From positions 1 to 64,000 of IMG/VR virus record IMGVR_UViG_3300027365_000009: a DNA stretch of 64,000 nt; one strand, written 5' to 3'. The position numbers and the translations under genes were made by a program. The notes below the pieces were generated by a model, which was not told where the DNA came from, did no database searches, and saw only the letters and a program-made list of their open reading frames with translations. How positions within the stretch are numbered: the first letter of the stretch is position 1; each line of letters opens with the position of its first letter. This document shows positions 1 to 64,000 of the stretch, piece by piece. Source of the DNA: a virus.

Positions 1-36
1 TTTTTTTTTTTTTAGGGCCTCTTTTTTTTTTTTTTA
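1..36. other. Two poly-T tracts at window edge
   Basis: Thirteen T residues, a short GC-rich spacer (AGGGCCTC) and about fifteen more T residues open the window. This could be the tail of a terminator whose upstream part lies outside, or two U-tracts in series ahead of the adhesin gene at 84. Homopolymers of this length are also where assemblies go wrong. No gene is visible before 84. Confidence 0.4.
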
Positions 37-83
37 CTTATCCTATGGCCACATTGGTGAGCCTTTAGCTAAAGGAGTCCACT

Positions 84-956
84 ATGAAAGTGCGTTTCTT
101 ACGCGGGACGACAGAGGAGAATAATAGCCTTACGTTACCCGCAGGTGAGATTTCGATCAATCTCGATGACATGAGTTTGCGTCTCCATGATGGGGTGACG
201 CAAGGGGGCTTTGAATGCCCCAGTAACATGGCCTTTAACTTAGGCCCGGGTCCCAAGACGTTAGTGGCTGGTGATTACCAGCTCGGATACTTTGGTGAGA
301 TCAGTGCCGCGGAGTTTATTACTGGTGATCAGTTAACCGATGAGATGGGGGTGTCAGAAGGGGTGGGGATGAATTCCACCACTGCATGGTTGAAGTTTGC
401 CTATCAGGGGAAAATCCTCTACGTGGCAAAACAACCGATTCGCCATAGCGTGAGTTGGGAAACCCTCTACCAGTCCGGTCTGGTTTATGGGGTGGACGAT
501 GTGGGGATTCACCCAGCGGGAGCAAACGCTAACCAGTTCTCCCCAACGTTAATCGGTACTGATGGATTTAAAACCCGACTGTTAACTGGTGGTAATACCG
601 ATCCCGCTACGGGAGCGGGCGGCGAATGGGACCAGTTGATGGTGGCAGTCACCAACGGGACGTTTGCTTCATTAACGACCACCGAGTTGGGAGTCGGATC
701 AGGCAATGGCGCCACCAGCTGGGTCCAGGAAGCCATCTCTGGGACGCTGGCCAACCGGGTGGGGCGCGGTCAAACCTCGATCGCCGACTATGATAGTGTC
801 GCGGCGACTACCGTTACGGCCACGATGGGGTGGCGGCCGGTATTGGAGTTGACCACAGTGACCAAGATCCTCTTCCCGCCGGAAGACATCTATTATGAAA
901 CCGACTATGTGAAACCGTCGTACGTGTACGACTGGTCTTACAGTGACGCCCCGTAA
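84..956 (+). CDS. Mtd-like receptor-binding adhesin, paralog of the DGR target
   Basis: This is a 290-residue adhesin-like protein. The first ~45 residues (VRFLRGTTEENN, then a GEISINL segment and RLHDGVTQGGFE) match the small N-terminal domain seen in major tropism determinant (Mtd) type phage adhesins. Residues ~70-275 form the same ligand-binding domain as the next gene (WLKF, RHSVSW, VRLLTGG, GGEW, then GWRPVLEL), likely a C-type-lectin fold. The segment before GWRPVLEL aligns without gaps to the VR of the next gene, but its nucleotide differences from the local TR are not confined to adenines. It is therefore a diverged paralog and not a current target. It continues ~25 residues past the domain with a Tyr-rich tail. 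The start has a good AAGGAG site just upstream. It lies 11 bp before the DGR target, probably in the same transcript. Confidence 0.85.
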   Translation: MKVRFLRGTTEENNSLTLPAGEISINLDDMSLRLHDGVTQGGFECPSNMAFNLGPGPKTLVAGDYQLGYFGEISAAEFITGDQLTDEMGVSEGVGMNSTTAWLKFAYQGKILYVAKQPIRHSVSWETLYQSGLVYGVDDVGIHPAGANANQFSPTLIGTDGFKTRLLTGGNTDPATGAGGEWDQLMVAVTNGTFASLTTTELGVGSGNGATSWVQEAISGTLANRVGRGQTSIADYDSVAATTVTATMGWRPVLELTTVTKILFPPEDIYYETDYVKPSYVYDWSYSDAP

Positions 957-967
957 AGGAGAGAGAC

Positions 968-1819
968 ATGAGCATTACGTTTAAGTTTACTAACCGTAAC
1001 CTCAATGAGGACGGCATCCGGGTGTGGCGTAGCGCTACCCCCTTCGATAAAGATACCCTGCCGGGTGCCACCCACGATGAACTCGTGGCGGGTACCAAGG
1101 TGTACGAGGATACCTTTGTGGCGCGGGGCGATGAGTATTACTACCTCTTCGAGACCTACCGGGGGAATGACAGCGCCTTCAGTAACCTGATTCACGGTAA
1201 GGCGCTACCGATCCTGACCGGTCCTGGCCCTCAGACGCTCTCAGCGGGCGATCACAGGCTTGGGTTCTATGGGGAGACCCTAGTGACCGACCTGGTGGAT
1301 GGCGACGCTCTGGCGACCTCTCTGGGCCTTACAGCGGGTACGTCACAATTCAGTAGTGAACCCTGGTTGAAATTCAATCATCACGGTAAGACGCTGTTCG
1401 TCGCGAAGAAACCGTATCGTCACAGCGTAAGTTGGGATCATATCGCGGCGGTGAATGCGGTGTATGGGGGTGAGACCGACGCCCAGTTTACCTCGGACTT
1501 TAATGACACCTTCCGTGTCCGTCTGTTGACCGGTGGTGACGCGGACCCAGCCTCCAGTGCCGGTGGGGAGTGGAATGACTTAATTTACCGGGTACATGTC
1601 GATGACCCCACCGGCACAAACTGGGCCTCTTACACCGATACCGACATCGTCGTGGGGACCGGTAACGGACGCGCCAGCTGGACCCAAGAGACGGCAGCAT
1701 CGAATTCGGGGTACCGCGTCTACCGAGGGCTTTCGTCCTTGGCGGGCTTCCACACGAATACTTCGTCGAATACGATTTCGACTTATGGTTGGCGGCCTTG
1801 CCTGGAACTGGTCGTGTAA
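968..1819 (+). CDS. DGR target adhesin with variable C-terminus
   Basis: This 283-residue protein is the diversified target of the retroelement. Residues ~1-75 form a beta-rich, fibronectin-like N-terminal domain (TNRNLNEDGIRVWRSATPF, then YYYLFETYRG) in place of the Mtd-like domain of its neighbour. Residues ~80-283 are the shared binding domain (RHSVSW, VRLLTGGDADP, GGEWNDL, VGTGNGRASWTQE). The last ~35 residues are encoded by the VR and end in GWRPCLELVV. Residues that differ from the TR-encoded version are nearly all Asn in the template (N to Y, L, G, H, I, T), the classic AAY-codon logic of DGRs. The GGAGAG site at 958-963 sets the start. The product is expected at a tail-fibre tip, contacting host receptors. 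Confidence 0.9.
   Translation: MSITFKFTNRNLNEDGIRVWRSATPFDKDTLPGATHDELVAGTKVYEDTFVARGDEYYYLFETYRGNDSAFSNLIHGKALPILTGPGPQTLSAGDHRLGFYGETLVTDLVDGDALATSLGLTAGTSQFSSEPWLKFNHHGKTLFVAKKPYRHSVSWDHIAAVNAVYGGETDAQFTSDFNDTFRVRLLTGGDADPASSAGGEWNDLIYRVHVDDPTGTNWASYTDTDIVVGTGNGRASWTQETAASNSGYRVYRGLSSLAGFHTNTSSNTISTYGWRPCLELVV
1715..1802 (+). repeat. DGR variable repeat (VR)
   Basis: This 88-bp segment inside the target gene aligns without gaps to the template repeat at 2298-2385. There are 11 mismatches, all at positions that are A in the template (changed to C, T or G). All non-adenine positions are identical. The repeat ends in a GC-rich block (GGTTGGCGGCCTTGCC). Sequences beyond it differ (TGGAACTGG here, CTGACGGCTG after TR), as expected for the IMH versus IMH* difference that makes homing one-way. 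Confidence 0.95.
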
Positions 1820-1877
1820 GAATGACTGGGTAGGGTAATAATACGCAGAGACGAACCATGTATTCGTCACGACCACA

Positions 1878-1916
1878 GCGGGGTCCTTCGAGGAGCCTGT
1901 CGACGAGGGACCCCGC
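1878..1916. other. Hairpin downstream of VR
   Basis: A perfect 9-bp inverted repeat (GCGGGGTCC / GGACCCCGC) with a 21-nt loop lies 75 bp after the VR. Several DGRs carry a GC-rich hairpin or cruciform 3' of the VR that stimulates retrohoming. The position fits that role, although a T-poor terminator for the target gene is an alternative. Confidence 0.6.
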
Positions 1917-1936
1917 CCCTAAATTTATATAGAAAA

Positions 1937-2272
1937 ATGTCGAAAATAACCGAACTTTCATCACGTATGGAAACCCTGCTAGGGACGATGTTGCCTACAT
2001 TTCGTAACTACCCGCGTCACGAACATACAGGGATGTGTCAGATTATCAAACAGAAAGCCTTTGAGGGGTTATTTCAATTACACCTTGCTGAATTCACCCA
2101 CGGTGCAGCACGAAAAGACGCGTTAAAGAAAACTCAAGCCACCTTGGTGTCGTTAATGACGGTTCACCAACTGGCATATAAGGAAGGATATATAACAGAG
2201 GGTTTTCTGGAGAATGTGTGTCGCGACACAGAAATTATCCTGAGTGGTGTGGTAAGCCAATTAACCCAATAG
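1937..2272 (+). CDS. avd: DGR accessory variability determinant (Avd-like)
   Basis: This 111-residue, predicted all-helical, basic protein lies between the target gene and the template repeat, exactly where avd sits in canonical DGRs. Avd proteins are ~110-130-residue four-helix bundles that form pentamers and bind the reverse transcriptase and template RNA. Length, position and helical character (hydrophobic heptads through residues ~10-105, basic stretch near AARKDALKK) support the assignment. It is made from context more than from a strict motif. The stop codon is ~25 bp before the start of the TR alignment. No strong Shine-Dalgarno sequence is visible, so translation may be low. Confidence 0.8.
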   Translation: MSKITELSSRMETLLGTMLPTFRNYPRHEHTGMCQIIKQKAFEGLFQLHLAEFTHGAARKDALKKTQATLVSLMTVHQLAYKEGYITEGFLENVCRDTEIILSGVVSQLTQ

Positions 2273-2297
2273 TATGTAAACGGTTTGGTCTATAATG

Positions 2298-2385
2298 CAC
2301 GTCAACCGAGGGAATTCGTCCTTGACGAACTTCAACACGAATACTTCGTCGAATACGAATTCGAATAATGGTTGGCGGCCTTGCC
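2298..2385 (+). repeat. DGR template repeat (TR)
   Basis: This noncoding 88-bp template matches the VR at 1715-1802. In the VR frame it would encode many AAY Asn codons, giving the largest possible diversity when adenines are mutated without creating ochre or amber codons. Substitutions seen in the VR are CAC to CGC, AAC to TAC, AAT to CTT, ACG to GCG, AAC to GGC, AAC to CAC, AAT to ATT, AAT to ACT and AAT to TAT. The TR lies between avd and the RT gene. Confidence 0.95.
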
Positions 2386-2525
2386 CTGACGGCTGTTTAT
2401 CTGATGGTTTGGTCGCTAAGGCCGCCTTCCGCATGTTATAGTTCGTCAAGGGGGCGAAATCGTTCGTTACCTAGATAACGAGAACACACTATGACTACCC
2501 CTCCCATCACGCTGTGGGGGTAGTC
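2320..2525 (+). ncRNA. Structured TR-spacer RNA of the DGR
   Basis: The transcript from TR into the RT leader contains nested inverted repeats. CCTTGACGAAC (2320-2330, inside TR) pairs perfectly with GTTCGTCAAGG (2441-2451). GGCGGCCTT (2374-2382, the TR 3' end) pairs with AAGGCCGCC (2418-2426). A third hairpin, GACTACCCC / GGGGTAGTC, is at 2493-2501 / 2517-2525. In the Bordetella phage DGR the TR plus downstream spacer RNA folds to self-prime cDNA synthesis with Avd and RT. This spacer is of similar placement, so I infer the same role. Confidence 0.65.
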
Positions 2526-2553
2526 GCCCAATTATGCCGTAATGGGGTAACCG

Positions 2554-3588
2554 ATGTTTAACGATATCATGCACGAGGCTAACATCTCAGAAGCGTTCAA
2601 CGCGACACAACGTGGTGCGCCTAAACACAAACCCGCCGCCGTTAAGTTTAAACGACAGCAGTTTCATGAACTGGACAAGTTGGTCAGTGAACTTCATAAT
2701 GGGACCTACCGCCCGGGACCTTATGCGTCGTTTCTAGTACATGAACCAAAACAACGGGTTATCTTCTCACCGTCATATCGCGATAAAATCGTTCAACATA
2801 TGCTCAATAATGTGTTGTCACGACGGTATTATCCCTTGTTTATACGTGATTCTTACGCCTGTATCGAAGGTCGGGGTAATATCAGAGCAGTGCTCACCAT
2901 CCAACGGCAATTAAGGGCAATTCAGATAGAATACAATATCCAAGGCCACCTCGCAAAAAGTGACATCTCGAAGTTCTTTTACTCGATACCCCATGACATA
3001 CTCAAGCACATCTTGACCAAAGTAGTCACATGCCCGTTAACTCTGACATTGTTATATGAGATCATTGATTCTAGTCCGATCAACCCAGGGCTACCGTTAG
3101 GTAATTTAACCAGCCAACTATTTGCTAATATCTTTCTTAATGAACTTGACCAGTTCTGTAAGCGCCAACTGCGTATAAAACACTACGTCCGTTACGCCGA
3201 TGATATTGTAGTGACAACGACGGATAAAACTAATGCCGATATAATAAACGAGTTGATTGATGGGTTCCTTAAAGATAATTTACGTCTTACGTTACATCCC
3301 CGCAAAACCCAATCGTTGCCGGTTAAACATGGTGTTTCGACCTTAGGGTTTTTCATTACTCAAGAACGGCTTTATTTACTGGGACGACAGAAGTCACGAA
3401 TACGAAAGCTTTTGCATAAAACACCCGCACTACTGGAACAAGGACTGTCTTACCGTGTTATTGAACAACGTCTTAATAGTTGGTTGGCCTTCGCTCAACA
3501 TGCTAACCCGCAGTATTTTATTAGGGCCTTGCTCAATGATTACGATTTCCTTACCCTCGATAATTTAGGGCGGTTCCGATTAAGGTAA
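2554..3588 (+). CDS. rt: DGR reverse transcriptase
   Basis: This 344-residue reverse transcriptase performs error-prone copying of TR RNA into mutagenic cDNA. Visible motifs are the first catalytic Asp in DISKFF (D137), the DGR-type signature GLPLGNLTSQ (residues ~179-188) followed by LFANIFLNELDQF, and the active-site YADD (residues 214-217, in YVRYADDIVV). The C-terminus is a thumb-like helical domain. Length is normal for the family, with no endonuclease or other fused domain. The LG-N-TSQ block, in place of the QG motif of retroviral and group II intron enzymes, is specific for DGR RTs. It is the last gene of the element and is followed by a convergent terminator. Confidence 0.95.
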   Translation: MFNDIMHEANISEAFNATQRGAPKHKPAAVKFKRQQFHELDKLVSELHNGTYRPGPYASFLVHEPKQRVIFSPSYRDKIVQHMLNNVLSRRYYPLFIRDSYACIEGRGNIRAVLTIQRQLRAIQIEYNIQGHLAKSDISKFFYSIPHDILKHILTKVVTCPLTLTLLYEIIDSSPINPGLPLGNLTSQLFANIFLNELDQFCKRQLRIKHYVRYADDIVVTTTDKTNADIINELIDGFLKDNLRLTLHPRKTQSLPVKHGVSTLGFFITQERLYLLGRQKSRIRKLLHKTPALLEQGLSYRVIEQRLNSWLAFAQHANPQYFIRALLNDYDFLTLDNLGRFRLR

Positions 3589-3615
3589 AAAAAAAGCCTT
3601 CCCCGTAGGGAAGGC
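3587..3615 (-). terminator. Terminator for leftward genes
   Basis: The stem GCCTTCCC / GGGAAGGC (3596-3603 / 3608-3615) is followed on the minus strand by nine T residues. It ends the leftward block that begins at 6135 and lies at the convergent junction with the RT gene. Confidence 0.8.
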
Positions 3616-3625
3616 AGTTATGACG

Positions 3626-4084
3626 TCATTCGTCATCGAAATCCATATTCAGTTGGCGCTGTACGTCACGGTGAGTGTGGTCCTGCTGTGTGGCATCCGC
3701 AATCGCAATGTCATACAACAGCTCCACCATATACAAGGGCAACTCCAGGAACTCATTCAGCGATAGACCAAACAATTTATGGAGTCGATACTGGTAGAAC
3801 CGACGAATGTGACTGAATAAAGGACCGCCTTCCATCACGTCTTCTTTATCGTGCAAGGCCACCGACGCCAGGGGACGTTGTTCGGTAGGACCACGCACAC
3901 GACTGTGGTTGAAAATCCCATATTCCGTTTGGTAACAGGACAGCCCGATCATCTCCGCTGCGGTAGGTCGTACCGCAGGGAGCTCACGTAAGAGGGCGTC
4001 GAACTGTCCTTCTTGACCGAGTTGATCCAACCCGAAGCGAGAAAAGCCCACGTGCCCGTTAGGGTCGTCCAGTGTGAGACTCAA
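3626..4084 (-). CDS. Hypothetical protein, last gene of leftward block
   Basis: This ~152-residue protein has no family I recognise. It has a helical, aromatic-rich middle (HIRRFYQYRLHKLFG) and an acidic C-terminus (NMDFDDE). The start is unclear. A TTG at 4084 is available, yet the frame stays open upstream through the end of the preceding gene (about 12 further codons to 4120) with no ATG. This suggests a non-ATG start, translational coupling or a frameshift. Its context is with two other unknown genes in one leftward transcript. Confidence 0.7.
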   Translation of the reverse strand: MSLTLDDPNGHVGFSRFGLDQLGQEGQFDALLRELPAVRPTAAEMIGLSCYQTEYGIFNHSRVRGPTEQRPLASVALHDKEDVMEGGPLFSHIRRFYQYRLHKLFGLSLNEFLELPLYMVELLYDIAIADATQQDHTHRDVQRQLNMDFDDE

Positions 4085-4119
4085 ACGACTAAAACGGGCA
4101 TCCTCGTTCTGACTGGGAC

Positions 4120-5646
4120 TTAATTGAGCTTCCGGTTGACCAGCGTAAAAAAAGTGGTAAGGACATCCAGCGGTACCAGATGCGGGAAGCGTTCATGTTT
4201 CCCTTCACTTATCGTTTTCTTACAACTCGGACAATCAAACGAGGGAATGGCGACCATGCTTAACATGGCGTCATCCACAAACTCGGTGATCTTACCCAGG
4301 AAGCTCTCCGCGTACTCCTCGGTGGAGAACACATGGTTGAGTGCTTCGTTAATCACGTCGTCACTGTCGGCAATGACATCTTCCCCGTCATCGTCGCGTT
4401 CCCGAATGTCGGCCACCCAGTGTGAGTATTGACGGGCTGTGGTAGCTTCCCCCAGACTCAGGATATAGCGATCCCGATTGGCTCCATGTGGTGGTTCATT
4501 GAACGCCCCTTGCGTCATCTCAATGATGCCGTTGATCCAGTCTCGCCCCGCGTCTTCATACTCCTGGACGGTGGGGACTTTCAGGGTTACCCCAAGATCC
4601 TCGAACCACACCACTCGGTTATTGCCCCGCACTTTCTCAGCATGATAGAGGGTATACTCCTCTTCGGTGAGCTTGTGCTGGAAACGGCGTGCCATGAGTT
4701 TCTTCTGGGTCTTGGTCAGAGAGACACTGTCCGTCCAGAACAGACGGTTCAGGTTGAGGGTCTCTTTCACCACATGTTGACAATTTTCTGGGTCGGCCAC
4801 ACAGGGGTGAACATACGGGAACCCGTTGGGGTAGAGCGTGACTGCCAGACCCCACAGCAACGTCGGGATATCCAACACCCGTATACGTTCTTTTAGGTCA
4901 CTGGGTGTGCTGGTGTGGATGTTGGTGTCAATCACGTACTGTAGCGCAAAGTCCACCGCCACCGAGGTTAACACTTGACCGGTGTTGGAAAAAGCCATGC
5001 CTTTGGAATCAGACCCCAGCGTCACCTTTAGCTGACTCAGTTGGTACTGAAGACTTGTCAGGGCCGACAGCGGCGGGGTCTTCATGCGCACCCAAATCCC
5101 GCTGTGGTAGAGGGGTACGTCAAACACGGTACCCACGCCCGCACGACGGGACATATACGTGAGCTTTTCTTCGACAGTGTGATGCCCATCGCCCAGGCGT
5201 TGCTTGGGTTGACCGGGACGCAGCGACTGTCCTTCATACTCCAGGACCTGACGCCATTCACTCCCCTCACGAGTGGAAGCCTCTTCTCCCGCCTGATTGA
5301 TGTTAGCGTGGGTCAGGGCATTCATGACCGTACGGTACCAGGCATTGCCTTCATCGTCACCCAGCGTCCGGCCTTGGTCATTGGCCTTCTTAAAGATTGC
5401 CTCCTCTTGCTTGTCAATCTTTTTCAGCAGGTTATCGGCCTTGTCCAGGGTACCACTTACCGTACTGAACACTTCCCGGAACATCGCCAGGGCATCGCCC
5501 AGCATGATCGGTTTGTCCAGGTCCTTGGTGGAGGCAAAGTCTTCAACGAAATTCGCTGAGGATTCGGTCGGGGTCTCAGTACCATATTGCCCGGTGGAGG
5601 TGGTGTCCTCAACCGGTTTATCATCGGGCTTTTGTGAATCGTCCAT
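4120..5646 (-). CDS. Hypothetical 508-residue phage protein
   Basis: The N-terminus is acidic and low in complexity (DDSQKPDDKPVEDTTSTGQ), followed by a helical region (residues ~45-110) and a mixed core. A C-terminal zinc-ribbon-like CPSC pair (DCPSCKK) lies close to the end, in a setting that resembles the tail of some phage baseplate-hub proteins. That resemblance is weak and I do not assign a function. A good Shine-Dalgarno (GGAC..) precedes the start at 5646, and the gene sits 9 bp after the gene at 6135-5656. Confidence 0.85.
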   Translation of the reverse strand: MDDSQKPDDKPVEDTTSTGQYGTETPTESSANFVEDFASTKDLDKPIMLGDALAMFREVFSTVSGTLDKADNLLKKIDKQEEAIFKKANDQGRTLGDDEGNAWYRTVMNALTHANINQAGEEASTREGSEWRQVLEYEGQSLRPGQPKQRLGDGHHTVEEKLTYMSRRAGVGTVFDVPLYHSGIWVRMKTPPLSALTSLQYQLSQLKVTLGSDSKGMAFSNTGQVLTSVAVDFALQYVIDTNIHTSTPSDLKERIRVLDIPTLLWGLAVTLYPNGFPYVHPCVADPENCQHVVKETLNLNRLFWTDSVSLTKTQKKLMARRFQHKLTEEEYTLYHAEKVRGNNRVVWFEDLGVTLKVPTVQEYEDAGRDWINGIIEMTQGAFNEPPHGANRDRYILSLGEATTARQYSHWVADIRERDDDGEDVIADSDDVINEALNHVFSTEEYAESFLGKITEFVDDAMLSMVAIPSFDCPSCKKTISEGKHERFPHLVPLDVLTTFFTLVNRKLN

Positions 5647-5655
5647 GGGGAGTCC

Positions 5656-6135
5656 TTACTGCTGTGTCGGCATTTCAAGAAGATCACCGTGCTCAGCACG
5701 GATTACATCGACCAATGAGAACACCAGCGGGGAAATCACGGTGTCGAAGTGGTGCATCAGGTTGGTGTAGTCTTGACTGAGTGCAAACAGGATCGGCCAC
5801 TCGGCCTCAGTGGGTTTACCGGACTTGTCCTTGTGCTTGGCGTAGATGGCATCGATCTGCTGCTTGTAATCCTGCAAATCCCCAATCAGGGTCTGCATGG
5901 ACTTTTGAAACCCTTCTGGATCGGAGAGTTTCTCTTTCAAGGTGTCCATGTTGGCAAGAACCGGATAAGTAAAGCCCTGAGTGGAAAGCAGCTTCTTGGC
6001 GCTTTCGTGATACATCTGACGCAGGACTTCCCATCCTTTATCGGACTTCAATACCGTGGAGGCAACGACTTCCTCCGTGGCGCGAATGTCTTCATCAGTA
6101 ATATCGACATCGGGGGTTTGGGATTGATTGGTCAT
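5656..6135 (-). CDS. Hypothetical helical protein
   Basis: This ~159-residue, mostly helical, acidic protein has no recognised family. I chose the ATG at 6135 (MTNQSQTPDVDITDED) over a longer frame because AGGAAG sits 6-7 bp upstream of it. It is the first gene of a leftward block with the 508- and 152-residue proteins. Its acidic N-terminus and helix-rich body would suit a scaffold or chaperone, but nothing proves that. Confidence 0.8.
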   Translation of the reverse strand: MTNQSQTPDVDITDEDIRATEEVVASTVLKSDKGWEVLRQMYHESAKKLLSTQGFTYPVLANMDTLKEKLSDPEGFQKSMQTLIGDLQDYKQQIDAIYAKHKDKSGKPTEAEWPILFALSQDYTNLMHHFDTVISPLVFSLVDVIRAEHGDLLEMPTQQ

Positions 6136-6303
6136 GAGACACTTCCTTTTTACAGAGAGACACAATGGGAGAACCAACGACTCAGTTTGGAGAAACGGCG
6201 TTGACTATAATAATAGCGTAAATCCGTACTTATGTACGATGGGACTTCACGCGTCGACGTAAAGGTATGTTATGACCCCCTTCTACGGTAGGAGAATATA
6301 CCC
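6136..6303. promoter_or_regulatory. Divergent intergenic region, probable promoters
   Basis: This 168-bp gap separates leftward (6135) and rightward (6304) transcription units and must hold both promoters. An AT-rich stretch (TTGACTATAATAATAG, ~6202-6217) is the best promoter-like patch. An AGGAG site at 6291-6295 serves the gene at 6304. No terminator is seen. Confidence 0.4.
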
Positions 6304-7137
6304 ATGATGGATGAACTGCGGATTGCACTACACGACATCATTCCGGAGGAGCGTATTCGGGTTTTCTTGGAAGCCCAACAGCTGCTTTCATCGATTGGCC
6401 TGTCGTCATTTGAAGACGAGTTACAGAATATCATCGGTATGCAAGATGGCATCTCCGATAACTATCTGTTCGTCGGCCGTATCCAGGACGTATTGATTTA
6501 TGCACTGGGCGACTCATTAACACAGTATGGCATTACCCTGGAAGAGAACACCACCCTTCCTGTCATGACGGGGATTCTCCAGGCCGTCGCTAACGTGGAA
6601 CACTACGTTATCCCCCAAGCCCTGTACGACATGACTCTCGCGGATTGGACGCCAGAGGAGCTGGTGGCGGAAATGACCCCGATGTTCAGTGACATCACCG
6701 GGGCGGAAGCGTTCGAGGCTATTGTCCACGTCGACGACGCGGTGGTGGTACGACTACGTGAAATTGCCCGCCAGGCAGTGGAACAAGACACCGAGCATCT
6801 GCCCCACCGTGAAGCGAAAACCGGAGCGATCAAGCGGGTGAATGCCCTGCTCAACCTCACCCAACGTGAGCATCCCCACCTCGTGGTGGAACTGGCGAAA
6901 TCCGGTGTCCCTTCAGGACAACCTCTCGACACTCTGTTGGAGACGTCAGTTGAGGCCCTCGATGGCATGCCGACGGAGAAGGCCGCCCTGGAACTCCTGG
7001 GTCTGGTGTTCTTCAGTGGCGTGGAGCCGGAAGCGCTCGGCGGCGCCTTAAAAGATGCGATTCAGGAATTTACCGATGATTACCAAGAACAGGTCCGTAT
7101 CGAGAAAGCGATTGAAGCGACCTGGGGAGAGGTATAA
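6304..7137 (+). CDS. Hypothetical 277-residue protein upstream of RNAP beta'
   Basis: This is an all-helical, acidic protein with no recognisable motif. AGGAG lies 8 bp before the first of two adjacent ATGs. It ends 2 bp before the RNA polymerase fragment, so the two are almost certainly cotranscribed and may be translationally coupled. A role in the polymerase complex is possible, since some phiKZ-type polymerases have an extra subunit of unrelated sequence, but this is inference from adjacency only. Confidence 0.85.
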   Translation: MMDELRIALHDIIPEERIRVFLEAQQLLSSIGLSSFEDELQNIIGMQDGISDNYLFVGRIQDVLIYALGDSLTQYGITLEENTTLPVMTGILQAVANVEHYVIPQALYDMTLADWTPEELVAEMTPMFSDITGAEAFEAIVHVDDAVVVRLREIARQAVEQDTEHLPHREAKTGAIKRVNALLNLTQREHPHLVVELAKSGVPSGQPLDTLLETSVEALDGMPTEKAALELLGLVFFSGVEPEALGGALKDAIQEFTDDYQEQVRIEKAIEATWGEV

Positions 7138-7139
7138 CC

Positions 7140-8459
7140 ATGGACAAGCGGGACTATTTCTTATGGGCGCTAAAACAAGGCGCGGGTAAGAAGCGGGCGT
7201 GGGTGAACAGCATATTCGCCGTCACCGAACCCCCGAATGACGAAAGGATTTTAGGGCGTTGGTACTGGAATGAGAAGGGACAACGCGTGGCCCGTGATGC
7301 CGATACGGGAGACGAGTTTGTTATCAATACCAAACGCAAGGCGGATCAGCCGCTGTGTGACTTCCGTGAAGCCTTTGTGCTTCAGTCAGGAGACCTTCCC
7401 AACTACCAGGGGGATGGGCCGCTCACGACCACGTATGGGAATGTCTTCGTCAATTACCTACTTCTGGTGCTTCCGTTTGGCGACCTTTTCCCTTTCCAAA
7501 CCGGACACTTTTCCATCAAGAAGATTGAGGAGGAAATCCTCGGGCGTCTCATTGATAACCCGGAAGACGACGATGGAGTCTCTCACGCCCCAGACGGAAA
7601 ACTCTACGTCAGGCAGTACCTGCAGTTTTCTGAGTATGCCCTCTCCCTGGTTGCCTACGCGTCCATGTCGGTGGTCTCTGTCACACCGAAGGCACTCCAG
7701 TCCAATCCCAAGGCCCGTAAGCGCCGACAGGAGCTGTTAGAGGAGAATAAGGACAAACTCACTGATCCGATTGTGGCAGCCAAGATTGGTAAGGAGATGG
7801 AAGCCCTTGATCGTGAATGGTTGGAAGGTGATGCCGCGTATGACTTCTACGAAGCCAAGGGCAAGAAAGGCTTCGGGGCGGTTCGTAACAAGCTCTTTTA
7901 TCTGTTCGGTAGTGAGTCCGCCTTTACGGATGGCTCTGCGGTAACTCTGATTACCAAGTCATTGGAGGAGGGCATTGACCCCGAGAAACTCCCAGAGATG
8001 ATCAACGGTCTTCGTTACGGGTCTTACAGTCGCGGGTCTCAAACTCAGTTAGGTGGGGAATCCACCAAGACCATCTACCGGATGGTGGGGACGATTCGCA
8101 TTGAGGAAGACGACTGCGGTACCTCGTTGGGCATCCCAGTACGGATTAAAGAAGACAACGCCAAAGGGATGGTGGACTTTTGGGTGATTGATGGGAAACA
8201 ATCCGTGTTGCTCACCAAAGACAACGTCCAGTCGTATATTGGTAAGGATCTCTTACTGAGAAGTCCGGTCACCTGTAAGACCGAAGGACGCAACGTGTGT
8301 CGGCGTTGTGTGGGTGAGGCCCTAGCGGAGTTACCCGATGGTATTCCAGCAGCGGCTGCTGCAGTAGGAGGAATTTTCTTGAACAGTATGCTCAAAAAGA
8401 TGCACTCAGCTGGCGCTGTTAATACAAATAAATGGGATAGGACCAAAAGGTTAACCTAA
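7140..8459 (+). CDS. RNA polymerase beta' subunit, C-terminal part
   Basis: This 439-residue fragment matches the C-terminal half of the multisubunit RNA polymerase beta' chain, as in phiKZ-type phages that encode split polymerase subunits. Diagnostic segments are GLRYGSYSRGSQTQLGGEST (residues ~289-308), a substrate/clamp-proximal region, and EEDDCGTS (D324-T328), equivalent to the EEDCGT motif of bacterial beta'. There is also a zinc-ribbon-like cysteine set (C379, C387, C390, in SPVTCKT and VCRRC). The catalytic NADFDGD motif would be on a separate subunit and is not in this window. The end is odd. After LNSMLKKMHSAG the chain stops within ~15 residues, immediately before a homing endonuclease gene, so the 3' end may have been remodelled by it. 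Confidence 0.85.
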   Translation: MDKRDYFLWALKQGAGKKRAWVNSIFAVTEPPNDERILGRWYWNEKGQRVARDADTGDEFVINTKRKADQPLCDFREAFVLQSGDLPNYQGDGPLTTTYGNVFVNYLLLVLPFGDLFPFQTGHFSIKKIEEEILGRLIDNPEDDDGVSHAPDGKLYVRQYLQFSEYALSLVAYASMSVVSVTPKALQSNPKARKRRQELLEENKDKLTDPIVAAKIGKEMEALDREWLEGDAAYDFYEAKGKKGFGAVRNKLFYLFGSESAFTDGSAVTLITKSLEEGIDPEKLPEMINGLRYGSYSRGSQTQLGGESTKTIYRMVGTIRIEEDDCGTSLGIPVRIKEDNAKGMVDFWVIDGKQSVLLTKDNVQSYIGKDLLLRSPVTCKTEGRNVCRRCVGEALAELPDGIPAAAAAVGGIFLNSMLKKMHSAGAVNTNKWDRTKRLT

Positions 8460-8561
8460 TGCCTTAGGAGGTTTATTTCTTAATGCTTGCATCCATGAGC
8501 GATGTATAAAAATACTGAGCGTCTCCTTAATATGTACCCATCTGTTAAGGAGACCTCGTAG
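8460..8561 (+). other. Junction between RNAP gene and homing endonuclease
   Basis: This ~100-bp AT-rich spacer contains a GATGTATAAAAATACTG stretch and an AAGGAG ribosome binding site (8548-8553) for the endonuclease. I looked for group I intron core elements here and downstream of the endonuclease and did not find them, so the endonuclease looks free-standing. Confidence 0.4.
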
Positions 8562-9914
8562 ATGAATTTCGATCATTTCCCGAAAGGTTGCGGCATCCTG
8601 GAAGTAACCCATACCCCCACCGGTAACTTCTTTTACGCCGTGGCGGATTCACTCCAATATACGGCGCGTCATACATACAACGTACTGCAAATCGGCTCTC
8701 ACCACAATCCCTCATTGCAGGAACTGGTGTCTAAGACAGGTATCGACGCCGTTGAGTTTGATTTCATCAAATGCGAAGACCGTCAGGAGGCGCGGGCAAA
8801 GCGCCATGAGTTACTGATCGAACATTACACTAACCCGAAACTACTCAATGGGAGCGACTTCCCTAAAGTCCCTGGTGCGTACCGCATCATCCATCGCCCC
8901 TCAGGGAAATTCTTTGTGGGTCACTCGGTAGATGTCGTCAAACTCCACAAGCACAACATGATCATGCTTCGCGCGGGAAACCATCGCAACGAGGCATTTC
9001 AACAAGTGTTTAATGAGAGTAACGGCTCGGACGACTTTACGTTTGAGTTTATCCGAACCCAAGACGGAAAGGAAGCCCGCGAGTACGCCCAAAAGTGGTT
9101 TGACGAATACTGGGACACGGGACTGATCCTCAATAACATGAAGGTTAATAGGGTGAAACGCGAGATACCCGGTGCGTACAAACTGATCCATAAACCCACA
9201 GGCCGTTTCTACGTGGGCAGCACTAAGGATATTCCTTGGCGCATTACGTCACATTTCAACCAAATGGAAACGGGGAAACACCAAAACCGGTTTCTCCAGG
9301 AGGTATGGAATGGGGACCGCGATGAGTTTGTTGTTGAGGAGTTTCCAACTAGGGACCGGGAAGAAGCCTTCTTGCTCGAACAAAAAATGATTGATGAAAT
9401 GGGCGGTGACGAGAACTGCGTGAATATCGCCAAGAATGCTAAGTCGCCTATTAGTAGTATTTTGCTTTCTGAAGAGGTTATTGCGAAGCGTAAAGCGTCA
9501 CTAAAGAAACGCCAAGAATCTCCAGAATACCGTAAGCAGATGGGTGAGAGGATGCGGGAGATGTGGAGTGACCCCGAACGTAGAGCCAACCGTCGCGGTG
9601 CGGGGAATCCCTTTGCCAAGCAAATCTGCATTGGCCCACGTTATTTCGGTTCCGTTAAGGATGCAAGTCGGACACTCGGGGTGTCGGAGTTATTACTCCG
9701 TAATCGAGCAAATGATCAAAATAGTCCGGGCGTGTTCTTCCCTGAGAATCCATTACCGTTGGATGTACTGAAAGCCAATAACCGCGAAGTCGAAAACAAA
9801 CCAAAACTTTACCACCTATATTGCCACTTTCTAAAAGAATATTACGGCATCGAACCAGAAGGAAATGTACATCATGGCGCAGGGGATTATCGGTCGGGTG
9901 AGGGGGTATCTTAA
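8562..9914 (+). CDS. GIY-YIG homing endonuclease with three tandem GIY-YIG-like units
   Basis: This 450-residue homing endonuclease would cut an allele lacking it and spread by repair. Three successive units resemble the GIY-YIG fold: residues ~9-95 (GCGILEVTHTPTGNFFYAV), ~103-195 (PGAYRIIHRPSGKFFVG) and ~202-290 (PGAYKLIHKPTGRFYVGST). Only the third keeps the downstream Arg and Glu expected for catalysis (PWRITSHF and LLEQKMIDE). The first two look degenerate and may bind DNA or dimerise. The C-terminus has a NUMOD3-like basic helix (KRKASLKKRQESPEYRKQM) and a NUMOD1-like helix-turn-helix (SVKDASRTLGVSELLLRNR). AAGGAG precedes the start. The gene lies directly behind the RNA polymerase fragment. 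Confidence 0.85.
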   Translation: MNFDHFPKGCGILEVTHTPTGNFFYAVADSLQYTARHTYNVLQIGSHHNPSLQELVSKTGIDAVEFDFIKCEDRQEARAKRHELLIEHYTNPKLLNGSDFPKVPGAYRIIHRPSGKFFVGHSVDVVKLHKHNMIMLRAGNHRNEAFQQVFNESNGSDDFTFEFIRTQDGKEAREYAQKWFDEYWDTGLILNNMKVNRVKREIPGAYKLIHKPTGRFYVGSTKDIPWRITSHFNQMETGKHQNRFLQEVWNGDRDEFVVEEFPTRDREEAFLLEQKMIDEMGGDENCVNIAKNAKSPISSILLSEEVIAKRKASLKKRQESPEYRKQMGERMREMWSDPERRANRRGAGNPFAKQICIGPRYFGSVKDASRTLGVSELLLRNRANDQNSPGVFFPENPLPLDVLKANNREVENKPKLYHLYCHFLKEYYGIEPEGNVHHGAGDYRSGEGVS

Positions 9915-10140
9915 CCGACGTCAGTGGGCAAAATATCACTTCAACAGTTACATGAACCGTACCTGGGATCGGATGTGTCCCTTGTGTCACAATTGGTATC
10001 GGCGTGATCGTATGACGGCAAGCTTCTGTTTAGTCGGAACGCGCTTAGAAATTCGCTGTCGGTGTGGGTGTACGGCGAAATGGAACGTGGAACAGTTTCA
10101 CGCCACCTTAGACAGTGCTCATGCCGCGAAGGCGGCTTAA
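9874..10140 (+). CDS. Small zinc-finger-like protein
   Basis: This ~88-residue basic protein has two Cys pairs (CPLC and CRCGC, ~32 residues apart), typical of a zinc ribbon. It overlaps the last 41 bp of the endonuclease gene. An in-frame ATG at 9865 is 3 bp from AAGG, which is too close, so I prefer the ATG at 9874. Function is unknown; it may bind nucleic acid. Confidence 0.7.
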   Translation: MAQGIIGRVRGYLNRRQWAKYHFNSYMNRTWDRMCPLCHNWYRRDRMTASFCLVGTRLEIRCRCGCTAKWNVEQFHATLDSAHAAKAA

Positions 10141-10159
10141 TCCATAAAGGAGTGTTACC

Positions 10160-11272
10160 ATGAGTAATGAAACCCAAGATCCGCAAGGTGAAACTCTAGA
10201 AGAACTCTCTCCGGTCGAGGCAGCACGTGACGCATTCTCCCTCCCGGAAGCGTGGACCGATCCGCAGGTCGAACAGTGGATCAAGACCATGGAGAACGAA
10301 GAGGAAGAGACCACCGAAGACGGCGTGTTCCGCTTTGATCCGACTCGCGCACAGCGTAAACCCGCCGACTGGGAAAGCAAGGAACTCCTCGCATACCTGA
10401 AAGGCGCACTGATTGGTGTCTCCAATAAACGCCGCAGTGAACTAATCAATGAATACCGCCGCCGGGAGGATCTGGAAGAGGCTTGGAGTGACCAGCAGGT
10501 CCTGGATTACTTCCAGAAGGGTATCACGCCGGAGCAGACCTCTTATGGCGCGTGGGTCTATGACCGGACGCGTCCCCAGCGTCAAGCACAGGACTGGAGC
10601 ACTGAAGAGCTCATGTCCTGGGCCGAAGGGGAGCTCAAAGCGGTGGGTAAGACCACCGACATCAAGCTGGCGATTGAACTCAAGAAGCGCCACACCCTGA
10701 ACGCAGAGGCGGATACCGTAGGCGCGATTCTCGCGGCCTATAACCGCCAATTCGGCGACGATCAACCCGAAGAGGAGGCTACCCCCGTGTCGGAACAGGA
10801 AGGCCTCCTGGAGCGGGCTGAGACGACCTCGACCTATAATGGAGCATTAACCGAAATGAACCTGAGTTTTATTGAAGGCGTGTTGGACCGTTACGTGGCG
10901 GCCGTGGCGCCCGGTAAGCAGATCACCGAAGCCGAAGGGGGTAAAGCCCAACGCGATCTGGACAACCTGTTCAACTACGTCATGCGCATGGAAGGCCCTG
11001 CTCTCCCCGAAGCCCTGGACATGATCAAGCGCCGGGTAGTGAAGGAGCGTGAGGGGGTGTTCTCACCCAGCTATGCCTACCGCTTTACCCACCTCCTCAA
11101 AGGGGACCGTAAGGCTCAGCAGCGTCATGTGAACCTGATTGAGCTGTTCCTGATCATCACTGACCGCAATGCCGGCGCTAAGCGTAAGCAGATTGACATC
11201 CGCCACATGCTTTCCGGTTACTCTCCTGCGGTGAGTGATCGCCTGACCGACTATTTCAAGAACTACGCTTGA
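10160..11272 (+). CDS. Hypothetical protein with internal tandem repeat
   Basis: This 370-residue acidic protein has an internal duplication. Residues ~30-105 and ~107-180 each carry an AW-D-QV start, a DxTRxQR centre (FDPTRAQRKPADW and YDRTRPQRQAQDW) and a basic helix. The C-terminal ~130 residues are helical and basic (DMIKRRVVKEREG). No family is recognised. AAGGAG lies 7 bp upstream of the ATG. Base composition and codons match the neighbouring structural genes, so an abundant virion or scaffold protein is possible. Confidence 0.8.
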   Translation: MSNETQDPQGETLEELSPVEAARDAFSLPEAWTDPQVEQWIKTMENEEEETTEDGVFRFDPTRAQRKPADWESKELLAYLKGALIGVSNKRRSELINEYRRREDLEEAWSDQQVLDYFQKGITPEQTSYGAWVYDRTRPQRQAQDWSTEELMSWAEGELKAVGKTTDIKLAIELKKRHTLNAEADTVGAILAAYNRQFGDDQPEEEATPVSEQEGLLERAETTSTYNGALTEMNLSFIEGVLDRYVAAVAPGKQITEAEGGKAQRDLDNLFNYVMRMEGPALPEALDMIKRRVVKEREGVFSPSYAYRFTHLLKGDRKAQQRHVNLIELFLIITDRNAGAKRKQIDIRHMLSGYSPAVSDRLTDYFKNYA

Positions 11273-11340
11273 TAGTATAGAGAGCGTTTATGGACCGTTA
11301 TCTGAGTGATTCGCTACCGCTCAGGGATTACGGCATACAC

Positions 11341-11367
11341 GCCCTTCCTCCGGGAAGGGCTTTTTTT
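11341..11367 (+). terminator. Rho-independent terminator
   Basis: The stem GCCCTTCC / GGAAGGGC (11341-11348 / 11353-11360) is followed by seven T residues. It ends the unit beginning at 6304. A longer open frame from 11290 reads across it and should not be used as the start of the next gene. Confidence 0.9.
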
Positions 11368-11385
11368 GTTAATAGGGGTCAACGA

Positions 11386-11694
11386 ATGGGAACTCGTTTA
11401 TCAGCTGTGCTTCACCAGCCCATTCCGGGCATCCTCTGGCACTGGTGTCCCGGCTGTCGAGAACGCCATCCGATTCATGTTCGTCACCCCGACAGCAATA
11501 CCAAGGTGACCGCGTTATGGTGCTGGGACGGTAATGTTGACCAACCCACGTTTAACCCGTCGATTCGGGTTTATAATCGAGATGGCAGTACCCAGTGTCA
11601 CTACTTTATCCGTCAGGGAAACATTCAGTTCTGTGGGGATAGTGACCACCACTTAGCGGGTAAGACGGTAACGCTTCCCCGTTTACCTGAGTAA
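11386..11694 (+). CDS. DUF6527-like small phage protein
   Basis: The protein is ~102 residues from the ATG after the terminator. It has the pattern of a widespread phage family sometimes mislabelled ammonia monooxygenase: a WHWCPGCRERH metal-site-like start, W-WDGN, PTFNPSIRV, and CHYFIRQGNIQFCGDSDHHL followed by LAGKTV. The Cys and His residues could bind zinc. The function of the family is unknown. It sits just ahead of the third adhesin gene. Confidence 0.75.
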   Translation: MGTRLSAVLHQPIPGILWHWCPGCRERHPIHVRHPDSNTKVTALWCWDGNVDQPTFNPSIRVYNRDGSTQCHYFIRQGNIQFCGDSDHHLAGKTVTLPRLPE

Positions 11695-11721
11695 AACGAA
11701 AGTCATATTAGGAGATAGATA

Positions 11722-12531
11722 ATGCGTACACGGTTTTTACGCGGGACGACCGCGGAGAATAATGGGTTGACGCTCCCGGAAGGGGAATTGTCGATTGACT
11801 TAGAGAAAAAGGCAGTCCGCTTACATGATGGCCAAACCCTGGGTGGGTTTGAAGTGGTGGGGACTCAATCGGTAATGAGTGGAAGTCAGATAATCGCTAC
11901 TGATGGAGTTGTCGATTTTTATGGGGAGGTCCCCGACACTGAGCTTTTTACAAGGACTGAGTTATCGACTATTACAGGAATGTCTTCGGGAGTTGAGCTT
12001 AGCGATGCCGGTTTCTCTTGGCTTAAGTTTGGATTTAACGGAAAAATTTTATTTGTTGCCAGCAAAAATGTCCGCAGTAATGTGACCGTAAACGAGCTTT
12101 ACAATTTAGGTTTAGTATACGGGACTGACACAGTAGGGGCATTCCCACCGACAACCGGTGTTAACCAGAACACCTTGTTAACTAAAAATAACCTTACCTT
12201 CAAGGTTCGCCTCCTCAATGGTTCAGTCAACGACCCTAGCGGAGCTGAGCGTAACGTTAACGTGTTTACCGATGGCCCAGGTTCCGAATGGGACGAATTG
12301 TTGAAACGTGTACATTCCGATTACTCTCCTGGCGGTGACTGGCCTACATACACCAACGAATTTCTAGACATAAAACTAAACCGATACAGTTTTGTGAAAG
12401 AGACCCATACACACACCACCTATTCCCGCATAATGAGGGGCTATCACGGTTTACTCGGTATGTCGTCAAACATACCGCAATGGAGATCATCAAGCGGATG
12501 CTGGCGCCCTGTCCTCGAACTCGTTCAATAA
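11722..12531 (+). CDS. Mtd-like adhesin, third paralog
   Basis: This 269-residue protein has the same Mtd-like N-terminal domain as the gene at 84 (TRFLRGTTAENNGLTLPEGE, RLHDGQTLGGFE). It also has the same binding domain (WLKFGFNGKILFVASKN, FKVRLLNGS, GSEWDELL) and ends GCWRPVLELVQ. The last ~30 residues align in register with the VR of the DGR target but differ at many non-adenine positions, so this gene is not a product of the local TR. AGGAG lies 8 bp upstream. It is more AT-rich than the other two copies, suggesting separate acquisition or faster drift. Confidence 0.85.
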   Translation: MRTRFLRGTTAENNGLTLPEGELSIDLEKKAVRLHDGQTLGGFEVVGTQSVMSGSQIIATDGVVDFYGEVPDTELFTRTELSTITGMSSGVELSDAGFSWLKFGFNGKILFVASKNVRSNVTVNELYNLGLVYGTDTVGAFPPTTGVNQNTLLTKNNLTFKVRLLNGSVNDPSGAERNVNVFTDGPGSEWDELLKRVHSDYSPGGDWPTYTNEFLDIKLNRYSFVKETHTHTTYSRIMRGYHGLLGMSSNIPQWRSSSGCWRPVLELVQ

Positions 12532-12644
12532 CCCACCCAGAGTGTCCCTAATACTATAGTCAAGGCTGTCCTTCTTGGTACGGTATTGGCGATGGCGAAA
12601 GAGCGGCGTGTCCTTCTTTTGTTTTGCTCGTTTACGGTAGATTG

Positions 12645-12672
12645 GCCCTCCCCAATGGGGAGGGCATTTTAT
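12645..12672. terminator. Convergent terminator hairpin
   Basis: A GCCCTCCCC / GGGGAGGGC stem with a 3-nt loop is followed by ATTTTAT. It lies between the rightward adhesin gene and the leftward gene ending at 12680. Confidence 0.75.
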
Positions 12673-12679
12673 GCGTTGA

Positions 12680-12892
12680 TCAAGTATAGTGGAAGATGTA
12701 ACGCCATGTCGCCCAACCGAGAACGAAGAGGGTCACCACGGCCCACACCACGAGTAGGGCAGCACCCGCATGATTGACGTAGCCATACAGGGTGATGAAG
12801 GGGGTATAGGAAAGAATCAGGTCCAGTACCGCTAAGGCGAACAACGCAAACATCAACAATACGTACCCTTTGAATAGATAACGAATGTTCAT
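12680..12892 (-). CDS. Small two-helix membrane protein
   Basis: This ~70-residue protein has two hydrophobic segments (residues ~8-28 and ~38-60). I chose the ATG at 12892 because it overlaps the stop of the upstream gene as ATGA, a sign of translational coupling. Function is unknown; it could be a small holin-like or inner-membrane accessory protein. Confidence 0.7.
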   Translation of the reverse strand: MNIRYLFKGYVLLMFALFALAVLDLILSYTPFITLYGYVNHAGAALLVVWAVVTLFVLGWATWRYIFHYT

Positions 12893-13095
12893 GAGACACG
12901 TTTCTCCCATTGGTGAATAAGGCGTTTAAGTACTTTGTCCCGATCTCCCTTGGTGTAATTCCCAATAAAGTACTCGTCCTCTAACCGTAGTCCACATTCG
13001 GTTACAATCCCCAATACCCCAACATCAGTAAGGGTATTGGGTGTATCCGTAACGTTGGCTGTACAACCGCATAACGGACATGCCGTAATATCCAT
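12889..13095 (-). CDS. Small zinc-ribbon protein (Lar-like)
   Basis: The 68-residue protein starts MDITACPLCGCTA and has a second Cys further on (TECGL). This resembles the restriction alleviation (Lar) family of short phage zinc-ribbon proteins. Only one clear CxxC pair is visible, so the assignment is tentative. It overlaps the downstream membrane protein by 4 bp. Confidence 0.65.
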   Translation of the reverse strand: MDITACPLCGCTANVTDTPNTLTDVGVLGIVTECGLRLEDEYFIGNYTKGDRDKVLKRLIHQWEKRVS

Positions 13096-13099
13096 GACA

Positions 13100-13444
13100 T
13101 TAAAACCCTAAGTTCAGTAGATCACTCAACGCCCTTGCTTGGTTAACCGGTGAGGACGCAAAGCGGTCCGAGAGCACGCCCTGGTGAGCCAATGCACGCT
13201 CGCGTAGCTCCATCATGAGGGTAGGGTGGGTTTGAGCCCACGCCTCCCACAGACGCCGATAGGCCAGGTAGAGTTCATCCCCGGTGAATTTTCCCAGAGG
13301 TGGTTTCCCCTTGCCTTCCCGCCAGGTATCTCGTCCTAATACGCCCCGACCCTTTACCGTAAGCTGGTAATGGTCTTCTATACTAAAACCATCGTCCAAA
13401 TAGGCATTGAAGGCTGAGAAACGCCGATCCCCTTTCGTGCTCAC
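13100..13444 (-). CDS. Conserved phage protein, start uncertain
   Basis: The protein contains KGDRRFSAFNA, LTVKGRG, GKGKPPLGKFT and LSDRFASSPVNQARALSDLL. This is a pattern I associate with a conserved phage family of unknown function, usually starting with a WxRFGGYEVSSKGD block. Here that block (WERFGGYEVSTKGD) is only partly inside the frame from the GTG at 13444. The frame is open back to an amber codon at 13483-13481 that is the stop of the DNA polymerase segment. No ATG exists between them, though GGAGG sits at the polymerase stop. Either a GTG start trims the conserved N-terminus or the amber codon is sometimes read through. Confidence 0.75.
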   Translation of the reverse strand: MSTKGDRRFSAFNAYLDDGFSIEDHYQLTVKGRGVLGRDTWREGKGKPPLGKFTGDELYLAYRRLWEAWAQTHPTLMMELRERALAHQGVLSDRFASSPVNQARALSDLLNLGF

Positions 13445-13480
13445 CTCATAGCCACCAAAGCGCTCCCACTGAAAGGTTAG

Positions 13481-13804
13481 CTAATCCTCCATCACGGAAT
13501 CGTCCCGTAACTCTTCTTCGACCTCAACTCGTTTACGTTCTGTTGTGTACACCTCCACATGACGGGAAGGAGGATCGACAGGCAAGCCCTTCTCTTTCTG
13601 GAATTCCGCTAACATGTCATCCAGCGATGGAGCCGAGAGAATCTTTTCGCAGATCTCCACCGCATTGGTTTTCCCTCCGGTGAGATTGACCCCGACTTCC
13701 CGACGATGGTGCTCCGAGATGCCTTCCATCATCGAGAATTCCATCTGACAGGTTTCTCGTGAAATGTTCAGGTACTGAGAACAATTTGGATACGCGCTGA
13801 CAAG
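13481..13804 (-). CDS. Family B DNA polymerase, exon 2 of N-terminal half
   Basis: This is the second exon of the polymerase segment, 107 codons plus stop. Joined to exon 1 it completes motif A as D-LVSAYPN, matching the DxxSxYP consensus with the catalytic Asp from exon 1. Downstream are NISRETCQMEF and a ~75-residue helical tail. Motifs B (KxxxNSxYG) and C (DTD) are absent, so the palm and thumb must come from another gene outside this window, as in phages with split family B polymerases. A free-standing GTG start at 13807 is possible on paper but would make no functional protein. Confidence 0.8.
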   Translation of the reverse strand, partial: LVSAYPNCSQYLNISRETCQMEFSMMEGISEHHRREVGVNLTGGKTNAVEICEKILSAPSLDDMLAEFQKEKGLPVDPPSRHVEVYTTERKRVEVEEELRDDSVMED

Positions 13805-14254
13805 CACTATCTTCAGTAAGAAACGCTACCTTCTTACTCGCCCCAGACTGTCTCACGACAGGGCAGGCTGCTGCAGGTTTCCCATGCAGGTGAGACTATA
13901 TCTTCGTCCCCGTGGGACGCCCTCCATTTCGGGACCACTTGGTCCCTACTCTACTCGGTTCACCATAAGGTGCCTTTCGATAGCCGTTGAACGTTCCCCG
14001 TAGGCCTCCTAAGAGGCCCTGTAGGGGCTTCGCTGCTACAGGGGGTCTTAGACCCCACGGTTGCCCATTTTGTCCCGTAGGACGCATCCACCTCGTTGTT
14101 AAACCATCGATACCTCCTTTCGGGGTACCTGTGGTGAGGTAGCTTTAGGGGTTCCCAGCAATTAGAAGGGTTTGCATTCAGACCTTCCAGTCTGAAGGGA
14201 CATCGATATTGTCACGAATGTAATGAAATGAGTATTACATTACAAATATCATTT
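13805..14254 (-). ncRNA. Group I intron in DNA polymerase gene
   Basis: This is a ~450-nt intron on the minus strand. Core elements are visible in order: a P/Q-like TGCTGGGAACCCCTAAAGCT (14160-14141), an R-like GTTCAACGGCTA (13992-13981) and an S-like GAAGATATAGTCTC (13905-13892). GGCTAT and ATAGTC can form P7. The 5' exon ends in T and the intron ends in G, as group I introns require, and removal restores polymerase motif A in frame. It has no open reading frame of useful size. The exact 3' splice site is inferred from the reading frame. Confidence 0.85.
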
Positions 14255-15730
14255 ATCCATATCAGCGATATGCGAGTACAACAGGGTCCGGTAGCCGGGG
14301 AATTCTTTTACACAGCTTAGTCCATTGGGACCTGCCATAAAACTGGGTAGTGTGATTATCCACGATTCGTGGCCCACCACATACTCGTCGAGTTCATCCA
14401 CCGGATCGTCAGAGGAGGTGCCAATCACACAGGGCTCTGGTCGATCAAGATACCAGAAGTGCATGCTATCGCAAAGTCGTTTTGGTGACGAGTTAAAGTT
14501 CTTGTAGTCGGAGTTTCCCGAGAACATGGAAATGTTAGATGCAAGGTCATTGGTTTTCTCGTCCAGTAACTCCAGTGAGATACTATCGAAGATGTTATAC
14601 ACCCCATATTCGATCTTATAGCGTTCCTGCATGACTTCGTGCCAACGCAGTCCCGATAGGTGTTCGGTCTCTTTGAACTTTAGCTTGGTGAGTCCCAGTT
14701 CTTTATTGAGGATATAATCCAGGGCATACGAGCTATCCTTCCCATTGGCTATCCTCAAGATCCGATAGACCGGGAGAGAGTCAATAAACTGAAAGGAGGC
14801 CGGATGGGTGACCCAGTTCCAACGATCCTCGATATTGATCGACATGGTCTTCCCGGATGCTGTCACTTTTTGCGCAGGGCCCCGACGGTAGTCGAAGTAC
14901 CGATACAGTTCAGGGATTCCTGGGTCAGAGAACACGTCTTTCGGATCAATGTTCTCCCGCTCCAGGTTCTTCACCATGTTGGTGACGTCGAAGTCCATGT
15001 TCCAAAAGGTGTAGAAATCAGGTTTCCATTCATGGAGCCGTTTAGCGGACTCGACGACGATCTGTCCGGGTGTATCACAAATCACGACTTCGAGGTTAAT
15101 GTTACGGGACCGTAAGGTCTCACCAATGTACTTGTGGGCTAACTCATGGGTCTTGCCGACGGGATCATCAATGTCACTGACCCACTCCCTGAGGTAGAAC
15201 AGACTGGCGTTCTTCTTACAGGTGACGGACATACAAATGATCTCACCGTCCTTGGAGTGGACGTTAGTCTCGATATCCCCCGCCGCCACACTGTTGAAGC
15301 TAATCAGTCCGGGCCAGCGTTCTTTGTACTCCGCTTTGAGCAGGCAGGCGGAGCTCACGTCAGCACCATACAGGTAGGGGCTACGGGCCAAACGCTTCAG
15401 GGGTGGGTTAGGCCCCGACGAGTAGTCGTTTAGCGCTCTCGCAGCCGCTCTCGGGAGCTCTAGCTGGGTGGTGGTGTACTTGGTACAGTTCTTGGTGTAT
15501 TCGTAGTCCTTCTTGTCGCGATGGGTCTGACGACCCTTCTGAGTCACCCAGAAGGGACGCTGGTAATCCACGTGCGGGCGGAGTTGGGGTATACGCCGCC
15601 CATCTTTGAGATGGACGTAGACTTTGGCGAGTAACAGATCGTGATTTGACCCATCTTGGGCTTTTACGTAGGTGATGTGCTTAGGTTCAAAGCCTACCAC
15701 ATCTTCTTTAGTATATTCGGGTTGACTCAC
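14255..15730 (-). CDS. Family B DNA polymerase, exon 1 (exonuclease domain)
   Basis: Exon 1 has 492 codons and carries the N-terminal and 3'-5' proofreading domains. Exo I is GDIET (D152, E154). Exo II is NMDFD (N244, D248). Exo III is YNIFD (Y378, D382). All catalytic acids are present, so proofreading should be active. The exon ends SHIADMD, giving the first Asp of motif A. Without splicing the frame stops two codons into the intron. Exon 1 plus exon 2 gives a 599-residue protein. Its start at 15730 has AAGGAG ~7 bp upstream, and it begins a leftward unit of four genes. Confidence 0.9.
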
Positions 15731-15872
15731 AGGGCAAACTCCTTAGTGGTCTCTGCACAGGATAGGTAAGGTAAGTAAAAGAGGCCTCAGGCCTCCCTTT
15801 ATGCCTGTATTCTGGGAAGCCGTCTTATTTGTATGATCTAGAATTGATTTCCCCACCTATAAGGACTACCAC
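15731..15872. promoter_or_regulatory. Divergent promoter region
   Basis: This 142-bp gap separates the leftward polymerase gene from the rightward gene at 15873. It contains a short GAGGC/GCCTC hairpin (~15782-15796) and an AT-rich TTGTATGATCTAGAATTG stretch near 15830. Promoters for both directions are expected here, but no motif repeats elsewhere in the window. Confidence 0.35.
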
Positions 15873-17147
15873 ATGTCTGAAGTGTTACAGATTTCTCAGG
15901 AATTCATTAACATCGGCGGAAGCAAAATCCTTGGTGTCGAATTATTGACCAAGGTAGAAGAACTCTGTATCAGGGTACGCGATAAAGGAGTTACGTTAAG
16001 CCAATCGGACTATAATGCCATCACCGAGATCATTATAAAAAGAACCAACCTCAATTTTAAACCGTTGGTTACCGATACCCTGACGATGGGGGTACTGATA
16101 AACGAGCCTGTCGGACATAGCGGTATCTCAAATTTCCATGGGGATAGAAGTACCTCAGGAAAAAATACCGAGTTCTATGATAAGTGGATGTCGTCGACCA
16201 TTGATCTCGACAAGGTCAAAGTCACTGGACAGTTCGAAAAGGTATCGTTCTATCTGGTGCTACCTGAAGCAGATTTTTCCGGCAAGACGGGCCTCACCCC
16301 CGAAGAAATCACCGCCTTTATCCTTCATGAGGTAGGTCACGCATTTTTCAGCCTGGCCACGCTCGGGGAGTATGTCTACCTTAACTACTATCTGACCGAT
16401 GGGGCCGACGTACTTCTTGGGAAGAAGCCGAACAAATATAAAATCGACGTTTTCGATGCAGCGTATCTCAAAAAAGAACTCCCAAAAGAAGAAGTTGAGC
16501 GACTGGTAAAAGATCCCACGGAAGCAAACTATCGCCGCGCGTTACTGATTGCTCACCGTCGTTCGCCGCGAACTCACCTGGTGTCAAAGGCGGGCAGCGA
16601 AAAACGCGACGAACAGCTCGCGGACATGTTCGCCTCCCGCATGGGATTTTCCCGACATCTGGCAACGGGTTTTTATAAGCTGAAGAAGTCGCCGTCCGGT
16701 AGGTTTTATCGGGGGACGGCATACCACACCGCGATAGAGATTGTGAAGTTATTGTTTGGTGGGTTTGCTGTAGCTGGATCACTCACTGTACCGCTTGCGT
16801 CACCAATCCTCCTGTATGCCTACGTGGCAATGGAGTTCGGCGATAGCAGCAACGGCGGCGTGTACGACAACGACTACCAGCGACTTGTTAAGATCCGCCA
16901 GGACCTCATTGCTCAACTCAAACATGCGTCGTCAAATCCAACAAGTCGTGCCATTATCGACGATGATATTAAAGTCGTCGATAATCTTTTGAAAACCATG
17001 AAAGATCGCACCACCTTGGTGATGGCAATGATGTATTTGTTAATCCCCGGCTATCGACGTAGTCGTCAGCAGCTCAAACATGAAGAGCTCCTGGAGTCGT
17101 TACTTAATAACGACCTCTTCCTACAGGCGGACCGATTCCGTCGTTAA
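15873..17147 (+). CDS. HExxH zinc metallopeptidase-like protein
   Basis: This 424-residue protein has an HEVGH zinc-binding helix (H152-H156, in AFILHEVGHAFFSL). About 95 residues later comes DEQLADMFASRMG (E247, D251), the arrangement of gluzincin/M48-type peptidases where an acid in the second motif is the third ligand. A hydrophobic segment around residues ~290-318 could be membrane-embedded or buried. The C-terminus is helical and basic. It starts after an AAGGA site and leads into a short run of genes (17174, 17601, 17914). Substrate is unknown; processing of virion or host proteins is possible. It is not a typical prohead protease. Confidence 0.75.
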   Translation: MSEVLQISQEFINIGGSKILGVELLTKVEELCIRVRDKGVTLSQSDYNAITEIIIKRTNLNFKPLVTDTLTMGVLINEPVGHSGISNFHGDRSTSGKNTEFYDKWMSSTIDLDKVKVTGQFEKVSFYLVLPEADFSGKTGLTPEEITAFILHEVGHAFFSLATLGEYVYLNYYLTDGADVLLGKKPNKYKIDVFDAAYLKKELPKEEVERLVKDPTEANYRRALLIAHRRSPRTHLVSKAGSEKRDEQLADMFASRMGFSRHLATGFYKLKKSPSGRFYRGTAYHTAIEIVKLLFGGFAVAGSLTVPLASPILLYAYVAMEFGDSSNGGVYDNDYQRLVKIRQDLIAQLKHASSNPTSRAIIDDDIKVVDNLLKTMKDRTTLVMAMMYLLIPGYRRSRQQLKHEELLESLLNNDLFLQADRFRR

Positions 17148-17173
17148 TCCACCGTTCACAGAGAGAACACCCC

Positions 17174-17608
17174 ATGAAACTCGGTATTGCCTTAGCCAAA
17201 CAGATCAAGACTCTGGACTTTCCCGAAACCCATCAGCGGGAAATGCGTGCCATGTATGTGGCCCAGGCGCTGGCCTACCAAGGCCACCTCCCCACCGGTT
17301 TAACCGCGGAAGAATATATCCAAGAGAAGATGTCCGATTGGAAAGTCGTTATCAATGACGTCAATGAGATGTTGGTGCTTGATACTAAATTGACGTTCGC
17401 CTTCTTGGAGAAGTTGGTTAAGTCCCGCAAGGAGGTAGTGGAATCAGTGGCTGACACCACCCTTCTGAAAGCCTGTCTTTCCAGTGATAGCATTACTACT
17501 CGTCTGACCGATGATCAACAGGCCGCACTGAACGCAGTGGCGAGTCGTCCGAATTTCGGTCAGTCTCTACTCTCAGTGCGCGATGCCTTTGAGGCTGACA
17601 GTGAGTGA
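17174..17608 (+). CDS. Hypothetical 144-residue protein
   Basis: This is an all-helical protein with no recognised motif. A GAGAG site precedes the ATG, and it is 26 bp after the metallopeptidase gene, overlapping the start of the next gene. Its C-terminus is acidic (RDAFEADSE). Possibly a virion or assembly factor by context. Confidence 0.8.
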   Translation: MKLGIALAKQIKTLDFPETHQREMRAMYVAQALAYQGHLPTGLTAEEYIQEKMSDWKVVINDVNEMLVLDTKLTFAFLEKLVKSRKEVVESVADTTLLKACLSSDSITTRLTDDQQAALNAVASRPNFGQSLLSVRDAFEADSE

Positions 17609-17924
17609 TGACGCACAAACGCCGGGACGGGAACTCCCCGTCCCGCGGTTAACCGATGATTACTTGGAGTCGATGATCGTTCACGAGGATTACCACCAGT
17701 TTCCCCAAACCCGCTTGACTGTTTGTTGTCTGGTGCTTCGGAATGGATGGGAATTGTCCGGGGAGGCAGCATGTGCTAACCCACAGCAATTTGATCCTCA
17801 GATTGGTCGTCGACAGGCCCGGAAGAATGCATTAAAGCGGGTAAAGTCACGCGAACAGTACCTGTTACGTCAACGGCTCTTTGAGGCCGGTATTTTACAT
17901 GGAGGCACCAACAATGACGTTTGA
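17601..17924 (+). CDS. Phage gp49-like conserved protein
   Basis: This ~107-residue protein contains the core of the phage Gp49/gp66 family: TVCCLVLRNGWELSGEAACA, followed by FDPQIGRRQARKNALKRV. The family is common in phages and has no known activity. I favour a GTG start at 17601, overlapping the upstream stop codon and preceded by GAGG. An ATG at 17583 is the alternative. It overlaps the following gene by 11 bp. Confidence 0.75.
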   Translation: MSDDAQTPGRELPVPRLTDDYLESMIVHEDYHQFPQTRLTVCCLVLRNGWELSGEAACANPQQFDPQIGRRQARKNALKRVKSREQYLLRQRLFEAGILHGGTNNDV

Positions 17925-19200
17925 CACTGTCGTTTCACAAGAAGACGCACATGAGAAGCTTGAGGATCTCCCTGAGGAACAGCAAGGACAGGAACTCGAA
18001 CACCCTGAGGTGGAAATGGATGAGGAAGAGGAAGCCGATTACCCCCTGTCTCAACAACAAGTCATCTCTCAGATTAGCATGTCCATGGAGTGGCTAACCG
18101 ATCTCAGGGATACGGTAGCGCGCCGTGGGGTGTCCTCCCACGATATGAAGGCCCTGCGGGAGATCCGAGGCACGCTAGCAGATGTTGGCATCGAACTGGC
18201 CCCGACCCCCGCCCTGGAACATTACCCGATTGGTAGTTATACCAGCGACCGCAGCAGCGTCAATTTAGATGTAGGTCTAGAGAGTATTTCACGCACTATC
18301 GTTGAGACCGTTAAGCTGTGGATTCGTAAGTTGGTAGAATACATCAAGAAGATGTACCGTTGGGTGAAACAACACCTTAAGTCGGAAGATAAGTTCACGC
18401 CCTTTCTTGAACGCTACCAAGAACTGTTCATGGTACTTCGTGATGCCCAGAAGCGCCTCAAAGACGCCAGTGCGGCTGGACGGGGTCGGGAGTATGACAA
18501 GGCTATCGAGAGGGCATTAAATGAATTGATCAAGGATTCTCAACTCAAACGGAGTCCTTTGCAGCTCGCACTGCTGGGAGAGCCCGACCAAGCTGCTCGT
18601 TTACGCACGCTCGAGAAGGATGCGTTTTCCTTTACGCAGACCGTAGAGCGCCAAGTCGATGAGATTGATTTTCTTCTCGGCAACAGTCCCCAACGTAGCA
18701 CCCAAGTCAATGCAGAAGGAACGAGCATTGCGGGCAAGATCCTCCAAGAAGAAATCGATATTTTCACGGCAGAGATGCCCCAGGGAAATTATCTCCAGAA
18801 GCACGTCGCCGTCGATGTATTGGGGACGAAGCCAATTCCCAGTGTATCAGTTACGCTGTCTCCTTACGATTACCTTATGGTCATGCATGAGGAACTCACC
18901 AAGCAACTCAACAATATCCGTAATATCGATATTGATGATAGTCAAGTTGACAAGGTGTCGGGAGTTCTTGGGGATCTGAGTAAGAATGTCGATTATCTCG
19001 TTAAGTTAGCGTCGTTCTTCCACAACACAAACCGCCAGAAGGTGGTGACGTTAAAGAAGCTCGTGACCTTCGAGATGAAAGCACTAAATGCGCTTTATAA
19101 GGATGTCACCACCAATGCCGTAGATACGCGTCAAGCGGAAACCTTCGAGCGGATCTATCGCGACGTGGAGGCGAAACTTAAGAAAGAGGGAATTCGATAG
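17914..19200 (+). CDS. Inner-head-type virion protein
   Basis: This ~428-residue protein starts at the ATG after GGAGG. It has an acidic helical N-terminus (EEEEADYPLSQQQ), then a DVGLESISRTIVETVKLW segment with a SLE/GLE-type processing site like those in the genes at 25851, 27301 and 28548. A long basic helical region (RKLVEYIKKMYRWVKQHLK) follows. This layout of propeptide, cleavage site and helical mature domain is seen in phiKZ-type inner-body proteins packaged in the head. Family membership is inferred from the shared layout, not from sequence identity. Confidence 0.7.
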   Translation: MTFDTVVSQEDAHEKLEDLPEEQQGQELEHPEVEMDEEEEADYPLSQQQVISQISMSMEWLTDLRDTVARRGVSSHDMKALREIRGTLADVGIELAPTPALEHYPIGSYTSDRSSVNLDVGLESISRTIVETVKLWIRKLVEYIKKMYRWVKQHLKSEDKFTPFLERYQELFMVLRDAQKRLKDASAAGRGREYDKAIERALNELIKDSQLKRSPLQLALLGEPDQAARLRTLEKDAFSFTQTVERQVDEIDFLLGNSPQRSTQVNAEGTSIAGKILQEEIDIFTAEMPQGNYLQKHVAVDVLGTKPIPSVSVTLSPYDYLMVMHEELTKQLNNIRNIDIDDSQVDKVSGVLGDLSKNVDYLVKLASFFHNTNRQKVVTLKKLVTFEMKALNALYKDVTTNAVDTRQAETFERIYRDVEAKLKKEGIR

Positions 19201-19219
19201 TTCCCAGCGACGACATAAG

Positions 19220-19257
19220 GGTAGGGCCGAATGGCCCTACCCTATGCTATTTTTTTA
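19220..19257. terminator. Convergent terminator
   Basis: The stem GGTAGGGCC / GGCCCTACC (19220-19228 / 19233-19241) has a GAAT loop and is followed by CTATGCTATTTTTTT. It separates the rightward gene ending at 19200 from the leftward gene ending at 19255. Confidence 0.85.
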
Positions 19258-22155
19258 CCTCACCGTATGACGTAAGAAGCTGATGTCGATATCGTCTTGT
19301 GCGGCCAGGAACTGGTTAGCCAACACAATCAGCCGGCGACGCAAGGCCAGCCTCACGGCATCATCTTCGATACTCACGGTACTGAAGTCGTTATCGCCCC
19401 CGAGTCCTCCAGCCTCGATACTGATGACGTCTTCCCCAGCATTTGCCTTCAAGCGGGCAATAATGTCCGATACGGCTACCGTCCGGCGCCCCAACATCTC
19501 ATTGACAATCTCACGGGTACTTTCGGTCAATGCTTCACGTAACCCCACATTGCCGTAAGCGGTATCCGTCAGATAGTAGTTCACGTAGAAATGCTGATCC
19601 AGTGACAGGGTTGATTTAAGGCCCTCCCTGACCGTGGCTGTGGTGTCCCCTAGCGTCACGGTGGGGTAGAGGTATAACTCACTCTGCTCAAGCAGCCGCT
19701 GCTCAATCAAACCGACGTCATTGTTGATCCACCCCACAATGGTTTGGGGTACGGCTTGACGGTAGTCGGTCGATTCCCGGTCATTGACAAAGTAATACAC
19801 CCCATCGAGTAGCATCAAGACAAACTCACGAACAATCTTCCGGGGACCAATTAATTCAGGTTCGCCGTTGGCATTGAGAACCACGTCGCCCTTCAGGTAC
19901 CGATAGACGGGATTACCGTCCTCATCGACCTTCACATCCCCTTTAGCGTGCAGGATATTGTACGTGATGTTACCGTCCACATCGGTTCCCAGAATGATTT
20001 GTCCGTTTTCATCCCGCTCATACACCGGGGCATCGTAGGTGTAGGGGATGTTCTCCTCATGACGCTTGTATGCATAAGAGGAGATCAGACTACGGTTTCT
20101 CCGCCACAACTGAGTTAACTCTTGACCAAAATGGACCCTCAGTCGTTCACGGGAAATCGCCATGAACCCTTCAGGCAGGAGATGGGTTTGAACGATCAAG
20201 TCCAGATCCCCTTCTCGATAATTCCGAAGGTCTTGGTTCAGGGCAATGAACGTGAAGTCAAAGTCATGCTCCAACGGTGTGGCGAAGTCAGTTTGAACCT
20301 CATCAAACATGGAGAGGTTAGTGGTGTGCAGACCGTGGTCTTTATCCAGATCCATTCGGGTGTAGATATCGAACTGGTACAGACGTTCTTTGTCCTCAGT
20401 GCCGATGAACGTCCCATTGATGGAGGCGTAGCTGTTTTCCCCATTAGGCTGATAGCCCATCTGCACCACGATGTCATCGTCACTGATGGATTTAAACCGA
20501 TCGCCGGACTTGAGCTTCACGGTGATCCGATAGCCCTCGTCAATACGGACGATGTCATATGTGTCGATTCCCACCTGAATCTGGGCAGTGTCGTTCTCCT
20601 CAACGAATACCTTACGCATGATGGTGGGGGCATCCAGATAGTAGGGCCTGACATCGAATTGGTTGTCGGTCACATCCAGGACGTAATGGAAGGGCGTGAA
20701 CAAATAGCGTTCGTTATTGACATGCCGTGTGAGGGCATCAGGAGACATGGCCATCACGTCCCGTATAACGCTATCACGCACCACTTCGATCTTCCCGTCG
20801 ACATAACGGTACAACATCGACGGTTTGATCGTCAGACGCTCTCCATTGTCGTAGGTGTGATCGGACAGTGCAATGTCTTCAATCTTCAGTTGAAGTTGAC
20901 CCATGGTACAGCCCATTCCCCCTGAGACACTGCTGCTCTCGGGAGCGGGCAACCGTCGGGTGGCTAAGAACTGACGATTGGTGATGTTGTCAATATTGGT
21001 GACAACGGAGTAGCCCCGACTCTCCAGTTCGGTTGACAGTTGCGCATGGGTTATGGGTACACGACTGACACCCAAGGTGTTATTAATCACTTGCTGGCGC
21101 AGCGTGGTAAAATCCACCGCTCGACTGCCCCCGGTCACCCGGTTGCCATTAAGGCATTGGATCTGATTGAACGTGTTTAACGGAGAGACAAAACTGCTGT
21201 TATCATCGATGGCATTCAACGTCATCTCAAACTGGCTGGCCTGGTATCCCCCCAGATCGAGATCAATGGGACCCTTGGTAGAATAAACGTCAACTCGCAC
21301 TTCGCCATTCACCAGACCTTGGGTGAAATAGATCAGAGGGATCTTCACGTTCAGAATGCCGTCATGAACTTGAAGGACCGCCGTGACGTCGGTGGGGTCA
21401 TAAACCTGATCAGTATGGGTGGTACGAATTTCCCGCCAGTTCTGACCGCCGTCGGAAAGGTACACCCGCGCCACATAGAACTGATCGGAAAACCCAAAGT
21501 CGGCGTCGAAAGCGGAGGCGGCGTTAACTGACTCCGTGAAGGTGGTAACGGCGAACTGTCCTGCGGGGACGTGCAACACCAACAGACGGTCCCGGTTCAA
21601 GCGGAGTACATCCCAGTCCACCATGTTGGATTCCAAGGTCTGTACTGGTGAGGTGTCAGTTCCGTCATACATTACCTGGAGACCGCCGTGCGACATAATG
21701 CGGATCTCAATTGGATACTGCATGGTGAAGGTGGTGTCGGCAACTCGAAAACGGGTCAGGCGAGGAATCACCAATTTACGGACATCGCTGTCCGGTACGG
21801 GAAGGGCCTTGGACAGGACCTCATCAAATGACAGGTAGATGTCGAATGTGGTCCATGCAGGCGTGGCAAACCGCCCAATGTAGTCCCGGTCGGCCATGTG
21901 GAGATACAGCTCTTCGGTGTCAATGGCCATGCTGGGGTATAATCGACGAAGGAGGGCTTCCCCTTCCACCACGTTCATGTTGGCATTTAGTACCGCCCCT
22001 TCCATCAGGAACACAAACGGATGGCTGGCGTCAGGAATGTCGTAATCGCCTTCACCACTCACCTGCGATTGGAGTTCATCCAACATCAGGTTCTGCATCA
22101 GCATGGGATTAAAACGCACGTCACTTAGACGGTCTTTAAAATTACTCACAGTCAT
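19255..22155 (-). CDS. Large virion structural protein (966 residues)
   Basis: This long mixed alpha/beta protein has many beta-rich stretches. A central YSVVTNIDNITNRQFLATRR segment resembles baseplate or tail-associated proteins of giant phages. No enzyme motif is visible. A further protein (22165-23187) lies 9 bp upstream in the same leftward unit, and the pair may act together in the tail or baseplate. The function assignment is inferred from size and context. Confidence 0.75.
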   Translation of the reverse strand: MTVSNFKDRLSDVRFNPMLMQNLMLDELQSQVSGEGDYDIPDASHPFVFLMEGAVLNANMNVVEGEALLRRLYPSMAIDTEELYLHMADRDYIGRFATPAWTTFDIYLSFDEVLSKALPVPDSDVRKLVIPRLTRFRVADTTFTMQYPIEIRIMSHGGLQVMYDGTDTSPVQTLESNMVDWDVLRLNRDRLLVLHVPAGQFAVTTFTESVNAASAFDADFGFSDQFYVARVYLSDGGQNWREIRTTHTDQVYDPTDVTAVLQVHDGILNVKIPLIYFTQGLVNGEVRVDVYSTKGPIDLDLGGYQASQFEMTLNAIDDNSSFVSPLNTFNQIQCLNGNRVTGGSRAVDFTTLRQQVINNTLGVSRVPITHAQLSTELESRGYSVVTNIDNITNRQFLATRRLPAPESSSVSGGMGCTMGQLQLKIEDIALSDHTYDNGERLTIKPSMLYRYVDGKIEVVRDSVIRDVMAMSPDALTRHVNNERYLFTPFHYVLDVTDNQFDVRPYYLDAPTIMRKVFVEENDTAQIQVGIDTYDIVRIDEGYRITVKLKSGDRFKSISDDDIVVQMGYQPNGENSYASINGTFIGTEDKERLYQFDIYTRMDLDKDHGLHTTNLSMFDEVQTDFATPLEHDFDFTFIALNQDLRNYREGDLDLIVQTHLLPEGFMAISRERLRVHFGQELTQLWRRNRSLISSYAYKRHEENIPYTYDAPVYERDENGQIILGTDVDGNITYNILHAKGDVKVDEDGNPVYRYLKGDVVLNANGEPELIGPRKIVREFVLMLLDGVYYFVNDRESTDYRQAVPQTIVGWINNDVGLIEQRLLEQSELYLYPTVTLGDTTATVREGLKSTLSLDQHFYVNYYLTDTAYGNVGLREALTESTREIVNEMLGRRTVAVSDIIARLKANAGEDVISIEAGGLGGDNDFSTVSIEDDAVRLALRRRLIVLANQFLAAQDDIDISFLRHTVR

Positions 22156-22164
22156 CTCCTGGTG

Positions 22165-23187
22165 TTAGCGAACGATAATATTGGCTCGTTCGGCGTCGTA
22201 TTGTTCTCTAAATACCCACCACTCTAACTCAAGGGTGAGTTCGTTGATATGAGGGTAAGCGCTGTAGTTAAAATATTCCCGCTCCCAGGGTTTTAACTTG
22301 ACCAGGTAGCGTTCCCGGTTTTCGTCTTTCATTGCCACGTTGAAATGCTCGACCACCCGATTGAATTCATAGATCAGGATATGGTCGTAGTAGGTGAAAC
22401 CCATACAACGAAAGTTGACAGCGATCTGATCATTCGCCGTGGGAAAAGGTGTCTCGGAACCATCCCCTTCAAAATTGAAAATGTTACCAATCGGTGCGGT
22501 CATCGGAAAGCTCGCCCCAGTGGCCCCAATGCGAGTCACATACCGACGGGACTTATCCATGATCAGGCGATAAATGCGGGTGTTATAATCAATCTCGTTG
22601 TATAACACCATGTCGGGGTAGGGCATCAGCCTTCCTTCATAGACAAGGCCCATGTACCAACCCCAGATCAACATCATGAATGATATAGGATCACCCGGCA
22701 GATTGCGAAAGCTTGCCTGTAGGTCATACGTCTCGTAATGGTAAGGTATGTCGTCAACATACGAGTAGGCTTCACGATATAGACCTGGTTGAGACGTGTG
22801 GGTGTTCAACGTAAAATCAGGCCATCCTGATAACGAGATCAAGTTGTTGGAAAGCAGGGGAATAAATGCACTTAAATTGTCGATACCTGGTGAAGTAATC
22901 CCTTGTGCCAACAGACTCGGATCAAGCGATGCCCGAACCATTCGCTGGACACTGTAGGGTTCTTCAACCAACAAGTTACTCATCACACGATCGATGATTA
23001 AGTTATCGTATGACATGTTCATTAACGGTCGCGTGAAAAAGGTAAACCCGTGGTTCTCGGTATTGACCGGAATCGGTCCATTGCGTCCGACAATGTTCAG
23101 CCCATAGAAGGCATCCGAAATGGCTTGGTCGCGTGGTGAGCGCCCCAGGTTTCGCGCAATCTGATTAAGATAATCATCCAGTGCCAT
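22165..23187 (-). CDS. Virion structural protein (340 residues)
   Basis: This aromatic-rich protein (PWEREYFNYSAYPHINELTL, EWWVFREQYDAERA at the end) has no recognised domain. I chose the ATG at 23187 because GGAG sits 6 bp upstream; a GTG at 23199 gives four extra residues. It is first in the leftward pair with the 966-residue gene and divergent from the gene at 23224, so promoters for both lie in ~36 bp, unless the pair is read from further away. Confidence 0.8.
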   Translation of the reverse strand: MALDDYLNQIARNLGRSPRDQAISDAFYGLNIVGRNGPIPVNTENHGFTFFTRPLMNMSYDNLIIDRVMSNLLVEEPYSVQRMVRASLDPSLLAQGITSPGIDNLSAFIPLLSNNLISLSGWPDFTLNTHTSQPGLYREAYSYVDDIPYHYETYDLQASFRNLPGDPISFMMLIWGWYMGLVYEGRLMPYPDMVLYNEIDYNTRIYRLIMDKSRRYVTRIGATGASFPMTAPIGNIFNFEGDGSETPFPTANDQIAVNFRCMGFTYYDHILIYEFNRVVEHFNVAMKDENRERYLVKLKPWEREYFNYSAYPHINELTLELEWWVFREQYDAERANIIVR

Positions 23188-23223
23188 TGTGCACTCCACT
23201 ACATGTAAAGGAAGGAAATCGCT

Positions 23224-24354
23224 ATGACGATGCTCGCGGCCGCCGCTTCAGGTGCGGCACTTCGTATTGGGGATGTGATGACTAGCAAGGTAGCGCAAGC
23301 CCTTGCCAACGGTCAGTCACTGAAATCTTTGGCGGACATTGCCCGCCCAGCACGGGTCGAGCCGTTGGTGGTGGTGGACAAACCACTGGAAGGTCAGGAC
23401 TACATGGACGATGTCATGAAGTTTACTCTGACGACCTTCACCGGCTACTACCTTCAGGCGGTGTCCCTGGTTCTGAACGTGGGGCGTATTGATACCCTCA
23501 AGACCTTAGATGCCCTCAACCCCAATCGCAGCATGGGGGGTGCTGGGAAACGCTTTAAGGAAGCCGTGTTCTCTTCAGAGTCATATGAAAATGGTCTTCC
23601 GTCATTAGAGGCGTTTGATCAACCGATGGAACGCGAAGATCTGCTGGTCTCGGTAGAAGGCGATGACGGCGGTCAAACCATGGGGGTCGACGATGAAACG
23701 TACAAGAAGTTTTATGAGGTCGAAAACCTGGCCGTCGGCAAACTGATCAATGTCGAACTCAAGGACGGCGACCACAGCGCGAAGCTGCCGGTACTGATTC
23801 GACTGACGCCCACCACCGTTCCGTCACAGGTCCTGACTCATATCTTTACGGCCACCTCCCGTAATGCCTCTTGGAAAGAGCGGTATCACCTGTGGCGTGC
23901 GGGCCAGATTCGTCTGGTGCGTGATCTGATGTTTTCGGTGGATCTGATTGATGAACACCGCAAGGCATTGATCAACGACACCTCCAATGTCTACATGACA
24001 ATGACGGATCGACGTCGCAAGAACAGCCAAAAGGCGATGTTCTCTGGCACCCCCTCAATGGCGGATGCTTCCAACATCGCGATCATCACCAAGGACACGG
24101 CTCGGGAGATCGGGCGTGCCATGTACGGTAAGATCGACAGTTTAAAGATCCGTAAACAGATCTTTGATGCGACGTACCTGATGCTGCTGGTGGTGGTGGA
24201 CGAACAGTGGGAGCGGGTGACCATTTATCACCGCGGGGTGGATCAGCCCACTGAAGCCAGCTTCCGTGAAATCAAGGGCGCTGAGAAAGGTAAAGGACCG
24301 GACATCACCGAGATCCTCAAAGCCTACTCCCTCGGGGCATCTCCCTCCATTTAA
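23224..24354 (+). CDS. Virion structural protein
   Basis: This 376-residue protein has a hydrophobic Ala-rich N-terminus (MTMLAAAASGAALRIGDVM) and a SLEAFDQ segment near residue ~133 that resembles the SLE processing sites in other head proteins here. Its beta-rich core includes IRLTPTTVPSQVL and TATSRNASWKERYHLWRAG. Codon use is biased toward C-ending codons, suggesting high expression. GAAGGAAA precedes the ATG. It leads the rightward structural operon that runs on to 25817 and probably beyond. Confidence 0.75.
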   Translation: MTMLAAAASGAALRIGDVMTSKVAQALANGQSLKSLADIARPARVEPLVVVDKPLEGQDYMDDVMKFTLTTFTGYYLQAVSLVLNVGRIDTLKTLDALNPNRSMGGAGKRFKEAVFSSESYENGLPSLEAFDQPMEREDLLVSVEGDDGGQTMGVDDETYKKFYEVENLAVGKLINVELKDGDHSAKLPVLIRLTPTTVPSQVLTHIFTATSRNASWKERYHLWRAGQIRLVRDLMFSVDLIDEHRKALINDTSNVYMTMTDRRRKNSQKAMFSGTPSMADASNIAIITKDTAREIGRAMYGKIDSLKIRKQIFDATYLMLLVVVDEQWERVTIYHRGVDQPTEASFREIKGAEKGKGPDITEILKAYSLGASPSI

Positions 24355-24373
24355 TCATCGACGAGGTCTTTGA

Positions 24374-25267
24374 ATGAACGTTATTGATTATGTCCGTCGC
24401 CTTTCCCCGACGTACGAGCGCAAAGAAGTCATGGGTGTGCTCAAGCAACTGCGGGAAGAGCTTCGCGACTATACCCTGCCGGTTGCCAAAGACGCCCAAG
24501 AGGCGTTCATGGACCACACCTTCAAATCCGCCTATTCGCGTGAGCTGACTCAGGCACTGCGTAAGCGCGTGATGTTTCAAGGCAGTCCCATTGATCTGCT
24601 GACGATCTCATTGGAGCGCCTGGACGGTAATCTGGATATCCTGGAAAAGGAAGTCAAGCGACTGTTCTCTTTCCAGTTCTCCACGGCGAACATCACCTAC
24701 AACCGTGTGGCGCTGCTGCGCTACATTGAGTCAGCGTTGTTCTACACCAAATACTTCCGTAAGCTGCTGCTGCGTCTGGTGGCAGAAGAAGCCATCGCGC
24801 TGGGGAGTGCGGCCCCGCTGCGCTGGGCCAAAGCCGAGCGGATGTGGTTGGACGATAACCTGAAAGTCTTTGTGGAGCTCTACCCGGCGATCGGTAAGGA
24901 CTCCAAAGACCTTCTGAAGACGTTCCAGCAGACCTCTTCAGCTGAAGTGGATGAGGAAACCTTCGAGACTGCGCAGAAGGCGCTGGGGACCAAACTTGAC
25001 CCCATGAAACTGCATGGGCTGTCCGCCACCCGGTTTAACCCGATCTTCTCCATCGGGAAAGCCCTTGCCGAACTTAAGGTGAAGCGTTACCAGGCGGCCA
25101 AAGAAGAGCACCAAGCCCTTCAGCTTCGTCTCCAGGAACTGCGTGAAATCCAGGACGGGGGTAATACCAGTCCGAAACTGCAAAACCTGATTCACCACAC
25201 GGAGAATCGGATCGAGCAGCTGGATTACAACATCAGCAAGATCGAAGAAGAGAATCAACTCGACTGA
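24374..25267 (+). CDS. Hypothetical helical protein in structural operon
   Basis: This 297-residue helical protein is rich in charged coiled-coil segments, especially the C-terminus (ELKVKRYQAAKEEHQALQLR onward to ~297). No motif is recognised. GAGG precedes the ATG, 20 bp after the previous gene. A structural or assembly role fits the context. Confidence 0.8.
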   Translation: MNVIDYVRRLSPTYERKEVMGVLKQLREELRDYTLPVAKDAQEAFMDHTFKSAYSRELTQALRKRVMFQGSPIDLLTISLERLDGNLDILEKEVKRLFSFQFSTANITYNRVALLRYIESALFYTKYFRKLLLRLVAEEAIALGSAAPLRWAKAERMWLDDNLKVFVELYPAIGKDSKDLLKTFQQTSSAEVDEETFETAQKALGTKLDPMKLHGLSATRFNPIFSIGKALAELKVKRYQAAKEEHQALQLRLQELREIQDGGNTSPKLQNLIHHTENRIEQLDYNISKIEEENQLD

Positions 25268-25277
25268 GGAGGCACCC

Positions 25278-25817
25278 ATGGGCATGCCCAATAAAACGAA
25301 GGTGTTTCCTCGCGGTTACAGTGGCGGTCAGCAACAAAATGACCCGACCCACAGAAACCGTGGGGGTGACCCCCGCGTCACCGACTTGTGGCGTCAGTAC
25401 ACCTCACCGAATAACCAATCTTCCGCGTGGTCGTTCCGTCGGAAAGCGATCACGGTCGCTAAGCAAATGCTGGCGGGGCGTCCCAATTGGTTTATTCAGC
25501 AGGACACCAATGAGCTGGTAAGAGAATATAACTACCAGTTTCTGATTGACACCCTGCGATTCATTGGTACTGGGAAACGGCGGATTAGCATTCACGCGTG
25601 GCCGGATCTTCTCAGTAACCATCCGGTGGCAGGTCTGAACGACGTGTCAGAACGCCATGAAATCGCCGATGTGTTTGAACAACTGAAACTGACCACGTCG
25701 ATCGAAGCCATGCTCCAGCTCTGGTGCAGTCACCCCCATGGGTTCGATGATATGGTATGTACTTTGAACCTACTGTTTGGGGATCTTCCCCTGAAAGTGG
25801 AACAAAACGCCAGCTAA
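25278..25817 (+). CDS. Hypothetical 179-residue protein
   Basis: The basic, Gly/Gln-rich N-terminus (KVFPRGYSGGQQQND) is followed by a helical body with conserved-looking aromatic residues. GAGGAGGC precedes the start. It closes the three-gene group begun at 23224. Unknown function. Confidence 0.8.
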   Translation: MGMPNKTKVFPRGYSGGQQQNDPTHRNRGGDPRVTDLWRQYTSPNNQSSAWSFRRKAITVAKQMLAGRPNWFIQQDTNELVREYNYQFLIDTLRFIGTGKRRISIHAWPDLLSNHPVAGLNDVSERHEIADVFEQLKLTTSIEAMLQLWCSHPHGFDDMVCTLNLLFGDLPLKVEQNAS

Positions 25818-25850
25818 GCGTTTTTCCTTTACCTATCGATGGAGAATGAC

Positions 25851-27245
25851 ATGTCAACCCTTCTGAAGAACTGGCTGGAACAGTCCCAAGTGAGCCTGGA
25901 AGACTACGAGATGACTGATGGCGAGCAGAAGCTCGACGTCCACGTGGCCTCTGAGCCGAGCGTCGATCAAGAACTTGCCAAAATGGAAGAGTCCAAGCTC
26001 ACCCAGGACGAAATCCAGAAAGACTGTGAGGCCATGGTTGAAGCCCAGTCTGCCATGGAAGACTACGCCGACCTGCTGAGCCACGCTCTGGAGAACGGGG
26101 GTCTGAACGATCAGGCCGCGGCCTTCATGCGCCTGGGCATGGAGCGCTATGAAGCGATGTTCGGCCTGGAAGAGCCGCTGACTCCGTCCGTAGAAGCCTT
26201 TGGTGGTAGCGCCTCTCGTCAGCACTCCACTCAGGTCTCCCTGGAGTCCATCTCCGAGACCCTGAAGAAGTCCTGGGAAGCCATCAAGCGCGCCCTGACG
26301 GCCCTGATCAACGCCGTCAAGGACGTCTATGCCAAGGCAACCAACGCCGCCGGCCGTCTGGAGAAGCGAGCTAACGCGCTGCGGGCGAAAGCTCAGCAGG
26401 CCAAAGGCAAGACCCCGAAGGAAGACAAGATCAGCATCTCCGGTGCCGGTAAGCTGTACGCCGATGGCGTGTGGAAGGGCGACGATGTATCCATGGTTGC
26501 CGGCTTCATGACCTACGGCCTGGGTAAGTTCCCGGAGATCGCCATCAAGTACGCCCAATCGGTGGCAAACACTGTGGGTCAGATCAAGCCCGAGTCGGTT
26601 TCCAAGCAGACCGCGGCGACCGTACTGAAGATGTCCGACACCATGCTCAGTGACTTCAAGGGCACCGCCTCTCCGTCTGACGATAAGCGCTTCCCTGGCG
26701 ATACCGAAGTCAAGCATTCCGAAATCCTGCCGGGTAACATGGCACTGTATCTGTCTCAGCCGGCGGTGAAGGGCGACGAGATCGCCGCCCTCAAGAAGCT
26801 GGCATCCAACCTGCGCGCCGATATGCTGGCCGTGCCGGGTGCGAAGGCCGGTGAGAAGAGCCATGAAATCACTGTGGCGACTCCTGACGTACTGGCCAAC
26901 CGTGCTGGTCAAATCGCAAACGCTGCCGGCATGATCAAGAAAGCCAGCACCAACGGCGACAAGATCAAGAAGGTTGTCGATGACCTGATGAAGGCAGGTG
27001 ATGCGCTCAAGGAGAAGGCCGATAAGGCTGAGCTCAACGACGAGCAGAAGAAGACCATCGATGCTATCCTGCGTGGTATGGTTGCCATTCAGCGCCTGCT
27101 CGGTGGTACCATCAACGGTATCATCGCGTACGGTGTGCGTACCCTGAACGCCCAGCTTGGTGTTGTAGAGCGCCAGCTTGCGACTTACAAGGTCGAGGCC
27201 ACCGCGGGCGACGAAAACCTGCCGGCGAAGAAAGACGACGAGTAA
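25851..27245 (+). CDS. Abundant inner-head-type protein with propeptide
   Basis: This 464-residue protein starts at ATG 25851 (MSTLLKNWLEQSQVS); GGAG at 25840 supports this over the ATG at 25839. Residues ~1-125 form an acidic helical propeptide-like region ending in a VSLESISE site, followed by a basic helical domain (ALTALINAVKDVYAKATNAA). It has the same layout as the protein at 28548, including an ALENGGLNDQAAAF segment matching GLENGQFSPQFAAA there, so the two are paralogs. Codon bias is extreme and close to that of the major capsid gene, which implies very high expression. Followed by a strong terminator. Confidence 0.8.
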   Translation: MSTLLKNWLEQSQVSLEDYEMTDGEQKLDVHVASEPSVDQELAKMEESKLTQDEIQKDCEAMVEAQSAMEDYADLLSHALENGGLNDQAAAFMRLGMERYEAMFGLEEPLTPSVEAFGGSASRQHSTQVSLESISETLKKSWEAIKRALTALINAVKDVYAKATNAAGRLEKRANALRAKAQQAKGKTPKEDKISISGAGKLYADGVWKGDDVSMVAGFMTYGLGKFPEIAIKYAQSVANTVGQIKPESVSKQTAATVLKMSDTMLSDFKGTASPSDDKRFPGDTEVKHSEILPGNMALYLSQPAVKGDEIAALKKLASNLRADMLAVPGAKAGEKSHEITVATPDVLANRAGQIANAAGMIKKASTNGDKIKKVVDDLMKAGDALKEKADKAELNDEQKKTIDAILRGMVAIQRLLGGTINGIIAYGVRTLNAQLGVVERQLATYKVEATAGDENLPAKKDDE

Positions 27246-27262
27246 GTCGTTATCGGTGTCAC

Positions 27263-27288
27263 GGGAGGCCCTTGGGGCCTCCCTTTGT
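27263..27288 (+). terminator. Rho-independent terminator
   Basis: The stem GGGAGGCC / GGCCTCCC (27263-27270 / 27276-27283) is followed by TTTG. It lies between the inner-head-type gene and the gene at 27301. Confidence 0.8.
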
Positions 27289-27300
27289 TGGGAGTTGCCT

Positions 27301-28485
27301 ATGCCCCCCGTCGCTGATTATTACGACGACGTCCGTGACGAACCCAAACCCATCACGGAAGAATACGATTCCGTCGCCGATGACCCCACCGTCGATCCGG
27401 AACGATTAGCAAAGCTCCTTGAACAGCCCACCGACACAGCACGTCATGTCCTACGTCTGATGGACGGAGTTGAGAGTTACCACCCTCCGCTGTTTGAGGA
27501 CATTGAAGACGGACTACTGTTACCGGGCTTTGAAGGGTTTAAAGACACGCTTCATGATCTGTGGGAACGTATCAAGCAATGGCTTGCTGCGGTACGGCGT
27601 TGGATCATGGATGACGGTCGTCAAGCGGACATTGCATTAAATGCACTGTCACTGCAGTGTGAAAACCTGAAAGTTGATACCCGAGCTAAGTTGTCAAGCC
27701 AACAGAGCGGTCAGTTTAAGATCAAGGGACGCATTACGTCACTTTCGGTGTTCTACGCACCGCCACGCGATATCGGTCAATTGATCTCGAACCTGCGGAT
27801 GATGAACCGTTTTATGGGCGATTATCTGAATCTGGTTGATCGCCAGATGTTGGGTAACGTAGGACGTGTGGCTGTACGGGTGAGCCAACTTGATCCAGCA
27901 AGGTTGTTTGCCCCGGATCTTGAAGACTTGGCGGTGGAGTTACGACGAATGGCTCCTGAGAACGCCATCACGTCACTTAATCTCCAGCCCGTGAAAGGCT
28001 CATCTCGGCGGTATAGTTCGCTGCACCTCATGGGCAATTTGAGACTGATCTACCAGCCCGGTGGAGACGCTCGGGGGATGTCCCGTGTACTGTCTCAGAC
28101 ACTGCGTTTGATGCACTCGGATATCAACCCACGTCCCATGCCACCAGAGATCACCTTCTCGAAGTTCGGACGCATCCAGAGCGATCAACTGCTTCAGTGG
28201 GTAGGGACATCGATTGACCAGTTGAAACACCATACTCAGCCTGCCATGCGGAAACGGCGGATGCGTAGCCTTGAAGAAATGGAAATGGCAGTGGATAGGT
28301 TTATCCAAAAGACAGATCAGCTGACCGATACTGACACTCAAGGTCATCGTGAACTTATCCGACAGGTCGTACAGACGGGAAGAAGCGTTAACGATTGGTT
28401 GAACAATCCGTACCATGGTATGATTGCCAATCACATACGGAGTCTTCGTGCTGCGTTGATGGTTTGTCGAATGAACGTATCCTGA
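27301..28485 (+). CDS. Inner-head-type virion protein
   Basis: This ~394-residue protein starts at the ATG after the terminator. A longer frame from 27178 would run through the preceding gene and terminator. The acidic N-terminus (YYDDVRDEPKPITEEYDSV) gives way to LLLPGFEGFKDTLHDLWERI and a basic helical body, matching the layout of its neighbours but with a less clear cleavage site (PGFEG). No other motif. Probably in the same functional group as the genes at 17914, 25851 and 28548. Confidence 0.7.
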   Translation: MPPVADYYDDVRDEPKPITEEYDSVADDPTVDPERLAKLLEQPTDTARHVLRLMDGVESYHPPLFEDIEDGLLLPGFEGFKDTLHDLWERIKQWLAAVRRWIMDDGRQADIALNALSLQCENLKVDTRAKLSSQQSGQFKIKGRITSLSVFYAPPRDIGQLISNLRMMNRFMGDYLNLVDRQMLGNVGRVAVRVSQLDPARLFAPDLEDLAVELRRMAPENAITSLNLQPVKGSSRRYSSLHLMGNLRLIYQPGGDARGMSRVLSQTLRLMHSDINPRPMPPEITFSKFGRIQSDQLLQWVGTSIDQLKHHTQPAMRKRRMRSLEEMEMAVDRFIQKTDQLTDTDTQGHRELIRQVVQTGRSVNDWLNNPYHGMIANHIRSLRAALMVCRMNVS

Positions 28486-28547
28486 TCTTATAGCGGGTTT
28501 AACCGACCATAAGGTCTTGTTGTAACACACACCAGGAGAATTCTCCC

Positions 28548-29951
28548 ATGAGTCTGATTCGTGATTACCTGTCCATGGAAAGCCATGGCGATGACGATGC
28601 CCCGAACGTCAACGTGGAAGTCGAAGTTGAGGTGGAAGTCCCGGAAGTTCAAGAGGTTTCCGAGGAGGAAGAATACGAAGCTGATGATCACCTGGACGAA
28701 TCTGAAGGTGAACGTCGCGAAATTGAATCGGCCATGGAGTCATTTGATCTCATGGTGGCCGAAGCCGAAAGCGGAATAGCTTCTCTCGAACACTACCAGG
28801 AAGTACTGGAGTTCGGTCTGGAGAATGGGCAGTTTTCTCCCCAATTCGCTGCGGCGGTGAATCATCAGCTGAGTCAGTATCGCGACATCTTTGGTGACCA
28901 GTGCTTGGGCGCTTCGCTTGAAGACTATGGTCACGATAATCTTCAGGCCTATTACGAGGTCTCGCTGGAAGGGGTGAAGGAAACCATCTCCAAGATGGGC
29001 AACGCCATTTCTTCTGCCGCCAGTGGTCTCACCAAAACCATCACGTCGCTGGGTACGAACGAACGTGCGGCAGATGCCATCAACAAGAAAGCAGATGCAT
29101 TGCTCAACAAGCGGGCATTTGAGGATTCTACCAAAATTTCTCTCTCCGGAGGAATGGCTAAAGCATTTAATTTTGACGGCGTTATTCCCGACGACATCGC
29201 AAAAGCCATGATTACCGATCAACGGTCTATCGACCTTCTGATCAGCAAATTCCTTCCGGCCACCAGTAAGTACGCCGAAAAAGCACTGGAGGAGTTAGTA
29301 AAAGCAATCAATGCCGACGCCCCCGATGGTCCCGCAAAAGCCATCATTGGTACGAAACTCCCCCGCGTGGAACTGTCCGAAAATGTGACTTCGGGCAAGG
29401 CCCTTTTAGGTTACCGCGTCAATGTGGTGGTGCCCGAGCGCGATGCGATCAACTCCAAGCAGATTAAGGAGATTACATCCGCAGTCGCTAAAGGAAAGAA
29501 AGTGTTCGTCCCGGTTAAGGCCAAGGAAAAGAAAGAGATCACCGTTACCCGCGCCCAAGCCGAATCGATTGCACGTTCCGCCAAAGTGTACGCGGAGCTT
29601 CTTCGTAAGTTGTCTAAAGACGCTAAGAAGAACCTGAAGCAGCAAGCAGAGGCGTTTAAGAAACAGGCAGTTAAAGATGACCATGGTACCATGGCCACTC
29701 AAAATCGTGGTAATGCGCTTTTCGGCAACTACCTCGATAAACAGAAGGGTAAAGTGGTTGACACTTCTGAAAAGAATGTTGCGCTCAACGCCATGGTTCA
29801 GTTAGTAAATGCTGCCGCGAAAGAATCGCCCCGGGCGTACATGCAACTCTCTTCCATGATTGAGGGCAAGGCAAAGGCGGCTCTCAAACTGGCCAGCCGT
29901 GCCACCGGAAGTAAGAAAGGCGAAGACGACGAAAAGAAAGACGACGAGTGA
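28548..29951 (+). CDS. Inner-head-type protein, paralog of the 25851 gene
   Basis: This 467-residue protein has a very acidic Val/Glu-rich N-terminus (VNVEVEVEVEVPEVQ) and a GLENGQFSPQFAAA segment shared with the 25851 gene. A SLEDY site and a VSLEGVKETI site follow, then a helical Lys-rich mature domain. The C-terminus is Lys/Asp-rich (KKGEDDEKKDDE), as in the 25851 product (KKDDE end). AGGAG precedes the ATG. The SLE sites suggest removal of ~150 residues by a prohead protease. Confidence 0.8.
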   Translation: MSLIRDYLSMESHGDDDAPNVNVEVEVEVEVPEVQEVSEEEEYEADDHLDESEGERREIESAMESFDLMVAEAESGIASLEHYQEVLEFGLENGQFSPQFAAAVNHQLSQYRDIFGDQCLGASLEDYGHDNLQAYYEVSLEGVKETISKMGNAISSAASGLTKTITSLGTNERAADAINKKADALLNKRAFEDSTKISLSGGMAKAFNFDGVIPDDIAKAMITDQRSIDLLISKFLPATSKYAEKALEELVKAINADAPDGPAKAIIGTKLPRVELSENVTSGKALLGYRVNVVVPERDAINSKQIKEITSAVAKGKKVFVPVKAKEKKEITVTRAQAESIARSAKVYAELLRKLSKDAKKNLKQQAEAFKKQAVKDDHGTMATQNRGNALFGNYLDKQKGKVVDTSEKNVALNAMVQLVNAAAKESPRAYMQLSSMIEGKAKAALKLASRATGSKKGEDDEKKDDE

Positions 29952-29981
29952 TCACACTCTGAGACTTTCGTATGTATAGAC

Positions 29982-30008
29982 GAGGCCGCCTTCCGGGGCG
30001 GCCTCTCT
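29982..30008 (+). terminator. Rho-independent terminator (shared type)
   Basis: A 9-bp GC stem (GAGGCCGCC / GGCGGCCTC) with a TTCCGG loop. The same element recurs after the major capsid gene at 45241-45264, base for base across the whole hairpin. Confidence 0.8.
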
Positions 30009-30053
30009 GTCGTGATCTTATGATTCCGACCCTTTTGACAATGGAGGTTGACC

Positions 30054-31907
30054 ATGCCCCACGCCCTGGTGACGTTACCCGACGTCTACGAATCCGTGAC
30101 CCGACGGGTGGCGGTCACAGCCACCGAACAACTGGCTAAGGTAATGCGACTGCCTGGCGACACCCAGGTCTATCTGCCCGGCAACACAGAAAGTGTGCCG
30201 ATGAACGGTGGTTCGTTCGGTGAATGCTGGGACCCGAAAGTTCGCTACCCGGCCGAAGCCCGTCTGGTGGTACGCTATAACGAATCTATCAATGAGGACA
30301 ACGTCCTCGCCGTCGCGGTAAACAAACCACAGCACATGCCGTTATTCCACGATGAGCATCGCGATATTGTCATTCGTCCGGTGTACCGCTATGTCGCGCT
30401 GGCCATTACCCTGGAATACACCGCGCCCAACATCACGATCGCCCAACGTTGGGTGGATGAGATGCGTTCCCGCATTTCCATGTATCGGGCAGAGCTTTAC
30501 CAGGATCTAGAGTATCACTACGCGATCCCCGAGCCAGTATGGACCCTACTTCACCATCTCCATGACACCATGGAGTCATCGACCACCCCCACAGGGAAGG
30601 CATTTGATGAGTGGTTTGAAGCCAGTCGTATGACCCCGGTGAAAACGGCGACGACGCTGGCGGGTACGTCCCCCACCAAGGTGATCCCGGAACACCAGTA
30701 TGAGGTATTAGGGTGGTTTGACTTCACAGCGACCCCACCGACCCCGGAAAAGGACAGTCATGATTCAGGGTCATATACGTCGTCCATCACATATACACTC
30801 CATTACAACCGTCCGGTGCAAATGTACTGTCAGTATCCAATACTGATTCACAATAATCCGGTAGATGCCCAATTTCGCCCAGAGAAGGCGTATGAAACGT
30901 TTAAGACCATTGACCGGAAGGTGAGTACCCGTAAGGGGTCTTTCGACGCCATGCTGGCTCAGATGGACGCTGAGGGGGTACCCTACATCCATTACCCCGA
31001 TTTTGATGACTGGGTACCGAAATTTGTCCCCAGTGAGCGGCTGACGTTCTTTACTGGCCTGTTAATGATCACCCCGGACGATCCTTATACCTTGATCGAC
31101 TTGTCCAACCTGGGTGATATGATGTTCTCACCCTTCTTCCTGGAATACTTCTATACTCAGGGAGATAAAATTTTCGATCGTAGCGACAGTATCTTCGAGT
31201 TCCGACTCTATGAGAATAACACGCTAAGGACCATTGAGAAGTTAACATTAGATGGTGTTACGGTCAAATCCAAAGAGGCCCTTGACCCGACCAAGTACTA
31301 CCATTTACAAATCTCGCTGAAACGTAACTGGACGGTGGTCTCTCAGAACGCAATTCAATGCCTACGTCGGTATCCCACAGTGACCTACTGGGCATTGCGT
31401 GCCGTGGGAGTTAAGCTAGCCGATCGACCGCTGACCATGATGAAAACCCTGGGGAACCTACGGCCCCGTCCCGTGTCTGACGAGTGTCCCGGTGAGGGTA
31501 GCATCATCGGACCACCTCAGTGGACTTACAGTCCCCCCAATGGGGTTATGGACCCACCCAAGGGATGGGAAGACTGGCCCGGCGGGACATGGCCTTGGCC
31601 GTGGTTGGGCGAGGAGTGGGTTGGTATTACGTGGCCAGGGAGCGTCCCCGATGGATGGTTAGAAACACCATGGCCTGAGTTTAGCTACTCTGACACCGAC
31701 GGCGGTAACAACGACACCGTCATTTGGCCAGGGATTCATTACCCCGGACATGGTAGTTTCCCCACGGGGGTGATCACCGACAAGGACATTCAAGACGCCG
31801 TTCAAGAAACCGGAAATAACCCCAACGGACCAATCGACCGTTGGCGGGTAGGTCCAATGACCGTTATGTATAGTGAGATTTTAACACGCAAAGTGTTTGG
31901 CAAATAG
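30054..31907 (+). CDS. Virion protein with Trp-rich C-terminus
   Basis: This ~617-residue protein starts at the ATG after GGAGG. The body is beta-rich with many aromatic residues. The stretch from residue ~485 to ~570 is unusual: repeated W-P motifs (WEDWPGGTWPWPWLGEEW and TWPGSVPDGWLETPWPEF) separated by Gly/Pro. This is compatible with a surface or adhesive region. It is followed in the same operon by genes at 31918, 33328 and 33900. No enzymatic motif. Confidence 0.75.
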   Translation: MPHALVTLPDVYESVTRRVAVTATEQLAKVMRLPGDTQVYLPGNTESVPMNGGSFGECWDPKVRYPAEARLVVRYNESINEDNVLAVAVNKPQHMPLFHDEHRDIVIRPVYRYVALAITLEYTAPNITIAQRWVDEMRSRISMYRAELYQDLEYHYAIPEPVWTLLHHLHDTMESSTTPTGKAFDEWFEASRMTPVKTATTLAGTSPTKVIPEHQYEVLGWFDFTATPPTPEKDSHDSGSYTSSITYTLHYNRPVQMYCQYPILIHNNPVDAQFRPEKAYETFKTIDRKVSTRKGSFDAMLAQMDAEGVPYIHYPDFDDWVPKFVPSERLTFFTGLLMITPDDPYTLIDLSNLGDMMFSPFFLEYFYTQGDKIFDRSDSIFEFRLYENNTLRTIEKLTLDGVTVKSKEALDPTKYYHLQISLKRNWTVVSQNAIQCLRRYPTVTYWALRAVGVKLADRPLTMMKTLGNLRPRPVSDECPGEGSIIGPPQWTYSPPNGVMDPPKGWEDWPGGTWPWPWLGEEWVGITWPGSVPDGWLETPWPEFSYSDTDGGNNDTVIWPGIHYPGHGSFPTGVITDKDIQDAVQETGNNPNGPIDRWRVGPMTVMYSEILTRKVFGK

Positions 31908-31917
31908 GACATGACTC

Positions 31918-33318
31918 ATGGCACTTTTTAACGACAAACCTGAGGAAACGCAGGATACACCCCCTGCCGTAAAACCTCGAATTGATCCCGAAGCCTTTGA
32001 TGGGATTACGGTTGATACCGAATACACCCCTTCATCGGCATTGTTGACTTGGGTGGAAGGGTCCAATTGGACCGTGGATTACTTCTCCCAAGTGTTGGGA
32101 AGTGATAGTGAGCCAACCCCCCAGGACATCAACCGCGACCCCATCTACCAGCAGTACAAACGGATTAAGGGGATGGACCTTAAGGTCACCTCCCCGCTGA
32201 CATTCACCCAAGACCCTCAGCTCCGTCATATGGAGGTGCGGGGGTCGGGCATTACCTACCCCTTCCTGGTCCCTAACAAAGGCGACATGTTTGTGGCCGA
32301 TGTCGGTGACGGTCGGGTAGGGGTATTCACAGTGACCGAGGCGGTGCGCTCCACGATTCTACGTGATAGCGTCTACACTGTCGAATACATCATGGTCGCA
32401 GAGCTTGACCAGGCCCGTCTTAAAGACCTGGAACGCAAGACCATTGAGACGTATCACTACTCTCAGGATTCTTTAATCCGGGGATGTGGTCCGTTTGTTA
32501 CTGAGCAGGAGAAAACCCGTTCGAGTCGGTACCTGGAACTTCGACAGGAGCTGATTTCTCGGTACCTGACGGATTTCTTGAGTCAGGAACACTCAACACT
32601 GCTGGTACCTGACCAACTACGAAAAACGTATGACCATTTCGTCACGAAGGCGGTATTGGCGTTGGTGGGTACTCAGGACGATATGCGTGTACGGCGTATC
32701 CGTGAACTCAATGTCACTGCCGAGCCCGTAATGTCACAACCCACTTTTTGGGATGCGCTTTTACGGCTTGACGATTCACGTCTGTACGGGGTATCGCAGA
32801 AGGCGACGTGTCTTTCGACGAACTACTTCAAAGGACGACCGACGCTTCAAGCCATCGGGTATACCGGCATTCCTCGTCTGGTGTATCCCATGGATGCCCC
32901 AACAGATGTTGACTCCCAATACGACAGTGAAGACGTTTCCGTTCCAGAAGGCATCCCATTCCGTGAAGGGCGTCCACGCCGTCCTTTATCTGGCACCCAC
33001 AGAAGTCAATCCGAAAGAAACTTGATCTTCTTTCAGACCACCCCAATGAGCTATGGTTTAGAGCCATGGAAGATCCCAGCCGACATTCATCCGGTGGTCA
33101 AGGACGAATATTACGCACTGTCCGGTGCCTTTTATAGCGACAAAAAGGACTACCAGTCGAAGCTCGAACAGCTGATCTGGCAAGCCCTTCGTAATGAGGC
33201 ATTGAACCTCGACCAGTTAGATGCGGTGGTCGAACGTTGTCGGGATTGGGATAACCTCGAGCGCTTCTACTATCATCCGATATTGTTTGCTCTACTTCAG
33301 TTAGGTCGTCAACAATAA
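31918..33318 (+). CDS. Virion structural protein (466 residues)
   Basis: No domain is recognised. A beta-rich N-terminal half (VTSPLTFTQDPQLRHMEVRG, GDMFVADVGDGRVGVFTV) resembles tail or baseplate proteins. It sits 10 bp after the previous gene and 9 bp before the next, in an operon 30054-35249. Assignment is from context only. Confidence 0.75.
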   Translation: MALFNDKPEETQDTPPAVKPRIDPEAFDGITVDTEYTPSSALLTWVEGSNWTVDYFSQVLGSDSEPTPQDINRDPIYQQYKRIKGMDLKVTSPLTFTQDPQLRHMEVRGSGITYPFLVPNKGDMFVADVGDGRVGVFTVTEAVRSTILRDSVYTVEYIMVAELDQARLKDLERKTIETYHYSQDSLIRGCGPFVTEQEKTRSSRYLELRQELISRYLTDFLSQEHSTLLVPDQLRKTYDHFVTKAVLALVGTQDDMRVRRIRELNVTAEPVMSQPTFWDALLRLDDSRLYGVSQKATCLSTNYFKGRPTLQAIGYTGIPRLVYPMDAPTDVDSQYDSEDVSVPEGIPFREGRPRRPLSGTHRSQSERNLIFFQTTPMSYGLEPWKIPADIHPVVKDEYYALSGAFYSDKKDYQSKLEQLIWQALRNEALNLDQLDAVVERCRDWDNLERFYYHPILFALLQLGRQQ

Positions 33319-33327
33319 GGAGGTACC

Positions 33328-33909
33328 ATGTCAGAGAAGAAACATACGGCCGCATGGCGACTTTTCCATATCAAGTACGCCGTTAGGGTTCCTCAACTGT
33401 TCATGTACGGGAAGCCGTATCTCGAAAAACATGGCTACCACGTATCGGGCGATCATGGTCTTGATAATGACCGGTTGATGGAATCGACGGTGGTGCGTCA
33501 AACGGCAGCCGGTCTTGCGATCCTTCATGAGGAAGGGGCACCGATTGACATTGTCGATATTCGGGACAGTGTGACGATCTATGACGACATCCAAGAACAC
33601 CTGAGGGACTGGGAGCGTCTTTCTCGTAACGGCGCGCACCCAGGCGACTTCCCCCCATTAGAAGATTTCCGAATGCTGGAGGCGGTTGCCATGGCGCTAC
33701 ACGAAACCGCTAAACATTACGAACCCAACGAAGTGACAGACAACGGACTTCGGGATCGGTTGATGAACATGAACCGTCGCCGTAATCCGGTTCGTACCGA
33801 GCGTTACTTACGCAACCGTATCGTCAATGATCAGGGTGAGCTCAAGCCTTATGTGTCCATCGTGGATCGAATTGAGGAGCGGTTAGTGGGAGGCCAGACA
33901 TGGCTGTAG
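33328..33909 (+). CDS. Hypothetical 193-residue protein
   Basis: This is a helical protein with several His residues and no motif I recognise. AAGGAGG precedes the ATG, and the end overlaps the next gene by 10 bp, indicating coupling. It may be a small structural component. Confidence 0.8.
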   Translation: MSEKKHTAAWRLFHIKYAVRVPQLFMYGKPYLEKHGYHVSGDHGLDNDRLMESTVVRQTAAGLAILHEEGAPIDIVDIRDSVTIYDDIQEHLRDWERLSRNGAHPGDFPPLEDFRMLEAVAMALHETAKHYEPNEVTDNGLRDRLMNMNRRRNPVRTERYLRNRIVNDQGELKPYVSIVDRIEERLVGGQTWL

Positions 33910-35249
33910 ACAGCACACTGCTCATGCGGGAAGTGGAGGCAATCACTCAGAGCGGTCAGGGTGTCAGTCACTACCGTGTCGAATGTCGGATTAAAGCCGG
34001 GGATGAATGGATCTCCCCCACCCGTTTGGACTTGTATTCTCTGGAACGGGATTATGAGGACAGTTATGGTGACGTACTGGTGCTGGAGTTCATCACCGGT
34101 CTTGGGACGTACGCTTACCGTTTAGTCCCCAACCGGGATCAACTGCGTGTCGAGGTGACATCGACACCACTGCATGAGACATCCGGTGCCCAGCGCAGCG
34201 ACTTACCACGACGTACCCGTTCTTACCGGGGAATATTAATGGACCAGGATAACCCGGGTCTGGTGGGTCGTTCGCCGCAGTCGTCCTCAGAAGAGGACCT
34301 TAACCTAACCGCTCCCAAACGGGTGGAGCTCCAATTGGTGGATGAGGGGCTCTACCAATCACGCATGATCACCATTGGTCGATTGTACCGTAGTCTTCGT
34401 CCAATGGATGCCTTGAAATCACTGTTTACAGAAACCACTCAGCTGGTGGATGGAAATAACCAACAGCAGATCCAAGGGGTGGAGATCGCCGAGGGGTATA
34501 ACCAGACTCAGCGTCAACATGTTATCCTTCCCCACGGCACGCCCCTCTTCCAGGTACCTGATATCCTTCAGACTGACCAGGGCGGGCTGTACAGCGCCGG
34601 GATTTCTTGCTACTTACAAAATAAAATCTGGCATGTGTTTCCACCATACAACACACAACGCTTCAGTCAGGCCAAACGTACATTAACTATTCTCAACATT
34701 CCCCCTAATCGGTACTACGGGGCGGAGAGAACGTATCGTAAAACCGAGAAGCAAATAGTGATTGTCACTGCTGGAGAAATGGACACCCGAGATACCGCAC
34801 GTTATGAGCAACTCAATGACGGTAACGCGGTACGATTTACCGACGCTCGGAAGTTGTTGACCTTTGGCGAGACACAGCAGAATAAAACCCAGCTGCGACG
34901 CCAGGATAATGTGTTTGAGTTCGAAGGACCGAAAATGGACGGTGGGATGAGTAACGCCCGCTGGTCAAAACAACGTGCCACGGCCAACCCATTTCCACAA
35001 TATACCCAGATGGCACATCGCAACGGACGGTATCTGATGGTAGAATGGATGCATGGGGATGCCAGTCTGTTAACCCCAGGCATGCCGGTTAAATTCATGG
35101 GGGCAGTAAACGATAAGTTGTCCGTGTTTTACGGTGTACTATTAGGTGTCCACGAACAGCGCATTCCTAAAGAGGGGGGTAGTGTGGCTTCTCAATACCC
35201 CGCAAGTATCCGACTTAAAGTGTTTTTAAGTCGGGAACAGGGAGTGTGA
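33900..35249 (+). CDS. Baseplate-hub-like structural protein (tentative)
   Basis: This 449-residue protein is mostly beta-rich. A middle segment (ILPHGTPLFQVPDILQTDQG, then AGISCYLQNKIWHVFPPYNT) has the look of hub/tail proteins that pair a helix for ring assembly with a beta domain. I cannot confirm a family. It ends the operon that begins at 30054. Confidence 0.7.
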   Translation: MAVDSTLLMREVEAITQSGQGVSHYRVECRIKAGDEWISPTRLDLYSLERDYEDSYGDVLVLEFITGLGTYAYRLVPNRDQLRVEVTSTPLHETSGAQRSDLPRRTRSYRGILMDQDNPGLVGRSPQSSSEEDLNLTAPKRVELQLVDEGLYQSRMITIGRLYRSLRPMDALKSLFTETTQLVDGNNQQQIQGVEIAEGYNQTQRQHVILPHGTPLFQVPDILQTDQGGLYSAGISCYLQNKIWHVFPPYNTQRFSQAKRTLTILNIPPNRYYGAERTYRKTEKQIVIVTAGEMDTRDTARYEQLNDGNAVRFTDARKLLTFGETQQNKTQLRRQDNVFEFEGPKMDGGMSNARWSKQRATANPFPQYTQMAHRNGRYLMVEWMHGDASLLTPGMPVKFMGAVNDKLSVFYGVLLGVHEQRIPKEGGSVASQYPASIRLKVFLSREQGV

Positions 35250-35258
35250 ATGGTAGTT

Positions 35259-35277
35259 TTTTGACATCTACATTATC
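35259..35277 (+). promoter_or_regulatory. Repeated 19-mer, candidate phage promoter
   Basis: TTTTGACATCTACATTATC occurs here and, identically, at 47328-47346. Both copies are intergenic and in the same orientation ahead of a rightward gene (35335 and 47386). The TTGACA core resembles a -35 box, but no -10 box lies 17 bp away, so a phage-specific promoter is more likely. Confidence 0.55.
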
Positions 35278-35287
35278 CTCTTGATAC

Positions 35288-35316
35288 AGGCTGCGATGAG
35301 GCAGCCTTCTTTTTCT
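35288..35316 (+). terminator. Rho-independent terminator
   Basis: The stem AGGCTGC / GCAGCCT (35288-35294 / 35301-35307) is followed by TCTTTTTCT. It lies between the candidate promoter and the gene at 35335, so it may act as an attenuator on that promoter as well as ending the preceding operon. Confidence 0.7.
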
Positions 35317-35334
35317 ACGTGGGAGGATAATAAC

Positions 35335-35721
35335 ATGACACTGTATTTTGCTATTGACCGAGAATGGTCCATGTTGTGGTTTAGCCTAATCCACGAGGAA
35401 GTGGATTTAGGTGACCCGGATTGTATCGAGACTCTGTATGAGATGACAACGCATTTTATTCATTTGGCGTTACGTCATCCTAACCGGTGGGGACCAGATA
35501 CACTCCCACAGGTCGCGACAGATGTGATGGAAATTTACGGAAGTTTGGATTTTCCTATCGGAATTTTCCTATCGGAATGGAAATCGCTTTTAGGACTCAT
35601 TGAGTGGGTTCTACTGCCGTACTATACCGCGCAGGATTTATGGGTAGATGATCTAACCCCAGTGATTGACACAATGGGGCGTTTATCGGGAGTCTGTCTA
35701 CACATTAACAACTTGAGCTGA
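35335..35721 (+). CDS. Hypothetical 128-residue protein
   Basis: Starts at the ATG after GGGAGG; a longer frame runs back through the terminator. It is an acidic, Trp- and Leu-rich helical protein with no recognised family. It is 7 bp before the next gene. Confidence 0.75.
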   Translation: MTLYFAIDREWSMLWFSLIHEEVDLGDPDCIETLYEMTTHFIHLALRHPNRWGPDTLPQVATDVMEIYGSLDFPIGIFLSEWKSLLGLIEWVLLPYYTAQDLWVDDLTPVIDTMGRLSGVCLHINNLS

Positions 35722-35728
35722 AGGAACT

Positions 35729-36478
35729 ATGTTTCATCCACATGTTTATTTAAATACACTATGCCAGTGGGCCGGGCATAAAGCCAAAGATACTGCATTG
35801 TTTCCGGATGGGCCATCGGCCAAAGAATCGCTCCATCACCATCGCAGTCTTCGGCTAATTAAGGCATTACTGATCAAACGTCCCATTCACCACCCGGTCG
35901 ATATTGGAGGACATTATCACAGCAAAATGTTACCGATTCTCCAAGAGTTACGGAATGGACGTGTGGTTTCTTTGCCTAAGCTTTGGACGTACCGGGAAGC
36001 CGAAGCGTGGTTAATGACCGAAGACCGATCTTATTTAGACACACCTGATCTGGTTACGGACATTCAGCTTGGTGGTGCTGGTGTTTCTCGTCACGCTATC
36101 CCTACCTTTGGGGTCAATGGTGCCAATACCTCACCGCGACACACTCGGGTACTGCAATACTTCTTTGATTACTTTGGGGTTCGACGTACTCTAGCGTTTT
36201 CTCAGCGCGGGATTCTAAAACGCCTAGTTCAAGAAGTGGCCGCTACACGCGAGACGGACCTTGATGGAATGTTTCAAACGGAGAATTTCCAACTGTCCAT
36301 CAATGTAATGGTGGTCAACTATCTACTGGCCTCCACACCGATGCTATATTCACCTGACATTTTGGTCGATATTGTGTTGGATGAATATTTTACCCCCCTA
36401 CCGCTAACACAGCGCGAAGTATTATTACAAGCCCTACACTCCACGACGCTAAGGAACTGTCATGACGTCGATGCTTGA
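35729..36478 (+). CDS. Hypothetical 249-residue protein
   Basis: A His-rich protein (HHHRSLRLIKALLIKRPIHH, then HYHSKM), helical toward the C-terminus. No motif is recognised. It overlaps the next gene by 17 bp. Confidence 0.75.
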   Translation: MFHPHVYLNTLCQWAGHKAKDTALFPDGPSAKESLHHHRSLRLIKALLIKRPIHHPVDIGGHYHSKMLPILQELRNGRVVSLPKLWTYREAEAWLMTEDRSYLDTPDLVTDIQLGGAGVSRHAIPTFGVNGANTSPRHTRVLQYFFDYFGVRRTLAFSQRGILKRLVQEVAATRETDLDGMFQTENFQLSINVMVVNYLLASTPMLYSPDILVDIVLDEYFTPLPLTQREVLLQALHSTTLRNCHDVDA

Positions 36479-37319
36479 CCCGACCGTGTTCACTGCTGAT
36501 GTTCAAGCGTATGATACCAATGAGAACCCAACCCTTACGGTGATGTCGCAACCGGTATCCCGTCAGAAGCTGCTAAAGCGTATTAAGATGGCTTGGGGAG
36601 ACTCCGCCCACACTACTTTCCGCCAGTTAATTGATGACGTGTTCAAGGGGTTTGTGTACGATCGGGACTACCCGCGTCAGTTGTGTCTGGATTACGACAA
36701 TAATGTGGTCTGGGCATTTTGTTATAAGCGCCCGAAGCGTCAAGACCCCTCTGGCAACTCCCTGGTCAAGACCGTCATTCAGCTGCCACCAACTTTAACC
36801 TTGGATACGTTGGGGATAGAGGGTGATGTCCCTTGGCTGGCCCTCACCGAGATCCACCAGACGGTTTCAGATCAGAGTGATGTCCTCGGTAGTCGTACCC
36901 CGCTATTGGGGGTGGGGGACTTCAGCCAGGACTTTGTACGCTCTGGTACTGTCCATCAGCATGTGGTGTCTGTTGGGGAAGCCAACAACGAGGCGACCTA
37001 CATCAACTTAGACCTTCGTTGGCTGTTGGCCTCAGGGGAGGCAGAGGTCAATGATGGGGAAATTGCTCAACAAGTAAGTCGTCGCGACTTCTATTATACC
37101 CTCAAAGGCCAGTATCGGGTCTCGACGGACTACCTTACCTTGATCGAACGATATTTAAAAGCACTTGGCGTGACGCCCTACTATCAAATGCTTAGGACGG
37201 ATACCCAACATAACTTTGCATTGCGCTACACCCTGGACGTCAAGCTCGACGATGAGCATTGCTGGCCAGTGCATGGCGGGTTGTTCCTGGCGTGTCGTCG
37301 CCGCAAAGATTTACAGTAA
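36462..37319 (+). CDS. Hypothetical 285-residue protein
   Basis: This mixed-fold protein has no recognised domain. AAGGAA lies 6 bp before ATG 36462; a second ATG at 36471 is possible. Context (end of a three-gene unit after the possible promoter at 35259) suggests a tail or assembly function, but this is not shown by sequence. Confidence 0.75.
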   Translation: MTSMLDPTVFTADVQAYDTNENPTLTVMSQPVSRQKLLKRIKMAWGDSAHTTFRQLIDDVFKGFVYDRDYPRQLCLDYDNNVVWAFCYKRPKRQDPSGNSLVKTVIQLPPTLTLDTLGIEGDVPWLALTEIHQTVSDQSDVLGSRTPLLGVGDFSQDFVRSGTVHQHVVSVGEANNEATYINLDLRWLLASGEAEVNDGEIAQQVSRRDFYYTLKGQYRVSTDYLTLIERYLKALGVTPYYQMLRTDTQHNFALRYTLDVKLDDEHCWPVHGGLFLACRRRKDLQ

Positions 37320-37331
37320 GGCATAATGTTA

Positions 37332-37352
37332 CAGGGTCCGCTTCGGACCCTG
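37332..37352 (+). terminator. Hairpin after gene 36462
   Basis: The stem CAGGGTCC / GGACCCTG with a GCTTC loop has no T-tract behind it. It is a weak terminator or an mRNA-stabilising hairpin. Confidence 0.5.
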
Positions 37353-37375
37353 GTTATGTCGCGATCCCATTTTCC

Positions 37376-37391
37376 TTAAGACCTATATCAC
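37376..37391 (+). promoter_or_regulatory. Repeated 16-mer, candidate promoter
   Basis: TTAAGACCTATATCAC occurs here and identically at 38918-38933, each ahead of a group of small genes and in the same orientation. The AT-rich CTATATCAC core is reminiscent of the TATATTAC-type early promoters of phiKZ, but that likeness is only suggestive. Confidence 0.5.
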
Positions 37392-37419
37392 TCTCATGCA
37401 AACCCAAAGGAGCACAACA

Positions 37420-37533
37420 ATGCGGTTTATCAAGAAGCTGTACAAGCACCGTCCTCGTGGCCGCCAATGGCGTCGTCTGTGGGCGTACCGTGTGATGCTT
37501 GTGGCAACAAAACGAGAAATGAAAGAAGAATAG
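37420..37533 (+). CDS. Small basic 37-residue protein
   Basis: The frame is MRFIKKLYKHRPRGRQWRRL and onward, ending KREMKEE. AAAGGAG precedes the ATG. It is highly basic and could bind nucleic acid or the membrane surface. It lies 29 bp after the repeated 16-mer and just before the membrane protein at 37544. A real small gene is likely from the strong ribosome binding site and tight spacing. Confidence 0.6.
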   Translation: MRFIKKLYKHRPRGRQWRRLWAYRVMLVATKREMKEE

Positions 37534-37543
37534 GAGGTGATCC

Positions 37544-37948
37544 ATGGGTGGTGTCATTGCGTTACTTCTCCTCATCCTACTCTTTGCCGGTGCTATCGGC
37601 TTGTGGATGAAGATCCTTGATGCGTTACGGGGAAAACGTCCTACCCCTCGAAAACGCCCGCAGGGGCCGTCTGAGGGGCCGTCCTACCATCTCCGTACCT
37701 TCGTCCAGGCACTAGAGAACGAAGGCTATATGGGCCATGTGGCGCTCTCAGAGGGGGATATGGAGTATGTAGACGACCCGGTGTTGTCCAACATGCTTAC
37801 CATCATTGCCAGAGAACGTGATTTGCAGTGGGCGCTCCCGCCTCTGCGCCTCAGGTTGAAAGCAACTCCCCAGAGTGCCCCGGAAGCATTCAAAAGCAAG
37901 TACCGGTGGGTGGTCATGACCCCCACTCACGCCATTGGCTATAAATAA
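37544..37948 (+). CDS. Membrane-anchored protein
   Basis: The 134-residue protein begins with a ~20-residue hydrophobic helix (GGVIALLLLILLFAGAIGLW) followed by a Pro/Arg-rich stretch and a soluble domain. This fits a single-pass inner-membrane protein. It follows GGAGG and precedes the Ntn-hydrolase-like gene by 28 bp. Function unknown. Confidence 0.75.
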   Translation: MGGVIALLLLILLFAGAIGLWMKILDALRGKRPTPRKRPQGPSEGPSYHLRTFVQALENEGYMGHVALSEGDMEYVDDPVLSNMLTIIARERDLQWALPPLRLRLKATPQSAPEAFKSKYRWVVMTPTHAIGYK

Positions 37949-37975
37949 CCGAAAGAACCATAACGGAGAACGACC

Positions 37976-38599
37976 ATGACCCTTATCGTTGTTGATCAAT
38001 TCCGCACCACTGCCGATTCCTACGCCGTGGAACATAAAGGCGGTACCCAAACCATTCACAAGGATTTTCCTAAGGTCCTGAGGATGGTGATGCCTATCCA
38101 CTATACCCAAGTGGGATACGAATCTCACCGCACAGTGGCGTACTGTGGAAACGCCCAAACGTTCGTGCACTTCTGGCGGGAAGTTGTCGATGCCCAAACC
38201 CGCGATGGTATCATTGACGAGCACGACCTCGAACTGATTGCCAGCCAAATTCAGGGCGATCCCTGCCAGGTGATCATTCCGTTCAGCAACGCCGTCTTGA
38301 CACTACTCGTGGGACGAGAACGTCCCCAAGTGGAGTGGCGGGAAGGTCCCATCCATGCATTTGGGAGTGGTTACGTAGAACCTGCTCATGTAGTAAACGA
38401 GTACCGTAGCTGGTACTCGATCTTCTTTGACGCATTGGACGCTGGGAAGATTGCCGGTACGGATATCCACTTTCTTTCACACCAGGGCGAAGAGAAGGAA
38501 GCCATTCAGGACAGCCTGAAACCGGAATCCACGGTGAAACGCGTTCGACGCCGGATGCCGTGGCGTCAGCGGGTGAGTAAGAAAGCCAAACATTCGTAG
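37976..38599 (+). CDS. Proteasome/HslV-like Ntn-hydrolase
   Basis: This 207-residue protein resembles the proteasome beta/HslV family. After Met removal the N-terminal residue would be Thr (MTLIVVDQF), the catalytic nucleophile. TTADS matches the conserved Asp region, and FPKVLRM matches the VKKVRR segment that carries the catalytic Lys. Further on, VAYCGNAQTFVHFWREV aligns with the FAGGTADAF helix region and AFGSGYVEPAHVV with the IGSGGPYAQAA segment. It lacks any adjacent HslU-like ATPase. It may be a phage-encoded peptidase or a fold reused for another role. The C-terminal ~30 residues are an added basic tail. Confidence 0.65.
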   Translation: MTLIVVDQFRTTADSYAVEHKGGTQTIHKDFPKVLRMVMPIHYTQVGYESHRTVAYCGNAQTFVHFWREVVDAQTRDGIIDEHDLELIASQIQGDPCQVIIPFSNAVLTLLVGRERPQVEWREGPIHAFGSGYVEPAHVVNEYRSWYSIFFDALDAGKIAGTDIHFLSHQGEEKEAIQDSLKPESTVKRVRRRMPWRQRVSKKAKHS

Positions 38600-38614
38600 A
38601 TGTAGGAGAATCTC

Positions 38615-38890
38615 ATGAAAAAGAAAACCGTTAAGGACCCTGTATTGAGTTCAATCCTCTCCGGAAACGGGCGTGATGAACTTACACCACAGTCCGACAA
38701 TGAACTGGATCGGGCCACGTGTGGCGAAGAAAAGTGCGAGTGTTGTAGTTATAATGAAGCATTACTCTCCTCACTTATTTCAGCAGTTCAACACAACGTC
38801 GAGTTAATCAACAAAATGAGTTCTCAGTTGGAGGATATCAATATCCAGCAACAGAGGCTAATGAACATGATCGACGACATTACGCGTTAA
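38615..38890 (+). CDS. Small Cys-containing coiled-coil protein
   Basis: This 91-residue protein has a Cys cluster (TCGEEKCECCSYNE) then a helical coiled-coil-like segment to the C-terminus (SSQLEDINIQQQRLMNM). It could bind metal. AGGAG precedes the ATG. Unknown function. Confidence 0.7.
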   Translation: MKKKTVKDPVLSSILSGNGRDELTPQSDNELDRATCGEEKCECCSYNEALLSSLISAVQHNVELINKMSSQLEDINIQQQRLMNMIDDITR

Positions 38891-38917
38891 TAGCGGAATG
38901 CCTAGAATCAAACCAAA

Positions 38918-38933
38918 TTAAGACCTATATCAC
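38918..38933 (+). promoter_or_regulatory. Second copy of repeated 16-mer
   Basis: TTAAGACCTATATCAC, identical to 37376-37391. It lies 61 bp ahead of the small membrane protein gene at 38994. Confidence 0.5.
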
Positions 38934-38993
38934 AGACATGAAGCCAACCACATAAACGGCTTCTTATACAAACGAAAGAATGGAGCTTTTATA

Positions 38994-39203
38994 ATGAGCA
39001 ACGAAAACACCAGCCAGCAGAACACCAATGACCCGAGCAAGAAAACCGGCTTCTGGAAGAAGCATGGCAAGAAAGTTATGATCGGTGCTGGCGCCGTTGC
39101 TGTTGGCGTTGCTGGAGGTGCTATTTATTATGCCTGCCGCAGTGTAGGTGTTGATGCCGCTGAAGCGATCAGCGACATCAAAGACGCCGCTACTGGCGAA
39201 TAG
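38994..39203 (+). CDS. Small single-pass membrane protein
   Basis: The 69-residue protein has a basic, Asn-rich N-terminus and one Gly/Ala/Val-rich hydrophobic helix (VMIGAGAVAVGVAGGAIYYA), then an acidic end. It belongs with the genes at 39339 and 39547, which share size, a basic stretch followed by a Gly-rich helix, and similar leaders. Could be a holin-like, superinfection or virion membrane-interacting protein. Confidence 0.7.
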   Translation: MSNENTSQQNTNDPSKKTGFWKKHGKKVMIGAGAVAVGVAGGAIYYACRSVGVDAAEAISDIKDAATGE

Positions 39204-39338
39204 TAATGACCTGGAGGGCTAAAATGAGCGCCCTCTAACCTACCCTGGACAGGCCAGGGAGCAGAAGCAAGACCCGGGAGTGGGTAACTACTCCCTCTAT
39301 TGTAGTAAACCAAAAAATCGAAAGAACGGAGAACTACC
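39204..39338 (+). ncRNA. Three tandem hairpins between small genes
   Basis: The gap holds three consecutive perfect 6-bp hairpins: GAGGGC/GCCCTC (39214-39235), CCCTGG/CCAGGG (39243-39259) and GGGAGT/ACTCCC (39276-39295). A CGAAAGAA leader and ribosome binding site follow. It may be a structured 5' leader of the next gene, a processing site or a small RNA. Confidence 0.45.
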
Positions 39339-39506
39339 ATGGCCAAGACCAACATGAAGTCCAAGTTCAAGCGTGCCTACAACACCACCAAACGTTTCGG
39401 ACATGAAACGCTGGACGCCACCGCCATCGGTGGAATGGCAGGTACCGCATTGGGTGTCCTGGGTGGGTTGACTTATGTTGCCGTCAACCTGTACACCAAA
39501 AAGTAA
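39339..39506 (+). CDS. Small single-pass membrane protein
   Basis: A 55-residue protein starting MAKTNMKSKFKRAYNTTKRF, with a basic N-terminus then a Gly-rich hydrophobic helix ending NLYTKK. GGAG precedes the ATG. Likely a paralog in layout of the genes at 38994 and 39547. Confidence 0.7.
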   Translation: MAKTNMKSKFKRAYNTTKRFGHETLDATAIGGMAGTALGVLGGLTYVAVNLYTKK

Positions 39507-39546
39507 TCGTCATCACTAAAACGAAAGAACCATAAGGAGTTACACC

Positions 39547-39714
39547 ATGTTCACCAAGACCACCGATTTTCAGCAAGACGACAGCAAGAAAAAGAAGGCT
39601 GTCAAAGTAGCTGGTAAAGTATTCAAGGGTGCCGTGGGTGTCGGTACCTGTGTGGGCATGACCCTGCTCGGGGTCGCCACTGCTAAGATGATCGTTGACG
39701 TCAACAACAGTTAA
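39547..39714 (+). CDS. Small single-pass membrane protein
   Basis: A 55-residue protein starting MFTKTTDFQQDDSKKKKAVK, followed by a Gly/Val-rich helix (GVGTCVGMTLLGVATAKMIV). Preceded by CGAAAGAACCATAAGGAG, nearly the same leader as at 37946 and 39317. It ends the small-gene group at the terminator at 39723. Confidence 0.7.
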   Translation: MFTKTTDFQQDDSKKKKAVKVAGKVFKGAVGVGTCVGMTLLGVATAKMIVDVNNS

Positions 39715-39722
39715 CGGTCATC

Positions 39723-39756
39723 AAAGGGACGTCGCATTGACGTCCCTTTATTTTTT
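39723..39756 (+). terminator. Rho-independent terminator
   Basis: The stem AAAGGGACGTC / GACGTCCCTTT (39723-39733 / 39739-39749) is followed by ATTTTTTG. It ends the small membrane-protein group. Confidence 0.9.
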
Positions 39757-39779
39757 GTCTTCACTGAGGTTTCTTCTCA

Positions 39780-40226
39780 ATGATCATTGGATCAGTATAT
39801 GCCGGAGATATCTTTGCTACTGGAATGCAAACGATCACATGTCCTACCAACTGCGTCGGTGTCATGGGGAAAGGATTAGCAAAGACAACAAAAGAACGCT
39901 ATCCTAACGTATGGCGGGTTTATCGGCGCGCTTTTGAAGAAGGAGGATTACATCCTCACCGCCCACTTATCGCTACGGCATACCCTGGTCGCCAGGTTTT
40001 ATGTTTTCACACGAAACGACATTGGCGCGATGCGTCAAAGGTAGACGATATTGAGATGGGACTCCGTTACCTCGTCGATAATTATCGGGTAATGTACATT
40101 GATTCGATCGCCATCCCAGCCATTGGGTGTGGGTTGGGCGGCCTTGATTGGGTGACTCAAGTTAAGCCACTTATCTGTCATTACCTTGACCCGATAGACC
40201 TTCCGGTTATGTTATATGAACCATAA
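39780..40226 (+). CDS. DarG-like macro domain protein
   Basis: This 148-residue single-domain protein has the macro fold signatures GVMGKGLA (residues 27-34), FHTKRHWRDAS (76-86, including K79) and AIGCGLGGLDW (115-125). This combination fits the macro domain of the DarG antitoxin, which removes ADP-ribose from DNA modified by the toxin DarT. The C-terminal DarT-binding half of DarG is missing and no DarT gene is nearby, so it is not a complete toxin-antitoxin pair. A phage protein that reverses host DarT damage is the leading idea. Generic ADP-ribose hydrolysis is the alternative. Confidence 0.8.
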   Translation: MIIGSVYAGDIFATGMQTITCPTNCVGVMGKGLAKTTKERYPNVWRVYRRAFEEGGLHPHRPLIATAYPGRQVLCFHTKRHWRDASKVDDIEMGLRYLVDNYRVMYIDSIAIPAIGCGLGGLDWVTQVKPLICHYLDPIDLPVMLYEP

Positions 40227-40236
40227 GGAGACTCAC

Positions 40237-40512
40237 ATGTATACGACCAAGCGCGATACGGCGAAATATTGGAAAGAACTCCTGATAGGAACAAGCCTCT
40301 TGATATTCCTTTGGTTGGGAAGTGTTGCGTATGGTAAATCCGACACGGTAACAGTGACTGATGTAGTAAATCGTGTCAGTCACGAACGGAACCTAACGGT
40401 AGAAGAACGTTCGCGATTAGCTGAACGGGTATCTGGATGGGTGACCAATAACCCAAACCTCATTAAAACACCGATGGTTGTTTATCATTATTTAGGGGGA
40501 GGTAACCAATAG
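40237..40512 (+). CDS. Small membrane-anchored protein
   Basis: The ~91-residue protein has an N-terminal hydrophobic helix (LLIGTSLLIFLWLGSVAYG) that could be a signal anchor, then a soluble region (VVNRVSHERNLTVEERSRL). I chose the ATG at 40237 because AAGGAG lies 8 bp upstream. Unknown function. Confidence 0.7.
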   Translation: MYTTKRDTAKYWKELLIGTSLLIFLWLGSVAYGKSDTVTVTDVVNRVSHERNLTVEERSRLAERVSGWVTNNPNLIKTPMVVYHYLGGGNQ

Positions 40513-40549
40513 TATGTCGTAGTGCATCGGTTACCGTGTTACGTCATCA

Positions 40550-40613
40550 CGCTACGGCATACGCCCTCCCCGTTTGGGGAGGGCGTTCTATGCCGTTTTT
40601 TTTTTATTTGTTA
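40550..40613 (+). terminator. Strong terminator
   Basis: A two-part stem, ACGGCAT / ATGCCGT outside and ACGCCCTCCCC / GGGGAGGGCGT inside, is followed by nine T residues. It lies at the convergent junction with the helicase gene. Confidence 0.9.
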
Positions 40614-40650
40614 TCTAAACAAAAACTAGCAAAGGGGACCGCGGTGGTGG

Positions 40651-42312
40651 TTAAGCCCACCAGGCAACTTCATCGTCAGTACCCAGGGCGCCACCACCGG
40701 GCATGGCGAGGGTCACCTCATAGTCTTTATCAATGTCCCATGGAATCGTCCCAACGGGTTTAAAGGGAAGAACGAAATATTGGTCTTTTGGATCAGTTAC
40801 GGCGTTACGATGCTTGCCCCGTTGTACCGTTAAGAACGACTCGCCATTAATCACGACCTTATGAATGAAAAACTCAAGGTCGGGTTCTTGGCCCAAACGA
40901 CGACATCCATCGTAGTAGCCTTTGTTGGCGACGACCTTAACAAAGTCCTCAACATTTTCACGGGTAAGCTGTAATGCGTCCGAACTGAGCTGATGTGGTG
41001 TGATGCAAGTAATGCCTCGCGTGGCAGTGTAATTTCGGAGTTGGCGGAACAATAGCCGGATATCATCACCCGCCACTTTAGCGTCAATCCCGGCCTTCGA
41101 TACCATGTTTAGGTAATCGATGAAAAGACCAATGATTTCGTACCCGTCTGCATAAAGACCATCCAGGAACCCCTTCAGAGATGCCGCACTGAAATCGGTC
41201 GGATCAAAGCGATCCATACGGATTTCAAACCCGGTTTCTCTTAACCGCTCCGAAACATAAGCCGATGCTTCATTGACGTCAACTTCAGAGTCAACTACCG
41301 CTTCTCCGGTGTCATTTTCCTTGAGGTATTTATAAATCCACAGAAGGTTATCTGGGATCTCGTTTTCGAAAGTGATGAACTGCAATAGCGGTTTACGGGT
41401 GCTATCACGGAGATAGGGTTTATTAAACAGCGCTGCATGTGTGAAGAGTGAGAGCATAAAACCGGATTTGAAGTGATGTTGTAGACCACCAACAACAGCA
41501 AACTCCCCGCGTTTAATCGCACCAACCTTACCCAGTGCCCGGTTAAGACCCTTCCAACCAAACTGCAGAGCACCTTCAGTCGACATTGTCACTTTCACGT
41601 CCTCAAAGAGCTTTTCGAGTTCCTCGGGTTCGGCAAAGTCCATGCTACCCATCAACGCCGGATGCTTCTGCCGGCTACGGGCTTTGATAAACGGTTCCAG
41701 TCGTTCTCCCAGCATGGTAACCTCTTCCACGATATCATTCACCTTACCGCGCTGGAAGACCATACGGTGGTGGGTCTCTTTTAAGAGGGAGACAATCTTT
41801 TCATCGTTTAAGAACTGGGACAAGTTGTTACGGTATGACTGAATTATCTTTACGGTCTCTTTCGGAGACTCGTGTTTTTCCATCAATGCCGTCATCACCG
41901 CTTCATACAGGAAGTTCTCTTCCCGACAAGCGACTTGAACCTGCTGAAGCACTTCAGTCTCACTGGGGAAGTTATCGTCTCCGCGACTGTTGAGCCACAT
42001 AACCAGATTGCGTAGTTCAAGGAAGGTTTGACGACTATGGTCGTGATCCACGCTAGCTTCGGGGATCGGCAAGGTCTCAAGAATATTATTGATCAACTCA
42101 TTAGAGGGGGAGGTGGCGACCCCATCGCGGTGTTCGAGACACAGTAGGCTCGTACACGTAATTAATAATTGCTTAGGTGAAAACATGTAAGTCGTGTCCT
42201 TACCGGTTACACGAAACGGAAAGAAAGAATTCGTTACCTCGCTCAGGCACATCATAAGAAACTCAGGTAGTTTTCCCCATATGTGTATGAAACGTCTCTT
42301 TTCTGTCCCCAT
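40651..42312 (-). CDS. DnaB-like replicative helicase
   Basis: This 553-residue protein has a helicase ATPase domain of the RecA/DnaB type. The P-loop is VGGLQHHFKSGF (K282, S283), with F-E-E near ITFENEIPDN, Walker B LFIDYLNMV (D399) and a conserved QLSSDALQL (H/Q-loop) segment. The Walker A is variant, GLQHHFKS in place of GxxGxGKT/S, but keeps the Lys and Ser. The N-terminal ~230 residues are helical, as in DnaB. It would unwind DNA ahead of the family B polymerase. No primase is visible in the window. Confidence 0.8.
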   Translation of the reverse strand: MGTEKRRFIHIWGKLPEFLMMCLSEVTNSFFPFRVTGKDTTYMFSPKQLLITCTSLLCLEHRDGVATSPSNELINNILETLPIPEASVDHDHSRQTFLELRNLVMWLNSRGDDNFPSETEVLQQVQVACREENFLYEAVMTALMEKHESPKETVKIIQSYRNNLSQFLNDEKIVSLLKETHHRMVFQRGKVNDIVEEVTMLGERLEPFIKARSRQKHPALMGSMDFAEPEELEKLFEDVKVTMSTEGALQFGWKGLNRALGKVGAIKRGEFAVVGGLQHHFKSGFMLSLFTHAALFNKPYLRDSTRKPLLQFITFENEIPDNLLWIYKYLKENDTGEAVVDSEVDVNEASAYVSERLRETGFEIRMDRFDPTDFSAASLKGFLDGLYADGYEIIGLFIDYLNMVSKAGIDAKVAGDDIRLLFRQLRNYTATRGITCITPHQLSSDALQLTRENVEDFVKVVANKGYYDGCRRLGQEPDLEFFIHKVVINGESFLTVQRGKHRNAVTDPKDQYFVLPFKPVGTIPWDIDKDYEVTLAMPGGGALGTDDEVAWWA

Positions 42313-42345
42313 GCTATGTTAGCTGTATAAATCGTGGAGTTACCT

Positions 42346-42873
42346 ATGGTCCGCTTACTGGTGGTACCTGAGGCCATCATGACCATGCTCATTCGAGAGG
42401 GGATACCCTACTCGATCCTCAAAGATGTTGAGTCGATGAGTGGGGCATTGTCCGTACATGATATGGCCGAAATCCATATGGCTCAAAAGCAGTTCCCTTT
42501 TGAGTTTGATCAATCCCTTGAAATTCAATTCGCCCGATCGCCGCTGGTGGAGTTAGCGGAATCGTCGGAGAGTCGTACACTCTATGAACGACTTAATGAG
42601 CGTATTGAGACATTAACACTCCGCGAAAGCGCCGAGCGTGAGTCGTTTACCCCTGTCTATACGCTATATCCTGTAGACGAGACACTTTGGGTCGCAGTGC
42701 TGCAGAGGCAGGACTCACGGGAAGGCGATCCACATCGCGAATTACTCTCGTCCAATCACGCGTTCTTTGACGCGTTAATGGCGCAAACCTTACACCTTCA
42801 TTCGTTCGAACGAGTGTGTAGCACTAACCTCTTCACCTATTATCTGAAAGCTCTTCCCGCACAAGCTGCGTGA
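42346..42873 (+). CDS. Hypothetical 175-residue protein
   Basis: Starts at ATG 42346 with GGAG 6 bp upstream; a GTG at 42334 is the alternative. It begins with a beta strand (VRLLVVPEAIM) and is acidic and helical further on. No family is recognised. It lies just before the major capsid gene and could be involved in head assembly, but no motif supports that. Confidence 0.7.
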   Translation: MVRLLVVPEAIMTMLIREGIPYSILKDVESMSGALSVHDMAEIHMAQKQFPFEFDQSLEIQFARSPLVELAESSESRTLYERLNERIETLTLRESAERESFTPVYTLYPVDETLWVAVLQRQDSREGDPHRELLSSNHAFFDALMAQTLHLHSFERVCSTNLFTYYLKALPAQAA

Positions 42874-42939
42874 GAGTGTCGTGATGATATGTCGAAGTGT
42901 GTCTCCCTGTAACTTCCTACGCGTAAGGAAATCAACACC

Positions 42940-45210
42940 ATGAGTAACCTCAAGAAGCTGTTTGCTGCTCGTCACGACGCGATGAGCAAAGACTTCCAGA
43001 TCGGCGAGTTCGTCGCCTCCCTGGAGTCTCACTCCGATACCGTGGGCAGCCCCCTGGCTGGCGGTAAGGAACTGGTCGGTCGTATCTCCACCGAAGCGTT
43101 CGGTGATATCGGCACCGAAGAAGCGGCCTCCTGTCAGGAGCTGTACGCTTCCATGCACGAGATGCTCGAGCGTGAAGGCTTCGAGTCTTTCAATGCCAAG
43201 CGTGGCGCCGACGCCCAGCGTGTGGGTGAGAACCAGGTCCTGTCCGCGACCCTGGCTGCCATCGCCGGTAACGACGAAGTTCGCTACAAGCGCTCCCTGC
43301 AGGGCATGCGTAGCGTCCCGCAGTCCAACAACCCGAACGTCATCGCCATCTCCCCGATGATCGACGGCCCGCACGGTCAGATGCCCGTTCTCTCCGAGAA
43401 CACCGGTCTGGAGAACTACAACGAGAAGTCCCAGCGTGACTTCCGTGTGATCTCTGTGGCCTACAACCTGGCCGCTGCTCGTCAGGACGCCTTTGGCGAA
43501 GCCCTGTATCCCACCGTGGTGGTCAACCCCACCGAAGGCGGTGTGACCCAGAACCTGACCTACGCTGCTGTCCTGAAAGACGTGTTCCACGAAGTCACCG
43601 GTGCGCTGTTCGACACCCGTGAAGTGAACATGGTCGAAGCCTTCCGTGACCCGTCCGTCCTGGAAGATGCCAGCACCAAGCTGGTGCCCGTGGTTGACGA
43701 CGCCGACAAGAACGCTCGTGTGTTCGTTGATCCCGCCGTTATCGCACCGCAGGACATCGAGCTCGAGAAAGGCGGTACCGTCAAGACCGCTCCGCTGAAG
43801 ATCGGTGAGAAGTTCGACCTTATCGGTGTGTCCAACCGTCAGCAACTGATCGCTGGCAACCTGCTGGACGTATCCGACACCATCGATCCGGCCATGCGCC
43901 TGAAGCACCTGTACGTGCGTCTGGGTGGCACCACTCCGAAAGTGGTTCGCTTCACCGTTGAGCGTATGCCCACCGCGGTGTTCCAGCCCAGCCTGACCAA
44001 CGACACCCGTCTGGCGCAGCTGAACTTCACCACCGAAGACCTGGTCGTGTCCGCCTCCACCAAGGCCATCGATGGTTCCACCAACGCGGCTATCGACGAG
44101 ATCGTCAACCGCAGCTGGACCATGCGGCTGTCCGTGGGCGTTTCCGGTTCCGTCTCCCTGTCCAAGGGTGATGCCTGGATCAACGCTACCCCGGTCGTGA
44201 TCGAAGACATCTTCGACGACGCCGGTCAGAAGCTGGACAAGTCCGCTGGCGATGCCAAGACCGTGGCCGATGCCTTCGGTGACATGACCGTTCTCGGTTA
44301 CGACCTGGATGCACGCTTCACCAACTCCAACCGTCGTGAGCGTGGCCAGCTGGTGCAGACTCGTACTCTGCAGTTCCGCTACCCGATCCCGATGCACAGC
44401 CCGATCACCCTGCCGATGTCCACCATGGACGAGTCCGGCCCGGGCGACGTGGTCAAGACCCTGACCGTGGCCACCAACATCCGCAACAGCAACAACGCGG
44501 TGACCCGTCTGCTGAACTACCTGGCTCAGCTGCGCGAAGTGGTGCGTTCTGGTTACGACCGTCCGAAATTCGGTGCTGTGGAAGGTGCCCTGTCCGCCAT
44601 GATCCGTCCGACCTACCGGTCTGGCACCCTGGATCTCGAGCAGGCCATCGACACCGTGCGCTCCAAGGATCGTTGGGAAGACGTCTGCGAGACCATCCTC
44701 AACACCATCAAGAGCCTGCTGTTCCCGGCCTACCGTGACTCCAACATCGAGGCGGCCTTCCAGACCGTCACCGGTAATGCTGATGAGCGTCCCAAGTTCA
44801 TCATCGCCACCGATAAGGAGATCGCTCACTACCTGATGCGTGTCGGCGACGACCGTACTCTGGGTTCCTACCTGAAGTACGACATCGTCAGCACCAACAA
44901 CGAGCGCTTCGACGGTAAGATCGTGATCGTGCCGACCCGTGAGAACCCGGTTGAGAACGACATCCTCAACTTCGGTCAGTTCTACTACGTGCCGACCATC
45001 ATCGCGGACCTGCCGATCAGCCGTAACGGTCAGATCTCTCGTGAGATTGCTGCCGTGCCGTTCAACCTGCACGTCAACAACATCCCGTTCGCTATCGAGA
45101 TCGACGTTGTGGGTCTGGACAAGGTGATGGGTTCTTCTCAGTACAACAGCCTCCCGGGCTTCCAGACTGAGCAAGTAGAAATCACCGACACCACCACTAC
45201 TTCTCCCTAA
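42940..45210 (+). CDS. Major capsid protein
   Basis: This 756-residue protein has the length and layout of phiKZ-type major capsid proteins: an N-terminal propeptide with an ASLES site near residue 29 and a helical acidic segment to ~115. The large mature domain (SNLKKLFAARHDAMSKDF start, YRSGTLDLEQAIDTVRSKD late) is expected to have the HK97 fold. Codon use is the most biased in the window (C-ending codons almost throughout), the mark of the most abundant protein. AAGGAA precedes the ATG. It is followed by a terminator identical to that after the inner-head paralog at 28548. Assigned from size, propeptide and codon bias. Confidence 0.85.
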   Translation: MSNLKKLFAARHDAMSKDFQIGEFVASLESHSDTVGSPLAGGKELVGRISTEAFGDIGTEEAASCQELYASMHEMLEREGFESFNAKRGADAQRVGENQVLSATLAAIAGNDEVRYKRSLQGMRSVPQSNNPNVIAISPMIDGPHGQMPVLSENTGLENYNEKSQRDFRVISVAYNLAAARQDAFGEALYPTVVVNPTEGGVTQNLTYAAVLKDVFHEVTGALFDTREVNMVEAFRDPSVLEDASTKLVPVVDDADKNARVFVDPAVIAPQDIELEKGGTVKTAPLKIGEKFDLIGVSNRQQLIAGNLLDVSDTIDPAMRLKHLYVRLGGTTPKVVRFTVERMPTAVFQPSLTNDTRLAQLNFTTEDLVVSASTKAIDGSTNAAIDEIVNRSWTMRLSVGVSGSVSLSKGDAWINATPVVIEDIFDDAGQKLDKSAGDAKTVADAFGDMTVLGYDLDARFTNSNRRERGQLVQTRTLQFRYPIPMHSPITLPMSTMDESGPGDVVKTLTVATNIRNSNNAVTRLLNYLAQLREVVRSGYDRPKFGAVEGALSAMIRPTYRSGTLDLEQAIDTVRSKDRWEDVCETILNTIKSLLFPAYRDSNIEAAFQTVTGNADERPKFIIATDKEIAHYLMRVGDDRTLGSYLKYDIVSTNNERFDGKIVIVPTRENPVENDILNFGQFYYVPTIIADLPISRNGQISREIAAVPFNLHVNNIPFAIEIDVVGLDKVMGSSQYNSLPGFQTEQVEITDTTTTSP

Positions 45211-45240
45211 CCCTTAGGTTAGTGTGAAACAGTGATAATG

Positions 45241-45264
45241 GAGGCCGCCTTCCGGGGCGGCCTC
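45241..45264 (+). terminator. Terminator after capsid gene
   Basis: The stem GAGGCCGCC / GGCGGCCTC with a TTCCGG loop, the same element as at 29982-30005. Confidence 0.8.
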
Positions 45265-45327
45265 TATGCCATATTTTACTATTGGTTATGTTCTTATGAG
45301 AAACAATCACTTATACGAGGTGTGGTT

Positions 45328-45639
45328 ATGTTTATCTTTCCAGTCAGGTTATGCGGCGTTCGGTATTTGTCACTCCCCAATGGACGTTATTTAAAATACG
45401 ATGATAATGAAAGTACATTCCTGAACATTGATGCTCCACCGAGCGGTGCCTATATTGTGGACGTCGAAAGACACCTTCAGGGCACCGATGGATTCTTACT
45501 GGAATGTCCTAAACAAAACATCTGGTGTGTTAATACCAAGGGAGAATGTTTCAACATCGGAAAATCTTTATGCGTTTGTGGTCCGGTAGGTGGTCGGGAG
45601 CCCACCATTGTTAAAACAAAACCAAACGACGGCTACTGA
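45328..45639 (+). CDS. Small Cys-rich hypothetical protein
   Basis: The 103-residue protein starts at the ATG after CGAGGTG. A longer frame from 45232 runs through the terminator and is not used. It is beta-rich with several Cys residues (LECPKQNIWC, KSLCVCGP). No family is recognised. Composition is more AT-rich than the capsid gene, suggesting a later insertion. Confidence 0.65.
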   Translation: MFIFPVRLCGVRYLSLPNGRYLKYDDNESTFLNIDAPPSGAYIVDVERHLQGTDGFLLECPKQNIWCVNTKGECFNIGKSLCVCGPVGGREPTIVKTKPNDGY

Positions 45640-45688
45640 ACGATCGTTTTATCAAACATGATATGACACCCATTTAAGGATTCGTATC

Positions 45689-46102
45689 ATGTTACGTTTA
45701 ATGAAACAACTCTTTGCCCACCCTTCGGTTGTTGATCCTCTGTATGAACGACTCACAGGGAAAGAAGCCGACTATTTAACCGACGACGATAGGACCCAGG
45801 GACTCATTGGGGTGATGCGCACCTATGAGCCCTTTAAGCTCATTCAGCGCTTCTTAGCACTCGTAGTGATCCTTACCTACGTGGGAGTTTGGATACTGAG
45901 CGTTGGCTTGTTCGCCTGGGCAGGCATTGCGTCACTGGCAGGTCACGACACCACCATTTTGGTTAGTATCGCAGATCGGATCACCACCCTCAATCGAGAA
46001 CTGTTAGAGTGGCCCGCCCTGTTGGTCCTCTCTCTGTACTTTGGTGGGGGTGTGGCTGAGGGTATCTTGGAACGCTGGAAAACACGCCGTCCCAGTAAGT
46101 GA
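45689..46102 (+). CDS. Holin-like membrane protein
   Basis: The 137-residue protein has two clear hydrophobic segments (residues ~53-80 and ~108-123) and a basic C-terminus (EGILERWKTRRPSK). The end, WPALLVLSLYFGGGVAEG, resembles the 3TM/GTA-type phage holin pattern. It would form lesions in the inner membrane at lysis. No endolysin lies beside it, so the assignment is tentative. AAGGA precedes the ATG. Confidence 0.55.
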   Translation: MLRLMKQLFAHPSVVDPLYERLTGKEADYLTDDDRTQGLIGVMRTYEPFKLIQRFLALVVILTYVGVWILSVGLFAWAGIASLAGHDTTILVSIADRITTLNRELLEWPALLVLSLYFGGGVAEGILERWKTRRPSK

Positions 46103-46142
46103 AACTAAAAATACTCGGAGCCTCTATGTAATGAGGGAAACT

Positions 46143-46442
46143 GCCCCGGTGGTGGAATGGTAGACACAGGAGACTTTGGTAACTGAGCCTCCATGGGGAA
46201 ACCTGTGGTTGCACACACTCTCAAATTCAGGGAAACCTTCCAGTTCGGCTGATGGCAATCCTGAGCGAAGCCTCGACAGAGGAACGTGCAGAGACTAGAC
46301 GGGAGTGGGCTACGTCCAGTAATGGATATGCTTGAGGGATAGTCCAGACCCCAAACGCATTCAGGTGCGGTAGTGAAAGCTATAGTGGGTAAGAAAATCT
46401 CCCGACCGTATGGTCGTGCCGATTCGAGTTCGGCTCGGGGCA
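46143..46442 (+). tRNA. tRNA-Leu(UAA) with group I intron
   Basis: Exons 46143-46176 and 46394-46442 give an 83-nt class II tRNA. It has acceptor GCCCCGG paired with TCGGGGC, D-arm GGTGGAATGGTAGACAC, anticodon stem GGAGA/TCTCC with loop CTTAAAA (anticodon UAA), long variable arm (GACC GTAT GGTC) and T-arm CCGATTCGAGTTCGG. The discriminator is A and only CC of the CCA end is encoded. The intron interrupts the anticodon after U34, the same site as the tRNA-Leu introns of cyanobacteria and chloroplasts. It starts the RNA locus and is followed directly by a large structured RNA. Confidence 0.93.
46177..46393 (+). ncRNA. Group I intron (IC3-like) in tRNA-Leu
   Basis: This is a 217-nt self-splicing-type intron. 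Conserved elements appear in order: P, AAATTCAGGGAAACCT (46223-46238); Q, AATCCTGAGCGAAGCC (46257-46272); R, GTGCAGAGACTAGACGG (46286-46302); and S, AGGGATAGTCCAG (46335-46347). GACTA (46293-46297) and TAGTC (46340-46344) form P7. CTT at the 5' exon end pairs with GAG of TGAGCC as a short P1 with the expected U-G at the splice site. The intron ends in G. Core sequences are close to those of cyanobacterial/plastid tRNA-Leu introns. It encodes no protein. Confidence 0.92.
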
Positions 46443-46444
46443 CC

Positions 46445-47218
46445 CTCCCGATTTCAAAGAACCCAGGAAGCTTGAAGGTGGATCACTAGGGATAGTCCGT
46501 CCAACTAAGAACGAGCGGATGGCGTAGGTGTGGAACACGCTTCGGGGACAGCCCCACACAATGCGATCGAAACCTTCACTTTCCCATCCTCAAGATTGTC
46601 GGTTGTCTTGAGGATTACGCATAAACCGACTAGTTATCGGTAAGCCGCATGCCAGGTGCTGAAAAAAAAAAGCACCCTCAACAACGGTGTGGGGTAAAAG
46701 ATACACTCCCGCCATTCCGATAGCGAAAGGGAGAGGTCAGGTATGCTGGTCCGATACATACCGACCTAGGAAGCTGAGACTGGACAAGTCGCGGGGCGTC
46801 TTCCTTTAACGTGGGAAGTTATTGGGCGACATAGGGCGGTGAGTAGGCTGCTGTTGGGTGAATCACCCGATGTCAGTACGAAAGCATCCCATCTCGCGGC
46901 GGGCCTAATCAACTCCGGATGTTACTTAAGTAACGCGGAGTGATAGTGGTACCACGTCGTGTGGGCCACAGATCCTGTGTTCCAGCACAGTTGTTGATGA
47001 ACATGCGGTTGACTGGAGAACCGCATACAAGGCACTAGAACGGTGAGTTGGGAGCCTGACCTAATGCACCTGGGTAACTGGGTAGCGCGATAATGCACCG
47101 TTTAGGAGAGCGTTCTCCCTTAGAGGCAGGTACTGCATTGGGAGATTGTCCGGAAGAAGGATTGACCGGGAAACCGGAGATCGATGGGGTGAGGTAACTC
47201 ACGCCCTACAGCCGGACA
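46445..47218 (+). ncRNA. Large ornate structured RNA (GOLLD/ROOL-like class)
   Basis: About 770 nt with no convincing gene but dense, mostly perfect helices. A 10-bp hairpin (46586-46595 / 46606-46615) has a GTCGGTT loop (46598-46604) that pairs with AACCGAC at 46624-46630, a pseudoknot. Others are GGTGCT/AGCACC (46655-46676), CTCCG/CGGAG enclosing GTTAC-TTAA-GTAAC (46913-46940) and ATGCGGTT/AACCGCAT (47004-47027). The 3' module TGTCCGG/CCGGACA (47147-47218) encloses two GNRA hairpins (CCGG-GAAA-CCGG and GTGAG-GTAA-CTCAC). Size, structure and a tRNA neighbour in a phage fit the GOLLD or ROOL giant RNA classes. I cannot decide between them, and a new class is possible. The 5' end is uncertain. 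Confidence 0.75.
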
Positions 47219-47232
47219 TTATCCGCATAATA

Positions 47233-47295
47233 CCCTCCCTACGGGGAGGGGTTATGTTGCCACCATAACAAAAACACTACCCACATAACGGGTAG
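47233..47295 (+). terminator. Two hairpins after the large RNA
   Basis: CCCTCCC-TACG-GGGAGGG (47233-47250) and CTACCC / GGGTAG (47277-47282 / 47290-47295) follow the RNA. Neither has a long T-tract. The first probably ends or protects the RNA transcript. Confidence 0.6.
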
Positions 47296-47327
47296 GGACT
47301 ATGCCGTCACTTAGGTAAGTCCATTCA

Positions 47328-47346
47328 TTTTGACATCTACATTATC
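47328..47346 (+). promoter_or_regulatory. Second copy of 19-mer candidate promoter
   Basis: TTTTGACATCTACATTATC, identical to 35259-35277, lies 39 bp before the ATG of the gene at 47386, where an operon of four genes begins. Confidence 0.55.
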
Positions 47347-47385
47347 TTCGTGACCGTACCGAATGTACTGACATGGAGATTGACG

Positions 47386-48048
47386 ATGTCTTACCGTAAA
47401 TTGGGGCTGGAGGCCTATTACCTCCCGACACTTAAGTCGTACCGCCCGACACCGACGCAGCACAGCATCACACTGCGTGAAGATGACCTGCTGGATGAGG
47501 TGTTTGAGTGCCTCGATGACCTCCCTATGTGGGTCGCTACCCAATGGCTGATGCAATTCCGCAATGGTGCCCGCACCTTGGTGGCAGAGAAGCCCCAAGA
47601 GACTCCCCAACCGGAGGAGGAAATTTCCGCCGACGAAGAGCCCATCCCCCGTCTCGACGATGAAACTGATGAGCCCACTCCCGATGTGGACCACTATACC
47701 TTTCGTATCCAATGTGCCATGTCGATGGAGTCAGCCACTCAGCTGCGCAATACCATCCACGACCTTCGTCCCACTGAGGACCCACCGAATGAAAGATCTT
47801 ACCAAAAGGGAGATCCCCTCCAAAAATTTACCGGGCGGGCAGGGGAAATCCACCACCTCTGTCCGCCCATCGACACCTATCGTCAAGTCGTCCATCGCGA
47901 AACGGCCCAAGCACGAGACCTTGTTGGGAAAACGTCGCCACGGTCGCAAGCGGTACGGAAGGACGTTCCGCCCCCTTCCGTAGTTCCTAAAGCGTTGGAC
48001 TTGACACTCCTGGATGTCCGTATCGAGGTTAACCCACCCAAGGATTAA
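47386..48048 (+). CDS. Hypothetical 220-residue protein
   Basis: Starts at the ATG (MSYRKLGLEAYYLPTLKSYR) after GGAG; a longer frame from 47350 is less likely. A helical N-terminal half is followed by an acidic Pro-rich stretch (EKPQETPQPEEEISADEEP). No motif. First gene of the operon driven by the repeated 19-mer. Confidence 0.75.
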   Translation: MSYRKLGLEAYYLPTLKSYRPTPTQHSITLREDDLLDEVFECLDDLPMWVATQWLMQFRNGARTLVAEKPQETPQPEEEISADEEPIPRLDDETDEPTPDVDHYTFRIQCAMSMESATQLRNTIHDLRPTEDPPNERSYQKGDPLQKFTGRAGEIHHLCPPIDTYRQVVHRETAQARDLVGKTSPRSQAVRKDVPPPSVVPKALDLTLLDVRIEVNPPKD

Positions 48049-48051
48049 CAC

Positions 48052-49245
48052 ATGCGACAACTACAACACCTCTTTGCGTCGCTTACCTCGGAGGTGGTGC
48101 CGGGTCCAACGAAACAGCAAGGCCGTCATACCTGCAGTGCCTTCCGTATGGAGATCCGCAATACCATGCGGGTCCCCTTATTTTGGCGTAACGCTTTGGG
48201 CATGGTTGTACATGAACCACCCAGTGCATCGACCACGGCAGGTGAGTATTTTTACATTACGATTGAATACGAGTTCGATCCCGGTGTAAAGATTGACGCG
48301 CGTGAGTTATTAAATGAGTTGGATCTCCCGGAGAACCACACCGAGAGAAAGCAGATATATGAAGCGCTGCAGTCGCTTGAACGTGAGCCCCAATGGCACC
48401 ATCAGCGTAAATTTACCTACACCTTAGGCATTGACCGTGAACGGCTAGAAGCCGCTGGCGGTGTGGCGTATCTGAATGACGTCGATCTGGTCGTGGGTTT
48501 TGCCAAACATGCAAGCGATGCTACCCATCCCTATTCGCCTCCGGGTCAACGGGAGCGAATGAGCAATGCGGTTGATCCCGCAGAAGGGTTTCAGCAACGC
48601 ATGGTGTTGGTGGATAATGCCGGTGTTAATGGTCCTCGTTGGATCAACACGGGCTTTGGGGTATATGAGGTGACACCAGTTGAAGACCCGTCACTACAGG
48701 ATGGGTTTTATCTTACTGTGTTTCACCACCGTTCGGGAGAACCGTCTACCGAACACCACACGTATGAGGTCGCTGAAAAGACCTTTGGTTTATACCGCAG
48801 TCGTGCTGAAGCGGAGGCCTTTGGTAGTCCAGAGGAACGTTTCAAAGCGGAACTCAAAGAAACGGAGCAGCAGATAGCGCGCGACAAGGTGGCACTGGCG
48901 AGAGAGAAGCAACAGGTCGATCGTGAGCGCCATGAGATGGAACGTGAAAAACGCGCCGAGGAAGATCGCAGGGAACGAGAGAAGACGGAGCACGAGGCCC
49001 AACTGGCTCGAGAGCGAGATCAACTCGATCGCGAACGAGAACGCATGAAGTTCGAGAAAGAACGCATGGAGTACGAACGCCAGACGTTTAGTGAACGTCA
49101 AAAGTTTGAATATGACATGCGGTCTCGGGATCGTAAGGATCACTCCGAGCAAACCAAGGCATTGCTGGACATGGCCAAGATCATGTTGGGTCTTGTGACC
49201 ACGGGGCTATCACTCTATGCAGTGATCAAGAAAAACTCGAATTAG
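48052..49245 (+). CDS. Coiled-coil protein with C-terminal membrane helix
   Basis: This 397-residue protein has a globular N-terminal half, then a long highly charged coiled coil (residues ~265-360, RERHEMEREKRAEEDRRERE and similar). A C-terminal hydrophobic helix (IMLGLVTTGLSLYAVIKKN) would anchor it in the membrane or pack in a virion. It is unlike the neighbours and could span membrane and cytoplasm. It is 3 bp after the previous gene. Confidence 0.75.
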   Translation: MRQLQHLFASLTSEVVPGPTKQQGRHTCSAFRMEIRNTMRVPLFWRNALGMVVHEPPSASTTAGEYFYITIEYEFDPGVKIDARELLNELDLPENHTERKQIYEALQSLEREPQWHHQRKFTYTLGIDRERLEAAGGVAYLNDVDLVVGFAKHASDATHPYSPPGQRERMSNAVDPAEGFQQRMVLVDNAGVNGPRWINTGFGVYEVTPVEDPSLQDGFYLTVFHHRSGEPSTEHHTYEVAEKTFGLYRSRAEAEAFGSPEERFKAELKETEQQIARDKVALAREKQQVDRERHEMEREKRAEEDRREREKTEHEAQLARERDQLDRERERMKFEKERMEYERQTFSERQKFEYDMRSRDRKDHSEQTKALLDMAKIMLGLVTTGLSLYAVIKKNSN

Positions 49246-49253
49246 GACGCAAC

Positions 49254-50879
49254 ATGGATAACGTGTTATTGGAGCGGGTTAAGGCGGTCACGCCGAAGTT
49301 TAACCCGTCCGTGGCGAACGGTCTGGCAGTCGAGCACCTCATGGCCCGTTCTCCCGAGACGGGCACGCTTTCTGTCGTGTCGTACATTGACCGTCTGATA
49401 CACATCACTCAGGAGCTGTTTCCGGAGGGTCTGGTCTATGAGGGCAGTCAGGTCTGCAGTCCGGTGCAGCAGTTCGAGGAGGTAACGCGTGAGTACAATT
49501 CCAAGCGGGTAGCCAACATCGCCAAACACGACACCTTCATGGTGAAGTACCAGTTTTCTTTTAAAGGAGAAATGCTGTTTCCACGCTATATTCTCCTTCC
49601 CTTTGTTCGGGACGGGAGTATTCTTCACCTTAACGGGGCGCTGTACAATATCTCCCCGGTATTAGCTGACGTGGGTTTCTCTGTCCTCAAGGGCAGTATC
49701 TTTATTCCTTTTCAGCGTACGAAACTGACGTTCAATCGGGTAGACCATGCATTTTATGCCGATGGGCGTCGTGAAATCGTGTATGTGATTTGGAGTACGA
49801 TTCATCATGAGAAAAACAAGCTCAACAAGCGGGATCTCGATAACCGACGGGAAATCGAGTCATGCCTTGCCCATTACTTCTTTGCGCGATATGGAGTGAC
49901 GGAAACCTTCCGTCAATGGGCGAATGCCAACGTCATGGTGGGGTGGAAGAAAGACTTTCCCCTCAAGGACTATCCTCGTGACCACTACACGATCTTTGAG
50001 TCCACTAACTTAAAGGATCGTCATCCCACAGGTGAGTTGGTGGTGGTCGTGCCGAAGAGCGACGACACCGACTTTGTGCGGATGTTGGTCGGGGGATTCT
50101 TCTACGTGGTGGATACCTTTCCGGATCGTTTCCGTGAACCGGAATGGGTGGACAATACGATTCACTGGCAGCTGCTGCTCGGGAATGTGATCTTTGGTGA
50201 CTTCCAAGGGTCGGGTACCCTTCAAGAAGACGTCGAGAAACACATGATCTCCATTGAGAACTATCTTGATGAGATCACCCGGGATGACCTACGGGGTCGG
50301 GATATTTACGTGGACAGTGTCTGGGAGTTGTTTCACGTGATCATGACTGACCTTTCCGGACATTTCTACCAAACCAGCAGTGATGAATCCTCCATGTACA
50401 ATAAACGCATGACAATCCTGCGCTACGTCATGGAGGAGTTCAATAACGTCATCTCCAAGTTTGGTTACAGCTTCCAGTCCAACCGTGAAAAGGTGTGGGA
50501 TGCCCAGAACATCAACGATAATCTCAAACACCATTTCAAACTCAACACCTGTGTGTCGCGCCTGACCAGTACCCACGGTGAGATCAACACTGTGAGTTAT
50601 CCGGGAGACAATAAAATGTTCCGGATTACCTGTATGGCGATACCGCAGGATAAAGCCAAGAAATCGAAAGGGTATGGGAAGGGGCTGATTGAAGACGCCT
50701 CACGTCTCCTCCACTCTTCGATTGCCGAAGTCGGTCAGTTCAACAACCAACCGAAGAACAATCCGGATGGGCGCAGTCGTCTGAATCCCAATGTACACAC
50801 CACGGTGGAGGGATTGATTCAACGTAACCCAGACCGGAAAGTATTGATCGACTCCGTCCAAAAGCGCATGATGCGTTAA
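49254..50879 (+). CDS. Possible RNA polymerase beta N-terminal segment
   Basis: This 541-residue protein has a segment FPRYILLPFVRDGSILHLNG (residues ~100-125). Its pattern, a glycine then INGxxx, recalls the protrusion region of RNA polymerase beta (GxFxINGxERVIVxQ), as in split phage polymerases. A C-terminal RLNPNVHTTVEGLIQ also fits the end of that domain. Neither is strong enough for a firm call. The alternative is an unrelated virion protein. It begins 8 bp after the coiled-coil gene. Confidence 0.4.
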   Translation: MDNVLLERVKAVTPKFNPSVANGLAVEHLMARSPETGTLSVVSYIDRLIHITQELFPEGLVYEGSQVCSPVQQFEEVTREYNSKRVANIAKHDTFMVKYQFSFKGEMLFPRYILLPFVRDGSILHLNGALYNISPVLADVGFSVLKGSIFIPFQRTKLTFNRVDHAFYADGRREIVYVIWSTIHHEKNKLNKRDLDNRREIESCLAHYFFARYGVTETFRQWANANVMVGWKKDFPLKDYPRDHYTIFESTNLKDRHPTGELVVVVPKSDDTDFVRMLVGGFFYVVDTFPDRFREPEWVDNTIHWQLLLGNVIFGDFQGSGTLQEDVEKHMISIENYLDEITRDDLRGRDIYVDSVWELFHVIMTDLSGHFYQTSSDESSMYNKRMTILRYVMEEFNNVISKFGYSFQSNREKVWDAQNINDNLKHHFKLNTCVSRLTSTHGEINTVSYPGDNKMFRITCMAIPQDKAKKSKGYGKGLIEDASRLLHSSIAEVGQFNNQPKNNPDGRSRLNPNVHTTVEGLIQRNPDRKVLIDSVQKRMMR

Positions 50880-50916
50880 TCTTAATCGTCAACGAGCCAA
50901 CGAGAAGGAACGTCCT

Positions 50917-53112
50917 ATGTCCTACCAGGCCAACACTCAGTACGGTCAGCCCCAGCAGCCGACCAATCTGCCGGTCCCCGCCGACCGTTATGACCAGAAC
51001 ACGTTCAACCCCAACCTCCCCAATCAGAACGACGTCACGCCCCCGGTAAACCAACCGCCTAACCTGGACGGTCGGATCATGGATCGGATTGCGGCGGAGT
51101 TCCGTTTCGCCGCCCAACAACGGGTGAACCGCACCCCGCTTCACATGTTCACCTACAACATGTGGAGTCAGAACTACTTTCAGAACCAGGAGTATGTCGC
51201 CTGGCTCCAACGGGCCATGGACTTCACTGAGTTTCTGATCGTCGCACGGAGCTACCAACCGGAGCAGGCTGTTCAGAAAGCCGTTCAGCTGATCTATGCT
51301 GGCGCGATGGCTATGTACACTGCCCAGTATCCGACGCTCCAGGGTCTGCTTACCCACCAACAACGCAATGAAATTCCCCAGTTCGGTCAAGAGCTGGAGA
51401 GCATCATTCGCGATATCCAACAGTTCCACGCTAATGGACGTCGTCCCACACAAATGCAATGGGGTCAGCAGGGACAACAGGCGCAGTATGGTGGTACTTA
51501 TCAACAGCCCATTCAGCAGGGAGGTGGGGTTCAACAGCTACCGCCCACTCATCTGAACCCCCATTTCCCGAATCAGTCGGTGGGTTACGGCCAACCCCAA
51601 GGACAGCCGATGCCCCAGCAGGCTCCACTCCAGGGGCCGGCAGGTTACGGAAGTGGTCCTCAAGGTCAACCTAACCCGGTCACATCGACCAATTCGCCCA
51701 GCGCCGGTCGCTACATTGATTTGGACAACCGGCCGAATCAAGCTCAGCCTACTCCCCAAGGAGGTCCGAGCCAACAGACCTGGATGGCGAGCCAAACACC
51801 GGCGTCCCCCGTGGGTGGGATCACACCACCGAGCTTCAATAACGGGAATGGGACACCACAGCCCAGTGCGTCGTTGTTGTCAGCATACGACGAACAGACA
51901 CAGGGAACCTCTCAATCGGTCCCCAATTGTGTGGAAGACATCAACCTGAGCGACTATGTCGACGAGAACGCCTCAGAACGCCCCTGGGACGTGATTCACA
52001 TCCCGGGGGGTATCGAGGTACGCCCTGCCCATCTAACGGACTGGAAACGCACTCGTAGGGACGAGAAACCCTATGCGGTGGCGTACGACCCCCAGCGGTT
52101 TATCCTGTTCTATGTAAAATGGCCGGATGGGATCGTCGATGAGCTCATTGTGGAGAAAAGCACAATGAAGACCATGAACTACCTGCAACATGAGATCGAC
52201 GCTAAGCTGCGTGGTGAGAAGATTAAGCCTGAGGGGAAAGTGGTGGCCAGTCATCATAAGGTGCTGGACATGGACGTGGAAGCCCAGGTGAAGCCGGTAG
52301 AAGAAGTCCGTAAGGCCCTGGACGAAGGACTGGCGTCTAAAGATGCGCTAAACCCAGTCCAGCTTGACGGTTACTTCACCGCTACCAGCGAACTGGAAAA
52401 CGAGGAGGAAGCACGTCTCCAGGTGATGGAGCAGCTGGGGCTTGAGGAGAACGCGAAAGTGCCGGCACATGAATACACCAGTGCCCAGGTATTCCCCATC
52501 AACGTCCCGCAGGAAGGGAAAGATCGCCTTCAGGCCATGGCCACCAGCGATTCTCTGAAACGTCTGGCCACGGCATTGGTGGAAGCGGTGAATGACGGCG
52601 CGATTTCCCAGCGTTACTTCCTGTTCTTTAACCGCCGTATGACGGATGCGGTGAACGCCACCCTGAAGGATAACCTCTCGTTGGATATCGACATCGACAG
52701 CTTCGTTGAAGACATCGATGATCTGTTCGACTATCTGCGGGAGAATCATGGGGATAATCTCTCTACCATCCTTCACGCCCAAACCCAGAACATCCTGACC
52801 CGTTGGTTGAACTTTAAGGAGGAAGTGGATGGGGAAGAGAAGACGTTGTACCTGCTCGATGAAGCGATGAACTTCCAGCTGCCTTGGGAGTACAAGGACC
52901 TGGCCTCACTGACACTGAGTGATGAGCCAGTGGTGGTGAGTGGTGTAACGCACCCCACCATTGCCAACGTCCTTCGTCAGACCTTCAAGCGCCATGCCAA
53001 AACCGGTAACCTGAAAGGTCGTCGTCTGCGCCTGATCACCGTAGATGGCCATTACCTGGAAGCGTTCCGTGGATGGTTGATGGAGGATTCGATTCTAATC
53101 AAGCGTCTGTAA
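50917..53112 (+). CDS. Structural protein with Pro/Gln-rich linker
   Basis: This 731-residue protein has a Gln/Pro/Asn-rich N-terminus (QYGQPQQPTNLPVPADRY), a helical domain, and a long low-complexity PQG linker (residues ~165-325, for example QPQGQPMPQQAPLQGPAGYG). The folded C-terminal half (residues ~340-731) has DVIHIPGGIEVRPAHLTDWK and an acidic helical end. Low-complexity linkers of this type suit flexible virion or assembly proteins. GAAGGAAC precedes the ATG. Ends at the convergent terminator at 53192. Confidence 0.75.
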   Translation: MSYQANTQYGQPQQPTNLPVPADRYDQNTFNPNLPNQNDVTPPVNQPPNLDGRIMDRIAAEFRFAAQQRVNRTPLHMFTYNMWSQNYFQNQEYVAWLQRAMDFTEFLIVARSYQPEQAVQKAVQLIYAGAMAMYTAQYPTLQGLLTHQQRNEIPQFGQELESIIRDIQQFHANGRRPTQMQWGQQGQQAQYGGTYQQPIQQGGGVQQLPPTHLNPHFPNQSVGYGQPQGQPMPQQAPLQGPAGYGSGPQGQPNPVTSTNSPSAGRYIDLDNRPNQAQPTPQGGPSQQTWMASQTPASPVGGITPPSFNNGNGTPQPSASLLSAYDEQTQGTSQSVPNCVEDINLSDYVDENASERPWDVIHIPGGIEVRPAHLTDWKRTRRDEKPYAVAYDPQRFILFYVKWPDGIVDELIVEKSTMKTMNYLQHEIDAKLRGEKIKPEGKVVASHHKVLDMDVEAQVKPVEEVRKALDEGLASKDALNPVQLDGYFTATSELENEEEARLQVMEQLGLEENAKVPAHEYTSAQVFPINVPQEGKDRLQAMATSDSLKRLATALVEAVNDGAISQRYFLFFNRRMTDAVNATLKDNLSLDIDIDSFVEDIDDLFDYLRENHGDNLSTILHAQTQNILTRWLNFKEEVDGEEKTLYLLDEAMNFQLPWEYKDLASLTLSDEPVVVSGVTHPTIANVLRQTFKRHAKTGNLKGRRLRLITVDGHYLEAFRGWLMEDSILIKRL

Positions 53113-53191
53113 GTCCACATCACTACCTGATTACCAGGGGTGTGGCTGGCCTGGCGCACCCTTGGTGTTTGCCGAAGGTCTACGGCATAGT

Positions 53192-53224
53192 CCCTCCCCG
53201 TGTTGGGGAGGGCTCTTTTTTTTT
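53192..53224. terminator. Convergent terminator
   Basis: The stem CCCTCCCC / GGGGAGGG (53192-53199 / 53205-53212) is followed by CTC and nine T residues. It sits in the 113-bp gap between the rightward gene at 50917 and the leftward gene ending at 53226. Confidence 0.85.
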
Positions 53225-53225
53225 G

Positions 53226-53672
53226 TTACGGTAAGGTAATTTCCAGCTCCCCTACCCAACGCAGGGAACGAGGATGGGCCTTCAAAGTGTACGTGTTGAG
53301 TCCCACTGGAATGGTTTCATGGAACACGTCATCCCGATCAAACACGATTCCATAGTCGTTCCCTAATTGCCGGGTAATCTTTAAGGTAGTGTCGGGGTAT
53401 TCACTCCCCGTCAGAGAATATGTTCCCCCAAAGTAGGTTCCCAGGTTTAACCGTTGGTAGACCACCGTGAGTTGTTCTGTTGGTGGGAGGAGATTACGCA
53501 GCGAGGTGCTGGGTTTCAACGCCAGTGTGACTTCCAATCGGTTGTCACTTAGTGTCTCCTGTTCCACCAACTCCGCCATTCGGGGATCAATCGTCATCCG
53601 GTAGTGATGATTCACCATTCGAATTAACGCCTCCCATGGTGGGTATTGTAACAATGTTTCGGTCGTGTTCAT
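53226..53672 (-). CDS. Hypothetical 148-residue protein
   Basis: I chose the ATG at 53672 (MNTTETLLQYPPWEALIR), which has GAGG upstream, over a longer frame that overlaps the previous gene. It has a beta-rich C-terminal part. No family. It follows the 715-residue protein and may be its partner in the tail or head. Confidence 0.75.
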   Translation of the reverse strand: MNTTETLLQYPPWEALIRMVNHHYRMTIDPRMAELVEQETLSDNRLEVTLALKPSTSLRNLLPPTEQLTVVYQRLNLGTYFGGTYSLTGSEYPDTTLKITRQLGNDYGIVFDRDDVFHETIPVGLNTYTLKAHPRSLRWVGELEITLP

Positions 53673-53688
53673 TGCATAGGGTCCTCGC

Positions 53689-55836
53689 TTAACTTTCCGG
53701 GTACTGATAATGGCCCAGGTCATTGGTATCTGGATCGTCGTGATCCACCACAAAAGACATGGCACGCACCCCCACGTTAGCCACGTTTAACTTCACACGG
53801 CCAAGTTCGGTTTGTTTCAACCACATCCCCACTGTGGGGTCGACATGATAATGGGGTTCAATATGTGCGTCCCAACTCAAGGGCGGTTCATTGATTATTT
53901 GATCGGTATCCAGATGGGTTTGTGTTTTCAGTCCCACACGCTTTGCCGTGATGCGCGACACGGGTGTCCGGAAACGACTGGCTTCTTCTCCCCAGATGTC
54001 CCCCAGGCGAATCACCGGCATACCAATGTACCAGAAATCCTCCTCATTGATGTTGCGTAAATACTGTACGCTGTACGAGGAGAGCTGGCGCATTAGACCC
54101 AATAGGGCTTTCTGGAGTTCAGAGAGGGTCATGCGATTAACAAGGTCGGCGCCGGTAGCCGTTTTCACACAATCCACATATAGCTGCTCTAAGTCCAAGG
54201 GGGAGAGATCAGCAACACCATACCCTTTCTCCTTGAACCACTGTTCAAAGGAAATCACCTCATCGACCAAACTACATTTAATGTGCATGAAGTGACGACG
54301 GACCAGTTGTTCAGCCATCCCACGATTCATGTACTGTTCTTGGAAAGAGTACAGCTCCCACAGTTTCAGGTACTCACGGTGGAGATTGGCACAGTCGTTA
54401 AAAAACTTCTCCGTGGTAATGTACGAGCCCAGCGGTGTGATTCGATCCCGAATCGCTTGGATCATACCTTCCGGGACATACTTTCGATCGACGATGGACA
54501 CAAGCTCGCTGTGGCTCGGTAGAGGGTCTCTCAGGACGTCGTAAGCGATGACCCTAGGGATGGTATCAAATTCGATACCGCGTGCCTTGTTGAAGGCCCA
54601 CAGGCCCACGATGAAGGCATCACGTACTGACATCGACATGTATTGGCCGGTTCCCGGGTTGGGAACGTTCACAAAGGCGTTGTACCGATTGTGTGTGGCC
54701 AAATACAACCATTCATAGAGCAGGATACTCCCAAGGGAACGAACCGATGAGTTAGAACGGTCCACCACCTCGGATTCCAACACTTTGGTGGGGAGACTAC
54801 TGAACTGAGAACTTTCGACCGCTTCGGTGATCTCTAACTCAGCATCATATTGCACAATGGCGTTCTCACGCGCAATATCCCGCTCTCGATTGAGAATGGT
54901 ATGGACAGAAGTCGTATCCCGTCCACTTTGGTTATAACCGAAGTTCAGCGGATATTTAGCCAACTCGACTTCAGGGTAGATGCTATCCGGCATCTCTTCC
55001 GTGTTATGTTGGAATTTATACGCCGCTAAGGGGAGTCCCCGTTTGGTGAGGATGTTCTCGACCAAGTTGTCGAAGATCTCTTGTTTCCCGACATTCCGGT
55101 TGATGTAGCGCAGATTACGGTACAGGTAAAGCTGTTGGAGCTTGTTCAAGAATGGCAGGTACTGATCCAACCGACCATTGGAAGCTAGGTATTCCCGTAC
55201 ATGGAAGCTGTGTGCCTGGGGGGTTTTGGCATTACGCAGACGGATTAACTGAACCACATAGGGGAGGTTGACGTACATGACCCCAAGAAAAGAGGGGATG
55301 TACAGATCGTCCGTCAGGGCGTATTGGATATTGTACCACCGCGCAAAATAGGCATACAACCACTGTTGGAGACGGGGAATAACATTTGTCTCATTGGGCT
55401 CCAAAAAGGTGGGATCATAATACAAAAGTTCCCCATCATCTGCATCAATAGCTTTCGCTATATCCACCGGGGACAGGATGCCGTTGATCAAAGCCACCTG
55501 ATTGGGATAACGTCGCGTCAACTCCATGTAATACCGGGTACCAAACTGGTATTCCCGAAACGTGGCGCGATGGATTCGCAAGTTGTCTTTGGTGAACGCA
55601 ATCTCTTCTAGCGTGTCAATGGAGCGCACGGTCATGGGGATATCGGTACTGTGATACTCACCCGCCAGGTTCAGGTAATATTTCCAAGTCTCTGGCTGGG
55701 ATTCTTTCACCTCGACCCCAATGGCTGACAGTTCCCGATTGAGGGTTTCGGCACTCCCGGTACATTTCACGACCAAAGTGCGGGCGAAATCAATGATCTC
55801 GTCGCGGTATAAACGAAAGTAAGTGTTATTGCTCAT
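53689..55836 (-). CDS. Large virion structural protein (715 residues)
   Basis: This aromatic-rich, mainly helical protein has no recognised domain. Features include YYMELTRRYPNQVALINGIL, NLHREYLKLWELYSFQEQYM and YRNLRYINRNVG. Size and position (divergent from the portal-like gene) suit a head or neck component. Promoters for both directions must lie in the 39-bp gap at 55837-55875 or further upstream inside genes. Confidence 0.75.
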   Translation of the reverse strand: MSNNTYFRLYRDEIIDFARTLVVKCTGSAETLNRELSAIGVEVKESQPETWKYYLNLAGEYHSTDIPMTVRSIDTLEEIAFTKDNLRIHRATFREYQFGTRYYMELTRRYPNQVALINGILSPVDIAKAIDADDGELLYYDPTFLEPNETNVIPRLQQWLYAYFARWYNIQYALTDDLYIPSFLGVMYVNLPYVVQLIRLRNAKTPQAHSFHVREYLASNGRLDQYLPFLNKLQQLYLYRNLRYINRNVGKQEIFDNLVENILTKRGLPLAAYKFQHNTEEMPDSIYPEVELAKYPLNFGYNQSGRDTTSVHTILNRERDIARENAIVQYDAELEITEAVESSQFSSLPTKVLESEVVDRSNSSVRSLGSILLYEWLYLATHNRYNAFVNVPNPGTGQYMSMSVRDAFIVGLWAFNKARGIEFDTIPRVIAYDVLRDPLPSHSELVSIVDRKYVPEGMIQAIRDRITPLGSYITTEKFFNDCANLHREYLKLWELYSFQEQYMNRGMAEQLVRRHFMHIKCSLVDEVISFEQWFKEKGYGVADLSPLDLEQLYVDCVKTATGADLVNRMTLSELQKALLGLMRQLSSYSVQYLRNINEEDFWYIGMPVIRLGDIWGEEASRFRTPVSRITAKRVGLKTQTHLDTDQIINEPPLSWDAHIEPHYHVDPTVGMWLKQTELGRVKLNVANVGVRAMSFVVDHDDPDTNDLGHYQYPES

Positions 55837-55875
55837 TTGTCATCCATTACGGGTAAATTCATTTAAGGAGTGATC

Positions 55876-58545
55876 ATGGCTATCGGACGCCAACGCAATC
55901 AACCGATCTATCCCAAGCTTGCGTACAATCGCAATGCACCTGACCAGGTCAAGGCCATCATGGGGAAACTCACCCGTGATCCTGACCAGCCAAGGGGGAA
56001 GACAGCGGAGAATCCACATCTGAATGTGTCGAGGGATCTGTTTACCAAACTCTCGAAATCGACAGCACAAGATACAGCGGATGCCGATAACGTATTTCAG
56101 CTGCTTCCGGATGTCGAATTAGCCGAACAGATCCTGGTGGGAAGTATTCTGTCTCCCAAGGACATGACCCATGTGGAACTCGGGTTTAAAGTCGAAGAAG
56201 GACTGTTTGACAGCGAAGTGGCGCGGTCGATGCTCGAAGTGATCGAAACCCATTTCAAACAGGACTATAAGATTGACGAGCAGCTCGATCGGATGCTCGA
56301 GGAGATTCTGTTTACCAAAGGCGCGTACATTCAAGCAGTCCTGCCGGAAAATAACTTGGATCGTATCATCAACGGTCAGAGTCGTCTTTCCGTCGAACAC
56401 TATAAGCAGGCAGTGACACGTATCCAGAAAAGCCTACCCTTGGGTTTCTTGGGTCATCCTCGTGAAGCACGCGTTTCCATGGAGTCGTTCCGTGGTCGCG
56501 ATCGTGGGGTAGAATCCATCCAAGGCAGTGTCGCTACCCGGCGTGGCGAGAAATCCGTGACGCTACCGCATGTGGCAGTCAGTGACAACTTCGATCTTTT
56601 GAAAACCCCTGAAATCCAAAAGCGTGGTCGCGCCAATGCCATCGGTAGTCTACTGGGACGTCATACGGCCTCCATGGAGTCGGCCAGCAAGGGCATGACT
56701 CCCGAACAGATCGATGCACTTTATGATCGCCCGAGAGGTCAGGCACAGCAGCTCCATACGGTGATCCCTCAGGAGTACATGGATCGACCCTCAGTAGGAC
56801 ACCCGCTGGTGATGAAACTACCTGTGGAGTCGGTGATCCCGGTATTCCCACCCGGACAGCCTGAGGAACATGTGGGTTACTTTGTAATGATCGATCAGAA
56901 TGGTCGTCCTGTAGTGCGTGATGACCAGAAGGATTATTACGGGGAACTGCGCACGAGCTTCCGGGGTAATCAGCAGGACAATACCTCGGAGCTGGTTCGT
57001 CAAACGCGGGAGGCCATGGGGGGCATAGGCGCCAGCGAAGACCTGGATGTGGATGGCGTCCAGCAAGCGTATAGCACCATCGTTGAGAACGATCTGATCA
57101 ATCGCCTGCGTAATGGGATTTACCAAGAAGAGTTCTCTTTGGGGTCTACCGAAGAACTCTACCGGATCATGCTTCATCGTTCGTTGAAAGGCCAGCGGAC
57201 TCAGCTTCTGTATATCCCCGCCGAGTTGATGACCTACATGGCGTTTGACTTCAACAAGTTCGGCATTGGTCAAACCCTACTGACGAAGTCCAAGATTCTC
57301 TCCAGCATGCGTAGCGTCCTGCTGTTCGCTGAGACCATGTCGGGAGTGCGTAATGCAGTGGGTCGTAAGAAAGCCAACATCAACGTTGACCCAGACGACC
57401 CCGATCCCCAAAAGACGATCAGTGACATCCAGAATGCGATCCTGGAAGGGTCGAAGCGAGGCTTCCCGTTAGCGTCACCCGATCCCGCACAGACGTTGGA
57501 TTTCCTTAACCGTGCTGGGTTTGATTTCTCGATCAATGTGGAGTCGGATAATTACCCCACTACCAAAGTAGATTTTGATGACTACAACACAAATGTCAAC
57601 GGCGGTAACCCGGAACTTCAAGACCGTCTGCGTCGGATGCAAATCTCGTCATGGGGCATGAACCCGGAGTTGGTAGACCCCACCCAGTCGCCGGACTTTG
57701 CGACCAGTGTGGTGAACAACAACCTGATCATGACCCGTCGCGTATTGCGCTACCAGAAGCGTTTCACAGCGTTTCTCACGCAGTTCATCCAGACCTACGT
57801 CCTGCACAGTTCAACGCTCTTAGACAAACTCAGAGAAGAGCTGAAAGGCAATAAACAAAAGCTGATCACTGAACATAAGAAACTGTCGGATGACGAAGTG
57901 ATCGAAGCCTTTGTGGCGGCGGTAACCGCTACCCTACCGGCACCGGATACCACCCGTACCGATCAACAACTCCAGGCCTTCGAGCAATACAGTAATCTGC
58001 TGGATCGTAGTCTGGAAGCCTACATCACACCTGATCTGTTCCCTGCCGAGATGCTGGAACGAGAACCGGATACGGTGAACCACGTCATCAGCGTTGTGCG
58101 GGCTTATTACCAGCGTCTGTGGCTTGAGCAGAATAACGTCATGCCGCAACTGGGTCAGCTCACGGAGATGGATGGACGTAAACCCGGCTTCAGCCTACTG
58201 GATATTCAGCAGGCACAGTTCAAGTCCGTAGGGAATGCCATTCAGAAGTACATGGAGGGCATTGAGAAGTCCAAAGAGAAATGGGCGGAGAAGTACGGTG
58301 AGAAGGTAGAGGAAGAGGAAGCCGCTTCCGGATTCGGCGACGATGCCACCACCGATGAGTTTGGAGACGGTGATGAAGGAGGGGATGACTTCGGTGAAGA
58401 GGCGTCTGATGCGGATGATGACTTCGGTGAGGAAACCGACGACTTCGGTGAAGAGTCTGAAGAGGAAGGCGAACTAGAAGAGGAATCCGAAGAAACAGAA
58501 GAGGAGGAAGAGTCTGACGATGACAGTGAAGACGAAACAAAATAA
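55876..58545 (+). CDS. Portal-like protein
   Basis: This ~889-residue protein starts at ATG 55876 with AAGGAG 5 bp upstream. A central segment (YIPAELMTYMAFDFNKFGIG, then GQTLLTKSKILSSMRSVLLF) has the look of phage portal proteins, where residues contact the DNA-threading channel. There are SMESF (residue ~201) and SMESAS (~265) sites that could be protease sites. The C-terminus is a highly acidic tail (residues ~815-889) with repeated DDFGEE units. Portal is the best call, as phages of this kind have large portals with acidic tails, but I did not verify it against known sequences. Confidence 0.55.
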   Translation: MAIGRQRNQPIYPKLAYNRNAPDQVKAIMGKLTRDPDQPRGKTAENPHLNVSRDLFTKLSKSTAQDTADADNVFQLLPDVELAEQILVGSILSPKDMTHVELGFKVEEGLFDSEVARSMLEVIETHFKQDYKIDEQLDRMLEEILFTKGAYIQAVLPENNLDRIINGQSRLSVEHYKQAVTRIQKSLPLGFLGHPREARVSMESFRGRDRGVESIQGSVATRRGEKSVTLPHVAVSDNFDLLKTPEIQKRGRANAIGSLLGRHTASMESASKGMTPEQIDALYDRPRGQAQQLHTVIPQEYMDRPSVGHPLVMKLPVESVIPVFPPGQPEEHVGYFVMIDQNGRPVVRDDQKDYYGELRTSFRGNQQDNTSELVRQTREAMGGIGASEDLDVDGVQQAYSTIVENDLINRLRNGIYQEEFSLGSTEELYRIMLHRSLKGQRTQLLYIPAELMTYMAFDFNKFGIGQTLLTKSKILSSMRSVLLFAETMSGVRNAVGRKKANINVDPDDPDPQKTISDIQNAILEGSKRGFPLASPDPAQTLDFLNRAGFDFSINVESDNYPTTKVDFDDYNTNVNGGNPELQDRLRRMQISSWGMNPELVDPTQSPDFATSVVNNNLIMTRRVLRYQKRFTAFLTQFIQTYVLHSSTLLDKLREELKGNKQKLITEHKKLSDDEVIEAFVAAVTATLPAPDTTRTDQQLQAFEQYSNLLDRSLEAYITPDLFPAEMLEREPDTVNHVISVVRAYYQRLWLEQNNVMPQLGQLTEMDGRKPGFSLLDIQQAQFKSVGNAIQKYMEGIEKSKEKWAEKYGEKVEEEEAASGFGDDATTDEFGDGDEGGDDFGEEASDADDDFGEETDDFGEESEEEGELEEESEETEEEEESDDDSEDETK

Positions 58546-58559
58546 ACCACGACATAGTC

Positions 58560-58589
58560 GCCTCCCCGGTTGGGGAGGCTTTTTTTTTT
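58560..58589. terminator. Terminator after portal-like gene
   Basis: The stem GCCTCCCC / GGGGAGGC (58560-58567 / 58572-58579) with a GGTT loop is followed by ten T residues, at the convergent junction with the nuclease-like gene. Confidence 0.9.
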
Positions 58590-59022
58590 ACTCGTAACTG
58601 TCGTGCTTCACAAAACCTTGATCAATCATGATCACGGAATAATTACGGCCATCCGGTAATAAGACATCGGCTTCGACGCGATTATACACCGCCCACCCAT
58701 ACGACCGGATGGTAAAACGGTCAGGAAGTAATTGAATAGCAAAATCGGTAGCGGCTTCTCCATGTGCCGCTTCGGCTTCAGTCTTCGGACGCCAGGTTTC
58801 TGGGGCATCGTAGTCCTTGATACGTAACCGCACATCCATTAACATTCCAAGTCCCATATCGAGCCTGACATCCATGGTATCAGCGTCGACGACGTTTAAT
58901 AACGTGGCATTGTAATACTGAACTTGCTCGAGTTCATCAAAACTCGGCGCATCTGACATGAAAGCGGCTTGGGCAGTGAAAGACAATACCCAAAGGAATA
59001 CCCCGACAAAAAAATGTTTCAT
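58588..59022 (-). CDS. Secreted SNase-like nuclease
   Basis: This 144-residue protein has a signal peptide (MKHFFVGVFLWVLSFTAQAA) and a staphylococcal-nuclease-like domain. NVVDADTMDVRLD (residues 43-55) and RLRIKDYDAPE (65-75) carry the Asp and Arg/Glu residues that correspond to the active site, and RSYGWAVYNR (106-115) offers the further Arg. The family hydrolyses DNA or RNA with Ca2+. The signal peptide would send it to the periplasm. It could degrade released host or competitor DNA. This is an unusual product for a phage cluster of structural genes. Confidence 0.75.
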   Translation of the reverse strand: MKHFFVGVFLWVLSFTAQAAFMSDAPSFDELEQVQYYNATLLNVVDADTMDVRLDMGLGMLMDVRLRIKDYDAPETWRPKTEAEAAHGEAATDFAIQLLPDRFTIRSYGWAVYNRVEADVLLPDGRNYSVIMIDQGFVKHDSYE

Positions 59023-59046
59023 TGTGGTTCTCGCGTATAGTGGTTG

Positions 59047-59226
59047 TTAACTGGCATTAATTTCCGCTAATACCAAGTCGGTGATACTCACCGGAATAAC
59101 CGGGAGTTCCGATAACTGGGTGGCCTGTTCTACCTGATAGTCCAGGTCCCATGCTTCTCGATAAATCCCTTTATAAACCTCAATGGAATAATGCCCATTG
59201 TTCCTCGTTCCCTTTAAGCGATTGAG
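59047..59226 (-). pseudogene. Possible gene remnant without start codon
   Basis: A 59-codon open frame on the minus strand begins just after an in-frame TGA (59229-59227) and reads LNRLKGTRNNGHYSIEVYKG and onward to AEINAS. No ATG, GTG or TTG supports a start at the conserved-looking N-terminus. It could be a decayed gene or one started from a rare codon. No other feature is seen in 59023-59240. Confidence 0.3.
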
Positions 59227-59244
59227 TCATATTATCGACATAGC

Positions 59245-59266
59245 AGGGAGGGCGTTTGCCCTCCCT
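59245..59266 (-). terminator. Hairpin after fibre gene
   Basis: The stem AGGGAGGGC / GCCCTCCCT with a GTTT loop, without a T-tract, downstream of the leftward gene ending at 59272. Confidence 0.6.
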
Positions 59267-59271
59267 GTGTT

Positions 59272-59694
59272 TTATGCGGCCTGAATAGTGCCGTGATCCA
59301 TCACCCACTCGCCGGTACCGACGTCTTGGGTAAAGCCCATGGATTCCATGAACTGACGCATGGCCAGCGGGGTCATGAAGTGGGCAGCACTGTCGGCAGC
59401 TTCCGCTTCGACCTGGGTCGCGGTGGGGTAGTTGTCGACACTACCCAGACCCACATCGGTGGCGCCCAGGACCACCACACCAGTCTGGCCGTTAACGGAA
59501 TCCACCGCACCACCGCCGCCAGAACCGACATCGGTCATGTTGGGGACGACGTGACCACCGGCAGTCAGTCCATCATGCAAACGCACACGCCAGTTGGTGG
59601 TATCGATGGTAATCTCACCGGCAGGACCGGTGTAGTTGTTGTTGGAGGCTTCAGAGCCCCGCAGGAATTTGACACGAAAAGCAGGACCGGCCAT
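59272..59694 (-). CDS. Small tail fibre protein with Mtd-like N-terminal domain
   Basis: The 140-residue protein starts with RVKFLRGSEASNNNYTGPAG and continues RLHDGLTAGGHVVPN, the same small domain found at the N-terminus of the adhesins at 84 and 11722. A Gly-rich linker (GSGGGGAVDSVNGQTG) and a fibre-like segment follow. It may attach to the virion through the shared domain and be a short side fibre. First described here as a link between the fibre cluster and the DGR adhesins. Confidence 0.75.
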   Translation of the reverse strand: MAGPAFRVKFLRGSEASNNNYTGPAGEITIDTTNWRVRLHDGLTAGGHVVPNMTDVGSGGGGAVDSVNGQTGVVVLGATDVGLGSVDNYPTATQVEAEAADSAAHFMTPLAMRQFMESMGFTQDVGTGEWVMDHGTIQAA

Positions 59695-59725
59695 AACCGT
59701 TCTCCTTACGTTGGTATTGATTAGA

Positions 59726-59747
59726 CCGGTGGGGTTTCCCCCACCGG
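59726..59747 (-). terminator. Hairpin after fibre gene 59766
   Basis: The stem CCGGTGGGG / CCCCACCGG downstream of the leftward fibre gene ending at 59766. No long T-tract. Confidence 0.65.
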
Positions 59748-59765
59748 CTTATGCCCCGTTACCCG

Positions 59766-60779
59766 TTAGGCGATCGGAGCAACGTACAGGTACTGAACCT
59801 GGACCGTGTTGCCATCCCACTGACCGGAGGTATCCAGGTCAATGGTGAACTCGTTGCTGTTGACGGTGGCCACCAGCGGGGCATCATACGCGGCACCAGT
59901 CGCGCCATCGATGTAGCGTACGGTGGCGAAGTTCAGGATGCCGTCGATGCCGCCCTTCGGTGCGTGAGTCAGCACGATGGTGTCAGTCGCGGTGGTGCTC
60001 TGGTTGACCACCACGGACTCCAACATGACCTCCGGACCGCCGGTACGGGCTTCCTCGTCAGCGTATGCCTTGACGGCTGCAGAGGAGGGTGCCTGATCGG
60101 CCGGAGCGGAGACTTCCAGGTCCTGAATCAGCTCAGCCTTGAGGACGGCGTCATCTAGGTTGATAGCAGCGGTAACCGCCAGAAAGTCCACCTTGGCCTT
60201 GGCGGCGTCGGTGTAGGCGTTGGTATCCGGGTTGGACTCGTAGGTGGTCTTGATGCTGGCCGCGTTGATGGAGTTTTCCAGCGCGTCCTGATCAGAGAGC
60301 TTGATCCACGAGGTGGCCACGCCGTTGACATCGACAGCGCCCGGCTTGTACATGGCCCACTTGGTGTCGCCGTCATCGACGACGAACACGCGGTCAGCGG
60401 TGTCCAGGTTGGTGAGCGCATCACGCTCGGCGATAGTGGCGACGTTGTAGTTGGTGCCCAGCGACAGCTCGGCGGCGGTGATCGCGTCGTCCACTTCAGT
60501 GGTGGAGTACACGTTCAGGTTCGTACGGGCGGTCGGAACGTCCGCGACGTCGCTCAGGTTGTTGGCAATCTTGAGGGATTCACTGCTACCGGTAGAGGCG
60601 GCAGTGTTCACTTCGTTGATTGCCTGAACCAGGGAGGTCTTGTTGGTGGTGTTGAGCAGGCTCAGGTCACCGTCGGCGGTCTGACGGGCGGTGGTCTCAT
60701 CGGTGATGGCCTGATTGATCTGGTTCAGGTCATCGGTAAGGCCGATGATAATACTCTTATGGCGCTTCAAAATTGCCAT
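59766..60779 (-). CDS. Tail fibre protein
   Basis: A 337-residue fibre-like protein with repeated structural segments (LKIANNLSDVADVPTARTNL, then YESNPDTNAYTDAAKAKV). Similar segments occur at the same positions in the neighbouring gene at 60833 (YESNADTNAYTDAAKAKV), so the two are tandem duplicates. The C-terminal ~120 residues are beta-rich. AGGAAAG precedes the ATG. Probably a homotrimeric fibre. Confidence 0.8.
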   Translation of the reverse strand: MAILKRHKSIIIGLTDDLNQINQAITDETTARQTADGDLSLLNTTNKTSLVQAINEVNTAASTGSSESLKIANNLSDVADVPTARTNLNVYSTTEVDDAITAAELSLGTNYNVATIAERDALTNLDTADRVFVVDDGDTKWAMYKPGAVDVNGVATSWIKLSDQDALENSINAASIKTTYESNPDTNAYTDAAKAKVDFLAVTAAINLDDAVLKAELIQDLEVSAPADQAPSSAAVKAYADEEARTGGPEVMLESVVVNQSTTATDTIVLTHAPKGGIDGILNFATVRYIDGATGAAYDAPLVATVNSNEFTIDLDTSGQWDGNTVQVQYLYVAPIA

Positions 60780-60832
60780 GGGACTTTCCTCTTTTAGCGT
60801 GTGATAAAACGACTTGACTTAAGATTTAACCG

Positions 60833-61882
60833 TTAGTCAAGGGTGCCTTGATCGGCGTAGCCTTGTTCATCGACGACCGGACCGGACGGTGGGACATGAG
60901 CGTACTGAATGGTAACATCGAAACCATCCCACTCACCGGAGGTCTCCAGCACGAGGGTGAAAACGTTCGGGGTCGCTGTGGACTGCAGCGGAGCGTCATA
61001 TGACACGCCATTGATATCGGTATAACGTACCGTACCGAAGTTCATGATACCTGCCACACCGCCCTTGGGGGCGTAGGTGAGGGTGATGGTATCACTGACG
61101 GTAACAGTCAGGGTTTCTTTGAGGGTAGTGGTTCCCCCAAGACGCACCGACTCACGAATGTACGGCGTCACCGCATCAGCAGACGGTACCTGGGTGGCGT
61201 CTGCTCCGATGGACAGGAGGTCCTGGCCAAGTTCAGCTTTCAGTGCCACATCATCCAGGTCAATCGCCTGGGTCACGCTGAGCAGGTCCACCTTCGCTTT
61301 GGCGGCGTCGGTGTAAGCGTTGGTGTCGGCGTTGGACTCATACTCGGTCTTGAGGGCGGACGCACTGATGGTCGCCTCCAGACTATACTGAGTCATTAAC
61401 GGCGCCCAACCGGTAACCGCGCCAGTGCCTGCATCAAACGTGGTCGGCTTGTAGGTGGCCCAGGTGCCGTCACCGCTGTCTGCCACGAACACCCGATCAT
61501 TGGTGTTCAGGTCCATCAGCGCATCACGCTCAGCAATAGTGGCCACGACGACATTGGTGCCGAGATCCAGTTTTGCTGCCTCAATCGCATTGTTGATTTC
61601 ATCGATTGAGTAGATGGACAGGTTGGTACGGGCGGTAGCGACATCCTGAAGATCGGCCAGGTTCTGGTCAATTTTCAAAGACGCGTCACTACCACTTTCC
61701 GCGCCAGCCAGCAGTGAGTTAATGGCTGATACCAGGTCGGTGGTATTGGTGGTTTCCAGAAGCTGAAGGTCGCCATCGGCAGCCGCACGATCCAGGGCTG
61801 CTTGGTTGATGGCATCGATCAGTGTCTGGAGGTCATCTGACAAGCCGTAAATAATACTCTTGTCTCTCTTCAAGATCCCCAT
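60833..61882 (-). CDS. Tail fibre protein, tandem paralog
   Basis: A 349-residue paralog of the gene at 59766: near-identical start (MGILKRDKSIIYGLSDDL versus MAILKRHKSIIIGLTDDL), the same repeated segments and the same C-terminal fold with divergence in its tip. GGAGGC precedes the ATG. The two copies may form hetero-oligomers or recognise different receptors. Confidence 0.8.
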   Translation of the reverse strand: MGILKRDKSIIYGLSDDLQTLIDAINQAALDRAAADGDLQLLETTNTTDLVSAINSLLAGAESGSDASLKIDQNLADLQDVATARTNLSIYSIDEINNAIEAAKLDLGTNVVVATIAERDALMDLNTNDRVFVADSGDGTWATYKPTTFDAGTGAVTGWAPLMTQYSLEATISASALKTEYESNADTNAYTDAAKAKVDLLSVTQAIDLDDVALKAELGQDLLSIGADATQVPSADAVTPYIRESVRLGGTTTLKETLTVTVSDTITLTYAPKGGVAGIMNFGTVRYTDINGVSYDAPLQSTATPNVFTLVLETSGEWDGFDVTIQYAHVPPSGPVVDEQGYADQGTLD

Positions 61883-61972
61883 AGGGAAGCCTCCTAAGTG
61901 AATGAAACTGGAATTCTCCCCCGTTCCATAGAAAAGAATTCCATAACATAAGGGAGTGATTACGTGCGGGTT

Positions 61973-62683
61973 TTAAATATTCAAATAGCCGAGAAAGGAC
62001 ACGGTGATACTGACGATTGGACTATGAAGCCACGCTACGTCATCTGGGTCTAGAATCAGCTGTGCTGACCCAGACGAGTTGTAGCCCCAATCCACCCCTA
62101 CCATCTCTGCAACACTCCCATCGGCGAGGTTGGCAATCGCCATTTTCCACACCAGATCCCCAAGAGGTATCTGCGGGAGAACGTAATATCCATCGCCATC
62201 GGGTAAGATATTCTCTGCGGTGACAATACCCACAGAGGTCTTCTTGAGTTCTTGATCGGTGACCCAGCTGTTGTAGTTCTGTAAATAGAACCCAAACCGA
62301 TCAGAGACCTTTTGTGTTTCTGCAGAAGATAGAGGTAAAAGTCCAACACTTGGAAACGGTCGGGTGATAATCCCCGGATAACCGATGACATACCCCAGAT
62401 TGGGGTTAGGGTACTGGTTATCGTTGTCGTCATCGTACTCTGCAATGACTTCGACATTACCGTCCCAAGTGGTGTTCACTACGTGGGTGATGGTGTAGCG
62501 CGTTAAGGTTCCTGTCTCGACGGCCCCGGTATCCAGGACTAAAACGTCTGTCTCCGTCACATCCCGCGCGCGGAACTTCCCTTCATTGTCGACTAACTTG
62601 AAGGTCAATTTCCACGACTGGGATTCTGTGCCTGGTTCGGCAGACGATAGGTCAATCCTGGACTGAAAATGTAGCCGTGACAT
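61973..62683 (-). CDS. Tail-associated protein
   Basis: A 236-residue beta-rich protein (KLTFKLVDNEGKFRARDVTE, GVDWGYNSSGSAQLILDPDD). No family is recognised. It lies between two fibre genes in the same leftward group, so a fibre, cap or adhesin role is likely by position only. Confidence 0.7.
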   Translation of the reverse strand: MSRLHFQSRIDLSSAEPGTESQSWKLTFKLVDNEGKFRARDVTETDVLVLDTGAVETGTLTRYTITHVVNTTWDGNVEVIAEYDDDNDNQYPNPNLGYVIGYPGIITRPFPSVGLLPLSSAETQKVSDRFGFYLQNYNSWVTDQELKKTSVGIVTAENILPDGDGYYVLPQIPLGDLVWKMAIANLADGSVAEMVGVDWGYNSSGSAQLILDPDDVAWLHSPIVSITVSFLGYLNI

Positions 62684-62768
62684 GGTGTCGTCCTTAAACG
62701 ATGAAAAGACTCATGATGAGAACTTAAAAAGGGATCTACACCATGAGTCTAAACAGTGAAGTTAAGTG

Positions 62769-64000
62769 TTACACGACCACCACACGAAAGCGGGTGCCTT
62801 CCCCATCAATCAAACCAACCTTTTCAATCCGCACACGCCCATCTGGTTCCAATGTGTAGTTCTGAAGCGTAGTGGGCTGCTGTACAGACGGTACCGCATG
62901 GTTGTATTCCACAAAGAAAGGAATATTCATGGTCAGTACGTTCGTATTTCCAAACGGTTCCTTATAGAAAATGTTGAAATACGATGTGGTGTTAAAGCCA
63001 TCATGGTAGATCACCGAGATGTTCTTCAACATGCAGGTGGACGGGACATTGTCAATCTCTAACGTATTCCCGCCACTTTGGGTAATGGTGATCTGGGACG
63101 AGTCAGTTTCTGACCCAAAGATCACCAGGTTAACAAAACATTCAACGCCGTTATGGGTGAATGTGTACTCACGGGCATGAGGAACCCCACTGCCGGCAGT
63201 GCCGCCTGAAGTACCCCCTCCAGGAATATCGACAGTTACCTCACCTGCGCTTTGAGTGGTGGTGACACCCGCTCCGGTGAAATTAAGGTGTGTAGCCGCG
63301 GCGGTGAGCTCAGTTCCTTCATCACTAACCGCAACGGATTGACCAGGTTCGCCTTGCGGGCCCATGGGGCCTTCGGGACCCTGAGGGCCTTCGGGGCCGA
63401 TGGGACCAACCTCCCCCTGAGGACCTTGGGGACCCACAAGTGAAGTCAACCACTCCGTCTCCGTCCCCACGAAGCCGTTTGTTACCGCCACATCATAAGC
63501 ACTGTCGCCCTCTAATGAGACGAGCCATTCGCTTTCGGTACCCACATACCCGTTATTGACGGCGATTTCATAGGCAGATTCAGCACTGGTGACGCCTGCA
63601 TCCAACCAATTCATTCCATCGAAATAGTAGAGCTCGTCGGTACCTACCAGATAGACGGTTCCCTGTGTTGCGTCGGTTGGGAGCTCTCCGAACGTTGCTA
63701 CTTGACCGTCAATCTGTAACCCGTGGCCAGCGGGACCTTGTGGGCCCTCGGGACCCTGAGGGCCTTCAGGACCGGTAGGGCCTTGCGGGCCCATAGGACC
63801 TTCGTCCCCAGCAGGTCCGACAGGACCCTGTTCACCCTGGATGCCCTGCGGACCTACCAATGAGGATAACCATTCGGTTTGGGTGCCCATGAACCCATCA
63901 TTTAAGGCAACCTGATAGGCACTGTCGCCTTTCTCCCCCTTCAGGGTATCGAGCCACTCGGCTTCTGTCCCAGTAAAGCCCTGGGCAACCGCACTGTCGT
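62769..64000 (-). CDS. Collagen-like tail fibre, partial
   Basis: The 3' part of a longer gene that continues beyond the window; an internal Met at 63890 is not the start, as the frame is open through 64000. The upstream part repeats a ~21-residue unit ([36 protein letters not shown], and so on, followed by LxSLxG). Two collagen-like Gly-X-Y blocks ([20 protein letters not shown] and [20 protein letters not shown]) are followed by a C-terminal beta-rich domain. Gly-X-Y repeats give phage fibres a rigid triple-helical shaft. Confidence 0.8.

Follow-up and report, generated by a model that had tools for sequence, protein, structure and literature searches.

Among the programmed hypermutation systems of phages, diversity-generating retroelements (DGRs) are the best known; smaller temperate phages, crAss-like phages and bacteria account for most of those described so far. 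The locus at positions 968 to 3588 of the sequence analysed here raises the question of whether a phage with a phiKZ-like gene set also carries such a system and, if so, which of its proteins are diversified. The sequence (hereafter, the window) comprises the first 64,000 nucleotides of IMGVR_UViG_3300027365_000009 (G000), a linear virus record of 149,876 bp.

Organization of the cassette in the window

The cassette, designated DGR1, lies on the + strand in the order target gene, Avd-like open reading frame, TR and reverse transcriptase (RT), and is preceded by a paralogue of the target. The relevant features of the window are as follows.

84..956, +, target-family paralogue, 290 aa, without a TR-like VR (phrog_1062, 1.2e-48)
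968..1819, +, target gene of DGR1, an open reading frame of 283 aa belonging to the virion-protein family, with the VR at its 3' end
1715..1802, +, VR1, 88 bp, encoding C-terminal residues of the target; 11 differences from TR1, all at TR adenines
1787..1802, +, G+C-rich 3' end of VR1, the same in TR1; candidate IMH-like initiation site
1878..1916, +, strong hairpin 3' of the target, from the DNA fold of 1781-1925; putative terminator-like or post-VR hairpin
1937..2272, +, Avd gene, 111 aa, predicted four-helix bundle; profile and model matches to Avd
2298..2385, +, TR1, 88 bp with 24 adenines, repeated in VR1
2386..2553, +, TR RNA spacer, predicted to be strongly structured (RNA fold z -3.4, inverted repeat)
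2554..3588, +, RT1, 344 aa, with LGNLTSQ and RYADD motifs (phrog_1423, RVT_1, tree, PDB 8ub7_A)
11722..12531, +, another target-family paralogue, 269 aa, without a TR-like VR (sequence comparison, TR scan)

The original prediction of all four canonical parts in this order is matched by a part at each of the positions given above. The frames of the target, Avd and RT are open, the catalytic YADD of RT1 is intact, and the cassette is, as far as its sequence can tell, complete and intact-looking. The product of 84..956 is 45% identical to the DGR1 target over its C-terminal part and gives a weak, sub-threshold match to Mtd_N; scanning with TR1 and TR2 found no match within this gene, which, judged on that basis, is not itself a DGR target.

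Adenine-only differences between TR1 and VR1

All 11 differences between TR1 and VR1 fall at adenines of TR1, which has 24 of these among its 88 bp (hypergeometric P = 8e-8); the figures originally given for this pair were exact. The replacements (A to G four times, A to T four times and A to C three times) are as adenine-specific misincorporation gives. Deaminase-type editing was rejected, because it would yield A to G only, whereas here C, G and T replace the TR adenines alike. An automatic repeat finder trims the pair to an 86-bp core with 10 differences, every one of which occupies codon position 1 or 2. As a chance control, we looked for the longest gap-free repeat whose mismatches are all confined to a single base of one of the copies. 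At DGR1 it measures 88 bp; the 8 kb of the window that follow yield 23 bp, and five sequences resampled with a Markov model yield 20-23 bp. The TR1/VR1 repeat is, therefore, far above chance.

Placement of the reverse transcriptase

RT1 matches phrog_1423 (4e-96) and RVT_1 (4e-21). Its best NCBIfam model is group_II_RT_mat, which might be taken to mean that the enzyme derives from a group II intron or is retron-like, and that the repeat is an ordinary duplication modified by base editing; the score of 114 bits, however, lies far under the 300-bit cut-off of that model. We regard this explanation as extremely improbable. RT1 carries LGNLTSQ in place of PQG, and its best solved relative is the RT of the BPP-1 DGR (PDB 8ub7_A, 6.5e-39), 26 orders of magnitude ahead of the group II and retron-type RTs that follow at ~1e-12. 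Moreover, a 45-row maximum-likelihood tree separates DGR-type from group II-type RTs with support of 100/100, and the spectrum of replacements at TR1 adenines is not that of a deaminase. The claim of a DGR-type RT, first made from the LGNLTSQ and YADD motifs, thus holds, also when RT1 is set against the DGR RT families, inside whose clade it falls.

Within the tree, RT1, a second RT from the same phage (RT2; see below) and the RT of a Halomonas qaidamensis plasmid form a clade with support of 99/98, inside which the tree does not single out RT1 and RT2 as sisters relative to the Halomonas RT. A scan of the 47 nearest IMG/VR relatives of the RT found an A-only TR/VR pair beside 38, and in all such loci the order, from upstream to downstream, is VR, TR, RT. 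Scanning of genome contigs returned only more distant RTs (<=42% in the best segment), and a search for close relatives with RT2 returned nothing beyond the contig that encodes it.

Avd and the TR RNA

In single-sequence searches, the Avd-like open reading frame gave only weak family matches. Its profile, by contrast, matches the solved Avd structures 4dwl and 8ub7, and the predicted model (pLDDT 95.6) superposes on the Avd of 4dwl with a TM score of about 0.82 and an rmsd of 1.6 Å. Foldseek places the uncharacterised four-helix proteins 2gsc and 2rld slightly ahead of Avd for this model; the fold by itself therefore does not settle the assignment, which was decided by the location of the gene between target and TR, together with the profile match. 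The protein had earlier been called Avd-like, and these matches bear that out.

The RNA formed by TR1 and the spacer is predicted to fold strongly (z -3.4), and its DGR2 equivalent more strongly still (z -7.2). Predicted pairings join GGCCGCC in the spacer (2420-2426) to GGCGGCC in TR1 (2374-2380), and 2434-2451 to 2320-2337; the former, between GGCGGCC at the TR end and GGCCGCC in the spacer, is common to both cassettes. The BPP-1 DGR RNA is structured, and the modelled TR-plus-spacer folds resemble it in this respect; Rfam gave no supported match. Collectively, the adenine-only TR/VR differences, the RT tree, the sequence and fold of Avd, the gene order and the 38 of 47 relatives with TR/VR pairs support the identification of the locus as a DGR.

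The phage and its contigs

The window encodes several proteins of phiKZ-type families: a major head protein (phrog_3231, 5e-233), a beta-type subunit of a multisubunit RNA polymerase (phrog_2962, 1.6e-137), a DnaB-like helicase and internal head proteins. A second record, IMGVR_UViG_3300009194_000005 (G001; 116.5 kb), is collinear with G000:1-70878 (~71 kb; window x = 70879 minus the G001 coordinate) and reaches 45.6 kb further left. The two are 100% identical in the stretches compared, one of 11.6 kb and the other of 0.9 kb, which lie at opposite ends of the 71 kb. On G001, there is a homologue of chimallin (ChmA), 44% identical over 568 aa to the PhiPA3 nuclear shell protein gp053, which points to a nucleus-forming type of phage. 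These genes bear out the phiKZ-like gene set recognized at the outset, and they support classification as a phiKZ-like phage with a nucleus-forming gene set (Chimalliviridae-type).

Gene order through G001 follows that of the phiKZ-like genome G023 without a break. A third record, IMGVR_UViG_3300009194_000027 (G029; 36.5 kb), fills exactly the G023 interval that is missing from G000 at 70.66-71.5 kb, where pieces of target genes occur in both records; we read G000 as collapsed at this point, through assembly or through recombination between the repeated genes. The summed phage would measure ~232 kb, as compared with 231.3 kb for its syntenic relative G023. By overlap and synteny, the case for a single phage is strong for G001 and good for G029.

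A second cassette and remote targets

G001 carries a second complete DGR (DGR2), about 31 kb to the left of the window, with the same gene order as DGR1.

G001:103135-102212, target 2, 307 aa
G001:102315-102230, VR of DGR2, 86 bp
G001:102200-101730, Avd2
G001:101686-101601, TR2, 86 bp
G001:101441-100296, RT2, 381 aa

TR2 and its VR differ at 16 of their 86 bp, in every case at an adenine of TR2 (P 8e-12) and at codon position 1 or 2, and the DGR2 counterpart of the G+C-rich VR1 3' end is near-identical (GGGTGGCGGCCTGCT). Identities between the two cassettes of 40% for the RTs, 42% for the targets and 24% for the Avds mean that they are not the products of a recent duplication.

Scanning the contigs with both TR1 and TR2 identified further VRs at remote sites, one of them decayed.

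G029:1617-1702, remote VR of TR1; 12 A and 2 non-A differences, P 6e-7
G000:70675-70760, remote VR of TR2; 12 A and 2 non-A differences, P 1e-6
G029:36351-36436, remote VR of TR2; 12 A and 2 non-A differences, P 1e-6
G000:97216-97301, decayed VR remnant of TR1; 9 A and 13 non-A differences, in an open frame cut short to about 99 aa

Together, the three contigs contain five genes with a VR, all from a single, expanded family of virion proteins. Two of these correspond to TR1, one adjacent and one remote, and three to TR2, one adjacent and two remote. Over the full 86 bp of the remnant, enrichment at adenines is non-significant (P 0.07). A match to the TR1 pattern on contig L141 lies in an unrelated coding region and was dismissed as chance, as were matches to TR2 on L311, L312, L314 and L315.

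The assemblies are interrupted or collapsed where target genes lie (in G000 at 70.66-71.5 kb, in G029 at both ends), and the same metagenome yields two further phiKZ-like contigs; it is conceivable, therefore, that DGR1 is real and that DGR2 and the remote VRs come from a different, co-occurring phage through chimeric assembly. We think this very unlikely, given that both DGRs sit on the single contig G001, that its compared parts are 100% identical to G000, that its gene order tracks G023 unbroken, and that G029 fits the missing interval so exactly that the sum approaches the G023 length.

A different question is whether the system was active until recently and is now silent, with its parts intact and neither expression nor homing taking place. 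The decayed remnant with its truncated frame is compatible with this, as are the relatives that have VR-type tails and no RT (see below) and the fact that both assemblies share one VR sequence (the VR of DGR1 in G001, the sole independent copy, is identical to VR1 of the window). Nevertheless, we consider silencing unlikely. Besides the open target, Avd and RT frames and the catalytic YADD, neither of the two cis TR/VR pairs has a single non-A difference, although such differences would accumulate after silencing. Moreover, the TR2 VRs, when compared among themselves, vary in 20 A columns and only 2 others (Fisher 1e-13).

The target protein family

The DGR1 target matches phrog_1062 (4e-57) and virion structural PHROGs. 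Its homologues are present in phiKZ-like jumbo phages, where the family is annotated as virion structural, and variation is limited to roughly the last 35 residues; on these grounds, and by analogy with BPP-1, the cassettes would diversify a virion protein and, thereby, alter the partners to which the phage binds. The modelled target has a pLDDT of about 30 at the VR, too low there for comparison with the lectin fold; its N-terminal part gives a non-significant fibronectin-III-like match, and no solved structural relative of the target was found. In a loose comparison, the target paralogues of phiKZ-like isolates (PhiPA3, 201phi2-1 and others) diverge along their whole length. The DGRs of the Halomonas plasmid and of five further contigs (L007-L011) also have homologous targets; this type of target thus travels with the DGR lineage across very different elements.

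Proposed mechanism

Our preferred explanation, which we hold to be highly probable, is a complete BPP-1-type DGR that writes adjacent and remote targets, with a second DGR in the same phage, and several diversified copies of a virion protein. The TR-plus-spacer RNA would be bound by Avd and RT1, and copied by RT1 with random errors at adenines. The resulting cDNA would take the place of the VR with which the adjacent virion-protein gene ends, and would also act in trans on at least one remote paralogue; Avd2, TR2 and RT2 would likewise rewrite their own adjacent target and two remote genes. Within the resulting phage population, virions would then likely contain several members of a single protein family, each varied independently of the others and probably involved in host recognition. 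We infer both that the DGRs are currently active and that the target family has a receptor-binding role.

Comparison with known systems

The DGR of Bordetella phage BPP-1/BIP-1 shares with DGR1 the target-Avd-TR-RT order, the A-only TR/VR differences, homologous RT and Avd proteins, and a G+C-rich 3' end that is identical in VR and TR. It belongs, however, to a 42.6-kb phage rather than a phiKZ-like one of about 232 kb with two cassettes and five VRs, and RT1 shares only about 31% identity with the BIP-1 RT; additionally, Mtd of BPP-1/BIP-1 has a lectin fold, whereas the fold of the window target at its VR is modelled only at low confidence. The closest RT from a cultured organism (44.7%) is that of the H. 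qaidamensis XH36 plasmid (NZ_CP080628), the member of the 99/98 clade noted above, whose DGR has an Avd, a homologous target and a 97-bp TR/VR pair with 14 A-only differences. In contrast to the phage, the plasmid is 45.9 kb in size, with one cassette and no phiKZ-like genes in the stretch read. Phages such as PhiPA3 have relatives of the head protein, RNA polymerase, helicase and chimallin, as well as the same multi-copy target family.

Each cassette is, thus, a canonical DGR, and the chemistry is ordinary; to our knowledge, the phiKZ-like setting, the doubled cassette and the target array are new. Staphylococcus jumbo phages such as UFV_DC4 likewise encode an RT, reported without the regions that define a DGR (PMC10638138), and a survey that covered 224 jumbo phages detected no lectin (FGS) domains of the kind diversified by DGRs (PMC7824862). 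Two DGRs within one bacterium are already known, from Bacteroides (PMC3521204). The original prediction knew of no well-studied DGR in phiKZ-like phages; indeed, we found none in phiKZ-like or nucleus-forming phages in the open-access literature (subscription papers and preprints lay outside the scope of the search). The catalogue of Roux et al. (PMC8144416) may already include these contigs without comment.

In nucleus-forming phages, transcription takes place inside the phage nucleus. Translation proceeds outside it and the DNA lies inside, according to a review in which the word retroelement is absent (PMC12908238). To rewrite that DNA, RT and Avd would consequently have to be imported, or an RNA-protein complex would have to re-enter; two DGRs that supply five or more targets in a phage with chimallin, therefore, raise a testable cell-biological question of nuclear access. 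They also suggest that a multi-copy virion-protein family of phiKZ-like phages is, at least in part, a recognition repertoire.

Relatives with VR-like tails

A further 27 records obtained through head-protein and target searches (PhiPA3 included; several are fragments) yielded no RT, and a DGR-RT profile run on 18 of these gave the same picture. The phiKZ-like contig IMGVR_UViG_3300037502_002993 (G006) retains the gene pair found in the window (48% and 52%); an Avd adjoins it. Five of its genes are nearly the same at their 3' ends, and the columns that do vary there fall on the TR adenines of the window phage (20 at TR adenines versus 4 in the four ungapped copies, P 9e-13); RT and TR are absent from this record, which is possibly incomplete. 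Such genes might be rewritten by an RT that a co-infecting phage, plasmid or host provides in trans, in a nucleus-forming jumbo clade with distributed DGRs, where two autonomous cassettes, each with its own template, jointly diversify the family in cis and in trans and RT-less relatives (SCTP-2 and possibly G006) are served from elsewhere; we judge this extension rather unlikely at present. In the cultured Salicola phage SCTP-2 (440 kb), profile and TR-pattern searches found no RT, Avd or TR, and its tail pattern matched no IMG/VR contig. It has, nonetheless, a multi-copy target family in which three genes end in VR-like tails (16 variable columns at TR adenines versus 7 elsewhere, P 3e-7), and it is flagged as a cultured phage in which such tails could be studied apart from an RT.

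Related elements in a plasmid and other phages

An apparently complete DGR is carried by a plasmid from the cultured halophile Halomonas qaidamensis, and its target is homologous to that of the jumbo phage.

NZ_CP080628.1, about 25638-28420: DGR (target, four-helix Avd, TR and RT)

Sequences like variable repeats (VRs) also occur in Salicola phage SCTP-2, a cultured phage of 440 kb, in which three paralogous genes end 3' in VR-like sequence, identified as such from its pattern of variation.

MF360958.1, 66690-66775: VR-like 3' end
MF360958.1, 345650-345735: VR-like 3' end
MF360958.1, 400697-400782: VR-like 3' end

The variable positions in these tails match TR adenines, and the sequence 3' of the three paralogues is near-identical; a search of the 440-kb genome for an RT, Avd or TR found none. 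The phiKZ-like contig G006 (IMGVR_UViG_3300037502_002993) similarly holds five target genes, the tails of which are near-identical and show VR-type variation.

G006, 43874-44059, 115199-115499, 137055-137355, 151373-151673 and 172349-172554: target genes with VR-type tails

An avd gene adjoins one of the five, and the 220.6-kb record contains neither an RT nor a TR.

Variable repeats beyond the window

G000, 70663-71541: apparent junction of two VR-bearing target genes
G000, 97199-97498, minus strand: truncated target-gene fragment with a decayed VR of the TR1 type

On comparison with the 36.5-kb contig IMGVR_UViG_3300009194_000027, G000, the record in which the window lies, seems to skip a 36.5-kb segment at the junction, apparently through fusion of the two target genes; either the assembly collapsed here or the diversified genes truly recombined with each other. 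The truncated fragment, flanked by plus-strand genes, is a fossil VR or a silent cassette.

Other features of the window

Window 1-36: AGGGCCTC between two T runs, at the extreme edge of the record
Window 8562-9914: 450-aa ORF, directly after an RNAP-subunit gene

The record probably ends at an assembly break at a homopolymer, as the sister contig (IMGVR_UViG_3300009194_000005) continues through this sequence. By eye, the 450-aa ORF looks like a candidate repeated homing endonuclease of the GIY-YIG type.
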